From assembly GCA_029582165.1 (NCBI GenBank), contig CM055877.1:24054355-24118354 (forward strand): a DNA stretch of 64,000 nt, written 5' to 3'. The stretch comes from Portulaca oleracea (lineage: Eukaryota > Streptophyta > Magnoliopsida > Caryophyllales > Portulacaceae). Below the pieces are notes generated by a model that saw only the letters and a list, made by a program, of their open reading frames with translations, did no database searches and had not been told where the DNA came from. Of this stretch, positions 1 through 64,000 are shown piece after piece (position 1 is the stretch's first letter; the number at the start of each line of letters is the position of its first letter). A program made the translations under genes and the position numbers.

Positions 1-477
1 TTGAATTGTGTGGTATAAACAATGCGGACATTGATAGGGTGATGGTAATAGCAGTCAGGCAACCAACAAGGGTGGTGGCCGACGGCAAAGATGGCTGGCT
101 GGAGGTTGCGGCGTGGGGCCGTGTAACACAACAGTGTCGGCAGTAATAGGGTGTCGATAGTGGGTAGTAGAAGTATTGAAAAAAAGAACCTGAATAGGCA
201 TGGGAGGCGCACCAGTTAAAACATATAGAAAAAAACTTAGCTATTCAGTAAAATAAAATCCCTCAAACCTCAGTTTTAACGCACCCGTCTTTGTGGGTCA
301 GGGGTTTAACCATCCAACTATTTCAACTTTCATTTTTATGTTTAAGGCAATATTTATCATATATCTACTTTTAACTATCAATTAGCTCTAAACTATTTTT
401 TTCCTAAAAAAGTTGGGAATCAACTGATCCACCTTGACCCAAGGTCACTTCGCCCTAGGCGTCAACCCCTGGCTTTA
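1..477. other. Intergenic, no gene seen
   Basis: The first ~180 bases are GC-richer (GGTGG/GGCGG runs) and the rest is AT-rich. I see no open frame with recognisable similarity, no RNA gene and no clear element end. It may be older retroelement DNA belonging to the copia relic that follows, but nothing in the sequence proves it. Confidence 0.5.
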
Positions 478-1640
478 TTGACTTATCTCATCGTAATCAT
501 GATTGTCGTAAATATTGAGAAAGTCATCTATGTGTTGAAGCAAGCTTCCCGTGCTTGGTTTCATCACTTCAGCTTCTTACTCACTCATGTTTTTTTTTTT
601 GTAGCCAGTCAGATCCATCAATGTTTACTAATTTCTCCCACTCCTATATCCTCATTTTGCTCCTTTATGTTGATGACATCATTCTCAGGGAAAAGTCTGA
701 TGCCATAATGCTCTCCTTTATCAGTCTTATTTCCTGTCAGTTTGCCATGAAGGATCTTGGTGACCTTCATTATTTCCTAGGAGTGCAGGTCATTCACTCA
801 TCGGATGTGCTGTTTTTTTTTTCTTCTAATTACAACTCTGACCTAATTCATAAATTTCATATGGATACTTGCAAGTTTACTAGCACTCCTATAGCTGCTT
901 GGATCGCCCTCAATCTCTTGGATGGTGAATTATTTGTTGATCCAACTGAGTATAGGAGTATGGTAGATGTTTTGCAATATTGGACTATAGCTCGACCTGA
1001 TATTACTTATGTAGTTCATGTAGTTTCCCATATTTATGCATGTCTTCCCTACTTCTCATACATCTATTGTCAAGAACATTTGCAGGGTACTGTTGATCAT
1101 GGGATCCTTCTTTGTCCTATCATTGTTCCCTCTATTATTGTTGCATACTCTAACACTAATTGGTCAAGTTGTAAGGACTCATGTCATTCCACCATTGGCT
1201 ATGTGGTGTTTTTTGGCCCCAACTTCATTGCTTAGCGGTCCAAGAAACAACCTAAGGTGTCTAGGTCTTCACATAAATTTGAATGTAGGGTTATTCCCTA
1301 CACCATTGCTGAAACAATTTGGTAAGCAAGTTGTTTTGTGAGTTAGGTATTTCTCTCTCTGCTCTGACTAAGGTATTGTGTCATCACGTCAGTGCTACAT
1401 AACTTACTGCTAATCTTAGTCATTATGAGTGCAGTAACCATATTTTTATTGATTACCACTTTGTTCTTGAGCGTGTTGACCATGGAGATCTCACAGTTCG
1501 CTACATACCTACTAAGCTTCAGTTTGGTGATAGTTTTGCGAAAGGGTTGTGATCTAGTCCCTTTTTTTTTTTCAAAAATCAATTTGTATGTTCGCTCTCC
1601 TCTCTTACTGATTGAGGAGTGTAATAGCAGATAGGATCAT
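478..1640 (+). pseudogene. Ty1/copia reverse transcriptase-RNase H relic
   Basis: Degenerate 3' part of a copia-type pol gene. Reading in order, I see the end of the RT palm as 'VLKQASRAWFHHFS' (family form LKQAPRAWF), the catalytic 'LLYVDDIIL' with the YVDD box, 'MKDLGDLHYFLGVQV', then the connection and RNase H region ('RPDITYVVHVVSH', 'SNTNWSSCKDSCHSTIGYVVFFG', 'RSKKQPKVSRSS') and finally 'DYHFVLERVDHGDL', which matches the usual copia C-terminus. The frame shifts in a T-run near 590-600, a TAG interrupts at about 1234, and more stops and shifts follow, so it cannot encode an active enzyme. Protease, integrase and gag are absent and I see no flanking LTRs. It is a 5'-truncated or fragmented old insertion. 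Confidence 0.9.
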
Positions 1641-1655
1641 CATGTAATGATACTT

Positions 1656-1970
1656 GGATAATTTGCATATACTCTCATTCAGGTTTACAATGTTTATAAA
1701 TCCAACCCTAATGATTTTAAATTAATGTCTACTCACCCTAAGTTCTTGAATCAATTTCATTTAGCTACTTTTTTCCGGTAAATTTAGCAACTTTAGCAAA
1801 TAAATTTCATCACATATCACACATTCACCGAAAAAGTTGCTAAATTTACCGGAAAAATAGCTAAATGAAATTGACTCAAAAATTCAGGATGGGTAAATAT
1901 TAACTTAAAAATATCAGGATTGAATTTATAAACGTCATAGGCCCGAAAGATGGGTATATGCAAATTTTCC
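1656..1970. mobile_element. Foldback MITE (long-TIR, MULE-like)
   Basis: The whole 315-bp element is one imperfect inverted repeat. The left arm begins GGATAATTTGCATATAC and the right arm, read on the other strand, begins GGAAAATTTGCATATAC; pairing continues through 'GTTTATAAATYCAAYCCTRA' and 'TCAATTTCATTTAGCTA' to a core of paired 'GGTAAATTTAGCAACTT' blocks. The flanks are ATGATACTT on the left and ATGATTACTT on the right, an imperfect ~9-10-bp target duplication. That size and the long TIRs fit a Mutator-derived MITE; there is no coding capacity. Confidence 0.75.
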
Positions 1971-2339
1971 ATGATTACTTGCTTAACTTGACTCTATTAC
2001 TTTCACACGTTTGTCATAGCAAAACATTTATTAATTTTTCTTGTATAATATATATTCGATGAAAACACCTTACTATCTCATGACATTTGCATTTTACGTT
2101 AGGGCTCAATTGTTGGACTATTGTACATGCGAACAAATTCTAACTTTAAGTAAACGGAAAAAAAAAAGAATAAGCAAAGAAAAGGCGAACTCTATTATTC
2201 GCGTTTGAAAATGACCAAGATTATGTCTATGATATGGCTTTATACGATATTTGTAATCTTTTTAAATTCTCCATAATGAGAATTTCTCCTTTTTCAAAAA
2301 TAAATGGTGGTGGAATATATACCGCGTCCATGCAACGCA

Positions 2340-2349
2340 TATAAAAATA
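2340..2349 (+). promoter_or_regulatory. TATA box of GRP copy 1
   Basis: TATAAAAATA lies about 140 bases before a conserved splice donor. The same box, with the same flanking 'GAATATATACCGCGTC' motif just upstream, is kept in the duplicated copy at about 24733, which supports it as the real core promoter. Transcription probably starts within the following 25-40 bases. Confidence 0.65.
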
Positions 2350-2369
2350 AATTAATAAAAATTGGTTCC

Positions 2370-2488
2370 CTAGTCATTGATTTAAACTTATAATCTCTTA
2401 GGCCTCAACCACACAATCTTCAAACTCTTGCTCCCATTACTCCAACTTAATCAATTGTTCCAAAGCTAAGAGACTTGGCATTCATTTG
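2370..2488 (+). other. 5'UTR exon of GRP copy 1
   Basis: Non-coding leader ending '...GGCATTCATTTG|GTAAGC', a strong splice donor. The paralog near 24890 keeps the same end and donor (CATTCATTTG|GTAAAC). The start is approximate, placed from the TATA box. The intron that follows is 2.5 kb and contains the Pack-MULE. A pyrimidine-rich (CTT)n run lies just inside it. Confidence 0.6.
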
Positions 2489-2836
2489 GTAAGCATCACA
2501 TTTGTGTCTTTCTTCTTCTTCTTCTTCTTCTTGATGTTTTTGGTTGTTTGTAGATTCAAATTCTTGGCAAATGTGGCCCTTTTACACCTTTAAATCCTAA
2601 AGTAGGAAATCAATTGCCCTTTCACCCTTTGTTGAGTTTCTTGTCAATTGTATACTCTTTTTGAAAGGGTTTAATGAACAATTATGCACCCAAAGCATGT
2701 AACAAATTGCAGTCCAAAATCTTTCAACACCCCTACTGAGTATCTAATCTTGGTGAAAGTATAAAACATATTTTTAGGTTAGGTTCTTACCCACTATTAC
2801 TCAATTCTACTTATTATTATCTAAGCATATATAAAT

Positions 2837-3968
2837 GGGTTATTGGATTCTAATAATACGAACTTTGGGCCATATAAGACTTAATAATACAAACTTTGAA
2901 CCCCTGTTGGATACAGTAATACGCCACCGAGTTAGTAATTATTTGACTCGCCGGAAAGATGAGTTGGCAGGCAAAACATGTGTTCTTCCTTGTTTGACCT
3001 TGCCAACTCATCATTTGACCCTAAAAAAGTGTCATGTCAACCCTCTTCTTCATCTTCCTCCCTCTTTCTCTCTCCTCTGTCTCTCCCTATCTCAATAGCA
3101 ATCTGCATAAACTTCCAGAATCCATGACATCAAATGAGAAAGAGCATTACTTACCTCCAACAGATGATGGGTCCTCTTCATATTAAGCCTACAAATATCC
3201 TCACACACAATCTTGACAACCTCAAAGCTCCTCCACCTCTCATGAATTCCATTAACAACCCCCTCAGTAACTGACCTTACCAAGCTTCATCTTACCTTCA
3301 TCCTAATCCCAACAGTTGTCAATCTCCTAATCTCAGACGGGGCCAATGTGAGCTCAGCCAAAGTAGGAGCCTCCTCCTTGTGTTTCTCCATCACCTTGAC
3401 CTCCCTCCTCTCCCTCTTAACCACCCGTCTCAACTCATGAAGCTTTACAATGGCATTCCCCGTGCCAGTCCGAGCAGGTTCTGAGGACTAGACCAACTCG
3501 GGTCCAGCGTATGACCCACACGGTAACTAGGGATTTGGCGGGAAGTAGGGATGAAAATCTCCCCAATTTTGGGGGTTTCTTCATCTTCAGACAACTGGGC
3601 ATTGCTTTCGTTCGTTGGATGTTTTTCGACGAAGCCTAGGGTTCGTAGTTTTTCGGCTATGCGTTGAATTGGAGATTGAAATCGAGATAGAGAGAGACAG
3701 AGGAGAGAGAAAGAGGGAGGAAGATGAAGAAGAGGGCTGACATGGCATTTTTTTAGGGTCAAATGATGAGTTGGCAAGGTCAAACAAGGAAGAACACATG
3801 CCTTGCCTGCCAACTCATCTTTTCGGCGAGTCAAATAATCACTAACTCGGTGGTGTGTTATTGTATCCAACAGGGGGTCAAAGTTCGTATTATTAAGAAT
3901 CAAATCGAAAGTTCGTATTATTAAGTCTTATATGGCCCAAAGTTCGTATTATTAGAATCCAATAACCC
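2837..3968. mobile_element. Pack-MULE (Mutator-like, non-autonomous)
   Basis: A 1132-bp element with TIRs of about 260 bp (outer ends GGGTTATTGGATTCTAATAA) and a perfect 9-bp target duplication TATATAAAT on both sides (2828-2836 and 3969-3977), the Mutator hallmark. Between the TIRs is gene-derived sequence: a piece of a CRM-domain chloroplast splicing-factor gene, read on the - strand, including part of an exon and a splice donor. No transposase is present. It sits in the 5'UTR intron of GRP copy 1. The homologous intron of GRP copy 2 has the uninterrupted target, GCATATATAAATTTA at 25667-25680, so insertion happened after the gene duplication, or the paralogous site was never hit. Confidence 0.93.
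3140..3700 (-). pseudogene. Captured fragment of CFM3-like CRM-domain gene
   Basis: Host gene fragment carried as Pack-MULE cargo. On the - strand, 'SPIQRIAEKLRTLGFVEKH', then 'SRQIPSYRVGHTLDPSWS', 'PTLAELTLAPSEIRRL' and 'GIHERWRSFEVVKIV' with 'LNMKRTHHLLE' follow the order and spacing of the N-terminal region and first CRM domain of the CFM2/CFM3 family, nuclear-encoded proteins that help group II introns splice in chloroplasts. The fragment ends 'LLEG|GTAAGT'-like at an apparent exon/intron border, so genomic DNA rather than cDNA was captured. An in-frame stop and at least one frameshift around 3285 ('ATGAAGGTAAGATGAAG') break it. The assignment rests on motif recall; the break means it should not make a functional protein, although a fused transcript started in the TIR is possible. 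Confidence 0.85.
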
Positions 3969-5020
3969 TATATAAATTTATTTATTTCTTAAAAGAACTC
4001 ATTGCCTACTTTATTTAAACATATTCAAATTTATTAAACCTATATATTCAAGCTTACTTTATCCAATTTCTACATACCAATGGAGAAAATATAGCCAAGT
4101 GTGGAAAGTTTGGGTCAATAAGCTATATTTGTTATAGGAGGTTTGGTACTTACCCTTTTGTTCTCATGTCGTAGAGCTTGTTGGTGACTTTCCTCGAAAT
4201 ATAGGTATAGTGGATGGGTCCATTTAGTGCTTATCTTTCACTTACAATTTATTCTTTTTCAAAAAAAAAAAATTGATCAATTCGGCTGCTACTATCAATT
4301 TCCAAACTCACAGCAAATGTTCAAACTTTGATCGAAATAAAGTCTTTCATGTGTAAATTGTGGTGTTAAATGGTCATGTATATCATGATAGTTTGTTAAT
4401 TACCATTTATCATAATATATAGAATTTAATGATAATTATCCCTCGTATAATAGTTATAATGATGATAACAATGATTTTGGCTTGTGATGGTGATGACTAC
4501 AGTTCTAATCTTGGTTGTGGATTGTTGAACTTCACAAGTACATATACCAGTATATTTGTTTCTGTTGACTTTGAACACCTTGAATTAACATTTGCAAAGG
4601 ATTGTTCTACGAAAGTTGAAATGTTGTATATGTTCTACGGATTTTTTTTAATTATTTATGAATCATTTAATATATGGCTTGGAATATAGAAAGAATGTGA
4701 GTTTATCAGGAAGAATTATTACTGTAAAAGTGGGAAAATATTGTCATGTTCTTGTACTTGTACTAAAGATGCGACAGTCAAGTGACAATCATCTCATTTT
4801 CTATGTTATCCCCCGTCAAGATTCAAGTTTTGGTAGAATTAAGTTAAATATCTATCTCTAAGATAGGGGTTCCGTATGCAGACCAAACTTAACCGATCTT
4901 TAAAATGAAAAAAATAAAAAAGAAATTATGTTATAGTTGTAGTTGGTGTGATTAATGTTACTTGTGGTTGATTAATTATTGATTGACATTGGTAAAAAAA
5001 AATAAAAAAAAATAGGAAGA

Positions 5021-5690
5021 ATGGATGGGAGGCATGGAAATGAGGGGCATGGGCAGCGTGGTCTATATGGTTACGGGGGAGGATACCCACCGGCATATCC
5101 ACCTGTAGCTTATCCTAATTATTCCTATGGTATGTCTATCATTCTCTTCTTCCTCTCTTCTTTGCCATTCAATCATGCAAACATATCATCATTTCATCAT
5201 ATCAATCTAAATGCTTAATTAAGAAATGCATCTTGTTACTCCTAAATTTTACCTAAACTACTACACAATAAGGAATAACAAAGACAAACATATGGCCATA
5301 TACAATGGAACCAATGAGCTCTTGGCTTAGTTGATATTCGCTACACTATGTTGGGATTGAATATGTATATCCACTTATCTAATAACTAATTAAACCCGAT
5401 TGATGCATATATGTTTAACAGGACATGGACCAAGCACAGGAGCAATGTTAGCCGGAGGTGCAGCTGCTGCAGCCGCACTATATGGGGCACATCACCTTTC
5501 ACATGGGCATGGGCATGGGGATGGGCATTATGGTCATTATGGTAATTACGGACATGGGCATTATGGTCATTATGGACACGGGCACGGCTTCTATGGGCAC
5601 CACGGCAAGTTCAAGCACGGAAAATTCAAACATGGCAAATTTGGAAAGCACGGGCATGGCTTCTTTGGTCGTCACAAGATGTGGAAGTGA
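5021..5690 (+). CDS. Gly/His-rich XYPPX protein, GRP A3-like, copy 1
   Basis: Spliced CDS of two coding exons, 5021-5129 and 5422-5690, 125 residues. The ATG follows a 3' splice site (AATAG|GAAGAATG) and the first exon ends TATG|GTATGT; the acceptor is TTTAACAG|GACATG, and joining keeps frame across a split Gly codon. The N-terminus is Gly-rich with a 'GGGYPPAYPPVAYP' proline-tyrosine segment; then comes 'GAMLAGGAAAAAALYGAHHL', a short hydrophobic Ala/Gly stretch, and a C-terminal half made of His-Gly repeats (GHGHYGHYGHGHG) and 'KFKHGKFKHGKFGKHGHG', ending MWK. This architecture is that of the plant glycine-rich protein A3 / XYPPX-repeat family, whose biochemical role is poorly defined; the His density suggests metal binding, which is my inference. 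No signal peptide is visible. Confidence 0.88.
5306..5370 (+). repeat. Truncated SINE-like remnant in GRP copy 1 intron
   Basis: The stretch CCAATGAGCTCTTGGCTTAG followed by 'ATTCGCTACACTATG' matches the head of the SINE at 42804 (CCAATGAGCTCTTAGCTAGG ... 'TCCGCTGCACTGTG'). It has only the A-box side and no tail. The match is short, so this is tentative. Confidence 0.45.
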
Positions 5691-5870
5691 ATCCTGCATT
5701 GCTCCTCAATTCCTCTGTTCTGCTCAATATTATATATATATATGTATCTTCAATGGATTGTTTCATACTCTACTCTTATGTTGCAACTGGGATTAATTTG
5801 GCCTATCTTCTACTTTTAATTTATTTGGATATGTTTCTGGTCATCGGAATACGTTGTGTATGTACGTAGT

Positions 5871-6716
5871 TATTGCATGTCTCCCATGTTCTTTGGATTG
5901 GTAACTCTTTCCAATCCAATCCAAACTTTTCACAATTCTCCAAAAAAGCATCCTCTCTAAAAACACAATTCCCAAAAAAAATCAAATCAAATCAAATATA
6001 ATCCAATCCAATCTATCCAAACCTCATTTTATTCAATCCAAATAACAGAGCCTAGTGAATTATTTCAGGTATTTAACTGCCCAGAGATAATAGAGCAATT
6101 CACCAGTTCATGAATGATATCAGCATTAATTGTATTATTTTAGGCATTTATTCTCAGCTTGAGAGAGGGACAAAGATGTTTCTAAAGACAACTAATAGAC
6201 TTGCATAATATGTTTGAACTTCCTTTATGTATACAACAAAAAGACAACGTAAATTTTTCATAAATATAAATGAGGAGTTTGCAATTGTGACGAAAGGCAA
6301 TTTACCTAAAAATGCCTCAATCACAATTTTGTAATTATAGTATGATCTTATAGTCCTGTGTTTTCATCCACAATCCTACATGAATTTCGACAATGTTTAA
6401 GCTCATTATTAACTTTAAAATGTAATCATAACCATATAGATTTTGTACCAATATAATATTTACGTATTGCTCCAATCTTGGTGGATATATCTTAAGATTT
6501 CTTACTTTCATAAAACTTTTGTTTGCTATTTATATAATGTATTACAATCTTACAATTTTCGATCTAATTTTATAATTTAGATTATAACTATCTTCATCGA
6601 TGTTAAATTACAACCTTGTATTAAATTACAAAAAAAGTTTCGACAACACACCAGATTGACTGCTATAGGTTCGTAATATCATATGTTTCGGATCGGGTTC
6701 GAATTGGGCGACTCCG
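5871..6716. other. AT-rich intergenic region, no gene
   Basis: Downstream of GRP copy 1. It contains short direct repeats of 'AATCCAATCC/AAATCAAATC' around 5910-6050 but no open frame, RNA gene or element end that I can support. Confidence 0.5.
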
Positions 6717-6884
6717 GGTTCAGATTTGTCCAGATCAGTCGCGCTCTAGTTCGATTCGGACAAGGTCCAAGTTCTGTTTGACTACGGATGGACCTTGGCC
6801 GGTTCGGGTTTGTCCATATCAGCCGCGCTCCAGTTCAATTCGAGCGGGGTCCAAGTTCTGTTTCGTTCCGGATGGACCTTGGCC
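6717..6884. repeat. 84-bp tandem duplication
   Basis: Two head-to-tail units of 84 bp, each running from 'GGTTC..GTTTGTCCA.ATCAG' through 'CAAGTTCTGTTT' to 'ACGGATGGACCTTGGCC', with a handful of substitutions. It is embedded in a region rich in CGGGT/TCGGG words that recurs around 7380-7710, standing out from the AT-rich surroundings. Confidence 0.85.
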
Positions 6885-8242
6885 AATTTGGATCGCGTTT
6901 GGGTTGGGTTTAATCGGATAAGGATCTTCGGGTTAGAGTCGGTGGAATCTTTTCTCGGATTGGGTTAAGTCGGCTCATGTCAACTTCGGATCGGGTTTAC
7001 TCGGTTGCTTGTTTTGGGTGAATCCAAGGTCAAAAGGCCAACGTATTATGTTAAAATTTATTTATTACTAAAATGCCAATTTTCAATGTTTGAACAAATA
7101 TTAATTGCATAATTAAAAAATTTAATGTGTATGATTTATTAGTTTGTACTGTACTCTATGGAAATCTCAAATCATCCAAAAAAATATTAACTACTACATC
7201 AGTTGCTAGTCGAAATAAATAAAGATAACATATGAGCCATCGGGTATGACAATTGACACAAAAGCCCACACGCATTTAACTTAATTATTATTTATTAGTA
7301 TTAAAGTTTTCTTTTGAAAGTGAAAGTCAAAGCATATGAGCTTTAAGTGTTTCACCTTTCAACTTATACCTATTGAGTTTCAAATTTTCCATATGACTGC
7401 TCCAAATCGGTATGGTTTGGTCTAGTGTAAATCAAGTTGATTCCAATTCGGTCCGGGTGTCAATCGGTTCGAGTGTGTCTTGAATCGGGTACAATTGAGT
7501 TCGGGTGTGTCTCGAGTCGGGTAAAATTTGGTTTGGGCCATTTTCGGATCCAGGTTTAATCGGGTTTATCATGGCTCAATTCAAGCTCAGGTCGATTTGG
7601 ATTATTTCAGATGTCTTCCTTTTTCGTCTAAGTTTCGGGTAAAAATCGGATCCCCACATTCAGGTGCGATCGGATTTCGGGTTCCGGATAAGTTTTGCTA
7701 AGTCTAGTAATAGCCATGAAATTGAAGATTCTAAAGCACCAACTGAAAGTATTGGCCAAAACTTAATTTGGTCATGTCCATGATAAACTTTCAAGAAATC
7801 TAGCAAAGATAATTTTTTCTATAAAAGAAAGAATTATTCATTATTTTAAAATCATACAACATTTACAATCAAAATAATCTAACAAGAATGAATCCATAAC
7901 ATCAATATAAATTATTGTCTTCAAAAAAAAATAATGATAATATATTATTTTCTTTCTCATAAACTTGTGATATTCTTCATACTACTAACAGCGCTCTTCA
8001 AACATCTTTGAGTCTTTCCTCAACTGCATTAATGAACTATAACGTAACCTTTTAAAGCTATAGAAACTTATATGATGTAATTGATGATTCTTAAAAGAAA
8101 GGCTCACATCAACTAATAACATACATATAATCTCATCAACTAAATATTTTCATATTGATTAGATTCACACCAAGGTGAGAACAAAACTCGCACTAAAGGT
8201 GAGCTAAATAATTCAGATTAGGCAAAAAATCAAATCATCATC

Positions 8243-8275
<33 letters not shown>

Positions 8276-9790
8276 AATAATAATAATGAATAATTAATAA
8301 TTAATAATTGATAATTAATAGTTAATAATTAATAATTATAATAAATAATAATATCAATAATTATTGTGTTAATTAATAATTAACAATTCATTATTAATTA
8401 TTATAATTAGTTGATTATAATTTAAAGTAATTATTAAATAATTAATAATAATTAATTAATATTTATAAATAGTAGTAAATGTAATAATAACAATTAATAA
8501 ATACAAATTAGTTTTTGTATTTTTCGAAGTAATTAACAATTATCAATTCAAATAATAATATAAAATAGTAAAAAGTTATACATGCATTTTTAATATCATT
8601 ATTTATGAATTTCTTTGTAAAATTAACAACTGTCTTCAAAATTAATTTAGATAATATATTAGAAGAATGATACTAAAATTAATTTTTTTAATCATAAACA
8701 TGTGAATAAATTATTAAGATAATAGAAAATGTCAGTATACATTCTAAACATAATGTTGTCGGAAATTTGTTTTTACTAAATAAACATGAAAATTTTCATA
8801 AAATAATTAAAATTAAAAAAGGTCAGAGAAAATATAAAGCATCAGTATTTAGTAATAAATAATTAATAATCACATTAATAAACAATTATAAATTCTAAAA
8901 TTTAAACAATCACGACATAAATCAAAACAAAGTTGCACTACTTTGTTTTTCAAAACGAAGAGACATTCGTTCACAATTTTTTTATCACAATGTAATAAAA
9001 ATTTTATTTTTTTAAAATGAAAATACAGAACAATAATATAGACACTTTTAATAGGAGTTCTATCCTTTAACATCTCTTAATTTTACTTTAAAATATATTT
9101 TATATTGATATTCATATATTATAATAGTAAATTGGTGAAACAAAACGTAACTACTGGTCATTTTTTTATAGAAAACTAATAAATAATATTTTAATTATGT
9201 GTTAATATATTATTAATATTTTTGCATTATGATTTTTGTATAATTAACTTAGTTGAAAAATCAAGAATTTTAAGTTCAATTTTTTTATGAATAGAACTTA
9301 CAATCTATGTGTTTGGTGTTGATCTTATTTGTAATTCATTCACATTTTTTGAATAAGAAATAATATTTACTTTTTGTCAATGATCATAATGATCTCAAAT
9401 TTTTATCTTATACATTGAGATAAATTTTGACACTTTGTATTTTTACATTCATTTTAATTCCATGTGATGCCCAAATCACTTATGTAACTTTTAATTTACA
9501 TTTTTTGTCGCAACGTTAATTAAATTTTATTTTCTTTTTACAATCATCAAAGAAAACGTAGAACAATAATATAGGTTTTTGTATGGGAGTTTTACACTTT
9601 ATTATCTCTTATATTTTACAATAATATAATTTTTTTATTTTGAGATTCATATATTATAATAGTAAATTTGGTAGAAGAAACACTAAGTAATGTTTTTTTT
9701 TTATGTATAAAAAGCTAGTAAATATTATTACTATTGTGTATTGTTATTTGTAACCTATATGTAGGATTTTATTTATTTTCGTTGACATTT
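6885..9790. other. AT-rich intergenic region with CGGGT patch and (CAA)n(TAA)n
   Basis: No gene seen. About 7380-7710 there is a second GC-richer patch of TCGGGT words. A (CAA)n run passing into (TAA)n starts near 8240 and grades into an unusually simple TAATAATTAATAATT tract up to about 8500. The rest is AT-rich and has no long open frame with codon-like structure. Confidence 0.6.
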
Positions 9791-9799
9791 ATCATATGA

Positions 9800-10300
9800 A
9801 AGATGTTGTAGCTAAGTGACTATTATCCCCAATTAATCATTACATGATTTCAACCAAGGTTCAAATCTTGGTAGTAGTAAAATATTTTATTTTTTGTTAA
9901 AAACATTTATTCGTAGGTTTGGATCGAGTCACATTTGGGAAAACCAAACCTCTCCAATTCTTTCTCTTAAGTTTGTGTTTTCCTTTGGTGGTCTTGAAAG
10001 AGTGAAAGCTAAACCTGAAACCTACTCATTTAATACTATTAATATTTGTAACCTACATGCATGTTTTTGTTCTTTTTTAATTTGACATTAATGTCACTAA
10101 AGAATGGGTAGCTAAGTGGTAAACTCATTTAACTTTCACTCTTTCAACCAAGGTTCAAATTTTGGTGTAAACAAAATATTTTCTAGAACATTTATTCATA
10201 AGTTTGGAGTTTGGTTCAGGAAAACCAAACCTTTCAAATTCACACTTAGGTTTGGGCTTACCTTTGGAGGAAATATTTTAATATATTTAATAGATAATTA
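9800..10300 (+). repeat. Two tandem tRNA-box-like units
   Basis: Two diverged ~300-bp units share the order GTAGCTAAGTG (A-box-like), ~45 bases, CAACCAAGGTTCAAATCTTGG (B-box-like GGTTCAAATC), 'ACATTTATTC.TA.GTTTGGA' and 'AAAACCAAACCT'. The A and B boxes begin near 9811/9858 in the first and 10109/10151 in the second. The boxes resemble internal Pol III promoters of tRNA-derived SINEs; there is no tRNA fold here. Confidence 0.55.
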
Positions 10301-10303
10301 TCA

Positions 10304-10449
10304 TTAATTAATGACAAGTTTTGATTCGCACGCATTGCGTGCATCAATTGTTATATTTATTTTGTGTGGGTATGTGTATATACACAATAAATAAATAAAT
10401 TCAAAAATTAATGCACGCAATGTGTGCGAATCAAAACTTGTTAATTTAT
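10304..10449. repeat. Small hairpin element
   Basis: Left arm TTAATGACAAGTTTTGATTC continuing GCACGCATTGCGTGCAT pairs with ATGCACGCAATGTGTGCG continuing AATCAAAACTTGTTAA. Arms of about 38 bp flank an AT-rich loop that has its own smaller palindrome (TTGTGT..ACACAA). The inner GCACGCATTGCGTGC is itself palindromic. It may be a small MITE or an end of a larger element. Confidence 0.7.
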
Positions 10450-10794
10450 AAAGAAAGATAAATAGACAAATAAAAAACCATACAACAATTAGTGTGTTGA
10501 CTTATGACATAAAAATATTATGTTGATTATTTAGGTATAATGTAGTAATGATTTTTTTTAATGAACTTGAATCTTTCCTAAAGAAACAAAGATGATTAAA
10601 GTTAATATTATACTTTGTACAAAACATAAAAAAAAATGTAAGACAACAATATAGGAACCTAAAATAAATTTAAAAAGAATAATAATATAATGTAAATTAG
10701 AGAAAATAGAAACCCAAAAAATAATATGAAGTAAATGATGTCCAATGTGAAAGAGGGAAATAAAAAATATACACAAAAAATACTAACTAAAAAT

Positions 10795-11010
10795 ATGGTG
10801 GTATAGTGGTATAGAAATTGGAGGGTTTTTCCTTACATTAAAGGCTCAAATCTTGGTCATAACAATTTCATTGATAACCATTTTGGAGCAAATAAAAAAT
10901 ATTGTAATTATTATTTTATCCTTATAATTTATCAATGGCAAGGGGTAAAATGAGCAAAGTGAAATTTGCGTATCATAAACCCCTTTGGCTTTATATATTA
11001 CATAGATACA
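10795..11010 (+). repeat. SINE-like repeat, copy 1 (A/B boxes)
   Basis: Starts near ATGGTGGTATAGTGGTATAG (A-box-like), then AGGCTCAAATCTTGGT (B-box-like), 'AAATAAAAAATATTGTAATT', 'AGGGGTAAAATG' and ends 'CCCCTTTGGCTTTATATATT' + ACATAGAT. The same sequence is present at 18885-19705, where it is split by another element. Identity over the 210 bases is high by eye. It resembles a tRNA-derived SINE head, but I see no poly-A or simple-repeat tail with duplicated target. Confidence 0.6.
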
Positions 11011-11063
11011 TAGATTTGTATACTAAATAAAATTCTGACATCTATGTTTTTCTCTCCATCTCT

Positions 11064-11340
11064 CACTAGTAGAATTTGTGCCAATAAGCGTCTGGAATTG
11101 GCGTCTGATATGGGTATAAAAAGATGCCAAAAGGGTTTTGGTGTCTGATTTAAACGGACGCCAAATCCTAGAACATTGTTTTAAAAAAGGCGTCTGTGTT
11201 TGGCGTCTGTTTAAATCAGACGCCAAAACCTTGGCTTCTGTAACAAACAGACGCCAAACACAGACGCTGTTATTACACTCAACGAGGTCTGTGTCAGACC
11301 AAAAATGGCGTCTGTTTGGGATTCAACAGACGCCATTTCT
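11064..11340. promoter_or_regulatory. CACTA left subterminal motif array
   Basis: About nine copies of a GGCGTCTG core in either orientation within 280 bp, several as paired inverted copies such as GGCGTCTGTTTAAATC followed by AGACGCC, and GGCGTCTGTTTGGG with CAGACGCC. In En/Spm such arrays are binding sites for the TNPA-type accessory protein. One further copy lies at about 12028. Confidence 0.85.
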
Positions 11341-11576
11341 GCTACTGTTTGGTTTACAGAAATTAAAAAACGTGAATTTCAATTTAATAATTACAATATA
11401 TAGTATATTTTGTGAGTTCTAATTTTAAAATAAAGCGTAATAATTAAATTTTTGTATTTGTAAGTAAATTGTTTAATAAGAATTGCGGAGACATTAATAA
11501 TGAAAAAAATACATTTTATATAATAATAAATGATATATATTTCCAATTCATGCATGTACAATTTCATATATACACA

Positions 11577-11588
11577 CCCATATATATA

Positions 11589-11645
<57 letters not shown>
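11577..11645. repeat. (TA)n microsatellite
   Basis: An almost pure TA run of about 65 bases inside the CACTA element, between the left subterminal array and the 3' end of the transposase gene. The neighbouring 11790-11900 stretch has tandem CTTCAATCTT words and no convincing gene. Confidence 0.95.
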
Positions 11646-11646
<1 letters not shown>

Positions 11647-12164
11647 TTTTATAGAATAACAACAAAATGGTAATGAATATATATTTGAACAAGTAAAAAA
11701 AATATATAATACAACTTTAATATTGTTGATTTTTACTAACTTAAAAGATACAAAAAAAATAAATAACTAAATTACAATTAAGATATATCTTCAATATTTT
11801 TCAATCTTGATTTTTAATTCTTCAATCTTCAATCTTGTATCTTCAATCTTCACTCTCCAATGTTCAATCTTCAATTGTAAAATTTTCAATTCTTCAATCT
11901 TGGATGGATTTGAGGTGTTGTGAAGGTTAGGGGAAATGAGAGAAGATGAGAGAAATGAAATGGAGATGGGAGGGAAAAAATTTGGAGGGAAATTTGATGG
12001 CTTTCGTTCATATAAGTAGGCAAAAAATGGCGTCTGTTTTGCCACCAATCAATTAGTTTCACTTGGCACACAATCAATTCGTTTCACTTATAAAATACAA
12101 TACATAATATGTGTTCATTTAAAACACTTGTAACACAATCAAAATTCGAATACTATATTGTTAT

Positions 12165-15100
12165 TTAATAGTCATCGTTGTCTTCATCGTCCTCATCCAC
12201 TTCATCATCGTCACCATCATTATTTTCGTCATCCTCGATGTCTCCATCGTCTTCATTGGCTACATCGGACGTATTACCACCTACTATTAATTGGGCGTTG
12301 TCCATGTCCGCAACCTCATCAAACACCCCTTCAATAGCAAGTACTTGTGATACGGTACCGGTACCGTCATTGGTGTTGATCGGGACAACAGCTCTTGGTT
12401 GGTCATCTTGGATGGCCAACGGAAAGGGTGAACTGCTTGTACTGTGCATAAGATGGTTTGTTTGGAACCACAACCCACCAGTTAGCTTTATCTCGTATGT
12501 CTGTCGGGTAATTCATGAACAACACTTGGGTTGCGCACCCTACCAAGATGAATGGGTCGTACTTCCAGTACCGTCTGGCCTTGTGTAATTCAACAAACGG
12601 GCATAACCTTGGTGAACGTACACCTCGTACCGGGGTATTGTCAAACCAATCACATCTAAACAGTATGCTCTTCTTGTTGACAGGCCCAACATATTCCAGT
12701 GCGATGACTTCTTGGAGAACACCATAGAAGTCATCGACAAATCCACCGCCACCCGTGCCTTTGACACACACCCCCGCACTATACGAAGCCACTGAGTTAC
12801 TCCTTGCTTGGGTGTGAAATAAGAACCCATTGATTCGATAAGCACTCCACGTGGTCACTTTAGGGGAAGACATTCGGGCTAACTGATAAAGGTGTTTATG
12901 ACGCTCATCTTCGTAAAACCGAAAGGCTTCCCAATTTTCCTACATTTGGAGTAACCATTAGATGTTGAATGGTTTAAGTTTCGTTTAAATATGGTCAAAA
13001 TCGAAATTGTATAAATGATTGTTTTCCTCACAGATAGCTGATAAAACCATTGAGCGAACTCTGCTTCAATCATCTGATCCAATTGAGTGTCCGTAGTGTT
13101 CGGAAATGAAGTCAACTTGTAATTCTTAAACAAACTGCGTGGGATACAAGCTCATTAATTACACCTATAATACATATCAATTTAATGAAGTTGTTAGTGA
13201 GCATTGCTTACTCTAAGTAGTGGTTGACTTCTTTGCAGTTCAGTAGAATGTGAAGGTGTTGTGCTTTATACTCTTGATCGCTGAGCCACCTCATGTTTAC
13301 ACCTCCCACAGGGCTCCCGCTGTCCTTAAAAACCGACAATAACATAGGATCATCCCCATCGTCTTCGTTACGCATACTTGTTGATGTAGAAGACGATACA
13401 TTATCCGTCCCAAAGTATGTAGATGCGAATTGGGAAATCTCAAACATGAGGTACGCTTGAGCCATAGATCCTTCAGGGTGTGCCTTGCTCTTTATTTTTT
13501 TCTTCAACCACCCAAAATACCTCTCAAAGGGATACATCCAACGATATTGAACAGGACCACCAAAGAATGCCTCCTGAACCAGGTGAATGGGCAAGTGTTC
13601 CATTACGTTGAAGAAGCCGGGTGGAAATATGGTCTCCAGCTTGCATATTATTATGGGAATTTCTTTTTCAAGCCGAACTAAGTCACTGTGCTTCAATGTT
13701 GTGAAACACAGGCTCTTGAACCATTGGCTTAACTGAACGAGTGGCTCCAACACATCATCAGGAAGTGTCGGGAACGTAACAGGTAACAATGTCTGCATGA
13801 ACACATAACAGTCATGGCTTTTAAAGTTTTGAAACCTTTTACCTAATGCATCAACACAGTTCGCGAAGTTCGAAGCATAAGCGTCCGGCAAACGAAGCTA
13901 TTGCACCCAGTTACAAGCATCTGTTTCCTTATCCTCAGGAAGAACATATTTGGCTCTTGGCTGTAGGGGTTTACCGTTAGGACCGGGAAATAGATGGAGT
14001 TCCGGCCTGTCACATATGTCCGCCACGTCCCTCCTTGCATTTCCATCATCCTTCGTTTTTCCGTCCACCCCCATCACCGTGTTTACGATGTTGTCCACAA
14101 AGTTCTTCTCAATGAGCATCGCATCTAAGTTGTGTGGAACCATATGATCCTTCCAATAAGGCAACTCCCAAAAGATACTTTGTTTCTTCCAATTATGAGC
14201 ATTCTCTCTGAATCCCGGGACTACAAAGTCGTCATGGGTAGTCACCTTGGGGAAGTGCTTCACCTCCTCGTAGATTTCATAACCGTTTTTCCTACACGGT
14301 GGGGCAGTTTTATCTGGGCAAGTGTGCCCCTTTCGAAATGCCTTTCGATTTCTTCTCAAAGCTTGCCCCTTAGCAAGAAACTGTCGGTGACAGTCAAACC
14401 ACGAGGCTTTCCTCCCATGCTTCAGACGAATTGCTTTCAAACCATCTATGCAAACAGGACAAGACATGGCATCGTGCGTGCTCCACCCAGAAAGCATGCC
14501 AAGGGCCAGAAAATCATTCACCGTCCACATAAAAGATGCCCTCATGTTAAAATTTTGTCTTTTTGGAGATGTCGTATGTTTCAACACCAACCCATAAGCG
14601 TTGCAGCTCGTCCACCAAGGGTTGGAGGAAGACATCAATTTTATTTCCGAGGTTCTTTGGACCTGGAATAATACACGTGAGGAACATGTACGGTGTTGTC
14701 ATGCACAATTCAGGTAGCAAGTTGTAAGGAGTAACTACAACCGGCCATATCGAATAAGACCTCCCTGTCATGTTGAACGGGCTAAACCCATCCGCACACA
14801 GGCCCAGTCTTACATTTCGCGATTCCCCCGTAAAGTCGGGATGCACGATGTCGAACATTTTCCATGAGGCGCCGTCCGACGGATGGCAAAGTACACCTTC
14901 CTCGCGCTTGTTCTCCGCGTGCCATCTCATATGCCTGGCCGTATTCTTCGAGGCATACAGACGCTGCAACCTAGGCGTCAAGGGAAAGTAAAATATTTTC
15001 TTGTACGGGACGCCTTTCTTTGTCGTGGTTGACGATTTTTGTGGCTTATACCTAGGATGGCCACAAAATTTACATTCAGTGAGATGTGCGTCGTCCTTAT

Positions 15101-15818
15101 AGCAGATCATGCATCCACTAAGGCAACAATCAATTGTTTCATAGCTCATCCCCAACTTCATAACCTTCTTTTTCAACTCATCGTAGTTTCTAGGCACTAG
15201 GTTCGGTTTGGAACAACTCTCGCTCATCAGTTCCATGATATCGTTCATTGCCTGCTCCGACAAATTGTGCTTTGACTTCTGACTTATCAGCCTCACGGCA
15301 GTGGACAACTCAGTATGAGTCGCACACCCTTCCCACAGAGGCTGTTGAGCAGATTGAAGCATATCATAAAATTGTTGAGCTCCTGCATTAGGTGCCTCAT
15401 TCTCCATGATGAAATCATTCATCATCTCTTCCGTTCTATCGATGAACGGTGGCTGATTCGGTTCCTCGTTTGTCGGAGGACTACCTGCAAACGGTTCCCA
15501 ATCACCTTCCGCATCGTCACCACTGCCATCCTCATCATCATAGTCACCCCATTCTTCAGCATGGCTCGTCCAACACCAATATTGTTCCATAAACCCTCGC
15601 CGATACAAATGTTCTTTAACTTCATCAGGACTAAATCCGCTCTTATTTTTGCACTTCACACATGGGCACCGATACTTTCCAGTCCTCGGATACTCATACG
15701 AATTACTTTTTGCAAATTGATCAAACATAGCTACCCCAACAGCCCATTCAGCCCTGATAACCCTCCTACCCAGTTCAAACCTCTCGTACATCCAACGGCG
15801 ATGTAGGGGTCCGTCCAT
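12165..15818 (-). pseudogene. CACTA transposase, TNP2 family (DUF4218/DUF4216)
   Basis: Catalytic transposase of the CACTA element. From the ATG at 15818 there is an N-terminal zinc-binding-like segment (CPCVKCKN..), then 'LGLCADGFSPFNMTGRSYSIWPV', 'PGPKNLGNKIDVFLQPLVDEL', 'SGWSTHDAMSCPVCIDGLKA' and 'SWFDCHRQFL', the usual TNP2 core; then a DUF4218-like part (PPGFFNVMEHLPIHLVQEA, YPFERYFGWLK) and a DUF4216-like part (NGFLFHT). An acidic Asp/Glu tail ends at a TAA. I infer introns 13211-13135 (GTAAGC..GCAG) and 13031-12883 (GTGAGG..TCAG), both in phase. A 1-base insertion in an A-run near 14587, an in-frame TAG near 13900 and a frame change near 12440 break the product. Family length and order are otherwise complete. 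Confidence 0.9.
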
Positions 15819-15943
15819 AATGTACGTGAAATCTATTCATGAATTGAATTAATAATAAACATTATTCAATAACGTACTTGATTAAATATTATCAAAATCA
15901 TCCAAACTAAGAATTAATTAAGTTATGTCATCAGGCAAGAAAA

Positions 15944-16604
15944 TCCTGTTATTATCCAAGGAGAGTGTGTTTGTTAACTGTTAATCTATGGCTGAAAAAG
16001 ACTTTCATGAGTGGTAACGACTTCTCATTTATTTGTCTGGTTCCCAAAAAATAGTGTAAGCTCAGCAGTGCAATTGCGCAAGGTCTATATAGTGTTATGG
16101 GAGTTAGAAGCATCTCAGATTCGGTATAATGCAGTGTTTTTATTGTGCAGCCTGGTGGGCAGCAAGACAAGGCGGATCTGAAAGAAAAGCTAGTAGTGAA
16201 GGGTCTAATATAAATCGTGTTGGGCTTTCTTGCATGTAAGATTCTTAAGTCCATCAAAGCATTGACTTTGCTGCATCGTGCCTTACTTTGATGGACCTAT
16301 GAATCTTATATGCAAGAAAGCCCAACACGTTTTCTATTAGACCCTTCACTACTAGCTTCTCTTTCAGATCCGCCTTGTCTTGCTGCCCACCAGGCTGCAC
16401 AATATAGACACTGCATTGTACCGAATCTGAGGCGCTTCTAACTCCCAAAGCACTATACATAGACCTCTTGCAATTTCACTTCTGAGAATGCGCTATTTTC
16501 TGGGACCCAGACAAATAAAGGAGAGTCGACACGACTCATAAAATTCTTTCTCAGCCATAGATTATCAGGTCACAACACACACTCTCTTTGCACACTAACA
16601 GGAT
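15944..16604. repeat. Long inverted repeat (~300-bp arms) inside CACTA
   Basis: The left arm (to about 16258) and right arm (from about 16283) are reverse complements with few mismatches, separated by only ~25 bases. Matching blocks include AATCTATGGCTGA, GCAGCCTGGTGGGCAGCAAG, 'CGGATCTGAAAGA.AAGCTAG', 'GTTGGGCTTTCTTGCAT' and CTTTGATGGAC. Pairing reaches out to ATCCTGTTA at the outer ends. Neither arm has a convincing protein. A transcript across it would fold into a near-perfect dsRNA stem of a size that plants process to siRNAs. Confidence 0.9.
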
Positions 16605-16625
16605 CCAAACACTACCTCTTTTTAT

Positions 16626-16708
<83 letters not shown>

Positions 16709-16735
16709 GTATGTATGTATATATATATATACACA
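16626..16735. repeat. (AC)n(AT)n compound microsatellite
   Basis: Roughly 25 AC units pass into AT units with GTAT interruptions, immediately next to the right end of the hairpin. Confidence 0.95.
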
Positions 16736-16739
16736 ACTA

Positions 16740-18340
16740 ATTAAGATACTATAATTATAAATATACATTATCCTACGTACTACTCTACACTAACATCACA
16801 AATAACCTATTCACTACTTATGTAGCTAGCTACGTACAGCTAGTTATTGAGTACTTAAGTGAGTACGTAATTGGATGTACGTGACATAATTATTTACATA
16901 ATTTTTGTCTTCGTTTGGAGTTATAAGTAATTAAGTTAACAATTACGTTGGAATAGCAAAAAATTTCTGCTACCAACTTTAAAAGCTAACTCACTTACTA
17001 ATAACAACCAAAATCATCCAAATTCGATCAGAATATTATACCAACTTAATCCTCTATATACATACTAACATAACAATTGACTAATATACTTGTTCCATGA
17101 CGTAGTTTCAAATGATTTTGAAGCATATATACTAAACAACGTATCAAAAGTACTTGAGGATGATCATTTCCCAACTTTTCAATTTGTACGTTGATTGGCG
17201 TCAAACTACAATGAATTCCATGGAATAGGTATATACTTGGTCACATTATCCTAACCCGGCCCATACTAACTACCCTAACTCTTACTAATAACCCTAACCC
17301 TAAACAAACTATTCATAATTAATTACATACGTACGTACACTAAACAACTAACGAAATTAACAATTTTCAAAAATCATACCGGGACCGTCGTACTTATTTA
17401 CAAACTTAACAATAAATAATAGTTTATAATTTTTCACTACGTACGTACATATTAAATAATAGTTTATATAGTAATTTTTTTTATTCATGAATTTAATAAC
17501 TAAACAAATTAAATTGTAAATTCAAATTAAACATACAAATTAAACTAAATGTATTCATAATTGAAAATATAATACCTACACATGTTATTAACTAATATAT
17601 TAAATTGTCAATACAATTCCTAAAAAATCATCCTAAAATATAACATTTTTATACTCAATCGAAACTCATTATAATTTCCCACAAATTTATTAAGCCATAT
17701 AAATTAACATACAAAATTCGTATTACATATTAATATTTATCATAATGCTCAACTTAAACATATTTTAAATGCATTATTACATATATTTTTTTTGCAAAGT
17801 AAATATAATTATTCATATTTAAATTTACCACAAAACATAAGAAATTCAATATTTAAATTAACATACATGCAATTAATTAAATTCAACATACAAAACATAT
17901 TTTAAATGCATTATTACATGCAATTAATTAAACTAATATAAAACATACAAACAATATTTAAATTCAATAATTCCACATTACAAACACGATTTTCACACTT
18001 AAAATTCAAATTCAACATCCAAAATATATTAGAATTCATACAAATTCACTAAAACAACTCAATTTTTCAACTTATATCCAGTCAACTAAAATTAAACTCA
18101 ACAAACATACAAATATTCAAATTATTCGTTTTTTTCATATTTAATTTATTGTTCAATCACTTTTCATAATATTAATCATAATATAACAGATCTGAAACAA
18201 AAATAACTGATAAAATTACCTGATTTTTTGTTGAATTAGCGGCGTGCACCGAGCTTCTTCTTCCACTCTCTCTTGCTTCCTCTTCCTCTTCGTCGACGAA
18301 AATGGCAAATAACAACCCAACCCTATTTGTTTTTCCCGTT
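16740..18340. other. AT-rich non-coding part of CACTA
   Basis: No coding signal. Short repeated words TACGTACGTAC occur at 16800-16870 and 17325-17460. The last 120 bases (18222-18340) are pyrimidine-rich on the + strand; on the - strand they read as a plausible leader exon with a GTAATT donor, positioned as the first exon of the transposase gene. Confidence 0.5.
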
Positions 18341-18349
18341 TAAACCAAG

Positions 18350-18623
18350 TTCGGCGTCTGTTTTCAAGGCTGGCAGACGCCTATGGTCATGCACAGCAGC
18401 CGAGAACTGACACTACACAGATGCAATTTTTTTTTATTTAAAATAAAAAATGGGCGTCTGTTTCCCATAAAACAGACGCCGTTTTGAAAATGGAGTCTCT
18501 TTTATGGGAAACAGACGCCCATTTTGAATTTATCTTTTTTTTATTTTATTTCATTTGTTTAGCGTCTGATGTTTAGAGAGACGCCAATTTTTCAGACGTC
18601 TTTTGGTATGAATTCTATTAGTG
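18350..18623. promoter_or_regulatory. CACTA right subterminal motif array
   Basis: Seven or eight GGCGTCTG / CAGACGCC cores, again in inverted pairs (GGGCGTCTGTTTCCCATAAA followed by ACAGACGCC), then GCGTCTGATG and CAGACGTC before the terminal ATTCTATTAGTG. It mirrors the left array and probably includes the transposase promoter. Confidence 0.85.
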
Positions 18624-18884
18624 TCTCTATGATACACACATAAATGCATGATTTAATTTAAGGCCAATCAACATATTAAGTAGATTTTATGATTTTTCTC
18701 AGTTTAGTAAATGATAAAAAAAATTTATAAATGTATGATTTAATTTATTTACACCAATCAACATATTAACATATTAGGCATATTTTATGATTTTTCTTAT
18801 TTTTATAAAATAATATGAAGTAAACGACGACGGTTCCATTGTGAAAGATAGAAATAGAGAATATATATGAAAAATATGCTAACT

Positions 18885-19705
18885 AAAAATATGGTGGTTT
18901 AGTGGTATAGAATTTGGAGGAGTTAATTACATTTATCCTACCTGACTTATGTGGTAATAATTTTTGCACACCCGACATTTGAGAAATAATTTTCACCCTA
19001 CTTGACATTTAAGTGATCATAAATTTAAAGCCCCTCAGGTATGTTATAATTGATTTTCTATTGACTTTTCCGGTGAACTGTAAAAAAATAAATATGAAGT
19101 GACCTTTATACCCTTATTATTATTTCCTTTGACTTTCAATTAAATGTGAAATGACTTTGTACCCTTAGTATTAATTGTTATGGCATTTTAAAACTCAACC
19201 ACTCCACTGATTCCTCTCCCCGGCCCTCCCTCCTATACAGAAAATGAAAACATAACCCCTCCCAAACCGCCATGTCTGACTTCTACTCTCCAACATAGTC
19301 TTTTCCTTCTCAAATTAAAGGGCAACATCGTAATTTCACATAGTGACATATGGGTATTATTATATTTTCCATTTTCGATGACAAGTTACCGGATTCTAAC
19401 ACTAAAAATCACTTTCACAAAATATCAGGTAAGGTGAAAATTATTTCCCAAATGTCGAGTGTGCAAAAATTATTGCCGCATATGTCAGATAGGGTAAATG
19501 TAATTAACTCGAATTTGGAGGATGTTCCTTTGCATTTGAGGTTCAAATCTTGGTGGTAATAATTTCTTTGATAATTATGTTGGTGCAAATAAAAAATATT
19601 GTAATTACTATTATATCCCTATGATTTATCAATAGTGAGGGGTAAAATGGGCAATGTAAAATTGTGTACCATAAACCCCTTTGGCTTTATATATTACATA
19701 GATTA
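18885..19705 (+). repeat. SINE-like repeat, copy 2, split by a foldback element
   Basis: Same repeat as at 10795-11010 (ATGGTGGTTTAGTGGTATAG, GGTTCAAATCTTGGTGG, CCCCTTTGGCTTTATATATT) but interrupted after the A-box by a 591-bp element. Removing the insert and one target copy restores the order of copy 1, so this unit predates the insert. Confidence 0.7.
18920..19510. mobile_element. Foldback MITE with 10-bp TSD
   Basis: TIRs begin GAGTTAATTACATTTAYCCT and run about 90 bases (paired 'AATAATTTTTGCACACYCGACATTT' and 'AATAATTTTCACC' blocks). Direct flanks are identical: GAATTTGGAG at 18910-18919 and 19511-19520. The TSD length and long TIRs suggest a MULE-derived element. The centre (about 19030-19420) has no recognisable gene. 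Confidence 0.88.
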
Positions 19706-20035
19706 AAAGTTTAGTTTATAATTATTAAAAATAAAATAATAAACATTAATTAATAAATAATAATTAATAATGATTATAATAAGACTAATTAATAAATAGT
19801 AATTGATAATTAATAATAATTAATTATAAGTAATTAATTATAAATATTAATTAATGATTAAAAGTTTATAATTGATTGGGCCCTTCCTCGTACCTCCACT
19901 TGCGGGGATGCTTTGTTCGCCGGGTTTCCCTAAAAAAATATTGATAATTATTAAATTATGATTATTAATAGTAATTGTTGTCATAATAATAATAATAATA
20001 ATAACAATAATAATAATAACAACAACAACTTTGGT
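19706..20035. other. TAAT-rich spacer
   Basis: Simple TAATAATTAAT sequence with a short non-repetitive island at 19880-19930 (CCCTTCCTCGTACCTCCACT) and a trinucleotide AAT/AAC run at 19985-20028. No gene. Confidence 0.6.
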
Positions 20036-21209
20036 GGGTTTTTGCATATTGGACCCCGAACTTTAGGGGTATTTATTTTCTGAACCATAGGTTTTCAACA
20101 TTAATTTTTTAGACTCTAAAGTTTGTAGGATGAATAAAAAAGGAAAATTGGAAAAAAATAATCCAAACTTTGGGGGTATTGAAAAAAATAATTCGAACTT
20201 ACAACTTTGTTATGGATGAGATGAACTTTAACTTCTATTATTTTAAGTATCTATCACCTACTTAAACTCATCCAAAAAGTAACGTGTTGGTGGCGATATA
20301 ATAGATGGAAAATTTTGAACCATAGGTTTTCAACATTAATTTTTTAGACCCTAAAGTTTGTAGGATGATCGAATAAAAAAGAAAATTGGAAAAAAATAAT
20401 CCAAACTTTGGGGGTATTTGAAAAAAAATAATCTGAACTTACAACTTTGTTATGGATGAGCTAAACTTTAACTTCTATTATTTTTAGCATCCATAACCTA
20501 CTTAAACTCATCCAAAAAGTAATGTGTTGGTGGCGATATAATAGGTGGAACTTTTTGTAACTCAAAAAAAAGTTAAAAGTATGCTCAAAGTATAATATCG
20601 CCACCACCACGTCAATTTCGGACAAGTTTAAATAAGTGATGGATGCTAAAAATAATAGAGGTTAAAGTTCAACTCATTCTTAACAAAAGTGTAAGTTTGG
20701 ATTATTTTTTTTCAATAGCCTCAAAGTTTGGATTATTTTTTTCCAATTTCCCAATAAAAAATTACCTTAAATTTGTGGGCTGAAGAAAAATGTCTCTGTC
20801 TCATTCTTTTTTCTTCCCATGTTTGAATTTATCTTCCGATTGACGTCAAACTTCAGGACTATGGTTAAAACTGATATTGAAGTTATAATACACCTCTCAG
20901 CTTATTCATGTCAGGGCTACTTAGATCCCTAAGTACAAGCGCTTAAGTAACTCCAACATGAATAAGAGAGGTTTATTATAACTTTAATATCAATTTTAAC
21001 TTTAGGCTTGAAGTTTGACGCCAATCGGGAGAGAAATTCAAACATGGAAAGAAAAAGAAAAACAGGAAACGAGTTTTTTTTTTCCAGCCTACAAACTTTA
21101 GGGTCCTTTTTTCAACCTACAAACTTTAGGGTCCAAAAAATTAAAGTTGAAAATCAAGGGTTCAGAAAATAAATACCTCTAAAGTTCGGGGTCCAAAATG
21201 CAAAAAACC
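20036..21209. mobile_element. Large foldback element, GGACCCC TIR family, member A
   Basis: Left end GGGTTTTTGCATATTGGACC continuing CCGAACTTTAGGGGTATTTA; the right end, on the other strand, reads AGGTTTTTTGCATTTTGGAC continuing CCCGAACTTTAGAGGTATTT, and both pass into 'TTTTCAAC.TTAATTTTTTRGACCCTAAAGTTTGTAGG'. Inside are a ~235-bp tandem duplication (about 20085-20321 and 20322-20556), a partial inverted copy of the same unit, and a second palindrome (20818-21057). TIR similarity ties it to the elements at 21367 and 28586. I could not find a clean 9-bp target duplication here. Confidence 0.75.
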
Positions 21210-21334
21210 TTAGTTCCATTTCATTGCTCACCAAACACTCTTAATTTAGCTTTCTAATTTCATACCCAACCGCTTAGGATTCTAATTCCATACCCAATTC
21301 GTTCAACTTTTCTCTCCCAACATATATGTACATT

Positions 21335-22170
21335 TATGAAAGGAATATTGGATCGTAATATACAAAGGGTCTTTTGCTTTTTGGACCCCGAACTTTGGGG
21401 GTATTTATTTTCTGGACCCCCATGTTTCAAAGTTTATATTTTGGACCCTATACTTTGTCTCCAACAACAATATGGACCCTATACTTTGTCTCCGGCAACA
21501 ATATGGACCCCCATATTTCAAAGCCATTATCGATTTTTTTTTCTTTCGAAAATTTTCCAGCTGCAACTTCTTCTTCCTCTTCTTGCACGATTTCCAACCC
21601 CCATAGGAGCATAAATTTGCCAAAAAATTACCAAAAGTTACCAAAATTTAACTTTTACCTTACTGTTTTTTATGCATGAATTTTACACACCCTTAGCTGT
21701 CAAAGTCTGGTCAATTTCAAAACAACAGTCAAAAGAAGGAAAAAAATGATAAAAGGCCATATCGGGAAGTTTAGGCAACAATTAGGTCATCGCCAGAGTC
21801 AAACATAACTTTGGGCCACATTTTTTGGGTCCATAAAGTATAGGGTCCAAAATATAAACTTTGAAATATGGGGGTCCAAAAAATAAATACCCCCAAAGTT
21901 CGGGGTCCAAAAAGCAAAAAACCCATATACAAACCTGTGGTGGTATTGAATTGTAATATACCGACCTTCAAAATTGGGTACCTATACACCAAACCTTTAT
22001 ATTTAGGTATTATTAATGTACCGAAACTAGCCTAAAATAGTCATGTTTTAGTACATTAAAAACACTTAAAGATAAAGGTCATATATATAATTTTAAAAGT
22101 TAATATATTAAGATCCAATACCACCAAAGATTTGTATATTATGAATTTATGATCCGATAATCCTTTGTGA
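21335..22170. mobile_element. Older TIR element interrupted by a MULE-MITE
   Basis: Outer inverted ends: AAAGGAATATTGGATCGTAA with TATACAAACCTGTGGTGGTATT on the left, and on the other strand AAAGGATTATCGGATCATAA with TATACAAATCTTTGGTGGTATT on the right. The left arm is cut by the element at 21367. The interior has 'GTACCGAAACTAG' and AT-rich DNA. It encodes nothing I recognise. Confidence 0.6.
21367..21924. mobile_element. MULE-type MITE, GGACCCC TIR family, member B
   Basis: 558 bp with TIRs GGGTCTTTTGCTTTTTGGAC / GGGTTTTTTGCTTTTTGGAC and continuing CCCGAACTTTGGGGGTATTT, about 110 bp long. A perfect 9-bp target duplication, ATATACAAA, flanks it at 21358-21366 and 21925-21933. No transposase. 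Confidence 0.93.
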
Positions 22171-22262
22171 AACATACTAAAAGATACATCATGGAGGATG
22201 ATATGGTTACAAAACACTTCTGTGTTCCCTAACCTGAATAGTTTTTACGATTTTTACACTAA

Positions 22263-22484
22263 GGGTGTGTTTGGTAAGATTCCTAGGAAAATTTTTCTCG
22301 CGGAAAAGTTTCCCGGGAAAGTTTTCCATTGGAAATATTTCCCCGGGTCCTAGGAAAACCTTGCAAATGGTGGGCCCCTTGTAAAAACTTTCCCGAGGTC
22401 AATGTACAACCAAACATGGGAGAAATAAGTCAACTCGGGAAAATTGACCATTTCCCTGAGGTTTTTGACTAAACAAACGCACTC
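22263..22484. mobile_element. Tourist-like (PIF/Harbinger) MITE
   Basis: 222 bp, left end GGGTGTGTTTGGTAAG and right end (other strand) GAGTGCGTTTGTTTAG, flanked by a TAA trinucleotide on each side (22260-22262, 22485-22487). Internal TTTCCCGGGAAA and CCTAGGAAAA palindromes. The TIR and 3-bp TWA-type duplication are those of Tourist elements. Confidence 0.8.
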
Positions 22485-22616
22485 TAAGCTTTTTATATGT
22501 ACAATTAAATATTCATTGGGGTTTTGGATTTAAATAATTTGAGCCATAAAAGTCTCAATAATCTAGATTTTAATAATAAAAAGGAATAATTTAAATTTCA
22601 AGGCTCTTGGATCATT

Positions 22617-22618
<2 letters not shown>

Positions 22619-22692
<74 letters not shown>
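22619..22692. repeat. (AT)n microsatellite
   Basis: About 36 uninterrupted AT units in the left arm of the large palindrome. Confidence 0.97.
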
Positions 22693-22696
<4 letters not shown>

Positions 22697-23788
22697 CTAG
22701 TGGTTTTCGGAAAAAAAATAAAAATAAAACCACTTAGGTAGATATGATTAATTAGAATCATGCATGAGATTAGAGTGGGAGATTTACTTTCCTAAATTGT
22801 AAGGATTGAGTTATCCAAATTTAACAAAATTATTATCAAAAAAAAAAAACAATAGTCAACATTCTATAAAAATTTTGTTGTGGATTTGTTTCGTCCAACA
22901 TCACCGTTGCTTCTTACACTTCATGACCACACTCCCTAATATCTATGACCACACTCCCGTAAATCAAAATTACATCAAGGACCACACTCCCCTGTATACA
23001 TGACCACGTACATCTCCCTAAATCAAATTATATCTTTATTGTTGTATTATATAGATCACAGTCCTTAATATCCATGACTACACACTACATAAATTTGTCC
23101 TATAAGTTTGTCCACACTTTGAACACACTGTGGTCATATTCAATAGATATACCCAACACACTGCATAAATTTGTCCACACTCTGTATATATTTGTACACA
23201 CCCTGAACACACTTATTCTATGGATAGTGTGGTCATGGTGTATGTTTATGGATATTAGGAAATTTATACTTTTCCAACGCCTACAAAAGTTAACTGCTTG
23301 TACACAAATACACATATCATATCTATATAATGGAGTATGGTCATGGATATTAGGGAGAGTCATCACAGATATATCTTGATAACATTGATATAATTTTGAC
23401 TTATGAGAATGTGGTCATAGATATTAGCGATTGTGGTTATAGAGTGTGAGAAACAACGATTATGTTGGACTGAATATAATCCCTACAATAGTACAATTTG
23501 ATAACTTCAGTTTTTTTTCTTCTTTAGTTTTTGAAAATAATGGAGTTAAATTTGGATAATTTAATCCCTACAATTTAAGAAAGGAAATCTCAATCTCTCT
23601 CTAATTCCATGCATGATTCTCGCAAATTATATCTAGCTACCTAACTGATTTTATTTATTTTTTTCGAAAACTACTAGCTGATTTATGAGGAAGGAAGGTG
23701 GTTTTATTATCAATCATAGGATTAGATTTGTACGCTCCAGATCGCTTATTCCTACCCACCGTATTTTTCTTCCTACCGGATCAATTCA

Positions 23789-23907
<119 letters not shown>

Positions 23908-24115
23908 TTTTGGATTTAAATAATCTGAATTTTGCCAAGTTTGTGTTAGCAAAACTTGGTGACATGCCAATGATCCAAGAGTCTTAATTAAGCTCAAATT
24001 ATTAATTCCCTTGTATTTTTAAATTAAGTTTAGATTTTTTTTATGCAATAAAGTTTAGATTATTGAGACTTTTACGGTCAACAGTTCATATTATTTAAAT
24101 CCACATATCCCTATT

Positions 24116-24388
24116 TTATTATGAAAGGCTTAGCCTTTCTTGACTATGTTGAGAAATATAAATGTACACTTTAATCCTAGAAAACCCATCTGTATAGGCA
24201 TATTTAATAAACTTCTCCGGACAAAAATATAATTTTGTATAATATAATATTTCTACCTAATTTTGTAAAATTTTATGGATAAAAAAATATAACTTTATTT
24301 ATGTAATAGTATACTTACACAATTTAATCACATCTCTTTTTTTATTTCATGCACAATAATATATATTGTTTTATTAAGATACTTGAAT
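24116..24388. other. AT-rich spacer before GRP copy 2
   Basis: No open frame or element end seen. Sequence homologous to the GRP copy 1 promoter region begins at about 24389 (GTTTGTTGTAGCAAAA, matching about 2010). Confidence 0.5.
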
Positions 24389-24732
24389 AGTTTGTTGTAG
24401 CAAAATATTCATTAATTTTTCTTTGATATTATTCGATGAAATCACCTTATTATCCATCATATTTTTTTCATTTTATATTAGGAATTAATTGTTGGACTAT
24501 TGTACTCGTGAACAAATTCTAACTTTAAGTAAATGGGGAAAAAAGAATAAAGAAAAGTGGTCTCCATTATAATATTATTTGGGTTCCGAATTTGACTTGA
24601 AAATGGCGAAGATAATGTCATGATATAACTTTATACGATGTTTGTAATCTTTTAAATTCTCCATGATGAGAATTTTTTTCTTTTTCAAAAATTATAAATA
24701 GTGGTGGAATATATACCGCGTCGATGCAACGC

Positions 24733-24743
24733 CTATAAAAATA
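24733..24743 (+). promoter_or_regulatory. TATA box of GRP copy 2
   Basis: CTATAAAAATA preceded by the conserved GAATATATACCGCGTC word, aligned with the promoter of copy 1. The leader downstream is also conserved, so both copies probably kept similar core promoters. Confidence 0.65.
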
Positions 24744-24764
24744 AATTAATAAATTAATAAAAAA

Positions 24765-24890
24765 TTGGTTCCCTCATCATTGATTTAAACTTTAAATCCC
24801 AGAGGCCTCAACCCCACAATCTTCTAACTCTACTCCCATCACTCCAACCTAATCAATAGTTCCAAACCTAAGAGACTTAGCATTCATTTG
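24765..24890 (+). other. 5'UTR exon of GRP copy 2
   Basis: Leader ending CATTCATTTG|GTAAAC, aligned with the same exon of copy 1. Its intron runs to the AACAG|GAAGAATG acceptor just before the ATG. The 5' edge is estimated from the TATA box. Confidence 0.6.
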
Positions 24891-25064
24891 GTAAACATCA
24901 CATTTTTCTCTTTTTTTTATTCTTCTCCTTGTTGATGTTTTTGGTTGTTTGTAACTTCAAATTCTTGGTAAATGTGGCACTTTTACACCTTATAAACCCA
25001 AAATAGCTAGGGAATCAATTACCCTTTCATCTGTTGTTTTACTGAGTTTCTTGTAAATTTGATA

Positions 25065-25326
25065 CTCCCTCCTTTTCTTAGTAATTGTCATTTTGAAGTT
25101 TTGGGAAAATTTTAAGAAAATTGCATTGAAAATGATAATTGTATTGGAAATGGTAAAAGTAATAGTTAAGTTTCTATTTTAGTTATATGATTGTATTGGG
25201 AATTATAAAAGTAAGAGGCAAATTTGAAAAAATTGTCATTAATGTTGCATTGAAATTGTGAAGTGACAGACATTATGAAAAATAGAAAATTGATCATAGT
25301 GACAGATAGTAAGGACTGGAGGGGAG
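25065..25326. mobile_element. Stowaway-like MITE in GRP copy 2 intron
   Basis: 262 bp, ends CTCCCTCCTTTTCTTAGTAA and (other strand) CTCCCCTCCAGTCCTTACTA, flanked by TA on both sides. GRP copy 1 has the uninterrupted target (GTATACTC then TTTTTGAAAGGG, about 2651-2668) where copy 2 has GATA[element]TACTATCTTTTCAAAGGG, so this is a real, recent insertion. Confidence 0.88.
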
Positions 25327-25666
25327 TACTATCTTTTCAAAGGGTTTAGTACCGTTTTCTTGTTTTGTTGCATCTTTTGACTCCTTACACAGTTGCGTTA
25401 TTTTGCTTTAATTGATTTCTATAGCCCCCAATATTAAATGCACGTGGAAGAACATATGCTCCTATAAGTGAACAATTATGCCATTAAAAATGAACAACCT
25501 AATATATGTAAGTGAATAATGACCATATTTAGTGGACATACTCCATGAGCATGTAATAAATTCTAGCCTCAAATCATTCAACGTCCCTACCAAGTATTGA
25601 ACCTTGGTAAAAGTATAAAACATACTTTTAGGTTACGCTCTTCACAATTATTTATTTTTATCTGAG

Positions 25667-25680
25667 CATATATAAATTTA
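25667..25680. other. Empty target site of the Pack-MULE
   Basis: GCATATATAAATTTA in the copy 2 intron holds a single TATATAAAT, exactly the 9 bases duplicated around the Pack-MULE in copy 1, with aligned flanks on both sides ('ATCT.AGCATATATAAAT' and 'TATTCAAATTTATTAAACC'). It shows the insertion footprint without any database search. Confidence 0.92.
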
Positions 25681-26997
25681 CCTATTTCTAAAAATTAAAA
25701 AAAAAATCATTACCTACTTCTACCTAAACGTATTCAAATTTATTAAACCTATTCATGCTTACTTTATCCACTTTCTTCCATTATACCAATAGAGAAAACA
25801 TAGCCAAGTGTGAAAATTTTGGATGGATAGGCTATGTTTGTTATAGAAAAGTTGGTACTTACCCCATTTTTCTTCCATTATATAGCTTGTTGGTGACTTC
25901 CCTTGAAATATAGGTCTAGTGGATGGGTCCATTTAGTTCTTACCTTTCACGTACAATTTTTTTTCAAAGACAAGTAATCAATTTGGCTGCTACCCTCAAA
26001 TTTCCAAACTCGCAACAAATGTCAAATTTGATGGAAATAAAGTCTTTCATGTGTAAATTATAGGGTTAAATAGTCATATTTATCATAATAGTTTGGTAAT
26101 TTCCGTTTGTCATAATATATAAAATTTACTGGTAGTTATACCTGCTCAACTTGTCACGATGATGACTATAGTTCTAATTTTTGTTGTAGACTACTTGTGG
26201 GTATTTGCAAGTTAATGGCATGATTTTGGCTTTACTATTGAACTTATATGTATTAAGTTGTTCACTTTTAATGGCATAATTATTAGTATATTTTCTTGTT
26301 TCTGTTGGTTTTAAATTAACATTTGAAAAAGATTATTCGGAAGTTGAAATGTTGATGGTGTTTTTTTGGTAAGCAGGTTGATTAGAAATCCCTTAGCTTA
26401 ATTATTAAACCAAAATGCATCATCAAATGAACTCGTTCAAGACCTACTTATTAATTAGAGGAATAAAATAAGGGTTTTTTTTTTTTTTTTGAAAGGGATG
26501 AAGTAAGATTGAATAAGTTCTGAATAAAATTTAAAAACTAAATATTAAAAATATGAAAAATTAAAGAAACTGATAAATTTAGGTTAGATTGGATTAAAAA
26601 TGGATAATAATTAAACTAGCAATAGAACATATATAGCCTAACTACCCAAGCTTGGATTTGTTATTATGTATGTATCTTTTAAGTTTTAACATATGGCTTG
26701 GAATCTAGAAAGAGCTTTAGTATTAAGAGATGGTAGTCAAGTGACAATCATCTTTATCTTTTATGTTATCTTTCGAAGATCTAATCTTGGTAGAACTTAA
26801 ATATTTTTCATTGACAGAAATTAAAGGGTTGACAGGTCATTTATATTTGAAATAGGCAGACCAAATTCAAGCGATGATTAAAAATGAAAAATGAAAATAA
26901 AAAAGAAACTGTATGTGTGGTAATTGTGGTTGGTGTGATTAATTTTAATTAGTTGAGTTTGATTAAGTATTGATTGATATTGGGAAAAACAGGAAGA

Positions 26998-29900
26998 ATG
27001 GATGGGAGTCATGGAAATAACGGACATGGGCAACGAGGTCTATTTGGTTACGGGGGAGGATACCCACCGGCACCTGCATATCCACCAGTAGCTTATCCTA
27101 GTTATTCCTCTGGTATGTCTATCATTCTCTTCTTCCTTTGTTACTCCTCAATTTTACCTCAACTACTACAAATTAAGGAACAGCAAAGACAGTTATAGGG
27201 ATGGCAACGAGACGGGTCGGAGTCGGGGGACGCCCGCTCTTGGCGGGGAAATTTGCTCTGTCCCCATTCCCGCGGGTTCCCGCTCCCAACGGGTATCCAA
27301 CAAGAATTTAAATGATTGTTATGTTTTTAGACTAAATTCAGCACTGATTATATCTTTTCCTCGTTCATTCAGTAGCGTTAGTATGCGAAAGCCCCCAATC
27401 TATGCAATCAAATTAGGTTCTTTAGCTCCAAATTAAACGTTTTAGTCACTCAGTAGTATTAGATATGGATTTCAAATTTGAATAAACATATTATCACCCT
27501 TTTTACATACTATGCCATTAAATACGAACATACCCTTCAAATTATGAATATGAAATTTTATCAGTAAATATGTAAATTTAATGTGTAACGGGAACATGTA
27601 TGTGGGTATGTAGGCGAGTTATTTTCCCTGACAGGTAAGCAGGGAGGGGGATGGGGAAAAATTGGCAATGTGGTGACTTTGAACTAGCAATATATAATGT
27701 ATAATATAGCAAAAATTTGCAAGGTGAAAGTAATTTAAAAATTTGTTCTATTTTGGAAGCTAAATAATTTCAAGTTAAAACTTTTTAAGAGAGCAATATG
27801 TACAATTATAATTATAGTTGGGTAAACTTCAAGCGATGACCCTAAGCTTTAGAAAACTTTATGATCTCAGTTTTAACTTTATTTTATAGGAACCCTGAAT
27901 TTAGCAAAATTTGTCCAAGTGGCCCTAATTTAATGCTAATTTTTACAATTAAACTCCAATGTTTTTAATCTAATAACAACTACAGAACTCATTCGAAGAA
28001 CTAAACCCTAGATTATATACTCCCTTTGTTCCATATTAATATGTTATAATTTTGACTTACACGGTGTTCAATGTCACTCTTTGATTGATAATTTCTTACA
28101 TAATTTTGACTTTCACGGTGTTAAAAACTTTGACTGTTAATATCTTAATTTGTATAATAATTCATCATGCAAAATTGTTGTCATTCAATTCGTAATGAAA
28201 AATGCTATTAGAAAAGTATAATATTATATTTTTCAATAAAAATTTTATATTAGAAATTATTGATTAAAAGTTGACACTGAAATACGTAAATGATAGATAA
28301 AAAAGAACGGAGGGAGCACAATATTATACTTTTATGATAGTATTTTTCGTTACGAATCTAATAATGATAATTTTATATGGCAACTCATTTATATATCAAG
28401 AAATTTATAGTCAAAATTTTGAAATTTGACTACACGTACGATTTTCAAAGACGACAATTAATATGCAACGGAGGGAGTACTAGCCTAGAAATTTTGTACC
28501 TTTGAACTCAATCCCTATTCCTTCTCCAATTTCGTGTTGTTTGTTTTCAATTTGAAAATGACGTAAGTAACCTGGAGAGTAAGCGGGGTTTTTTGGTTTT
28601 TGGACCCTCAACTTTGGGGGTATTTATTATTTGGTTCCACACTTTTCAAAGTTTATTTTTTGGACACTGTACTTTGGGTACCCCAAAAATCTAGCCTAAT
28701 CTTAAGTTTTACTCCGGCAAAGGGCCAAAATACACATAAAATTCCCGATTTGCCCTTATCAATTTTTAAAAGTTTTTTTACTTTTATTAATTTTTAATTT
28801 TTAATTTTAAAAATTTTTAATTTTAATTTTTGATTTTTAATTTTTAATTTTTAATTGTTAATTTTTAATTTTTTAACTTTTAAGTTTTTAATTATCATTA
28901 TCATTTTCATTTTGATTTTAATTTTTAATTTTTAATTTCCAAATTATTAATTTTTAAAATTGTAAAATTATAAAATTTTTAAATTTTTTTAATCTTTTAA
29001 TTTTAAATTTTAAATTTTTTGATTTTTGATTTTTGATTTTTTAGTTTTAATTTTTGAAAATTTTCAATTTTTAAATTTTTGAATTTTGAATTTTGAATTT
29101 TTAGTTGCTAATTTTTTATAATTTCACATTTTTTAATTTTTAATTTAAAATTTTAAAATTTTAAAATTTTAAATTTTAAGCTTTAAAATTTTAAAATTTT
29201 AACATTTTAAAATTTTCAAAATTTCAAAACTTTAAAATCTTAAAATTTTAACATTTTAAATTTTAATTTTATATTTTATTTTTTTATTTTTAAAATTTTT
29301 AAACTATTTAAATGTTTTATTATTTTAATTTTTAATTTTTAATTTTTAAAATTTTGAAGTTCTTAATAATTTTTAAATTAAAAAATTTAAAATGTGAGAA
29401 TTTTGGTAGTAATAAATAAGTGAAGGGAAAATAAAGAATTAATAAATCAAGGGCAAACTTGGAAGTTCATCATTAATTAAAGGGCAAAGTTGGAAGGAAA
29501 AAATAGTCAAACTTAGTTAAGGGCTTTTTTGACCGGATTGCTATAATAATGTCCACAATGTCACCGGAGACAAAGTACAGGGTCCAAATAATAAACTTTA
29601 AAAAGTGTGGTATCAAATAATAAATACCCCAAAGTTGAGGGTCCAAAATCCAAAAAATCCGAGTAAGCGAGAGAGAGTCATGAGATTAAGAGTCTCTTTG
29701 CTTCTGAGTCCCAACCACGTCAAATAGAAGAAGATTTTGGAAATTAAAGGGTCGAGTTATTTGAATCAATTTTGTTAGTTCAAAGTCACCACATGAACAA
29801 AATTAAACTCAATGTCATTATATGAAAATTATTAAAATTCAGATGATCACTTGAAATTTCCCTTGTAGTTGTTGATTATATTTACCATGTTAATATTTAG

Positions 29901-30628
29901 TTCATACTCACATATATTTTAGAAAATAATAAATAAAATTATGATTCATTTAGTTTTGTAATTTCATTCTATAGTTGCAAAGTCCTCCACATGTTTTGAT
30001 CATTTAGTTTTTTTGGAATAGTTTTCATGGTAGGGCAAAAAGCATAACAATAATGTCAAGTTTGTCAACGCATGTTTCATATTTTAGAGTAATTAAAAAA
30101 GATATCAAACACACAATTGCATTTGTTCTATTATCAGATGTTCTTTTTTATTTATATGAAATGTAAATGATCATTTTATTTGTATTCGTTTTATTGCATT
30201 TTTTTACTGGTTAATCTTTTTATCAATAGTAACTCACCTGAATTATCAATTGATAATTAGCACGCGCGCATGTCTATAAAAAATTATTAACATTTATATA
30301 GTTTTCTTAAGAGGAAAGTAAGCATAAATAATTTTAACTTTTCATAATAACCATTCCGAAATAATGTAGAGTATATTTCAACTCTCATTCTTTATAAAAT
30401 TGCGATTTATTGATATTAACAAGACATAGACGAAATGCAGGGTCGATGATGGGAGGAGGATCAGCGTATGGGGGATATAACATGTCGCATGGATATGGAT
30501 ATGGTCATGGTCATGGTCATGGTCACTATGGCCATGGCGTTGGCTATGGTGCAGGACATCATGGCAAGTTTCACCATGGAAAATATGGCCACCATGGTTA
30601 TGGCCACCATGGCAAGATGTGGAAGTAA
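26998..30628 (+). CDS. Gly/His-rich XYPPX protein, GRP A3-like, copy 2
   Basis: Paralog of copy 1. Exons 26998-27112 and, by my model, 30441-30628 give 100 residues. The first exon ends TCTG|GTATGT, as in copy 1. The ancestral acceptor TTAACAG|GACATGG has become TTAACAA|GACATAG; using the AG one base on would shift frame into a TGA. The next AG, AAATGCAG|GGTCG, is a good acceptor 18 nt downstream and restores the frame, at the cost of six residues. The protein keeps the 'GGGYPPAPAYPPVAYP' segment, loses most of the Ala-rich block of copy 1, and has a shorter His-Gly tail (GYGHGHGHGHYGHG) ending GHHGKMWK. Its second intron is 3.3 kb and TE-filled. Copy 2 may be expressed poorly or be decaying; a transcript would decide. 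Confidence 0.72.
27195..28018. other. Intron sequence of GRP copy 2 with GC-rich repeat fragment
   Basis: About 27198-27300 reads GGGATGGCAACGAGACGGGT and CCCGCGGGTTCCCGCTCCCA, a word set typical of hAT-like non-autonomous elements; related G-rich sequence returns near 27615-27660. I cannot define matching ends. The remainder is AT-rich with no gene. Confidence 0.4.
28020..28477. mobile_element. Stowaway-like MITE in GRP copy 2 intron 2
   Basis: Ends CTCCCTTTGTTCCATATTAA and (other strand) CTCCCTCCGTTGCATATTAA, flanked by TA on each side (28018-28019, 28478-28479). An internal GAACGGAGGGAG at about 28305-28316 repeats the terminal word, suggesting that one element landed in another or an end was duplicated. 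Confidence 0.85.
28586..29660. mobile_element. MULE-type element, GGACCCC TIR family, member C
   Basis: 1075 bp with TIRs GGGTTTTTTGGTTTTTGGAC and (other strand) GGATTTTTTGGATTTTGGAC, continuing CCTCAACTTTGGGGTATTTA, and a perfect 9-bp target duplication GAGTAAGCG (28577-28585, 29661-29669). The inside (about 28780-29400) is an extreme A/T simple sequence of TTTTTAATTTTTAAAATTTT words with no gene. It lies in intron 2 of GRP copy 2. Confidence 0.93.
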
Positions 30629-30663
30629 ATGTTAGCTGCTTCCTCCTTGGTACCTCATTACTG

Positions 30664-30669
30664 AATAAA
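30664..30669 (+). terminator. AATAAA polyadenylation signal, GRP copy 2
   Basis: AATAAA lies 36 bases after the stop codon, in a 3'UTR that still aligns with that of copy 1 (GACTCTACTTTTATGTG versus TACTCTACTCTTATGTT). Copy 1 lacks an exact AATAAA there and has only AT-rich alternatives. Confidence 0.5.
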
Positions 30670-30829
30670 CACAACACATCTATGGAATGTGTTTGTGAGA
30701 CTCTACTTTTATGTGACAACTGCAATTTGGTTTATGTTTGATGTAGACATTTAAAATAAGGGTTACTCTTTGGCTTATGTTTTATGTACGTGAAAACATC
30801 ACACCGTACTTTATGAATCTAGCAGTTGA

Positions 30830-31563
30830 ATATTTAATCTAATATAGTTGCCATTTGCCCAATGTCACAGGGCCATTACCCACTTTCTTTTCTAAAAACA
30901 TGCCGTTGTAGAGTTTGCATCACCTCCTACTCCTAGTATATTAACCAGATCAATTTTACCAACTTCGACCCACATAGTGTATCAACAAAGAGACGCAAAT
31001 ATCATACATTAATTTCTCGTCTGAATTTAAACATTGATTGATCTTACCTCACAGTGAATTCCTACCGTGCTAAATAATTCTACCGCTTGCACAAAACATA
31101 GATTCACCATTGTCAACTCGGACCGACCCACTAGTGAGGAACTACAAAAGTAACGAGGACTGAAGTACAAGAATTCAGTTTCGATTGCGCTGAGAGTAAA
31201 ATCCAAGAGGATTTAATAGTATACACAGCCTTGCCCTGCAATTGCAACTCACTCTGGACAATCAGATTTTGTTCAAAAATGCACAGGCCTGTTTGTCTAT
31301 TGTTCAGACATATGTGTGGTCTATCGATCTACCCCCGAATGGTGTTCTCATTGTCCTTGTAAGCTTAGTGCTCAAACAAGTCGACACCGCATTTTCTATT
31401 ACAACAACAATACAACTTAGAGAACATCCTTGCCTACATATGTTGCTCACAGCAGCACTTTTCAGACAAGTACATACACCAGTTTACAACACAATACTAC
31501 TCCCTAAGAGTTGGGTGTCACAATGTTGTGATTGACTGCGCTTCTGTCATTCAAATCCATTCA
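30830..31563. other. Convergent intergenic / 3'UTR region
   Basis: Between the 3' ends of GRP copy 2 (+) and the large gene (-). The part next to 31563 is probably 3'UTR of the large gene. No additional gene or repeat is supported. Confidence 0.55.
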
Positions 31564-34500
31564 CTAATGTTTTCTCTCCCATTTGCCCTCTCGTCGCCCC
31601 TCTCGTTCTCTTCTCTCCAAAATCTGCCTGGATTTGCTCCCTCGGGATCCATGTCTCTGTGAGCCCGGGAACCCGCCTGAGAGTGAGAGGGTGTCGAACC
31701 CGGATTCAGGATCCCCGGTGCTTGCTGTATCTCCAGAGTCCTTGCTCCCATCAAAGGCCTCCTCATAACTACTCCCACAATCATCAGCAGTGCGATCGCG
31801 CGATTGAAGGATTGTTGGGATCTGGCCAGATGACAAGGCCCTGGATCCTGACAGAACTACAGTTGGTGTTGCCGTGAGGGAGGGATTGTTGGCCTGGATA
31901 TCAGGTGGCAAGCTGGCAGTATTTGATCTTAAGCTACCGTCTCCACCCGATCGCCCGTTATCTCTCTCTCGATACCGATCACGGGGCCTGCTGCCAGAGT
32001 AACAACATAAATGAATAGGAAGGTGGTAAGGCTTATGCTTAACAATTAAATGCACAGACAATTGAAGAAGAGACTGTATTGTCTACTGATCAGATGGGTA
32101 GATTTCTTTAACTCTTCAGACCCAGAAACTATGGGTTGATTGAGATGACAAAATAGTGCCAAGCAACATACATGTCCTTAGCTGGGTGAATACCCAAATT
32201 TTAACCCCACCTAAGTTTACCCATTATCACAATTAATTTACAAAACTCACCTAATATTACCAACCCAACCCAAGTTTACCAAACCTGACCTTACGTCCAA
32301 ACGAACACAAATGCTAAATTTACTCAAATTTTACCGAAAGTTACCTTATAGATAGTCACTTCACACTCTGCCAAATTTCACCATTGAATCTTACAATTTA
32401 CTAGTTTTACCTTAATTCAATCACAAAAAATCATCCCCCACCCCCCAACAAAAAAAAAACGAAAAAAAAAAAACACAAAAAATTACAGTACCGTAGATAA
32501 AAGGGTTGGTGCAGTCGGCCAGAATAGGAAATACAAGACTTCTGATTTATGGCATGCAATTAGGTTTAGTAAATATTGTATTTTGGTTTTGTTTTAGAGG
32601 ATATTTTTTAGGATAGAAAATATTAGCATGTAATTTGAGCTGCATAGTTTCGGGGAGGTCTTCTATCAAAGATGCAAGATGCGTGGCCATTTACCTGCCG
32701 TGCGTGGAGGAAGAAAACTCCCGTCGTGAAGGTCGACTACCGGACTCTACTTGCTCCAGTTCACGTTGAATTTCTCTCTGCACAGACCAAAGTTAGTCAG
32801 GAACTCAGGATCGAATATTCCAAAGGATGTGTGAGCACTAAATTATGCCAATATTAAATCGTGAAGGTCTTAAGATACAGATTCCAGTAACTTAATGAGG
32901 AAGAGTAGTTGTACACTTGCCTGTGATTGCCTCTCTTTTTCCAAGTCGAGATTATGCCGAAGTTCATTGGTTTTGGCACGCTCAAGCTCCAGCAACCGCT
33001 GCTTCTCAATCTCCTTCTCAGCTTCCAAAGTTCTTTGTCTAAATTATGCAATTGATGGTTAATCACAAGACTAAATGCAACAGATTAACCATTCATAGTA
33101 CCCTTTCGAAGCCAGAAACCAGAAGCTCTAACCTATCAAGATCCTGAAGAAGTTCTGCCTCACGCAAAGTGGCATCTTCAAGATATTTTTGGCGGGTCCG
33201 TCTCAGCAATAGCTGCTTCTGCCTCCTTGCTATTATCTCGTCCCTGAGTCTGGATTTCTCCCTGAGAAGATGAATAACAGTTGCAGTAGGTCAGAGCAAG
33301 AAGGGACAAACAAAATGGTATTGGAGTGATTGTAAGGAATCATACAGTGAACGAATGTCATCCTTAATTTGCTGGAGACGATAAACATCCTTTGTTCCCG
33401 CTGAGGATAAGAGTTCATGAATATTTGTTAGTTAACACAAATTGCCACCAAAGACTTAAAACGCATTAACAATGTAAAAGTAATGTTGGGAAATAAACGT
33501 TACAAAGAAAAGGAGGTCCGTCGCCCTTTGTATAATCTCCTTGTTCAGAAGCTTCTTTTTTAAGAATATCCATCTCCAGCTCAGCTTCCTCTAGCTCCTG
33601 CAAGTCACTTGGATATGTAACTGAACTGGACACATGATATCTAAAGAATTCAAGTCTAGAAGAACTTACAGTAGCTTCTTGGTTGACTTTTTCAGCAAAT
33701 ATATCAAAATAGGATTGCACGGATGTTATATTAGCAAGAACCTGCAAGAGAAGAAGTTACAGTCGCTTATAAACACATAAATTGGGAATAACAACTATTA
33801 GATGACAAAGTGGCAACATCAAAACTAGTCTAGATGATATAAATATTCCATGCCTGAAGAACTGATTCGCGAGTGCTCCCAAAATCTGGGTCCAGTTCTT
33901 TGGATGGACATGAAGAAAGTGCTTCCTTGAGGACCTTACATGAGACAGTAGCAGCATGATCATTTCCGAATTCAGATGACAAAAACTAATCGAAAATTAC
34001 CCAACATGAATGCCAAGCAAATACTTCTATACACCGTTCAGTTTTAATAAAAACTGAGTTACTACAAAAAGGATTAAAAAAAAAATAAAAACAAGCAGAC
34101 AGTGCACATGAATTACCTCTTTGGCATCCCCCTCTTCATGCTTAACTTTGCACAAAGCTTGGCAGATCTTCTTCTCCATTTCCCCGACTCTCCCTGTTAT
34201 GAGGAGCAAAATTTAAAGAAAACTTGCAGAAGGGTACCCAGGAGCAAGGATAAACCATAGCTTGCATCAGTTGTAATTAAGAAAGCTACATCGCACGAAT
34301 GAAGATTCTTGCCAATTGATGATACTCTCAGAAAGGGAAGAAAAATGTTTCCAAAACTTACAGAACATTTACTTGCCAGATAATAAGTGCATTAGCTATT
34401 GAATGAGAAATCATATAGCTTATTGATTCAACATTCATGACCCAAGACAAGGTAGATTACATTGTGAGAATTCTGAGTCCAGCTAGGACAGCATAGCTAT

Positions 34501-37500
34501 TGTAACCACAGATGTTGTTGCCCCCACTCCCTGTGGCACAGTGTTTTCACTCCCCTCCCAGACCCACAAATTGCTGAAATTTTTGCCATCCTTGTTTGAT
34601 ATGGCGAACAGTATATATCATCAATTCCATGTGATCCCTAATAATATACGTACTTTAGTGCCTTATCGAACGTCTTCCCAACACTCGGATCTGAGAAAGG
34701 GAAGCTAAGCCTTGCCAGAGAAAGAAGAGCTCAAATAAATGTCACATCACCTTTTTTTTCATTTATAAATAAATTTTGTGAGTTAAATAAAGAATTTTAA
34801 ATATAAGTTATGTAAAAAAAGGTTAGGTTTGATAAGTAAGGTAATGTAAGGTAAGGTAAAACTAATGCAAGATAAAGTGAGTATTATTTTGATTACTTTT
34901 CTATTACTTTTTTGTATTATTTCTTTTTCAATTCATTAACCTAAACAAATACCCGTTCGAAAGAACGGGCAAAAAGCTACTATTATATAGTTCAACCCAG
35001 AAAAAAGAAAAAAAGAACCCTTAACCCACCAATTTAGACTTTTTTTTTGGCACCCACATCAGTTAAGAGGGAAACAGATACAGAAAAACAGGACCCTTAA
35101 ACACACACAAACACAGATGAACGTACCAGATTTCGATGCTCCAAGGGTCTCTATATATCTCCAAACAGTTGGGGGTACCAAAGATAAGTCTTCTGATGAA
35201 CAGTAGAGGCAAATTCCAGCGATGAGTGCCAATGAAAGTTGAGCAAATATGCCCTCACCCATGGGATATGCAAAATTTCCCAAACCCTGGAAAAATGTAT
35301 CAGCAGCTTCAAGAAATGATCTCAATTTATCATGCCCTGCAAATGGAATATAGTGAACAAGAAGGGCCTCAGCAAGAATCCGAAGCTGCAATGATGTGTC
35401 CGCAGCAGCCGTATAAGCCACTTGATCCCATGTATTATCAACAAGATGAGACAAGACTGCTTCCCTGACAGAAACAACTCTATCAAGTGAAGCTAATTTA
35501 TCAAATGATGGAGAAGCAAGCACAACCCATCCGCCATCCACATTAAGGCCAAGGATCCGACCCAAATGCATAAGGGCAATAAAACGTTGCTCTGGTTCAG
35601 GATGACTCAGCATTTTGGAAACCAATTCAACCAGACATAAACCACTCTCCTGCATAAGGGTTCCTCTTGATAATAAATTCAACAACCACCTATCAGTTTG
35701 CAAGCGCCAAGAAATCTTAGGTGCATTATACATGATTTTCTCAATCGCAGAAGAAAGCCTGCCAACCACACTATCCAGGCTACAAAATGCTGGCAATTTA
35801 AGTAGGCAATCAATCATTGTGGATGCGGCTTCCCAGCATTTCTGCTCCACAACCAAGTTAACACTTTCAGCAACCCCTTGTATGCCCATCTTCCAATGAG
35901 TGTAGACCTCATCAAATGACTTAGTTTTGCACTCTTCAGAAGCTGACAACCCAGATTTTTCAAGCATAACATAGAATAGGCACCTAATATACATTAAACA
36001 CTGTGCAGAAGAGACAGCAATATTCCTTGATAGTTGAGGATGAAGGCTCCAAGTTGACTCAATTGTTGAACAGAGTCTGGAAATGAGATTATCTATGTCC
36101 CCAGACAAACCCTCTACATCTTCAGAGGACAAATGGCGAATGGGGGAGCATTGAGTAGACCTAATGCTCTCATGGTCATCTGACTTTGGTTCCCCTGTTG
36201 GACGGCCATAGCAAAAGTCATCAGGAAACCATGTGTATGATTCGGATCTATTGTATCCAGCCATGTGAATATCGACATCACCAGGCTGAGGCATTGGTAT
36301 AAGACCCACTTGCCTCAAATTTTCCACTAAGAAGGCATTACAACTTTGCAGAAGCAGTTGAAATGAGCACAGGTAATCGTGGAATGTACTTGTAGGCTCA
36401 ACAGCTGCAAAATCAACCCACTTGCAAGAAGCTTGTATGACTTCCCTTTTACATTCTAAAGATAGATCACAAAAGACAGAAGCCAGAACAAATATAATGA
36501 GAGCAACATTGACCCCCTTAGTTGGATGGTCAGGATTCTCATCTCGTCTAATGAATGCAAAGAACTCTTCGAAACACAATGACTCGAAATCAAGACATGA
36601 ATCACCACTCAGATGTTTATCCTCATTAGAAGCCTTGCGTAATGAATATGAAATGATGGGTTTCAGCAACTGCATAACAGAGCTGAGAAATGACACATCA
36701 CAATAAGAGCTTTTGCACAAGGATCCAAGCACCTGAACCAATCTTGGCATCTCAGGAACAGTTGCTTCCATATGCTCACTTACGATAGCTTCAAGTATAT
36801 ATAGGATTATTGCCTTGGCATTCTTCAGATTGTAACCTTTAACGGGAGGAAAGCCGTCATGTTTCTGGTTCATCTTATGCTGGAAGGGTGACAAACATAG
36901 ATCAGAGAACCAGCACAAGATATCAGGAACTGTAGTGGACGGAAGAGATCTTAACTGCAATGCAACAGCCTCTAAAATACTCTCCCTAAAAGCTTTAAAT
37001 TCTCTGTGCATTTCAGGAAAGAGGAAACTTAATTCTGGATAAAGTACACTAAAAGACTGGTCAAGATATTTATCCCGGAAAACTTTATCCTCCATCTTGG
37101 TCTCTTGTTTCATTTGCAACTCCTTCATTTTCACACCTTCTTGCTTAAGATCTCCAACAGAGTCCAACCCAGCCAGGTCATCAGCAAATATAGATAACAG
37201 ATCTGCCAATTGTGGCAGATTAGAAGTAAGGAAGAGGTGTTGAACCAGGTATCCTTGAGCATTTCGTGCTATTGCCATCCAACCAAGAAAGCGGACTAGC
37301 GGAAAAGGCGAAGAAGAAAACGTTGGAATTTTGCATATCCAAGCTACTGAAGGAATCAAATTGCTATATTGAAAACCTCGCACATTTAATACATCATTAT
37401 ATCTGTTACTTCCACCACTTGAAGCAATCACCAAGCTTTGAAGAATAGTCCAATGCCTTTGCACCCTATATATCTTTTCTGCACTTAGTTGCTGAAGCCC

Positions 37501-38747
37501 CTCTTTGTACTGCTGGAAAATGGAGGTTAATAACTTGTTAAGGTGTACAGCTGAGCCTAATATAATTTCAATCACTTGTTCAGGAGGGCAAGCAAGCTTA
37601 GTGGAAGACTGTAACAAAAACAAGAGAGCCTGCATTAGAGTTTCATGTAATGATTGGTGCTCACTACATAATCGATGGGTCAAAAATTTGCACAGCAATG
37701 CTTGGTTTCTTCGAACCAATGTTACTGCATCCACAGAATCACTATCCTTTTCAGCCAAAATTCCAACCTCATCATCAGCATCAGAACCATAAGGGCGGTC
37801 CTCTCCATTGGACGTATTCTGGTAATAACGCCTGTCCATTTCAGCAGCCTCAAGCAATATTTGGATGAACACTTTGTCTCTTTTCCTCTCAAGGTAACTT
37901 ACTGTCCGTAGATTGCATCGGCCTTTGCCTAACACTTTCCTAAGTTCTGATATTTCAAGGTTGCCTGGAAATTTAGCCCCGTACAAATTCATTTGATTTT
38001 GCGTCATTATATGCTCTTTAGCAAACGTCCTAAAGAAGGGATTAATATAGCATTCTGCAGACAAGATCAAAGCATCTATAGCAGCATTATGACCCTCAAG
38101 GTTAATGTTATCATGAGAATGTAAATCCAATGCTAACTTTTGGAACTTGGATGCTCGGGATTCACAATCTTCATAGTCCAAAAGGAGTGCATAATCAGCT
38201 TGCAAGCTGAAGTACTTCATGGAAGATCCAGAATCAAAGATGGCACCACGGGGAACTTTCATACTCAAATCTTTTCTAGGACCTGGTTCATCAGCATCAT
38301 TGGGATCTGAACAACTTATCTGTACCCCATTTTTGCCCGCGTTTGCAACTGAATTTGTCAAAGATAGATTCATCAACTCTTGTGGGGCAAATAAGAGACT
38401 AGCATCTTCGAGAATGTCTACTTTGCTGGGACCATCTGCACCTCCATCACTGTCATCTTGGCCAGTGGTCTTCAGAGAACTTCCTCCAGAAGGCACGTCG
38501 GATGAAGAAAGGTTGGAAGTCGTTTCATCAGGCTTGGAGAAAGATGACTTGCAATTGTCAACCTCGGGGGGCAATTGCAAGTGAGGGTCCAAAATGGAGA
38601 GAATAACACTGTTGAAATATCGTCACCGAAAAAAAAAGGACACTCAGATACAATTTATGGAACAGGTCATTCAGCTAGCAACTTAATCAACATTCATCAT
38701 ACATCCTTTCTTTTTCCTTTTTCTTCCCCCTTTTTTGGGGGGTGGTG

Positions 38748-38796
<49 letters not shown>

Positions 38797-41574
38797 GGTG
38801 GGGGGGTGGCCAACCTGCCTCTGAAAGCATGAATCATTATGATCTCATTAACAGCTAGTATGGCAATTTGCAACACACGAGCATACTAGAATGAAACCAT
38901 AGGGAGTATTTGCTAACGTCACCACAGCTTAGTCTCAAAAAGAAGTGGTAATAGAGTGTTTTGCCCACATTTTATCTCCTTAGTAGTCCAAAATGTTTTT
39001 AATATTTGAGAATTTGTGCGGTCAGAATCAACTGCTGAATATCAAATGGTACTTCGACTCATTTCCAGATTTTTGCAGATTATATCACTCGTGAAAGCAT
39101 GAGGGCATGTTTTCCACAAGAACCTCTACATTGTCGTCTAGTATGTTGGCTTTCATGAAACATCAACATTCTCTGAAACGGAAGTAACAGAAAGCCAGAA
39201 ATTGCCCATGATGGATGTGCAAATAGATTGGAAAGTGATTAGCACCAAGGCAAGAGAGTTTAATACAAGATAGTTCGCAACTGAACAAACATGTCAAATA
39301 AGAACAATTACCTAGGGGGTACTGATCCCTGCCGCCACTGCAGCTCCAATGAGAGGAGAACAGAAGGCTTTCTGACAGCTGAACGAATCAAATGAAGGGC
39401 AATTGTACAGGTATGCTCATGATCATTCAGGAACTTATAAGAGACTTCACTACAACCTTCCATACTTTGTGACGCAGTAATAGCAGGTTCAAGAAAACCA
39501 TCCAACATCTCCACCAGAAACAGAACTCTTAGCTTTGCTTCCTGAGTACACATCAAGAAAAGTTAGAGGTACCGTTTTCATCATGGCAGGTTGAAAGAAC
39601 TATCAATCTCTAACAATAGTTAAAAGGAAGCTGGTGTCTTGAAAATTAGGGAACCAGCATGATATACAGGGCTAAAATCCCACAAATGTTTTAGTGATGG
39701 GAATGTACTTCCAGGGCTTACTGAGCACAGCCTTTATTCAAAGACCATATTCTTAAAAAAGGGCAGCATAGCATATCTTGTTTAGTTGTCGTTTCAAGAA
39801 CTGACTTATTATCCAAGAGTTTTTCACACTAATAGGAACAGACGACATTTCCATGCGGAGAGTTTGCGATTTTTATATGTGTTCCATTTCTGATGTCTCC
39901 ATCACATTACCTTATATTCTGCCAGAACATCATCCATGTAGCCTGACAATGCCAGCAAAAGGTATTTAAGGGCAGCACGGACACGAACTGCAGAATTGCG
40001 TTCACCCTGTTGTAAAACATCCACCAAAGTTCCAACCAAATAAGCGAAGGCAACCAGTCAGGCTCCAAAAGCCGAAGTAAAAATTAACGCAATTACATAA
40101 TCTGATTTACATGGAATTGTGAACAGGAAAAAGCCCCAATGATCCACCTGGATGCTAGATTAGGCTATAGATGGCACCAAAGGGGCATTAAGGCTACATC
40201 TCATAAACCAAACAATCGGCAGACACATAGGATTTGTCACCACATTATCATGCACAGAACACTTCAATGGTGTCTACTGTCTAGTATCCAATCCTACAGA
40301 CAGAGCACTTCAACAGGATTCTGATGAACCAAATTAATCAGAGCACTAGCTAAAATTACAAAATACTACACTGAGATTATTCATATTTCATCAGACAACA
40401 AGGATTGGTTAGATGCATAGTTGCCAGGGTCGAGGATCGAAATCGATAAATTTTAAAATCCCGGATCGGTGGGGGTAGGTTCAGTAGGAACGGTATTTGG
40501 GATCGGAATTCGCCGATAATTGTTTTTGGGATCGATAAATAAAAAAATCCTCTAATTAATAAATGGGCCTTAAACTATCCTACCCAAGCCATGCTAATTA
40601 ATTTAAATTTTGTTGAAGTTAAAAGAGAATTTTATTAAAATACTAAATAGCCAACTATTACTTGGTGGACGGCAGCTATTAATATTAAATGCTCACTATT
40701 TCCTCTCTCTCCTCTCTCTGACTTTCATAATTACCGATGCACCCCACTCTCTCCTTTTCGTTTCTCCAGTCGCACACTTGCTTCAATCTCGCTCCTCTGC
40801 TTCAGTCTCTCTCTCTCTCTCTCTCTTCTCTGCGCCTCAGTCACTCGATCTACCACCGACGGCTGGAATCCGGTGACTGATGGCCGGAGAGAACCCCACC
40901 GGTGGAGTCGCAACTTATGGTCGACCAAAAGCCCTCCAGTTCCACCTCGAATAATCTTCAATTCAGCATCCAATTGGTAGATCTAGGGTTTGCTGTTCAA
41001 GAGAATTGGATCGATCAATTTAACGATCTAGGTCGCGATCCAGACCGATCTAGGTCGCTTTCGATTTCCGATCGGGGTCGACGATCCGGGAACGGGGAAC
41101 GAGGGGGGTTTGACCGATTTAGGTAACTATGGTTAGATGTCAATATGTTTATGATCTTAATCTGATTGATCTGACATACAAGTTAATCTAGAAAAGGAAA
41201 GGAAGAGAAATTAAAATCCCAGAAACATAACTCATTATCGTCCCAACTCTTCATTCTATACGCATTTGATTGCCATAACTAACCAGCTCTCGTCAAAGTG
41301 AAGCCCTAACATAAGCCCACGTCACGCCCAACAAGTTTCCATTTAAAACCAAATATCCCTTTAAATGTAACCACAACCTAGACTGCCAATTTGCTCAAGA
41401 AATGGAGACACTCAATTTCGCACAATACACGAAACCAAAGCTGAGAACATCACAAAATCAGTAGGTATACTAAACACACTGAATTTCTAGAGATAAATAA
41501 AACACCTGAATAATGCCCAAAAGATCTTCCAAAAGCTCCATAGCTAAGTCTATCTGCATCAGCATAAGCAAAAA

Positions 41575-41621
<47 letters not shown>

Positions 41622-42364
41622 ATTATTAACTGTACTAACTAGTAAGGTATCAGAAAACAATCACTGGATGACAAGCAGCTAAGCACAAACAACTGGCACA
41701 AAATAAATGCTTAATACTTCAACTTACCTTGGCAATGACAAGAGAAATCCACGGTGCAAGCGCATTGCCACACAAGTCAATCAGGACACATGCTGTTTTT
41801 GCCTGTACTACAAATCATATAGAATTGATCACAACGACAATTAAAATTTTGTTCATTGCACTTTGATAGTACATCCTGGACCTTTTCTTTGTGTTTTTTT
41901 TTTTTTTTGGTGTGTGTGTGTGTGTTGTGGGGGGGGGGGGGGAATCTTGCTTCAGTCAGTGGTATATCCTTTGTAGACAGCTTCCATCTATATTCTAGAG
42001 ATGCTACCTTTGCACCCTTATATCTATCTTTCATATTTGGAATGTGTCCTTTACAAAATTTATATAAGCCAAACTCAACATTAATGATAGTATTCATATA
42101 TTAATCAGTTTATTTAATGAAATCTTTTCAGGTTAAGCCACAAATTGCAAATGTAACCAAGAGAGAGCAGCAAGCCAGAAAGAAATACGCACATGAGAGG
42201 GTGAAAAGGATGACAGATAGCCAGCACAGCCATGAAGAATTGGATGATGCACTGTTGAGGATAATGTTGAAACAATCTGCACAGAAACATCTACTTTGAG
42301 AAAAGACCAACCTCAAAAGCCCCTCCGTTGAAATGGGGAAAATCGCATGTATGTTTGTGCACCC

Positions 42365-42410
<46 letters not shown>

Positions 42411-45400
42411 ATTTAAAGGTGCCAAATGCAGGTCTTTATGACACTAGATATTAACCTTGGACAAGGCTTGGCGGACAAAAGGTTGAGCCCATTGTGAGAA
42501 AGTATCATCAACACTGAGCGAACAACTAGTTGGACGAAGGGCTGGAAAACAGGATAAGAACATACGAAGTCAGAACCATCACAACTCAATATTACAAATA
42601 AAACAAGAAACGTCACAATATACTACTCATGAAGATGGAAAACTCAATGATACAAGCATATCTCGTAAGCAATGGAGAAGTTATACCATATCAAACAGAG
42701 AGACTGTTGCCACACTAAACCTACCCGAAACCGAGGTGATCCCAAAATCAAAGTAGCCGTGCTTTCATTCAAAGTCTTTGAAACTTAATGAAAACAAACA
42801 AATACCAATGAGCTCTTAGCTAGGTATCCGCTGCACTGTGGTATCCCACATGTACCAGGATCGATTCCTAAGAGCAGCAACAGGTGTGCATTCCTGGTTT
42901 CCCCATCCCCCTTGAGCTGGTGAACCCATTGGGCTCTCCCAGAGATAGGGGGCCCAATGGGTGGCCCTATTTACCCAAGTAAAAAAAATGTAAACAAACA
43001 GATGGTTGCCATATCATACAACCTAAGGTACATCAAACTCCACACTCCATTCCTAAAAACTAGTCTAATGTTACAGAAAACATTTGCCAATGGTTCATAA
43101 AAAGTTGCCCACTCATTCCCCTCTCTTCTTGCAAGTTTGTATACGCATATAAAACCAACTTAAACTTCATTCCAAAAAAAAGAATTGCCAATGGTTCATA
43201 AAAATTAACACCATTTTTCATAAAAAAAGGAGCAGGTATACAAGAATATTGTAAATGAGGGTATACAATATAAATTCCAGAAAAACATCGAGCGAATATA
43301 AGTGAAGAGCAGAGGAGTTTTGAGAGGCAAGACATGAATTGCAAAAGTCAAAGAGGCGCTACTGGCATAGATAGCATGGATAACAGCATTTAGCTTTTGG
43401 AGTGTGGAAGTAGAATCCATTGCCTACTAGTGTCGACTACTACCAAGGAAATAAAAGTAGTCTTGAGCAATATGACATTCAATGAGTACTTTAAAATTTC
43501 ATTCTTCGTCATTTCCCCTCTGTATTAATATAGTTTCAATTAACAAAGCTCCACTGAAACTACAAGCTGGAATCCAAAAGAACTGCTTCGAATTTATCAG
43601 AGCAAAGCTTTCATTAGAACTAAAAAACATTCATATTGAAGCCAGGTAAAAAATGATTCTCTATCAGTAGCACATTCATGAGCATTGGTTATTGCGAGAT
43701 GAACTACCTGGCAATAGTGCTTGTATTAGAGGTAATGCCAACCAAAAATCTCCAGCACAGCATGCCAGTTTGCTGCAGAGTGATGGCTGTAGATGTACTT
43801 GATTAAAATGCGTACATACAATAATACTGAGCAATGGTTATGTTCTGGTGTGAGCTCACCTCTGAGGCACAAGCATATAAAACATGTAAAATTCCTTCTT
43901 CCACTGCCCCGACATCAAGGACATTTGCATAACTTGGATCCCAGTCAACAACTGGAATATGAAATTCTTCACCAAACAACTCTGAGTAATCCGATACAAC
44001 AATTTGATTACGTGAATTTACCCTAGGTACTTCTTCGAGCAAAGATGATGTCCCTCCCGTGCCAAATGATGATTCTTCTTCCAGAAAGGTGGTCTCTGCA
44101 AGATAATGGAGGACCCTTGAAGCCTAAAGAAAACAATTTTCAAAGCAGTAAATTTGTTATGCTGTAGACATGTAGTACACTACAGAAACAGTAACAACTT
44201 CAGCAAATACAAAGTACAACTTCAGCAAATACAAAGTACAATACAGAAGATATGTAGAAGGTAGAATAGTAATTAGAAGAAGACTACACAAACTAAATTT
44301 GTACATTACCACTTTGCATATGGTTCTCAAATTATTATCAGCAAATGCCTTCCTCAGCAGGGTGAAAACTGCATCTGGACGAAATACTATTGATCGGGAA
44401 TTGGGTAAAGAAGAAGCCTGTGTGCTGCGTAATCTCCGAGGCTGGCAAGAAAACACTTATTTTAGACATGAAACAGCTGAAAGTAACTTTTTCTCAAGTA
44501 ATCAAAAGATATATTAATGGACACCAAGGGAATGTCACCCATTTTCACACATGAAACAGCTGAAAGTAACTTTTTTTAAGTAATCAAAAGATATATTAAT
44601 GGATACCAAGGGGGATGTCAACCATTACAGACATGAAACAGCTGAAAATAACTTTTATAAAATAAAGGAAGCCAAATCAAACATATTGACCACAATTTAC
44701 ATACCAGTTCTAGTCTAAGTGAAAACCCAATCAAGTAAATTATAAACTTACAAGGGAGAAAATTTTAAAAATATAAAATAAAATAGCTTCCAGCAACAAC
44801 TATAACTATTTTTTTTTCTAAAGGACTGATAAATAAAACTAAAAGAAATCTTGTAGGTCACACCCTAGAAAGCAGGACTAACACTAAGGGTTACTGTTGT
44901 TGATTGCCAAAACATATCCATGAGATGCATCTATATTATTAATCATGTCTCAGATGGATGACAGCACAGTGGAGACAAGAACATTCAAAAGTGAATGAAA
45001 TAAACAAATAAACAACACTTTTCAGGAAAAAGCAAAGGTGAGAAGGAATCTCAGACTACCTCAAAGTTAGAAGAAACGGTTAAAGCTGGTGATGGCTGAT
45101 TGTTTCTAGAAACTTCAGTGTCTGTAACACTTGTTGAGGTTCTTGTAGTTTCTCTGCAATGTAATAATAACTAATATTCATCATTACATTACATCTTCTA
45201 TAAGCTAAGGGCGGCATAAACTGGCAACACTATTTGCAGGGAAATGAGCTCCTAACAGAGACAACGAACAACAAAAATGACAAAGAAGCCTATCCCATAT
45301 CCAACTAAATGATAAACCCCTCTCTTAGCTGAATGACAGACTGGCTCGAAAAAATGCATGACAGACATAACTCCATCAACAAGATCTCTACATTCAGACT

Positions 45401-48400
45401 CCAAGGCAGGAAACAACCAACCTTTCAGCAATAACATGAAGAATAGGGTACAATGGACCAGCTAGCATAGCAAGAAACCTTGTGCCGGTTTCAGATTCAT
45501 CTGCATATTTAGTAAGATCTGCCTGAAGAAGTGAGACAAACACCATCAAAATTGAATCTACAAGTTATTACGTTGCTACCAAATATTGGGACCAAATGGA
45601 AAATAGGAATTCATAGTATCAGACCTCAAGTTGAGGAAGGAATCCTTGCAACCGATCAGTTACATCTTGAAGCAACTACAAACCCAGAGGCATTAGAAAA
45701 TCCACAAGGATATGAAAACAAGGTGAAAATGTAAGAGTTCATGGTAAGTGAGAGGGAAAATCTGAACCACCTGAAGATGCAGACCATTAGAATCTTGCTC
45801 ATGTGATGCAATTTGTGGCGAAAGGTAATTAACCACTGGTTGAAACTCTGGTTCAAGACCAGGTACTGATATCCCAATCAACTGGAGAACAGTGACAAAT
45901 ACCAATTAATCAAGTCCTCAATAAAGGATCTGCATTTACACATTGAACATGCAGCTGTCATAAAGCCTGTTAAAAGGAGCTCCAAAATGCGTCCACTATT
46001 GTGCAACTTCAATATTTTGTAAATAAAGTAATGATCAGCACTCAAAGAACACAAAGCCACTCTTCAGCAAGGAACAGAAACAACCATTCATAACCTCGTA
46101 AGGTCATGCGTACATGAGAACCCGGGGTCCTCATTGCTTTATGAACCCCACTCCAATCACCTTGCTCTTTTCATTTTTACTTCATCTTTTCAGTTGCATT
46201 TTTTATTTTAAAAGATGGGAGAGTCCAGAAATTGACTGGGTAAAATTGATGAAGTCTTGAGCCAACAAATTGGGGGCTACAAGATTATATTATAAGTTAA
46301 CATATAAATATTTTTATTTGAATATGCGGGTGCTTTTCGTTATTAGACTAGTAGTTTCTCCATAATTATCTTTTGCCAATTAGTAATTACATTTTCATAT
46401 TTTATTTTTATTATAAAAAAAAAGGCGAGGCTCATCAACTATTTGACTAAATGTTCTTTACTATAAAATTGAATGCTTGTTGAACAGAGATGAAATGATT
46501 CTTAACTTTTGAACTGTGGAAACTACCAGTCGAATGAGATAAATAACAAAATAACCATCATTCAATACGAAAATCAAATTGAAAAAAATCCTCAAATATG
46601 AGATAATCTTCTTAAAACACTTTATTATAGACAACAGAGGTGGAAACTGCAATCTAAACATTAAATAATAAGATGCGAAAAAACTATCGAGATGTTCATC
46701 TGTATATATTATATATGTTCAACAATCAAGAAAATGCTTGTCAATTGTAATAGGCAAAGCAAGTACCAAAATGCATCAGATTGTAAAATAACAATATGAT
46801 ATTTTCTGAATCATAATAAGAGGTTCAAATTCCAAGCGAACCATCCAACAAGAAGATCGATAAATTTAGTTATTAAAGTCACTCTAGATCCTAACGTTAG
46901 AACATCGTGACAGCGCAAAAGCACCCCTTCCAACAATATATACAGCACGCAAGAACCTAGTGGCTTTAGAGCTGTCATAAAAGAGTGCACCCCTAGAAAG
47001 ACATGATATGTGGTGGAATACGGGATCGATGAATTTGGTTATTGTAGCAAGATTCCTTATGCTGATGTGGAGGCCTACTTAAAATCAACATCATGTGGAG
47101 CAAGTCTTTTCATTTCTAGATGAAAGAATAGATCTAGGGTGTTGTGCTAGCCTGATGTATCACCTAGGTATAGACGGGCTAGACCCTTGTATGACGGTTT
47201 GTTTATAAAAGCAATATGGATTCAAAATGTGGCCAGTGTGTGAAGCAACAGTTACATCAGTAACATTTTGAAGTTGGAAAAACTGTATTTTCACCCCCAT
47301 GACAACCGTGATGTGGAACATAATTCACATTTTAGTGATTTTGCTATATTGTGACAACAGCTGCATTTTGAATCCTAGCTGATAAGGCAGTAACCATGCA
47401 AGACATGGTACTAAGGAATTATGGAATGGATACCTAAACGTTTGGCAATTCATCTCTCAGGAAGACTGAATGATTGAGAAGAGGAAAGCATTCAAAGCCT
47501 TTTAGCTTCACTAGGCAACTATTAGGCCCAACGAATACAACAAGAAGTTTTTTGAGAAGAGTTCTTGCCATATTCACTTGTTGATAGCTTGAATTGCATG
47601 ACTTTCTAAGGCCACTTGGAAGACTAAAGCTACCATGAAAACTCCTTTTTTACTTGGCAACAACCATAGGGAAAACTCCATGGACATGCTTAGAAGACCT
47701 TTAGTTTAGGAAGTAGTTGTTCAATATGCCACAAGGTGGAAGAATATATTGATCACCTCCTTGACTCAACATTAGGCTTCTTCGCTGTGGCATTTCTCCT
47801 TAGGCGCTTAGTTCTGTTCAGCTTTTGAATGTCAAATATGCATTGGTTACATCAGTCGAAAGAACGAATCCACAACTATTTAAGGGCAACAACCATCCTA
47901 TAAAGATTTCAAGCTCTATTAATGAGAATTTTGTACAATTGCACGCTGTGGCCAAGTACTTGACTGTAGCAAAAATGTTGCTTCCTTTGGATTTGTTGAC
48001 AACAAGATATACAAGAGGTCCAAGCCTCCAACACCATGATTAGTTGCCCATTTGTGTATGGGTGTCGACCCTTTGATGACTCACTGATACTCCCTCCATC
48101 CCAAAATATTTGTTCACTATTATTTTTTTTTTTGGATGTCCCACGATGATGCCCTCCTCCCAAATAGAAAAGTTTTAAGTTAACAAAATTCCCAAAATAC
48201 CATTATTTGAATTGGAAAAGACAACTGAAAAATGTAATACTTTTGAATTTTTTTTTAAAAACAAAGATTATAATCGGAATTTTATTAGTAAAAGTGATCA
48301 GTCCATTGATTTTCCTCAAAATACGTTACAGAGTGGTCAAATACTTTGGGAAGGAGCGTATTTTTATCATCATTCTTCAAAACTGTCCTAAACACACTCA

Positions 48401-51400
48401 GGATGAAAAAAGGCTCACTATGGCCGTTGGCTGGTGACAAGTACCAAAATGCATTTTCGATTTCGAAAGTACTTCATGAGCATCCCATTAAGAAAAATTA
48501 CCTGAATGAAGAAGATAGCAATGGGACTTCCTCTTAGACAAGATAAACGAACATAGCGGCATGGTGTAAAATTCATGAGATAAACAATATCACGTCGTGG
48601 AGCTTCACATCTTGAGCGGACCTTTACAAATGTCTCAGGCTGTAAAAGAAAAGAAGCTCAGCACATCATATGAGAATACAGGATTAAAAATTTGACAAAG
48701 GAATTGTGCAGGGTGAAACAAAAGTCCAATGTCAAATGCTGGATTGCAATATATAGTTTGGACATAAACACTGATTTTAAAAAAAAGTCAAAAAAAACAT
48801 GTAAAAGCTATGAAATATGACATAGAAGAGCATAATCTATTGTAATCCTTCAAAGAAGTCAGATATTCAACCTAAACATTTGTTTTCTCCTTTCCTTTTG
48901 ATTAAGTTGAAAATGACCTTTTAGGCAATGCAAGATAACATAAATGGCCAAGAAAAAACAACCACTGGACAGCTATTACCATTAATAGAACAACACACCA
49001 TGCAATATCACAAACCTGTACGGTCATTTTTCATGTATGACTATGGCAGTCACAAGATGGTCAGCAATTATGAACATAACAGCGTTCTATAATGTCTAAC
49101 CCAGAGAAGGGTTTTCTCTTCATAGCTCATCATTGAACTAAGTTCTAATTCCAAGGGGAAGTGAACCCCACCGCAGCCACTCTATGTCAATAGCACACAC
49201 AAAGTACAAAACCGCTAGATCCCTCAAATTGGAACTCAAAATCAGTGCGAAATGCAGGATGGTTTGGACAAAAGTGCAAGTACCAAGACCCTATAATGTG
49301 AACACATAAAGAGAACAAGTATAGATGTTTGTTTTTCTATCATCCCTTTGCCATGTACACACTTGATGATTCCCCTTAAAAGCTAGCATGCAATTTTACC
49401 AACAAGAAAGAGGAACTTTAACCCTTCCCTCTCTTTCATTGATTACAGCCTGAGCCATGCAGTGTACTTCCATGTGCTTTTATAGGGTCCAACTGTGGTT
49501 TATGGTGTTTGTTTACCACTTATCCCTCGACCTCGTATCTATCTTGCTGAGGACTATATGGACTAAAGATCCCTTTGTTTTGGTGGGGGTGTGTTCCTAT
49601 GCCGTCTTCTACACATAAGGCAAGGTAAAACAATAGGTTTATTCAGTTCAACTGATGAACATTCATTTTAGCAGTAATGTATGAGCTCTAGCCTCTAAGG
49701 AATGAATAATGTATCAATTTTCATCTGTAGATTACTCACTGAAAAAACAATAGAAAAGTACATAATTGCATATTATAACTGACATCCACCCAAATGATTC
49801 AGCTTACTTGTTGCAAGGCTAGTTTGGTGATGTAATTTCATTCCATTTCTTAGATTTCCTTTTCCATGCATCTAGTTTCTCTCCCTTTGTTCAAACATTA
49901 GTGTATATACATCAATGATCAACGACTACAACATTGCTTACATCACAGACATACTGAATCACTGATTACAGCATTCTGAACATTACTATTTATTATTGGA
50001 GATTTGAGACTCTTAACCTTGTAACGCAACCCAGCTGCAACTTCCCATTCCAGAACGGACTTGTTGTGTATTCGTATATGAGATAACAGGCAAGGTTCCT
50101 GCAAAAATAAAAGTAAACCAAAGAAAAAGAAGATATTACATGGAGAAAGAAAGTGAGGCAATTCTAATGTCAATTGTACTACAAAGCAAAGGCATGTTTA
50201 GAAGGCTAAAAACATGGAAATTATGAAAGTAGCTCACAAAAATTAACAACATAAAACAAAACAATATATATGCTATTACATGTTCATGAGTAGAAAATTC
50301 CCTTTTTGTCTTTCCAATAAGTAATCACAAACTTTGCATTAAAAGACATCAAAGGGATATCATTTAGAAAAGGGGGCAATCACAAAATAACCCAATGCCC
50401 TAGACATTTTTTTGCAATAATCGTCTGAACAAAATCCCAAAAAACAACTTTGTACCAAGCACGAGAACTTGACCCCAAATAGAGATATTGAATCAACGTC
50501 GTGTCTCAAAAATCCAGTGATTCCTGTCTTTCCAAGTTCCGAGGGCTCAACCACATAGTCATTAGTATCAGCAAACTCTACATACCTAACCTTTTCTCAA
50601 AATTCCTCTCCAAGCCTCTCGGACATCTCTAATAGTTTAGGGTTGAATCCAACTAGCCAACTAACCCCCATCAATAATAATGACAAATGTCACAATCAAG
50701 ACACACTGACAATAAAACTTGGCCTACTAGCTACTACCTCTTCATACGCAAAACACACGTGACACCCACTAGCCACAAGAAGTTTCTCTTTCTAAGCATA
50801 TCCTGCATTGGAATCTTTCCATTGGTGACTACCCACGCAAGGAAGCAAATAAGTGGACGAGACCTTTGGTGGTGTACTCGTGTGGAAGCATATCTTCAAT
50901 GCCCAAAGAACAAAAGGGTAAATATTTTGTATTTCCAGACCGAGGGAAGGGGGGGTCCCCTCAACTAGTAAGTTGTTCATATTTGGAAGTTTTATATCAT
51001 CTCCTTTTAAGATGCCACATATGCATCCATCATCTTGATTTAGTTATCAATACAATAGAACATTTCCTTAGATTAAAATAGCGCGAGGCGCAAAAAAAGT
51101 GCACCGGTCCCCGAGGCGCAAGGCGCGAAGCCCACCCGAGGCGCAAGGCGCGAAGCCCAGAGAAAAGGCGCGAGCTTCACGGATGCGAGGCGCGCCAAAA
51201 CACAGTTTTTCCCAAGCTATATTTTCACATAATAAGATTAGAAAGGGCACCAAAAACAGGATTAGACACAAGTAATATCACGAAAGATCACGTAAATCAT
51301 CTTTAACATAAGATGCGACACCAAAGTATTCCTCTAAAAAAATAAAATATGCACAGTCGTGCCAGAGAGAGGACGAAGGGCAAGGAATCTCGTGGTGTAG

Positions 51401-52545
51401 GGTTTCCTAACAATCTAGAAGGGGTTTTTTAAAAATACCCTAAACATTTCATATTTTTTGACACGTTGAACGGTAAGAGCTCCACAAAGCGCGCACCATA
51501 AGGCGCAAAAGGCACGAAGGGGGCAAGGCGCACGCTTTGTGAGCTATAGCACATGAGGCGCGCACTTTTTAAAACTAAGAATGTTTCCTTATCCAAGACA
51601 CAAAAACATCAATTTCATTTAACATTCTCCTATTCTAACCTTCCTCCCCAATTCTTGCCTAATATACAGACTAATTTCTATATAACATCTTGTTTCCTTC
51701 CGCAAACATCAAAAATCAAGAACGAACAAAACAAAAAGTAACCGGAATTCCAAACTACTAGAATGAACTAAGAACTCTTGTCATGCACTTTAAGATATTA
51801 TGCATCTCTGCCCCCGATGGCAAAGTATCTCCCACGTCATCCTGAACTTTATAAGCGCATATGCATCTTTTCCACGCATCTCTTTCCCCTCCTCTGTCTT
51901 CCTCATGCAAGCAAGCTCGTCCAAATACCACGCTCAGACATGTTGAAGCAGCACCTCCTGTCAACAGCCACTTCCACTTCTATGCAACAATATTGTTTGT
52001 TGTCTTCCCCTTGCTTCCCATCAGAGTGTGTTGTGACTGTGAGATGCCTTTGCTCTTTACTTCTAAGAAAGACCCCTCTTTTGAAACAATTAACACTCCC
52101 CAAACTTCGCCTCACCAATTTCAAAGCTCATTGAATTTTCAGAAATGAAAACGGATTTCATCATACATACCAATCATCAACTTATAACTAACTATAAACA
52201 GACAAAACTACAGCTAACTGGCATCTAAAAACCCGCCCACAAGAGAAAAAAGAGCATGCAAAGAATTCGACAAGTCAAATTCAAAACAAACCCAAACCAA
52301 AAGCTGAAAAAGATCACTGAAAAGCAGCAGAAAAGTTGCAAAATTGAAGAGCACAAGCAGAGAAGGAGAGATAGAAGTACTTCGAGTTCAAGCAAGATCC
52401 ACTCCTTAGTATTGGTAGCAGTAGACCAGTAATTACGGAGGTCAGCATCGAGGACATTGATGGCCTTCTGAGTTGAAGTTTCTCGAGACATGGCCTTGAT
52501 TTTGTACGCCAATGGCTTCACTCTGGGGTCCAACTCCGGCTCCAT
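31564..52545 (-). CDS. Large conserved plant protein, 2150 aa: discoidin-like, helical, coiled coil
   Basis: Exons in coding order: 52545-52381, 50098-50018, 48639-48502, 45881-45771, 45675-45625, 45522-45422, 45153-45060, 44441-44310, 44123-43860, 43786-43708, 42541-42456, 42276-42193, 41802-41728, 41553-41506, 40006-39911, 39541-39312, 38608-35127, 34193-34117, 33934-33854, 33741-33670, 33597-33504, 33400-33346, 33261-33133, 33038-32921, 32777-32695, 31990-31564. All phases agree and the total is 6453 nt. Residues ~25-165 look discoidin-like (WSTATNTKEWILLELE, CRYVRLSC). Residues ~165-1770 are mostly helical with armadillo-like leucine spacing and include one 3.5-kb exon. Residues ~1850-2010 form a charged coiled coil (RRQKQLLLRRTRQKYLEDA). 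The C-terminus is Arg/Ser-rich and probably disordered. No membrane segment or signal peptide. Two introns use GC donors. I know this as a conserved plant protein family but cannot give a trustworthy name or role; it is not the plant virilizer, despite similar size. Confidence 0.9.
32915..32920 (-). other. GC splice donor, intron 24 of the large gene
   Basis: The exon ends TCACAG|GCAAGT, the consensus form of a GC-AG donor. Using it joins '..LEKERQSQ' to 'REIQRELEQVES' in frame, continuous with the coiled coil. No GT nearby keeps the frame. Confidence 0.8.
33848..33853 (-). other. GC splice donor, intron 19 of the large gene
   Basis: The exon ends CTTCAG|GCATGG and the next begins GCAG|GTTCTT, both in phase 0, giving 'RESVLQ' + 'VLANITSVQSYF'. 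The only alternative GT (TCA|GTTCTT) would delete three residues. A weaker GC donor than the one in intron 24. Confidence 0.68.
34194..35126. other. Intron 17 of the large gene
   Basis: 933 bp, no gene. Between about 34740 and 34960 there is AT-rich sequence with GGTAAGGTAAGG words and 'AAAGAACGGGCAAAAAG', possibly an old small insertion without defined ends. Confidence 0.4.
38748..38793. repeat. (TG)n microsatellite in intron 16
   Basis: About 23 TG units flanked by G-runs. A similar T-run/GT/G-run combination occurs at 41890-41942 in intron 12. Confidence 0.97.
40416..41131. mobile_element. hAT-like non-autonomous element in intron 14
   Basis: Ends CATAGTTGCC and (other strand) CATAGTTACC with an exact 8-bp target duplication GTTAGATG (40408-40415, 41132-41139), as expected for hAT elements. 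The body is rich in GATCG/CGATC words near both ends (GAGGATCGAAATCGAT, TTCCGATCGGGGTCGACGAT) and a CT-rich centre. No transposase. Confidence 0.85.
41573..41622. repeat. (AAAT)n microsatellite in intron 13
   Basis: About 12 perfect tetranucleotide units. Confidence 0.97.
42369..42409. repeat. (GA)n microsatellite in intron 11
   Basis: About 20 GA units between exons 11 and 12 of the large gene. Confidence 0.97.
42804..42991 (+). mobile_element. tRNA-derived SINE in intron 10
   Basis: Head with an A-box-like TAGCTAGGTATCC and a B-box GGATCGATTCC about 45 bases on, then a body with an inverted pair (CCCATTGGGCTCTC / GGGGGCCCAATGGG) and a short A-run tail (AAGTAAAAAAAATG). Flanks match 11 of 12: AAACAAACAAAT at 42792 and AAACAAACAGAT at 42992. 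It does not match a tRNA well enough to be a tRNA gene. Confidence 0.75.
46085..47419. other. Intron 3 of the large gene, 5' TE-like part
   Basis: AT-rich up to ~46900, then higher-complexity sequence from 46930 that leads into the LINE fragment. It may be part of the same LINE insertion. No open frame is convincing. Confidence 0.4.
47420..47825 (+). pseudogene. LINE reverse transcriptase fragment, zf-RVT region
   Basis: In one frame or another the + strand reads 'WIPKRLAIHLSGRLNDWEEE', 'WKTKATMKTPF' and 'CSICHKVEEYIDHLL', matching the 3' region of plant L1-type LINEs (W.P...LNDWE; W..KAP.KV.FF.W; CxxC..EE..DHLL). Several shifts and stops show it is dead. It lies antisense to the large gene, inside intron 3. 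Confidence 0.72.
48090..48358. mobile_element. Stowaway-like MITE in intron 3
   Basis: 269 bp, ends CTCCCTCCATCCCAAAATAT and (other strand) CGCTCCTTCCCAAAGTATTT, with TA on each side (48088-48089, 48359-48360). Typical Stowaway size and ends. Confidence 0.87.
50099..52380. other. Intron 1 of the large gene
   Basis: 2.3 kb, GTACTT..GCAG. Apart from the AGGCGC-rich repeat described separately, I see no gene or defined element. Confidence 0.6.
51080..51575. repeat. AGGCGC-rich foldback-like repeat
   Basis: Dense CGAGGCGC / AGGCGCG words at both ends around an AT-rich centre, with a tandem pair of the unit 'CGAGGCGCAAGGCGCGAAGC' at about 51098-51150. The outer parts are roughly inverted (GCGCGAGGCGCAAAAAAAGT; on the other strand TTTTAAAAAGTGCGCGCCTC). 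It is strikingly GC-rich in an AT-rich intron. Family not known to me. Confidence 0.6.
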
Positions 52546-52799
52546 GTTCCCTCAATCTTTTCTCCAATGGTTAATTGAAGCAGTTTGTTCAGTTCAAAAA
52601 CCCTAATTTTTGTGGTTTGGTGTACTATTGAAGTTCCAGCTATGTTCTGCCGTCCTTTCGCCAACACGGCCACCACTCCGGAGACTTCAGATTCCACAAC
52701 GGAGATCAATCTATTGAGTATTGCCTCTTTGTCTCTCTTTTCTTTTTCTTTTTCTTTTTCTTTTTTGGACTATTTCCTATTAATAAAATTGAAAACGTT

Positions 52800-53010
52800 A
52801 TGTGATAATTGTGTGAATGGCATACTCTTACTTTTCTTAGTAATGAAGTTTTCTTAGAGATGAAGTATTTTTAGTGCTGAAGTATTCATAGTTATGAAGA
52901 ATCCTTCTATTATAAATACTTCCTCAATGACAATGAAATATTCATTCATTTCGTTCTCTTAAGTTCTCTATCTCTATTCTCTCTCCACTTTCTTATATAT
53001 TTGTAACACG
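52800..53010 (+). other. Possible 5' LTR / leader of the copia element
   Basis: Starts near TGTGATAATTG and ends near TTTGTAACA, with a TATA-like CTATTATAAATACTTCC and repeated GAAGTATT words, followed by 'CGTCATCAGCACC', a form close to the primer-binding region of some copia elements. No second LTR is found, so this is tentative. Confidence 0.4.
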
Positions 53011-53039
53011 TCATCAGCACCAGACTCGTATTTCTAATC

Positions 53040-55497
53040 TACGTGAAGATCATGGATACTTCATCAATTGGAATAATGAACAAAGGAGATATATGCCTTG
53101 CAAACAGTGCGACAACACACACTATTCTGAAAAATAAAAAATAAAAAGTATTTTTTTTGTTTATTGATGCAAGAAGCAAATGTTAGTGCTATATCGGGTA
53201 GTTCAAATTTAATTGAAGGCTCCGGAAGAGCTCATATAGTACTACCTGGTGGAACATATCTTCACATAGATAATGCATTATATTCCACTAAGACTCAAAA
53301 AAACTTATTAAGTTTCAAGGATATTCGCAGAAATGGATATCACATTGAGACAACTAGTGCAAATAACGTTGAATGTTTGATTATTAAGTTTGTACTAGGC
53401 AAAAGATGTGTGTTGGAAAAATTACCATCATTATCATCAGGGTTATAATTCACAAATATTAGCCCTATTGAAGCACATACTCTAGTAAACCAGAAGTTTA
53501 CTAATGAAAAGGAGTTTATCATGTGGCATGATAAATTGGGGCATCCCGAATCAACAATGATGCGAAAAATCATAAAGAACTCATATGGATATACTTTAAG
53601 GGACCAGAAGATCCTTCAAACTAATGAGTTCTCATGCGCCGCCTGCTCTCAAGGAAAATTAATCATAAGGTCATCACCAGCTAAGATAGGGGTTGAACAC
53701 CTTTCATTCTTGGAATGTATACAATGTGACATTTGTGGTCCTGTAGACCCACCATGTGGACCATTTAGATATTTTAATGATTTTAGGTGATGCATCAACA
53801 AGATGGTCACATGTGTGTTTATTGTCAACCCGCAACTTGGCATTTGCAAGATTGCTTGCTCAATTGATTAAGTTACGAACACACTTTTCAGATCATTCAA
53901 TCAAGAAAATTTATCTTGACAATGCTAGTGAATTTACATTCAAAGTCTTTAATGACTATTGCATGTCAATTGGCATAGAGGCTGAACATCTTGTGCCACA
54001 TGTTCATACACAGAATGGCCTTGCAGAATCATTTATCAAACGGTTGCAATTAATTGCAAGACCATTACTTATGAGAGCAAAGCTTCGAACCTGTGCTTGG
54101 GGGCATGCCATATTGCATGCCGCAGCATTGATCCGAATAAAGCCAACAGGTTATCATGAATGTTCTCCCTTACAATTGGTTTCAGGCCATGAACCAAATA
54201 TACCCCATCTACAAACTTTTGGATGTGCAGTGTATGTATCTGTTGCCCCACCACAACGCACCAAGACGGGACCCCAAAGAAGTTTGGGAATATATGTTGA
54301 ATATGAATCTCCATTTATAATTAAATATCTCGAACCTCTAACTGGAGATATGTTTACGGCACGGTTTGCTGATTGTCACTTTAATGAAATAGTTTTCCCA
54401 ACATTAGGGGAGAAACTAAGCAGTCGGACAAGGAGATAAATTGGAATGGATTATCACATATGCATCTAGATCCTCGTACAAAGGAGTATGAACTGGAAGT
54501 TCAAAACATAATTCATTTACAAGCTTTAGTAAATCAATTGCCAGACGCTTTTACTGACCCACAGAGAGTTACTAAATCCTATGTCCTAGCGGCTAATGCT
54601 CCTATTAGAATTGATGTCCCAGTAGGACAACATGTTATTGCTATTGCCAAAGAGTCGAGACCACAATTAAAGCATGGTCGACCAGCAGGTTCCAAAGACA
54701 AAAATCCTCGGAAAAGAAAAGGAGCACATGATCATGATAACCAACATGAGGAAACATTGACTCCATAAGAGTCCCCAGACATGACAAATGTGGGAGTTGC
54801 ACCACAAGATCAGGTACCTGAAAATCGCGAAAATGATGAGATCTCAATCAATTATGTCATGACTGGGATGAAGTATTTTCATATAATGCAGCGCTCACTA
54901 TTATGAATGAAAACGAGGATCATGAACCTAGGTCAGTTGAGGAATGCAGACAAAGAGATGATTGGCCAAAATGGAAAGATGCAATTAAAGCATAATTAGA
55001 TTCGCTTACAAAAACGAAGTATTTGGACCAGTAGTCCATACACCAAGAAGTATAAAACCTGTGGGATTCAAATGGGTCTTTGTACATAAATGAAATGAGA
55101 AAAATGAGATTGTGAGACATAAAGCACGCTTAGTTGCACAAGGGTTTTCGCAAAAACCAGGTATCGACTATGAGGAAACATACTCCCCTGTAGTTGATGC
55201 TACTACATTTCGATACCTTTTAAGTCTAGCAGTACATGAAAAGCTCACTATGCATCTTACAGCTTATTTATATGGAAAAACTTAATAACGACATTTACGT
55301 GAAACTCCCTGAAGGATTTAAGTTGCCCGAAGCACACAGCAAAAACCCGCGAGAGCTTTACTCAATCAAGTTGAACAGATCTCTATATGGGTTAAAACAA
55401 TCTGGACGCATGTGTTATAATCGTCTTAGTGAGTATTTATTGAAAGAAGGATATATAAATGATCATGTTTGCCCATTGTTGAAAGTGAAATTTTAAC
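53040..55497 (+). pseudogene. Ty1/copia pol relic, gag deleted
   Basis: TNT1-94-like polyprotein region. Protease remnant ('LANSATTHTIL' where the family has Asp instead of Asn), a gag-pre-integrase with HHCC zinc finger (WHDKLGHPE...CAACSQGK), integrase core with 'QCDICGP', 'YLDNASEF' and 'NGLAESF' (the D,D,E acidic residues), then the RT start ('[19 protein letters not shown]'-like and 'SLYGLKQSGRMCYNRLSEYL'). It stops before the YxDD box. Gag is missing: the leader passes almost directly to the protease. A 1-base shift near 53780 and stops at about 53445, 54439 and 54766 disrupt it. It lies head-to-head with the large gene, about 300 bp from its start. Confidence 0.88.
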
Positions 55498-56500
55498 AAA
55501 TCTCAATACGTCAAAAATACAAAAAAGTCTGAATTAAATTATTCTCTAATACAAATGCAACACATTTAAGTGGGACAAAATTTATGAGTATAATTAATAT
55601 ACGGACTATTAAAACCTTACTTCAACGTGTAAGGTTATCCAATACATGTGAGTATCTTGCATTTGAAATGCTCAAATCATGATGACACATATGTGTTATT
55701 GTGCGGCAAAAACAAGCCATACATGTATGATAATAAAAAAAAAAAGAAAGAAGAAGAAGAAACCCAAATCATGATAAAGGGAGTCGACAAAGCCTTTTGG
55801 TAGGATAATTACAAGCATAAAGGAGTGGACGTTTGACAAGGGTCTGCATTAGGTTCCAATGTCGATTATAATTAAAGATTAGTATATGACAATGGAGACT
55901 TTCAAGCATAGGAAAAGGACGATGGGCCTTGATTTATTTTACAGCAAATTGTACTAAGAGGCGAAAAGGAAGACCTCTTCAGAGCTGCCATCAAACTATG
56001 TGATATCCGTTGGACTTTTTTAGTATGTTTATGTTAACATGGGTGCAGAAATGACAACACATAGTTGGATTAATAATTCCAACCGCGCGCCCACATCTCG
56101 TACCACTCAACGTGAGGAGTAAAAACAGAGCTTGCAGTTGTTAACTCCCCAATAACTGCTCCTTTTCATTATAAAAGAGGGGAATAAAGCAGCAGAAAGG
56201 GGGTTAGCAAAAGTACAAAAGATCACAGCGAGAAGATAAAAATTTTAGAAGCAATCTGTGAGTAGAGAGCGAACATCAAGTCTGAATTTTTTTCCTGCAA
56301 ATTCAATCTAATTTAGAAAGGTAAGTACATCATAGTGTTGGATTACATCTCTACTCTATCTATCTTCATCCTATTTACTCTTTGTCAATCCCCCACCGTC
56401 CCTCTATGGCCAACAATAGTGAGGTATTATTAGTCTACCACCATGCAGCGAGCCATTCAAAAAAACGAGATTCGATGCTAAACCAATTCAAAGAAGAAAT
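55498..56500. other. Intergenic with TATA-like leader region
   Basis: No gene. At 56165-56180 'CATTATAAAAGAGGGG' precedes a purine-rich leader, and GGTAAGT-like sequence appears near 56320. It may be the LTR or leader of an otherwise lost retroelement. Confidence 0.4.
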
Positions 56501-56504
56501 CTTC

Positions 56505-56716
56505 GGTCGGATTCCTAAGAATCATAAATGCCAGGGTCAAGAATCCCTAAGGATTCAAAGCCTTTGAAGACCACAAGACACTTGGATTCCTAAGAATCCA
56601 GGATCCCTAAGGGTCCCAAAGAAGAATGGAGGAAGCGAGTTTGTCAGTTGAAATCTTTTTTGGTCATATTTCTAGGAATTGTAAGTGCCAACCCAGAATC
56701 CCTATGAATTCATAGG
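56505..56716. repeat. Mini-palindrome array, left part
   Basis: Contains GGATTCCTAAGAATC (56509), GAATCCCTAAGGATTC (56541), GGATTCCTAAGAATCC (56584) and GGATCCCTAAGGGTCC (56601), each a short palindrome, linked by purine-rich sequence. It is continuous with the array that resumes at 60695 if the TR-GAG element and one TSD are removed. Confidence 0.82.
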
Positions 56717-57181
56717 TGGACCGTATCGGGATGGGGCCCGAGCCTCAAAATATATGGTCATCGATCCTTATCACACCCCCTTGGAGAAACACGAGCGAAT
56801 TCATTTCAAGGTGAGGTGTGGAGTCTATTTTAAGGTAGACCCGGGACCTTGGATGCGTATTCGGGTCATCGTTGGTTGTGGTATCCACTTCAAATGGGAC
56901 CCCGGACCATGGGAGTGGAGCTACGGATCCTCATCGGGACCTACTTCGGGCCTTTAGAAGGGTTCGGAGTCTTTCGAAAAGAATAGGCGGAAAAGGGTCA
57001 ACATGGGTTGTTGGAATGGATGTGTCTTCACTCTTTTGGTCATAACTCCGATGGGTCTCAAATTTTAGGAGCTTAAGTACACACCGAGAGCTTTCCATCA
57101 ATATCTAATGGGTCTAAAAAGGAGCTCAAATGAAGAAGTTATGCGCGTTAGAAGTCGGCAGAAAAAACTGCCCAGAAGGGT

Positions 57182-57290
57182 GTCGCGCCCGCGACACTTT
57201 AGGTCGCACCCGCGATCTCCTTCTGCCGGTTGCTGACTGCTGCATCCAGAAGGACGTCGCACCCGTGACGCATGGGGTCGCACCCGCGAC
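57182..57290. repeat. Four GTCGC-ACCC-GCGAC palindromes in the 5' LTR
   Basis: Starts at 57182, 57203, 57256 and 57277 (offsets 21, 53, 21). Each has 5-base arms GTCGC/GCGAC and a 4-base loop. The same four, with the same offsets, are in the 3' LTR at 60181, 60202, 60255 and 60276. They lie about 80 bases upstream of the LTR TATA box. Confidence 0.92.
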
Positions 57291-57363
57291 CTTCCCCTGC
57301 CCGGCTTACTGCGACGCGTGTTTTTGTGTCCAAATTCTATGTTTTGTTTTAATTTTCCCCATT

Positions 57364-57371
57364 AGTATAAA
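57364..57371 (+). promoter_or_regulatory. TATA box of the 5' LTR
   Basis: TATAAATA follows CATTAG. The equivalent TATAAATA is in the 3' LTR at about 60364. It sets the U3/R border shortly downstream. Confidence 0.7.
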
Positions 57372-57697
57372 TATCCTCTTAGCTTATTTTCCATGATAAC
57401 TTATGAAGATTATGTTTTGATGCTTATGCATTTGTAAGGGTTTCTCCCTTGTTTTCTCTCAAACCTTGTCATCTTTATCCAAGTAATTTTGGTGGTGATT
57501 CAAGTCATTCCATTAGTGATTATTGGTGGAATTTCCTAGATAATCATGGTGGGGTGTTAGGCCTAGAGTTGTGGTTCTCCTTGCTCCGGGTCATATCCAA
57601 TCTTTGGGTGTTCAAGGTCATTGTTCTTATTGAATTTCGAATCCATTCATTCACTCAAGCTAATCTCATCATCCCACCACGACGGTAACGCTCCATT

Positions 57698-57712
57698 TGG
57701 TATCAAAGCTCA
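57698..57712 (+). other. Primer binding site
   Basis: TGGTATCAAAGCTCA, two bases after the LTR, differing by one base from the TGGTATCAGAGC typical of plant LTR elements primed by initiator Met-tRNA. Confidence 0.85.
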
Positions 57713-57880
57713 AGGTTTGTTCTAGCTTGAGTTTTTGTTCATTGTCCATTTGGTGTTCGATGAAATGTCTAAGTGAGAAAAACACAAAGAACCCTTATCA
57801 AAACACTAGCCAACTACAAGAAACCCCCAAACTCCAAAAAAACATTTCAAACACATTCCGTCCTTTACCCTTCCTTCGAT

Positions 57881-59250
57881 ATGGACGGTGAAAATAATTT
57901 CAATCGAAAGGAATCATGTCGCCACCGAAGTCCTCGGGTTCAAGCTATCGAGAACCGATTCTCCGCCTACGAGAATCGATTATCCTCCTGCGAGAATCGA
58001 TTCTCCACCATCGTGCAAACTCTTGACTACCTTAAGGTCCAAGTGAACAACCTAGCCCAAGAGTGTCAAAGACAACCCCGAGATGAACGAAGGAGGCCCA
58101 CTCGTAGCCCTATCCGTCCTCCTCCATCCTACGAGTCAAGCGACGATGATAGAGGCTCATTTCGACGCCATCATCGATGGGAAGCGGTTGAGAAGCCTCC
58201 GCAGAATGAATTCTATGATATCGAAGCCAAGCTTCTGGAATTCAATGGCTTCACCGGCCCAGAAGACCATCTTGAATGGGCCTAAATCTTGGAGAGGAAT
58301 TTTGAAACTAAAGGGTATAGCGATGAACATGCCTTCAAGGTTGCTCGATCGAAACTCACCGAGGTTGCATCCCATTGGTTTGAGAATGTCAAGGCATAAC
58401 GAACTAAAGAGGGTCGAGCATAGGTCACTTCATGGGCACGTCTTAAGAGATTGATAAATCGACGATTCTTGCCTAACACTTACAAGTGAGAGGTCCACCG
58501 TGAGTCCATTTCATCACTTGATGGGCATGGAGAAGTTACCCAAGCAAAGGTCGATCTAATGCCCAACAATGGAGCTTTCCTTGGTCCTTGTGAGCCCATT
58601 AGCGATGTTGTTGAAGCTTCATGCCAAGAGGAGGACGAGAACCCGACCTTCCTCTTTCTCTCATCCTTGTTGAAGAACCTTAAGAAGTAGCACCTTCATT
58701 CATCTCACCGCCATCAATTGTCGAGCCTAGCAACAAAAGAATTGACTCCATCATCTCTTATGGCTTGACTACTTTTGACCTCCCTATTCAGAAGAATGAG
58801 GTAACTAAAAACCCACCTATGAAATTCATTGACTCATGCTTGGATGTTGGGTGTTGCGATATAAAGTTCTTGGGTGAGTCGTGCATGATCTTTGGGAGAC
58901 ATTGGTTGTTTGATGATGTTTGTTGGCGTGATAAGTTATATAATGAGCATGTGATGTCCATGATTGAAAATTCTCTATGTTTGGAGTGGAATGCTAAGAA
59001 TATTGGTGTTCGTTTGGTGTCTAGTGGAAAAATTGGGTTTGATGATACCTTGATTCTAGTTCAACCAATGCTTATGAGCTCATTATTTGTGTCATCCCTC
59101 AATGGATATTGTTTGAATGGTGGTCGTGGTGACATGAACTCTTTGAATGAGTTATACATGTTATTTGGTCGTCATTGGTTGTTCGAGAAGTCTATTGGGA
59201 TGTCGAATCTGTCTTTGTTCATTACACTCCTGATGCTTTCACTACCTTGA
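57881..59250 (+). pseudogene. Gypsy-type gag, interrupted
   Basis: From the ATG at 57881, a heptad-like 'ENRFSAYENRLSSCENRFS' repeat, a basic/Ser-rich stretch, then 'KLLEFNGFTGPEDHLEWA' and 'ILERNFETKGYSDEHAFKVA', 'HWFENVKA', 'SWARLKRLINRRFLP', which match the retrotrans_gag domain. In-frame stops at 58283 (TAA), 58397 (TAA), 58421 (TAG) and 58487 (TGA) each lie where a Gln or Arg codon is expected, and one C-to-T change explains each. A later open stretch (58765-59250) carries a repeated 'IFGRHWLF' / 'LFGRHWLF' motif and has no domain I recognise. Confidence 0.85.
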
Positions 59251-59701
59251 GGCCATGTTGATGCTCTTATGGCCCTTGTTTGGTGTTTCCAATATCGTGT
59301 TCGTCCTATGCCTTTGAAACCACCGTTAACCCACAAAAACAAAACGTGGGTGGGAAGTGAGTTGAGGAACCTTTTCATGTTGAGCGAAACACGGGAAGAG
59401 TGCGCTCTTGGTGAGGACGAGCTACCTTTGGCTTTGTCTTTACCTTGTAGCAAGCCAAGTGAGAATGAGTATTCCCAAACTCCACAAAATATTCTCGTTC
59501 CTTCCCTTAATCCCCTATCTCCCCACAACGAGCCTCCAACCACGTTCTTTTATTTGGATGATGGGTACATTATGGGATTTGAAGCTTGTTAGTTGTCTAG
59601 TGTGATTGCTCGTGGCGTTCGGGATGTTCAAGGTTCTTTGGAGCCAAATTATGGAGAGGGCCTCGGTTTTAACTACCAAGAGTTGAGAGAAACTCCTTTT
59701 C

Positions 59702-59712
59702 AAGGAGGGGAG
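59702..59712 (+). other. Polypurine tract
   Basis: AAGGAGGGGAG, two bases before the 3' LTR, the priming site for plus-strand synthesis. Confidence 0.8.
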
Positions 59713-60697
59713 TATGGACCGTATCAAGATGGGGCCCGAGCCTCAAAATCTATGGTCACCGATCCTTAACGCACCCCCTCGGAGAAACACGAGCGAATCC
59801 ATTTCAAAGTGGGGCGTGGAGTCTATTTTAAGGTGGACCCGGGGACCTTGGATGCGTATTCGGGTCATCGTTGGTTGTGGTATCCACTTCAAATGGGACC
59901 CCGAACCATGGGAGTGGAGCTATGGGTCCTTATCGGGACCTACTTCGGGCGGAGTCTTTCGGAAAGAATAAGCGGAAAATGGTCAACGTGGGTTGTTGGA
60001 ATGGACGTGCCTTCACTCTTTGGGTTATAACTCCTTCAATACAACTTCGATGGGTCTCAAATTTGGGAGCTTAAAGTACACACTGAGAGCTTCCCATCAA
60101 TATCTTATGGGCTTAAAACGGAGCTCGGATGAAGAAGTTATGCACGTTTGAAGTCGTCAGAAAAAACTTCCCAGAAGGGTGTCGCACCCGCGACACTTTA
60201 GGTCGCACCCGCGACCTCCTTCTGCCGGTTGCTAACTGCTGCATCCAGAAGGACGTCGCACCCGTGACGCATGGGGTCGCACCCGCGACCTTCCCTTGCT
60301 CGGCTTGCTACGACGCGTGTTTTTGTGTCCAAATGCTATGTTTTGTTTTAATTTTCCGCATTGGTATAAATACCCCCTTAGCTTCTTTTCCATGATAACT
60401 TATGAAGATTATGTTTTGATGCTTATGCATTTGTAAGGATTTTTCCCTTGTTTTCTCTCAAACCTTGTTATCTTTATCCAGGTAATTTTGGTGGTGATTT
60501 AAGTCATTCCATTAGTGATTATTAGTGGAATTTCCTAGAAAATCATGGTGAGCAGTTTGGCCTAGAGTTGTGGTTCTCCTTGCTCCGAGTCATATCTAAC
60601 CTTTGGGGGTTCAAGGTCATTGTTCTTGTTGAATTTCGAATCCATTCATTCACTCAAGTTAATCTCATCATCCCACCACGACGGTAACGTTCCAATA

Positions 60698-61040
60698 GGT
60701 CTCTAAAGACCACAAATAATCTGGATTCCTAAGAATCCACAGTCCTTACTCCTTAGGGACCCCGGAGAAGAGCAAGAAAAAGAAAAAGGCGATCTGTTGG
60801 AAGAAAATCAATTGGAGCATCTTGGCCATATTCTTAGGAATCATAAGTGATGAAATCCTTAAGGATTCGTGGTCTCTAAAGACCGTAAAACACTCGGATT
60901 CCTGAGAATCCATGGTCCTTAGGGACCCCAAAGATGAAGAAAGAACAAATTTGCCTATTGTGAATTCAAAATTTCCTTTCTTTAAGAAAATAAATAATGA
61001 ACAAGGGATTTACAGTGTCATGATTCCTGAGAATCATACA
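60698..61040. repeat. Mini-palindrome array, right part
   Basis: GGTCTCTAAAGACC (60698), GGATTCCTAAGAATCC (60723), GAAATCCTTAAGGATTC (about 60852), GGTCTCTAAAGACC (60871), GGATTCCTGAGAATCC (60896), GGTCCTTAGGGACC (60914) and GATTCCTGAGAATC (61022). The order of palindrome words repeats at about 155-175 bp. The repeats are imperfect outside the palindromes. Confidence 0.85.
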
Positions 61041-61144
61041 CCTGTAAAGAGTTTTTTATTTTTTAGAGAAAGAAAGATGATAGAGGTCACACGTTTAACT
61101 TCAAAAAAAAAAAACAGAAGAAAAACGTCACATTTCAAAATTTA

Positions 61145-63470
61145 ACCTAAATTCTTTACCTGAGAACAAAGATTTTGGTTACTCTTCGGAGCGATGTGAA
61201 GCTATTGAACGACACCTTGTCAAACTCAGTCTTGGTATTTATACCAATGCTCCCATATAAATCCAAATCTCCCAAGGATTCTGATTAATTTCAGATACCA
61301 AGTCTTGTTGTTAAGATCTAGAATCCTAATTGACTACAAAGGATTAAAAAATTAAAAAAAAAAACGACAAAATTTGCAGTCAACAAAAAAAAAACATATA
61401 TTTTCCCCATTAATAAAAAATTTCTGCTACAAAAGATAATAACAAAAAGGGTCTCGAATTGCATGCTTGTACATCTTCGGTCTTCTTTGCTTCAACCCTT
61501 GTATCTTGTTTGGCAGAAATTCCAACTTTGAAATGAATATGAGATTGCAATTCTTTCTTTCAAAAGGATGAGAAACAATATCTCGTCAGATAAATAAAAT
61601 GCGAGAAAGCATTTACTACCTTCCAGCCGGATAAAATACAATACAGTTGTAACAATGTTGTATACATTATGGGGGAAGGGGTAATGAGACGTTGACAGGT
61701 CGCTCTTGTGCATTGAAGATAGATTCAAGACCAACTTTCAATGTGTTGTCATCATTCATGACAGACTCATTTTCTTTAATGTAGGATGTACATTTACTGC
61801 AAAAGAGAGGGATGTCAGTCACTAATAAAAAAATATATATATAAAGTTACCCAACTCCTAAATAAGCCATTAAATAAAAGTTGGAATCCATCATTCCCCA
61901 CTCCCCAGGCAATCAAGCATGCATCCTTGAGAATTCAATTTCTTTTGTCCTTTTTTTTGTTTTACCGTGATTTTTTAACAGTAAAGGGGAGAAGAGATAG
62001 TATATGTGCTTGGGAGTTTAATGTGAATACCCCAACTTTGACGTGGATATCAACCCATCATGCATTTGTTGGACTTTCTTCCTTGTGTTTCATGTATTAA
62101 TTTAAAGAGGAAGGAATTAATATGCCTAATAAAATGGTCCGGTGCATGAAACTATATTTTGGGGTTGTTTGTCGTGGGTATGAGATATTTGGTACAAAGT
62201 AAACTTGTCTACTTTGATAAACTTCGTATTTAGAACTACGTAGACTTGATCCCTTAAAATTAAGGGTACGTAGGAGATTCGATATTAAATTCTCGGGTTC
62301 AGTCACAAATCCAAAAATCATCAAATTATATTTTTAGGTTGATATTCGAGTCATTTTATTTTTGTGAGGGACAAATAAAACATGGTCATGTTACGTGTCG
62401 CGAGCCAAATAACCCAAGCTCCACGAAATGTCAACCGACCCTGTCAAATTTCCAAATCTTCCAAGCGGACAAAATTCGAGCCAAATAAAAATACTCAAGC
62501 TCACAAAAAGCTCCGCTCTTACAAAAAACCCCAAAATGTCAATTTTTGACTTTCTGTTACGTGACCTAAACAAATAAACAGGTCACCCGTTTAGAGATAC
62601 AGGTTGTCCTGTCAAACATCCATACCTGTCACATGAACCCAAACCAAGTTTAATAAAGTTTCGGAACTCACAAATTCTCCCCCCACTCATTAAAGGGTCA
62701 TATTTCGAGAATATATGATTTGTAACAACAAAATGTTTTCCTGTGACCAAGACACGGCAACCCCGTTACAGGTTTTCTGTCAAAATTTCAAGTCCGTCAA
62801 ATGGACCAAACCCGAGCCAAACACAAATCCTAGCTCATAAAGAATTCCCTCCTATTTCCTAAAAAGCCAAATCTTAAATTTATATAGCCTACGGTTACAT
62901 AATATATAATTTTGTAACCGAAACAGGTTAAATCCTAAATCTTCAAAATTACCATCTGTATGTCCTTTACTGTAGCTACTTACAAACTGGATCTTTGGCC
63001 ATCTCGAGTAAAAAAAAAAAAAACAAAACAAAACGATAAGCAACCTAACCTTTCAATTTGAGTTAAAATTGAACGTTGGGCTGATTTCAAACAAAGGAAC
63101 GAGGACGAAGAGCTAAAAACAAAATGAAGGTTAAAGGTTTGAGCGTGGTTGACAGCTAAATTAGCATGCCTTGGGAATTACTACATATGAGTTCCAAATG
63201 CCTACCTGATTAAAATTGTGACTTGTGTGGTTTGATGGCCACGTGATTGCTTTATTCATGGGGGGATCTTTTACTTGGATAATACCAAAGGAAAATACCT
63301 TACCTTCAGCCATTCAGTGGCAACACAACCATACCATGCAAACTGGAAATGGAGGATTAGTTTTATCATCAAAAAGCAAAGATTGAAAAGCTTTAAGTAT
63401 TTATCTAATTTTATTGTCAAAGTAAATTTCAATGACAAATTGTAGAAGGCAAAAAATTTGTCAGTCAATT
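61145..63470. other. Intergenic, no gene seen
   Basis: AT-rich with several short open frames that look random. Sequence at 62380-62960 has repeated '..CAAATCTTCCAAGC' / 'AAATCCTAAATCTTCAAAAT' and 'CGAGCCAAA.AAAAATACTCAAGCTC' words, three or four diverged units of ~150-180 bp. No RNA gene or element end is supported. Confidence 0.5.
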
Positions 63471-63677
63471 AAGACTCACCACGTGGAAATTAAAATAATT
63501 TTAATTCGGTCAGTTATAATCCGTCGTGTGTCAAAATTAATTATGGTGGATCATATAATTATAAACTAAATGATATCACATTTTGGCCAATTAAATTACG
63601 CCACGTGTCATGGATGACACATAAATATTTATCCTTTTTTAAAAGGAATTAAATGGGCCTAAATGTTGGCCCATATT

Positions 63678-64000
63678 CTTTATAAATAGGGAGTCTCTTC
63701 ATTTTAGAGGAGTTGAAAAACATCCAAAGAAGACTTAAAAACTCTCATACTCTCTCTCTCGAAGACAAGAAGTACAACAAAGTTTAAGCTCGTGCCGTTC
63801 ATTCGTGGGAGATCAAACCACTTCCTCTTGATCAGATCGGAATCAAGTCTCTACGACCCTCGTTCAAGATCATATTCATCCAAGGATATATTCACTCAAG
63901 ACTATATTAATCCAACATCATATTCATCCAAAACCATACTTATTGAAGACTCGTTCAAGTTCATTCAAGGAGATCGAATCGAAGGAGTTACATTTTCATT
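63678..64000 (+). promoter_or_regulatory. TATA box and leader, possibly an LTR cut by the window edge
   Basis: TTTATAAATAGGGAG is followed by a purine/pyrimidine-rich leader (CTCTCATACTCTCTCTCTCG, GAAGACAAGAAGTAC) and tandem 'TCATATTCATCCAA' words near the edge. 'CCACGTGTCATGGATGACAC' upstream is palindromic and typical of LTR U3 regions. No PBS or paired LTR is visible inside the window, so it may also be a host promoter. Confidence 0.5.

What the first reader, a model, noticed from the sequence alone, without database searches (positions are those of the whole stretch)
2837..3968. Pack-MULE with a captured chloroplast splicing-factor fragment and an empty-site control in the same window
The element has ~260-bp TIRs, a perfect 9-bp TSD and host-gene cargo recognisable as the start of a CFM3-like CRM-domain gene, including an exon/intron boundary. 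The homologous intron of the GRP paralog carries the unduplicated 9-mer with aligned flanks. Seen: TIR, TSD, empty site. Established: Mutator elements make 9-bp TSDs and Pack-MULEs capture gene fragments. Inference: capture was from genomic DNA, after the GRP duplication or in one copy only.
Basis: partly seen in the sequence, partly recalled or inferred. Interest (0 to 1): 0.78.

Follow-up and report, generated by a model that had tools for sequence, protein, structure and literature searches.

The report
Jumping gene carrying CFM2 gene piece
A small Mutator-type transposon that had copied a piece of a chloroplast-splicing gene landed in an intron of a plant gene; it is a clear, well-controlled example of a known kind, and its family sits almost only on about half of the genome, as expected if the plant descends from a hybrid of two species.

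Summary
Window 2837-3968 is a 1,132-bp element with ~271/299-bp inverted repeats, a perfect 9-bp target duplication and a host-gene fragment with an exon/intron boundary. The site is empty in three relatives (one in the window, two on contig C4). The cargo (~574 bp, minus strand) matches a gene at C16 (96%) and C26 (94%) that lacks the repeats there. That gene has four CRM domains, so it is CFM2-like, not CFM3-like. At least seven full-length copies share the same capture junctions: one DNA-level capture, then transposition; this site is one landing, not the place of capture. The TIR family is large (775 terminal ends) and also carries trihelix-type, RCC1 and chloroplast ATP-synthase b' fragments. 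76 of 78 exact 76-bp ends lie on 12 contigs (51% of the genome), suggesting one progenitor of an allopolyploid. In 4 of 5 donor pairs the cargo is closer to the copy on those contigs; one pair goes the other way. A six-base donor string at both inner repeat ends hints at how capture happened. No transposase partner was found, and the transposase search did not complete. The window cargo is frame-broken and antisense to CFM2 inside the host intron; any function is untested. New member of a known kind.

The parts
2828..2836 (+). left target-site duplication TATATAAAT
2837..3103 (+). left TIR (pairing with the right TIR runs to about 3107)
3104..3154 (-). cargo: first ~51 bp of intron 1 of the CFM2-like gene
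   Evidence: alignment with C16 and C26 genes
3155..3677 (-). cargo: most of exon 1 of the CFM2-like gene, without about its first 76 codons; reading frame broken in this copy
3678..3968 (-). right TIR (pairing begins at about 3670)
3969..3977 (+). right target-site duplication TATATAAAT
2489..5015 (+). inferred 5'-UTR intron of the glycine/histidine-rich protein gene, the host of the insertion
   Evidence: splice-site dinucleotides conserved in the four aligned loci (positions); no transcript seen
5021..5690 (+). coding exons of the host gene (5021-5129 and 5422-5690), 125 aa, intact
   Evidence: no Pfam family
25669..25677 (+). unoccupied target 9-mer in the tandem paralogue

Best explanation
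A non-autonomous Mutator-like element of the Pack-MULE kind. Shown by sequence: a TIR element acquired ~574 bp of a CFM2-like gene, exon and intron together, once; at least seven full-length copies with the same junctions exist, with different target sites; this one lies in the inferred leader intron of a glycine/histidine-rich protein gene with a 9-bp duplication, and three relatives are empty. Inferred: capture by gap filling or template switching primed by a few matching bases; movement by a MULE transposase acting in trans; spread of the family in one diploid progenitor before its genome was joined with the other. The window copy is most likely an inert passenger today.
For: TIRs and TSD. 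Donor loci without TIRs. Seven full-length copies; junction string found 13 times, in these seven copies only. Of 32 fetched loci with family ends, 27 had both ends; 20 of 27 have perfect 9-bp TSDs, 4 one mismatch, 3 none (some are simple A/T runs); of the six other CFM2 copies 4 are perfect, 1 has one mismatch, and 1 (L013) fits only with a one-base shift. Empty sites. Family bias to 12 contigs, 76 of 78 ends.
Against: No autonomous partner: the two longest family elements looked at (L031, 5.1 kb; L057, 4.3 kb) had no Pfam match in the 10 open frames scanned, and the transposase search did not complete. The allopolyploid reading has no progenitor genome behind it; the 12-contig set was chosen after seeing the counts. 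One of five donor pairs (L029 type) favours the other copy. The place and order of capture are inferred.
Confidence: 0.9

Rival explanations
1. Capture by tandem insertion and joint re-mobilisation of two elements flanking the gene piece, the model proposed for Pack-CACTA and extended to other Pack-TYPE elements (PMC8903248, passages).
For: Proposed there as general for TIR elements. Would also give one capture followed by copies.
Against: Here both TIRs stop at the same inner base and carry the same six donor bases; outer TIR ends and TSD remnants, expected at the cargo edges under that model, are not seen at the junctions.
Confidence: 0.1
2. The inserted cargo now acts on CFM2: the host gene's pre-mRNA carries antisense CFM2 sequence in its intron, which feeds small RNAs that lower CFM2.
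For: Cargo is antisense in the host transcript's direction; the window copy shares 363 perfect 21-mers with the C16 gene and 223 with C26, longest perfect block 150 nt. PMC8277862 (passages) cites such regulation for Pack-MULEs.
Against: No expression or small-RNA data. Copies differ star-like with about 2.3% private change and the window frame is broken, as for unselected passengers.
Confidence: 0.06
3. The element captured a mosaic of the two gene copies, or the C16 and C26 genes exchanged a piece later.
For: The copies agree with C16 at 20 of 21 differing sites in the first part and with C26 at 7 of 8 in the last ~60 bp (Fisher p 3.9e-5, split chosen after seeing the data).
Against: C16 carries family ends or cargo copies along its length (1.87, 10.99, 29.24, 29.31, 36.78 Mb). 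The atpG cargo shows a similar local run, so local change in the C16-type genes after capture is simpler.
Confidence: 0.07
4. Capture from a processed transcript (RNA level).
For: None found.
Against: All seven copies include intron sequence past the splice donor; an unspliced pre-mRNA is not strictly excluded.
Confidence: 0.02

Closest known systems
Pack-MULEs of rice, Arabidopsis, tomato (PMC3310237, passages; Jiang 2004 cited there and in PMC8903248, not read)
   Same: Long TIRs, 9-11-bp TSD, host-gene fragments, multicopy cargo families, cargo sometimes inside extended TIRs; element size close to the 1,000-1,200-bp peak given for tomato
   Different: Here one TIR family is concentrated on 12 contigs and the junctions carry the same six donor bases at both inner TIR ends; whether others do was not examined
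PM-ZIBP Pack-MULE family of tomato (PMC3310237, passages)
   Same: One captured gene fragment, 14 copies, traceable parental gene
   Different: Most of its copies have tandem TIRs; none of the seven here was seen to
Pack-TIRs of animals, gap-filling and FoSTeST models (PMC8277862, passages)
   Same: Short shared sequence at breakpoints (median 2 bp there; AA and TGCA here)
   Different: Animal hosts; that paper leaves open whether the models hold for plant Pack-MULEs
Pack-CACTA and other Pack-TYPE elements (PMC8903248, passages)
   Same: Non-autonomous TIR elements carrying gene pieces, some from several loci, as in L039/L064 here
   Different: Capture by tandem insertion proposed; not favoured by the junctions here

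Membership tests
Pack-MULE | Long terminal inverted repeats | tested here: met
   ~271/299 bp
Pack-MULE | 9-11-bp target-site duplication | tested here: met
   Perfect 9 bp here; family 20 of 27 perfect, 4 of 27 one mismatch, 3 of 27 none; 5 further loci had no paired ends
Pack-MULE | Carries a host-gene fragment with an identifiable parental gene lacking TIRs | tested here: met
   C16 and C26 loci; no TIR match in L009, L010
Pack-MULE | No transposase inside | tested here: met
   Cargo is fully accounted for by TIRs and CFM2 sequence
Pack-MULE | TIRs shared with a MULE (mudrA-type) transposase element | tested here: inconclusive
   PF10551 search asked nine times, never answered (last); 10 open frames of L031 and L057 had no Pfam match
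Pack-MULE | Moved by transposition to different sites | tested here: met
   Seven copies on six contigs with different flanks; three empty sites
CFM2 (donor gene) | Four CRM domains (PMC9275481 passages) | tested here: met
   Four stretches of PF01985 in the hand-joined open frames of the C16 gene
CFM2 (donor gene) | Orthology by tree | not tested
   Only names: 7 of 52 protein hits carry a source name, two of them CFM2-type, none CFM3; the length limit kept full-length proteins out
   Four found

The most novel reading that the evidence does not exclude
The junctions record how the capture was made: both broken inner TIR ends invaded the same donor site (sharing AA, reading AATCTGCA), one was extended only six bases (TCTGCA), the other about 570, and the two were joined through the palindrome TGCA. 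Pack-MULE capture would then be a two-ended, same-site repair made possible by two identical long TIRs, and its footprint can be looked for across the family's other cargoes.
Probability: 0.3. Interest if true: 0.5.

Novelty: new member of a known kind. Interest (0 to 1): 0.36.

Why it matters
Donor gene, seven copies, empty sites and capture junctions are all in one assembly. How MULEs acquire sequence is called not yet understood in PMC3310237 (passages, 2012), and PMC8277862 (passages, 2021) leaves its models untested for plants; the shared six bases give a specific footprint to test. The bias to 12 contigs makes the family a possible marker for one progenitor of a polyploid, and its cargoes are copies of that progenitor's genes frozen at different times.

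Tried and rejected
Capture from a spliced transcript: rejected, intron present. Exchange of chromosome ends between C16 and C26: first suggested by the mosaic count, set aside when C16 proved to carry family ends or cargo copies along its length and the atpG cargo showed a similar local run; not excluded. That every cargo comes from the copy on the 12 contigs: cut back to 4 of 5 pairs. A coding role of the window cargo: frame broken; copy L014 keeps a 274-codon open stretch; no formal selection test was made. Autonomous partner: no Pfam match in 10 open frames of L031 and L057; PF10551 query unanswered. PDB search with the captured CFM2 part: no hit at E 0.1. The 29-kb C16/C26 comparison gave no marker of origin.

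Full report
Observation. The window lies in a 1.13-Gb genome of 63 contigs (C10:24,054,355-24,118,354). The element at 2837-3968 has outer TIR arms of 61 nt at 98% and inner arms of 228 nt at 93%, a perfect 9-bp duplication TATATAAAT, and terminal 24-mers that occur nowhere else in the window. It sits in what I infer to be the 5'-UTR intron (2489-5015) of a glycine/histidine-rich protein gene. The splice dinucleotides are kept in the four aligned loci, and the coding sequence (5021-5129 joined to 5422-5690, 125 aa) is intact. No transcript was seen.

Empty sites. The joined flanks align across the site in three relatives: the tandem paralogue in the window (9-mer at 25669-25677), the closest C4 homologue (89-90% identical) and a second C4 paralogue, whose 9-mer has one mismatch. 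The insertion is therefore younger than the tandem duplication and the C10/C4 split. Intron divergence between C10 and C4 is 105 of 1,339 sites, 8.3% after correction.

Donor. Element positions 268-841 match C16:40,133,283 (96%) and C26:402,790 (94%); neither locus has a TIR match. The cargo is most of exon 1, without about the first 76 codons if translation starts at the first ATG of the open frame, plus ~51 bp of intron 1. The hand-joined open frames of the C16 gene carry four CRM domains. PMC9275481 (passages) gives four for CFM2 and three for CFM3. Of 52 protein hits 7 carry a source name, two CFM2-type and none CFM3; full-length proteins were outside that search's length limit. Hence CFM2-like; no tree was made.

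One capture, seven copies. Full-length copies lie on C2, C5, C6, C8, C10 (two) and C15 (which scored 40 of 2,312 candidates). All seven share the inner junctions. The junction string, searched through the genome at up to one mismatch, occurs 13 times, in these seven copies only; the fourteenth, the window's left one, has diverged. The copies show 147 singleton and 20 informative changes over the element, several of the latter in an indel-rich stretch. Private divergence is 92 of 4,017 cargo sites and 96 of 3,993 TIR sites, 2.3-2.4%. Against about 4.1% per lineage since the C10/C4 split, the burst falls a little past halfway back. Transitions outnumber transversions 138 to 50, so methylation may make the copies look older.

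Junctions. Most of the other family members printed read GATTTCAAGCTAGCC at the inner TIR end; several have other inner ends. The CFM2 copies read GATTTCAATCTGCA at both ends, apart from later single changes. The donor reads CCAAAATCTGCAATTC at one edge and TTTATGCATTTC at the other. So TIR and donor share AA at the first edge, the donor string TCTGCA stands at both ends, and the second edge is joined at TGCA. Two-ended invasion of one donor site explains this; TIR homogenisation after capture would too.

The family. The terminal 31-mer occurs 775 times at up to two mismatches, against 0 for the reversed control (only the first 100 places were listed: C1, C2, C3 and C5, none on C4). A 76-bp exact end occurs 78 times, all listed: C1 4, C2 13, C3 8, C5 8, C6 3, C7 1, C8 2, C10 5, C13 5, C15 10, C16 4, C18 9, C21 1, C24 5. 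So 76 of 78 lie on 12 contigs that make up 51% of the bases, and none on C4, C9, C17 or C26. The set was chosen after seeing the counts; the chance of no C4 place among those first 100 is about 6e-12 if ends were independent, which paired ends are not. The simplest reading is an allopolyploid in which the family spread in one progenitor (A). No progenitor genome was seen.

Other cargoes. A Myb/SANT (trihelix-type) gene piece (L034 type; gene loci L058/L059); an RCC1-repeat gene piece (L060/L061) fused with a chloroplast ATP synthase b' piece (L062/L063) in L039 and L064; and a piece of unidentified origin (L029 type; loci L065/L066). L058, L059, L061-L063, L065 and L066 have no TIR match; L060 has only short matches to the CT-rich part. 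At sites where the two gene copies differ, the copies' majority letter agrees with the A or the B copy: CFM2 21/8; trihelix 35/4; RCC1 49/8; atpG 31/18; L029 type 10/17. Four of five favour A. The L029 type also has 33 element-only changes in 559 sites and may be an older capture. Other subfamilies seen were not traced to donors.

Against and unexplained. Seven of the eight C16-private sites lie in the last ~60 bp of the cargo, and atpG shows a similar run. Local change in the A genes after capture is the plain reading. Four of seven copies (window, L011, L012, L015) have different small changes at one stretch. No autonomous partner was found: 10 open frames of the 5.1-kb L031 and 4.3-kb L057 had no Pfam match, and the PF10551 search did not complete.

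Function. The window copy's frame is broken. The cargo is antisense to CFM2 in the direction of the host transcript, with 363 perfect 21-mers to the C16 gene and 223 to C26. Without RNA data this is a possibility only.

Literature. I read passages of PMC8277862, PMC8903248, PMC3310237, PMC13317346 and PMC9275481; other papers were seen only in listings. I do not claim that the chromosome bias or the junction pattern is absent from print.

Noticed in passing
seven CFM2 copies, cargo stretch CCTGTTCCGGACCCTGG: Four of seven copies (window, L011, L012, L015) carry different small scrambles or indels at this one stretch, as if it were a slippage or repair hot spot.
   Followed up: no
L039 and L064 (C3:16.2 Mb, C24:32.06 Mb): Family elements with a two-gene cargo: an RCC1-repeat gene piece next to a chloroplast ATP synthase b' piece.
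   Followed up: partly
window 13211-15836, minus strand: Open frames with Transposase_21 (tnp2), Transpos_assoc and DUF4218 domains, a CACTA-type transposon (domains; CACTA label recalled).
   Followed up: no
window 519-1232 and 53747-54436, plus strand: Copia-type retrotransposon remnants: RVT_2 and SH3_retrovirus domains (Copia label recalled).
   Followed up: no
window 35062-38622, minus strand: Open frame of 1,187 codons without a Pfam family at E 0.001.
   Followed up: no
window 1675-1950: Another inverted repeat, 98-nt arms 78% complementary with an 80-nt loop, MITE-like.
   Followed up: no
C16 CFM2 gene, intron 1, about 130 bp past the captured end: An insertion of about 1.2 kb absent from the C26 gene; looks like other mobile DNA, not searched.
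   Followed up: partly
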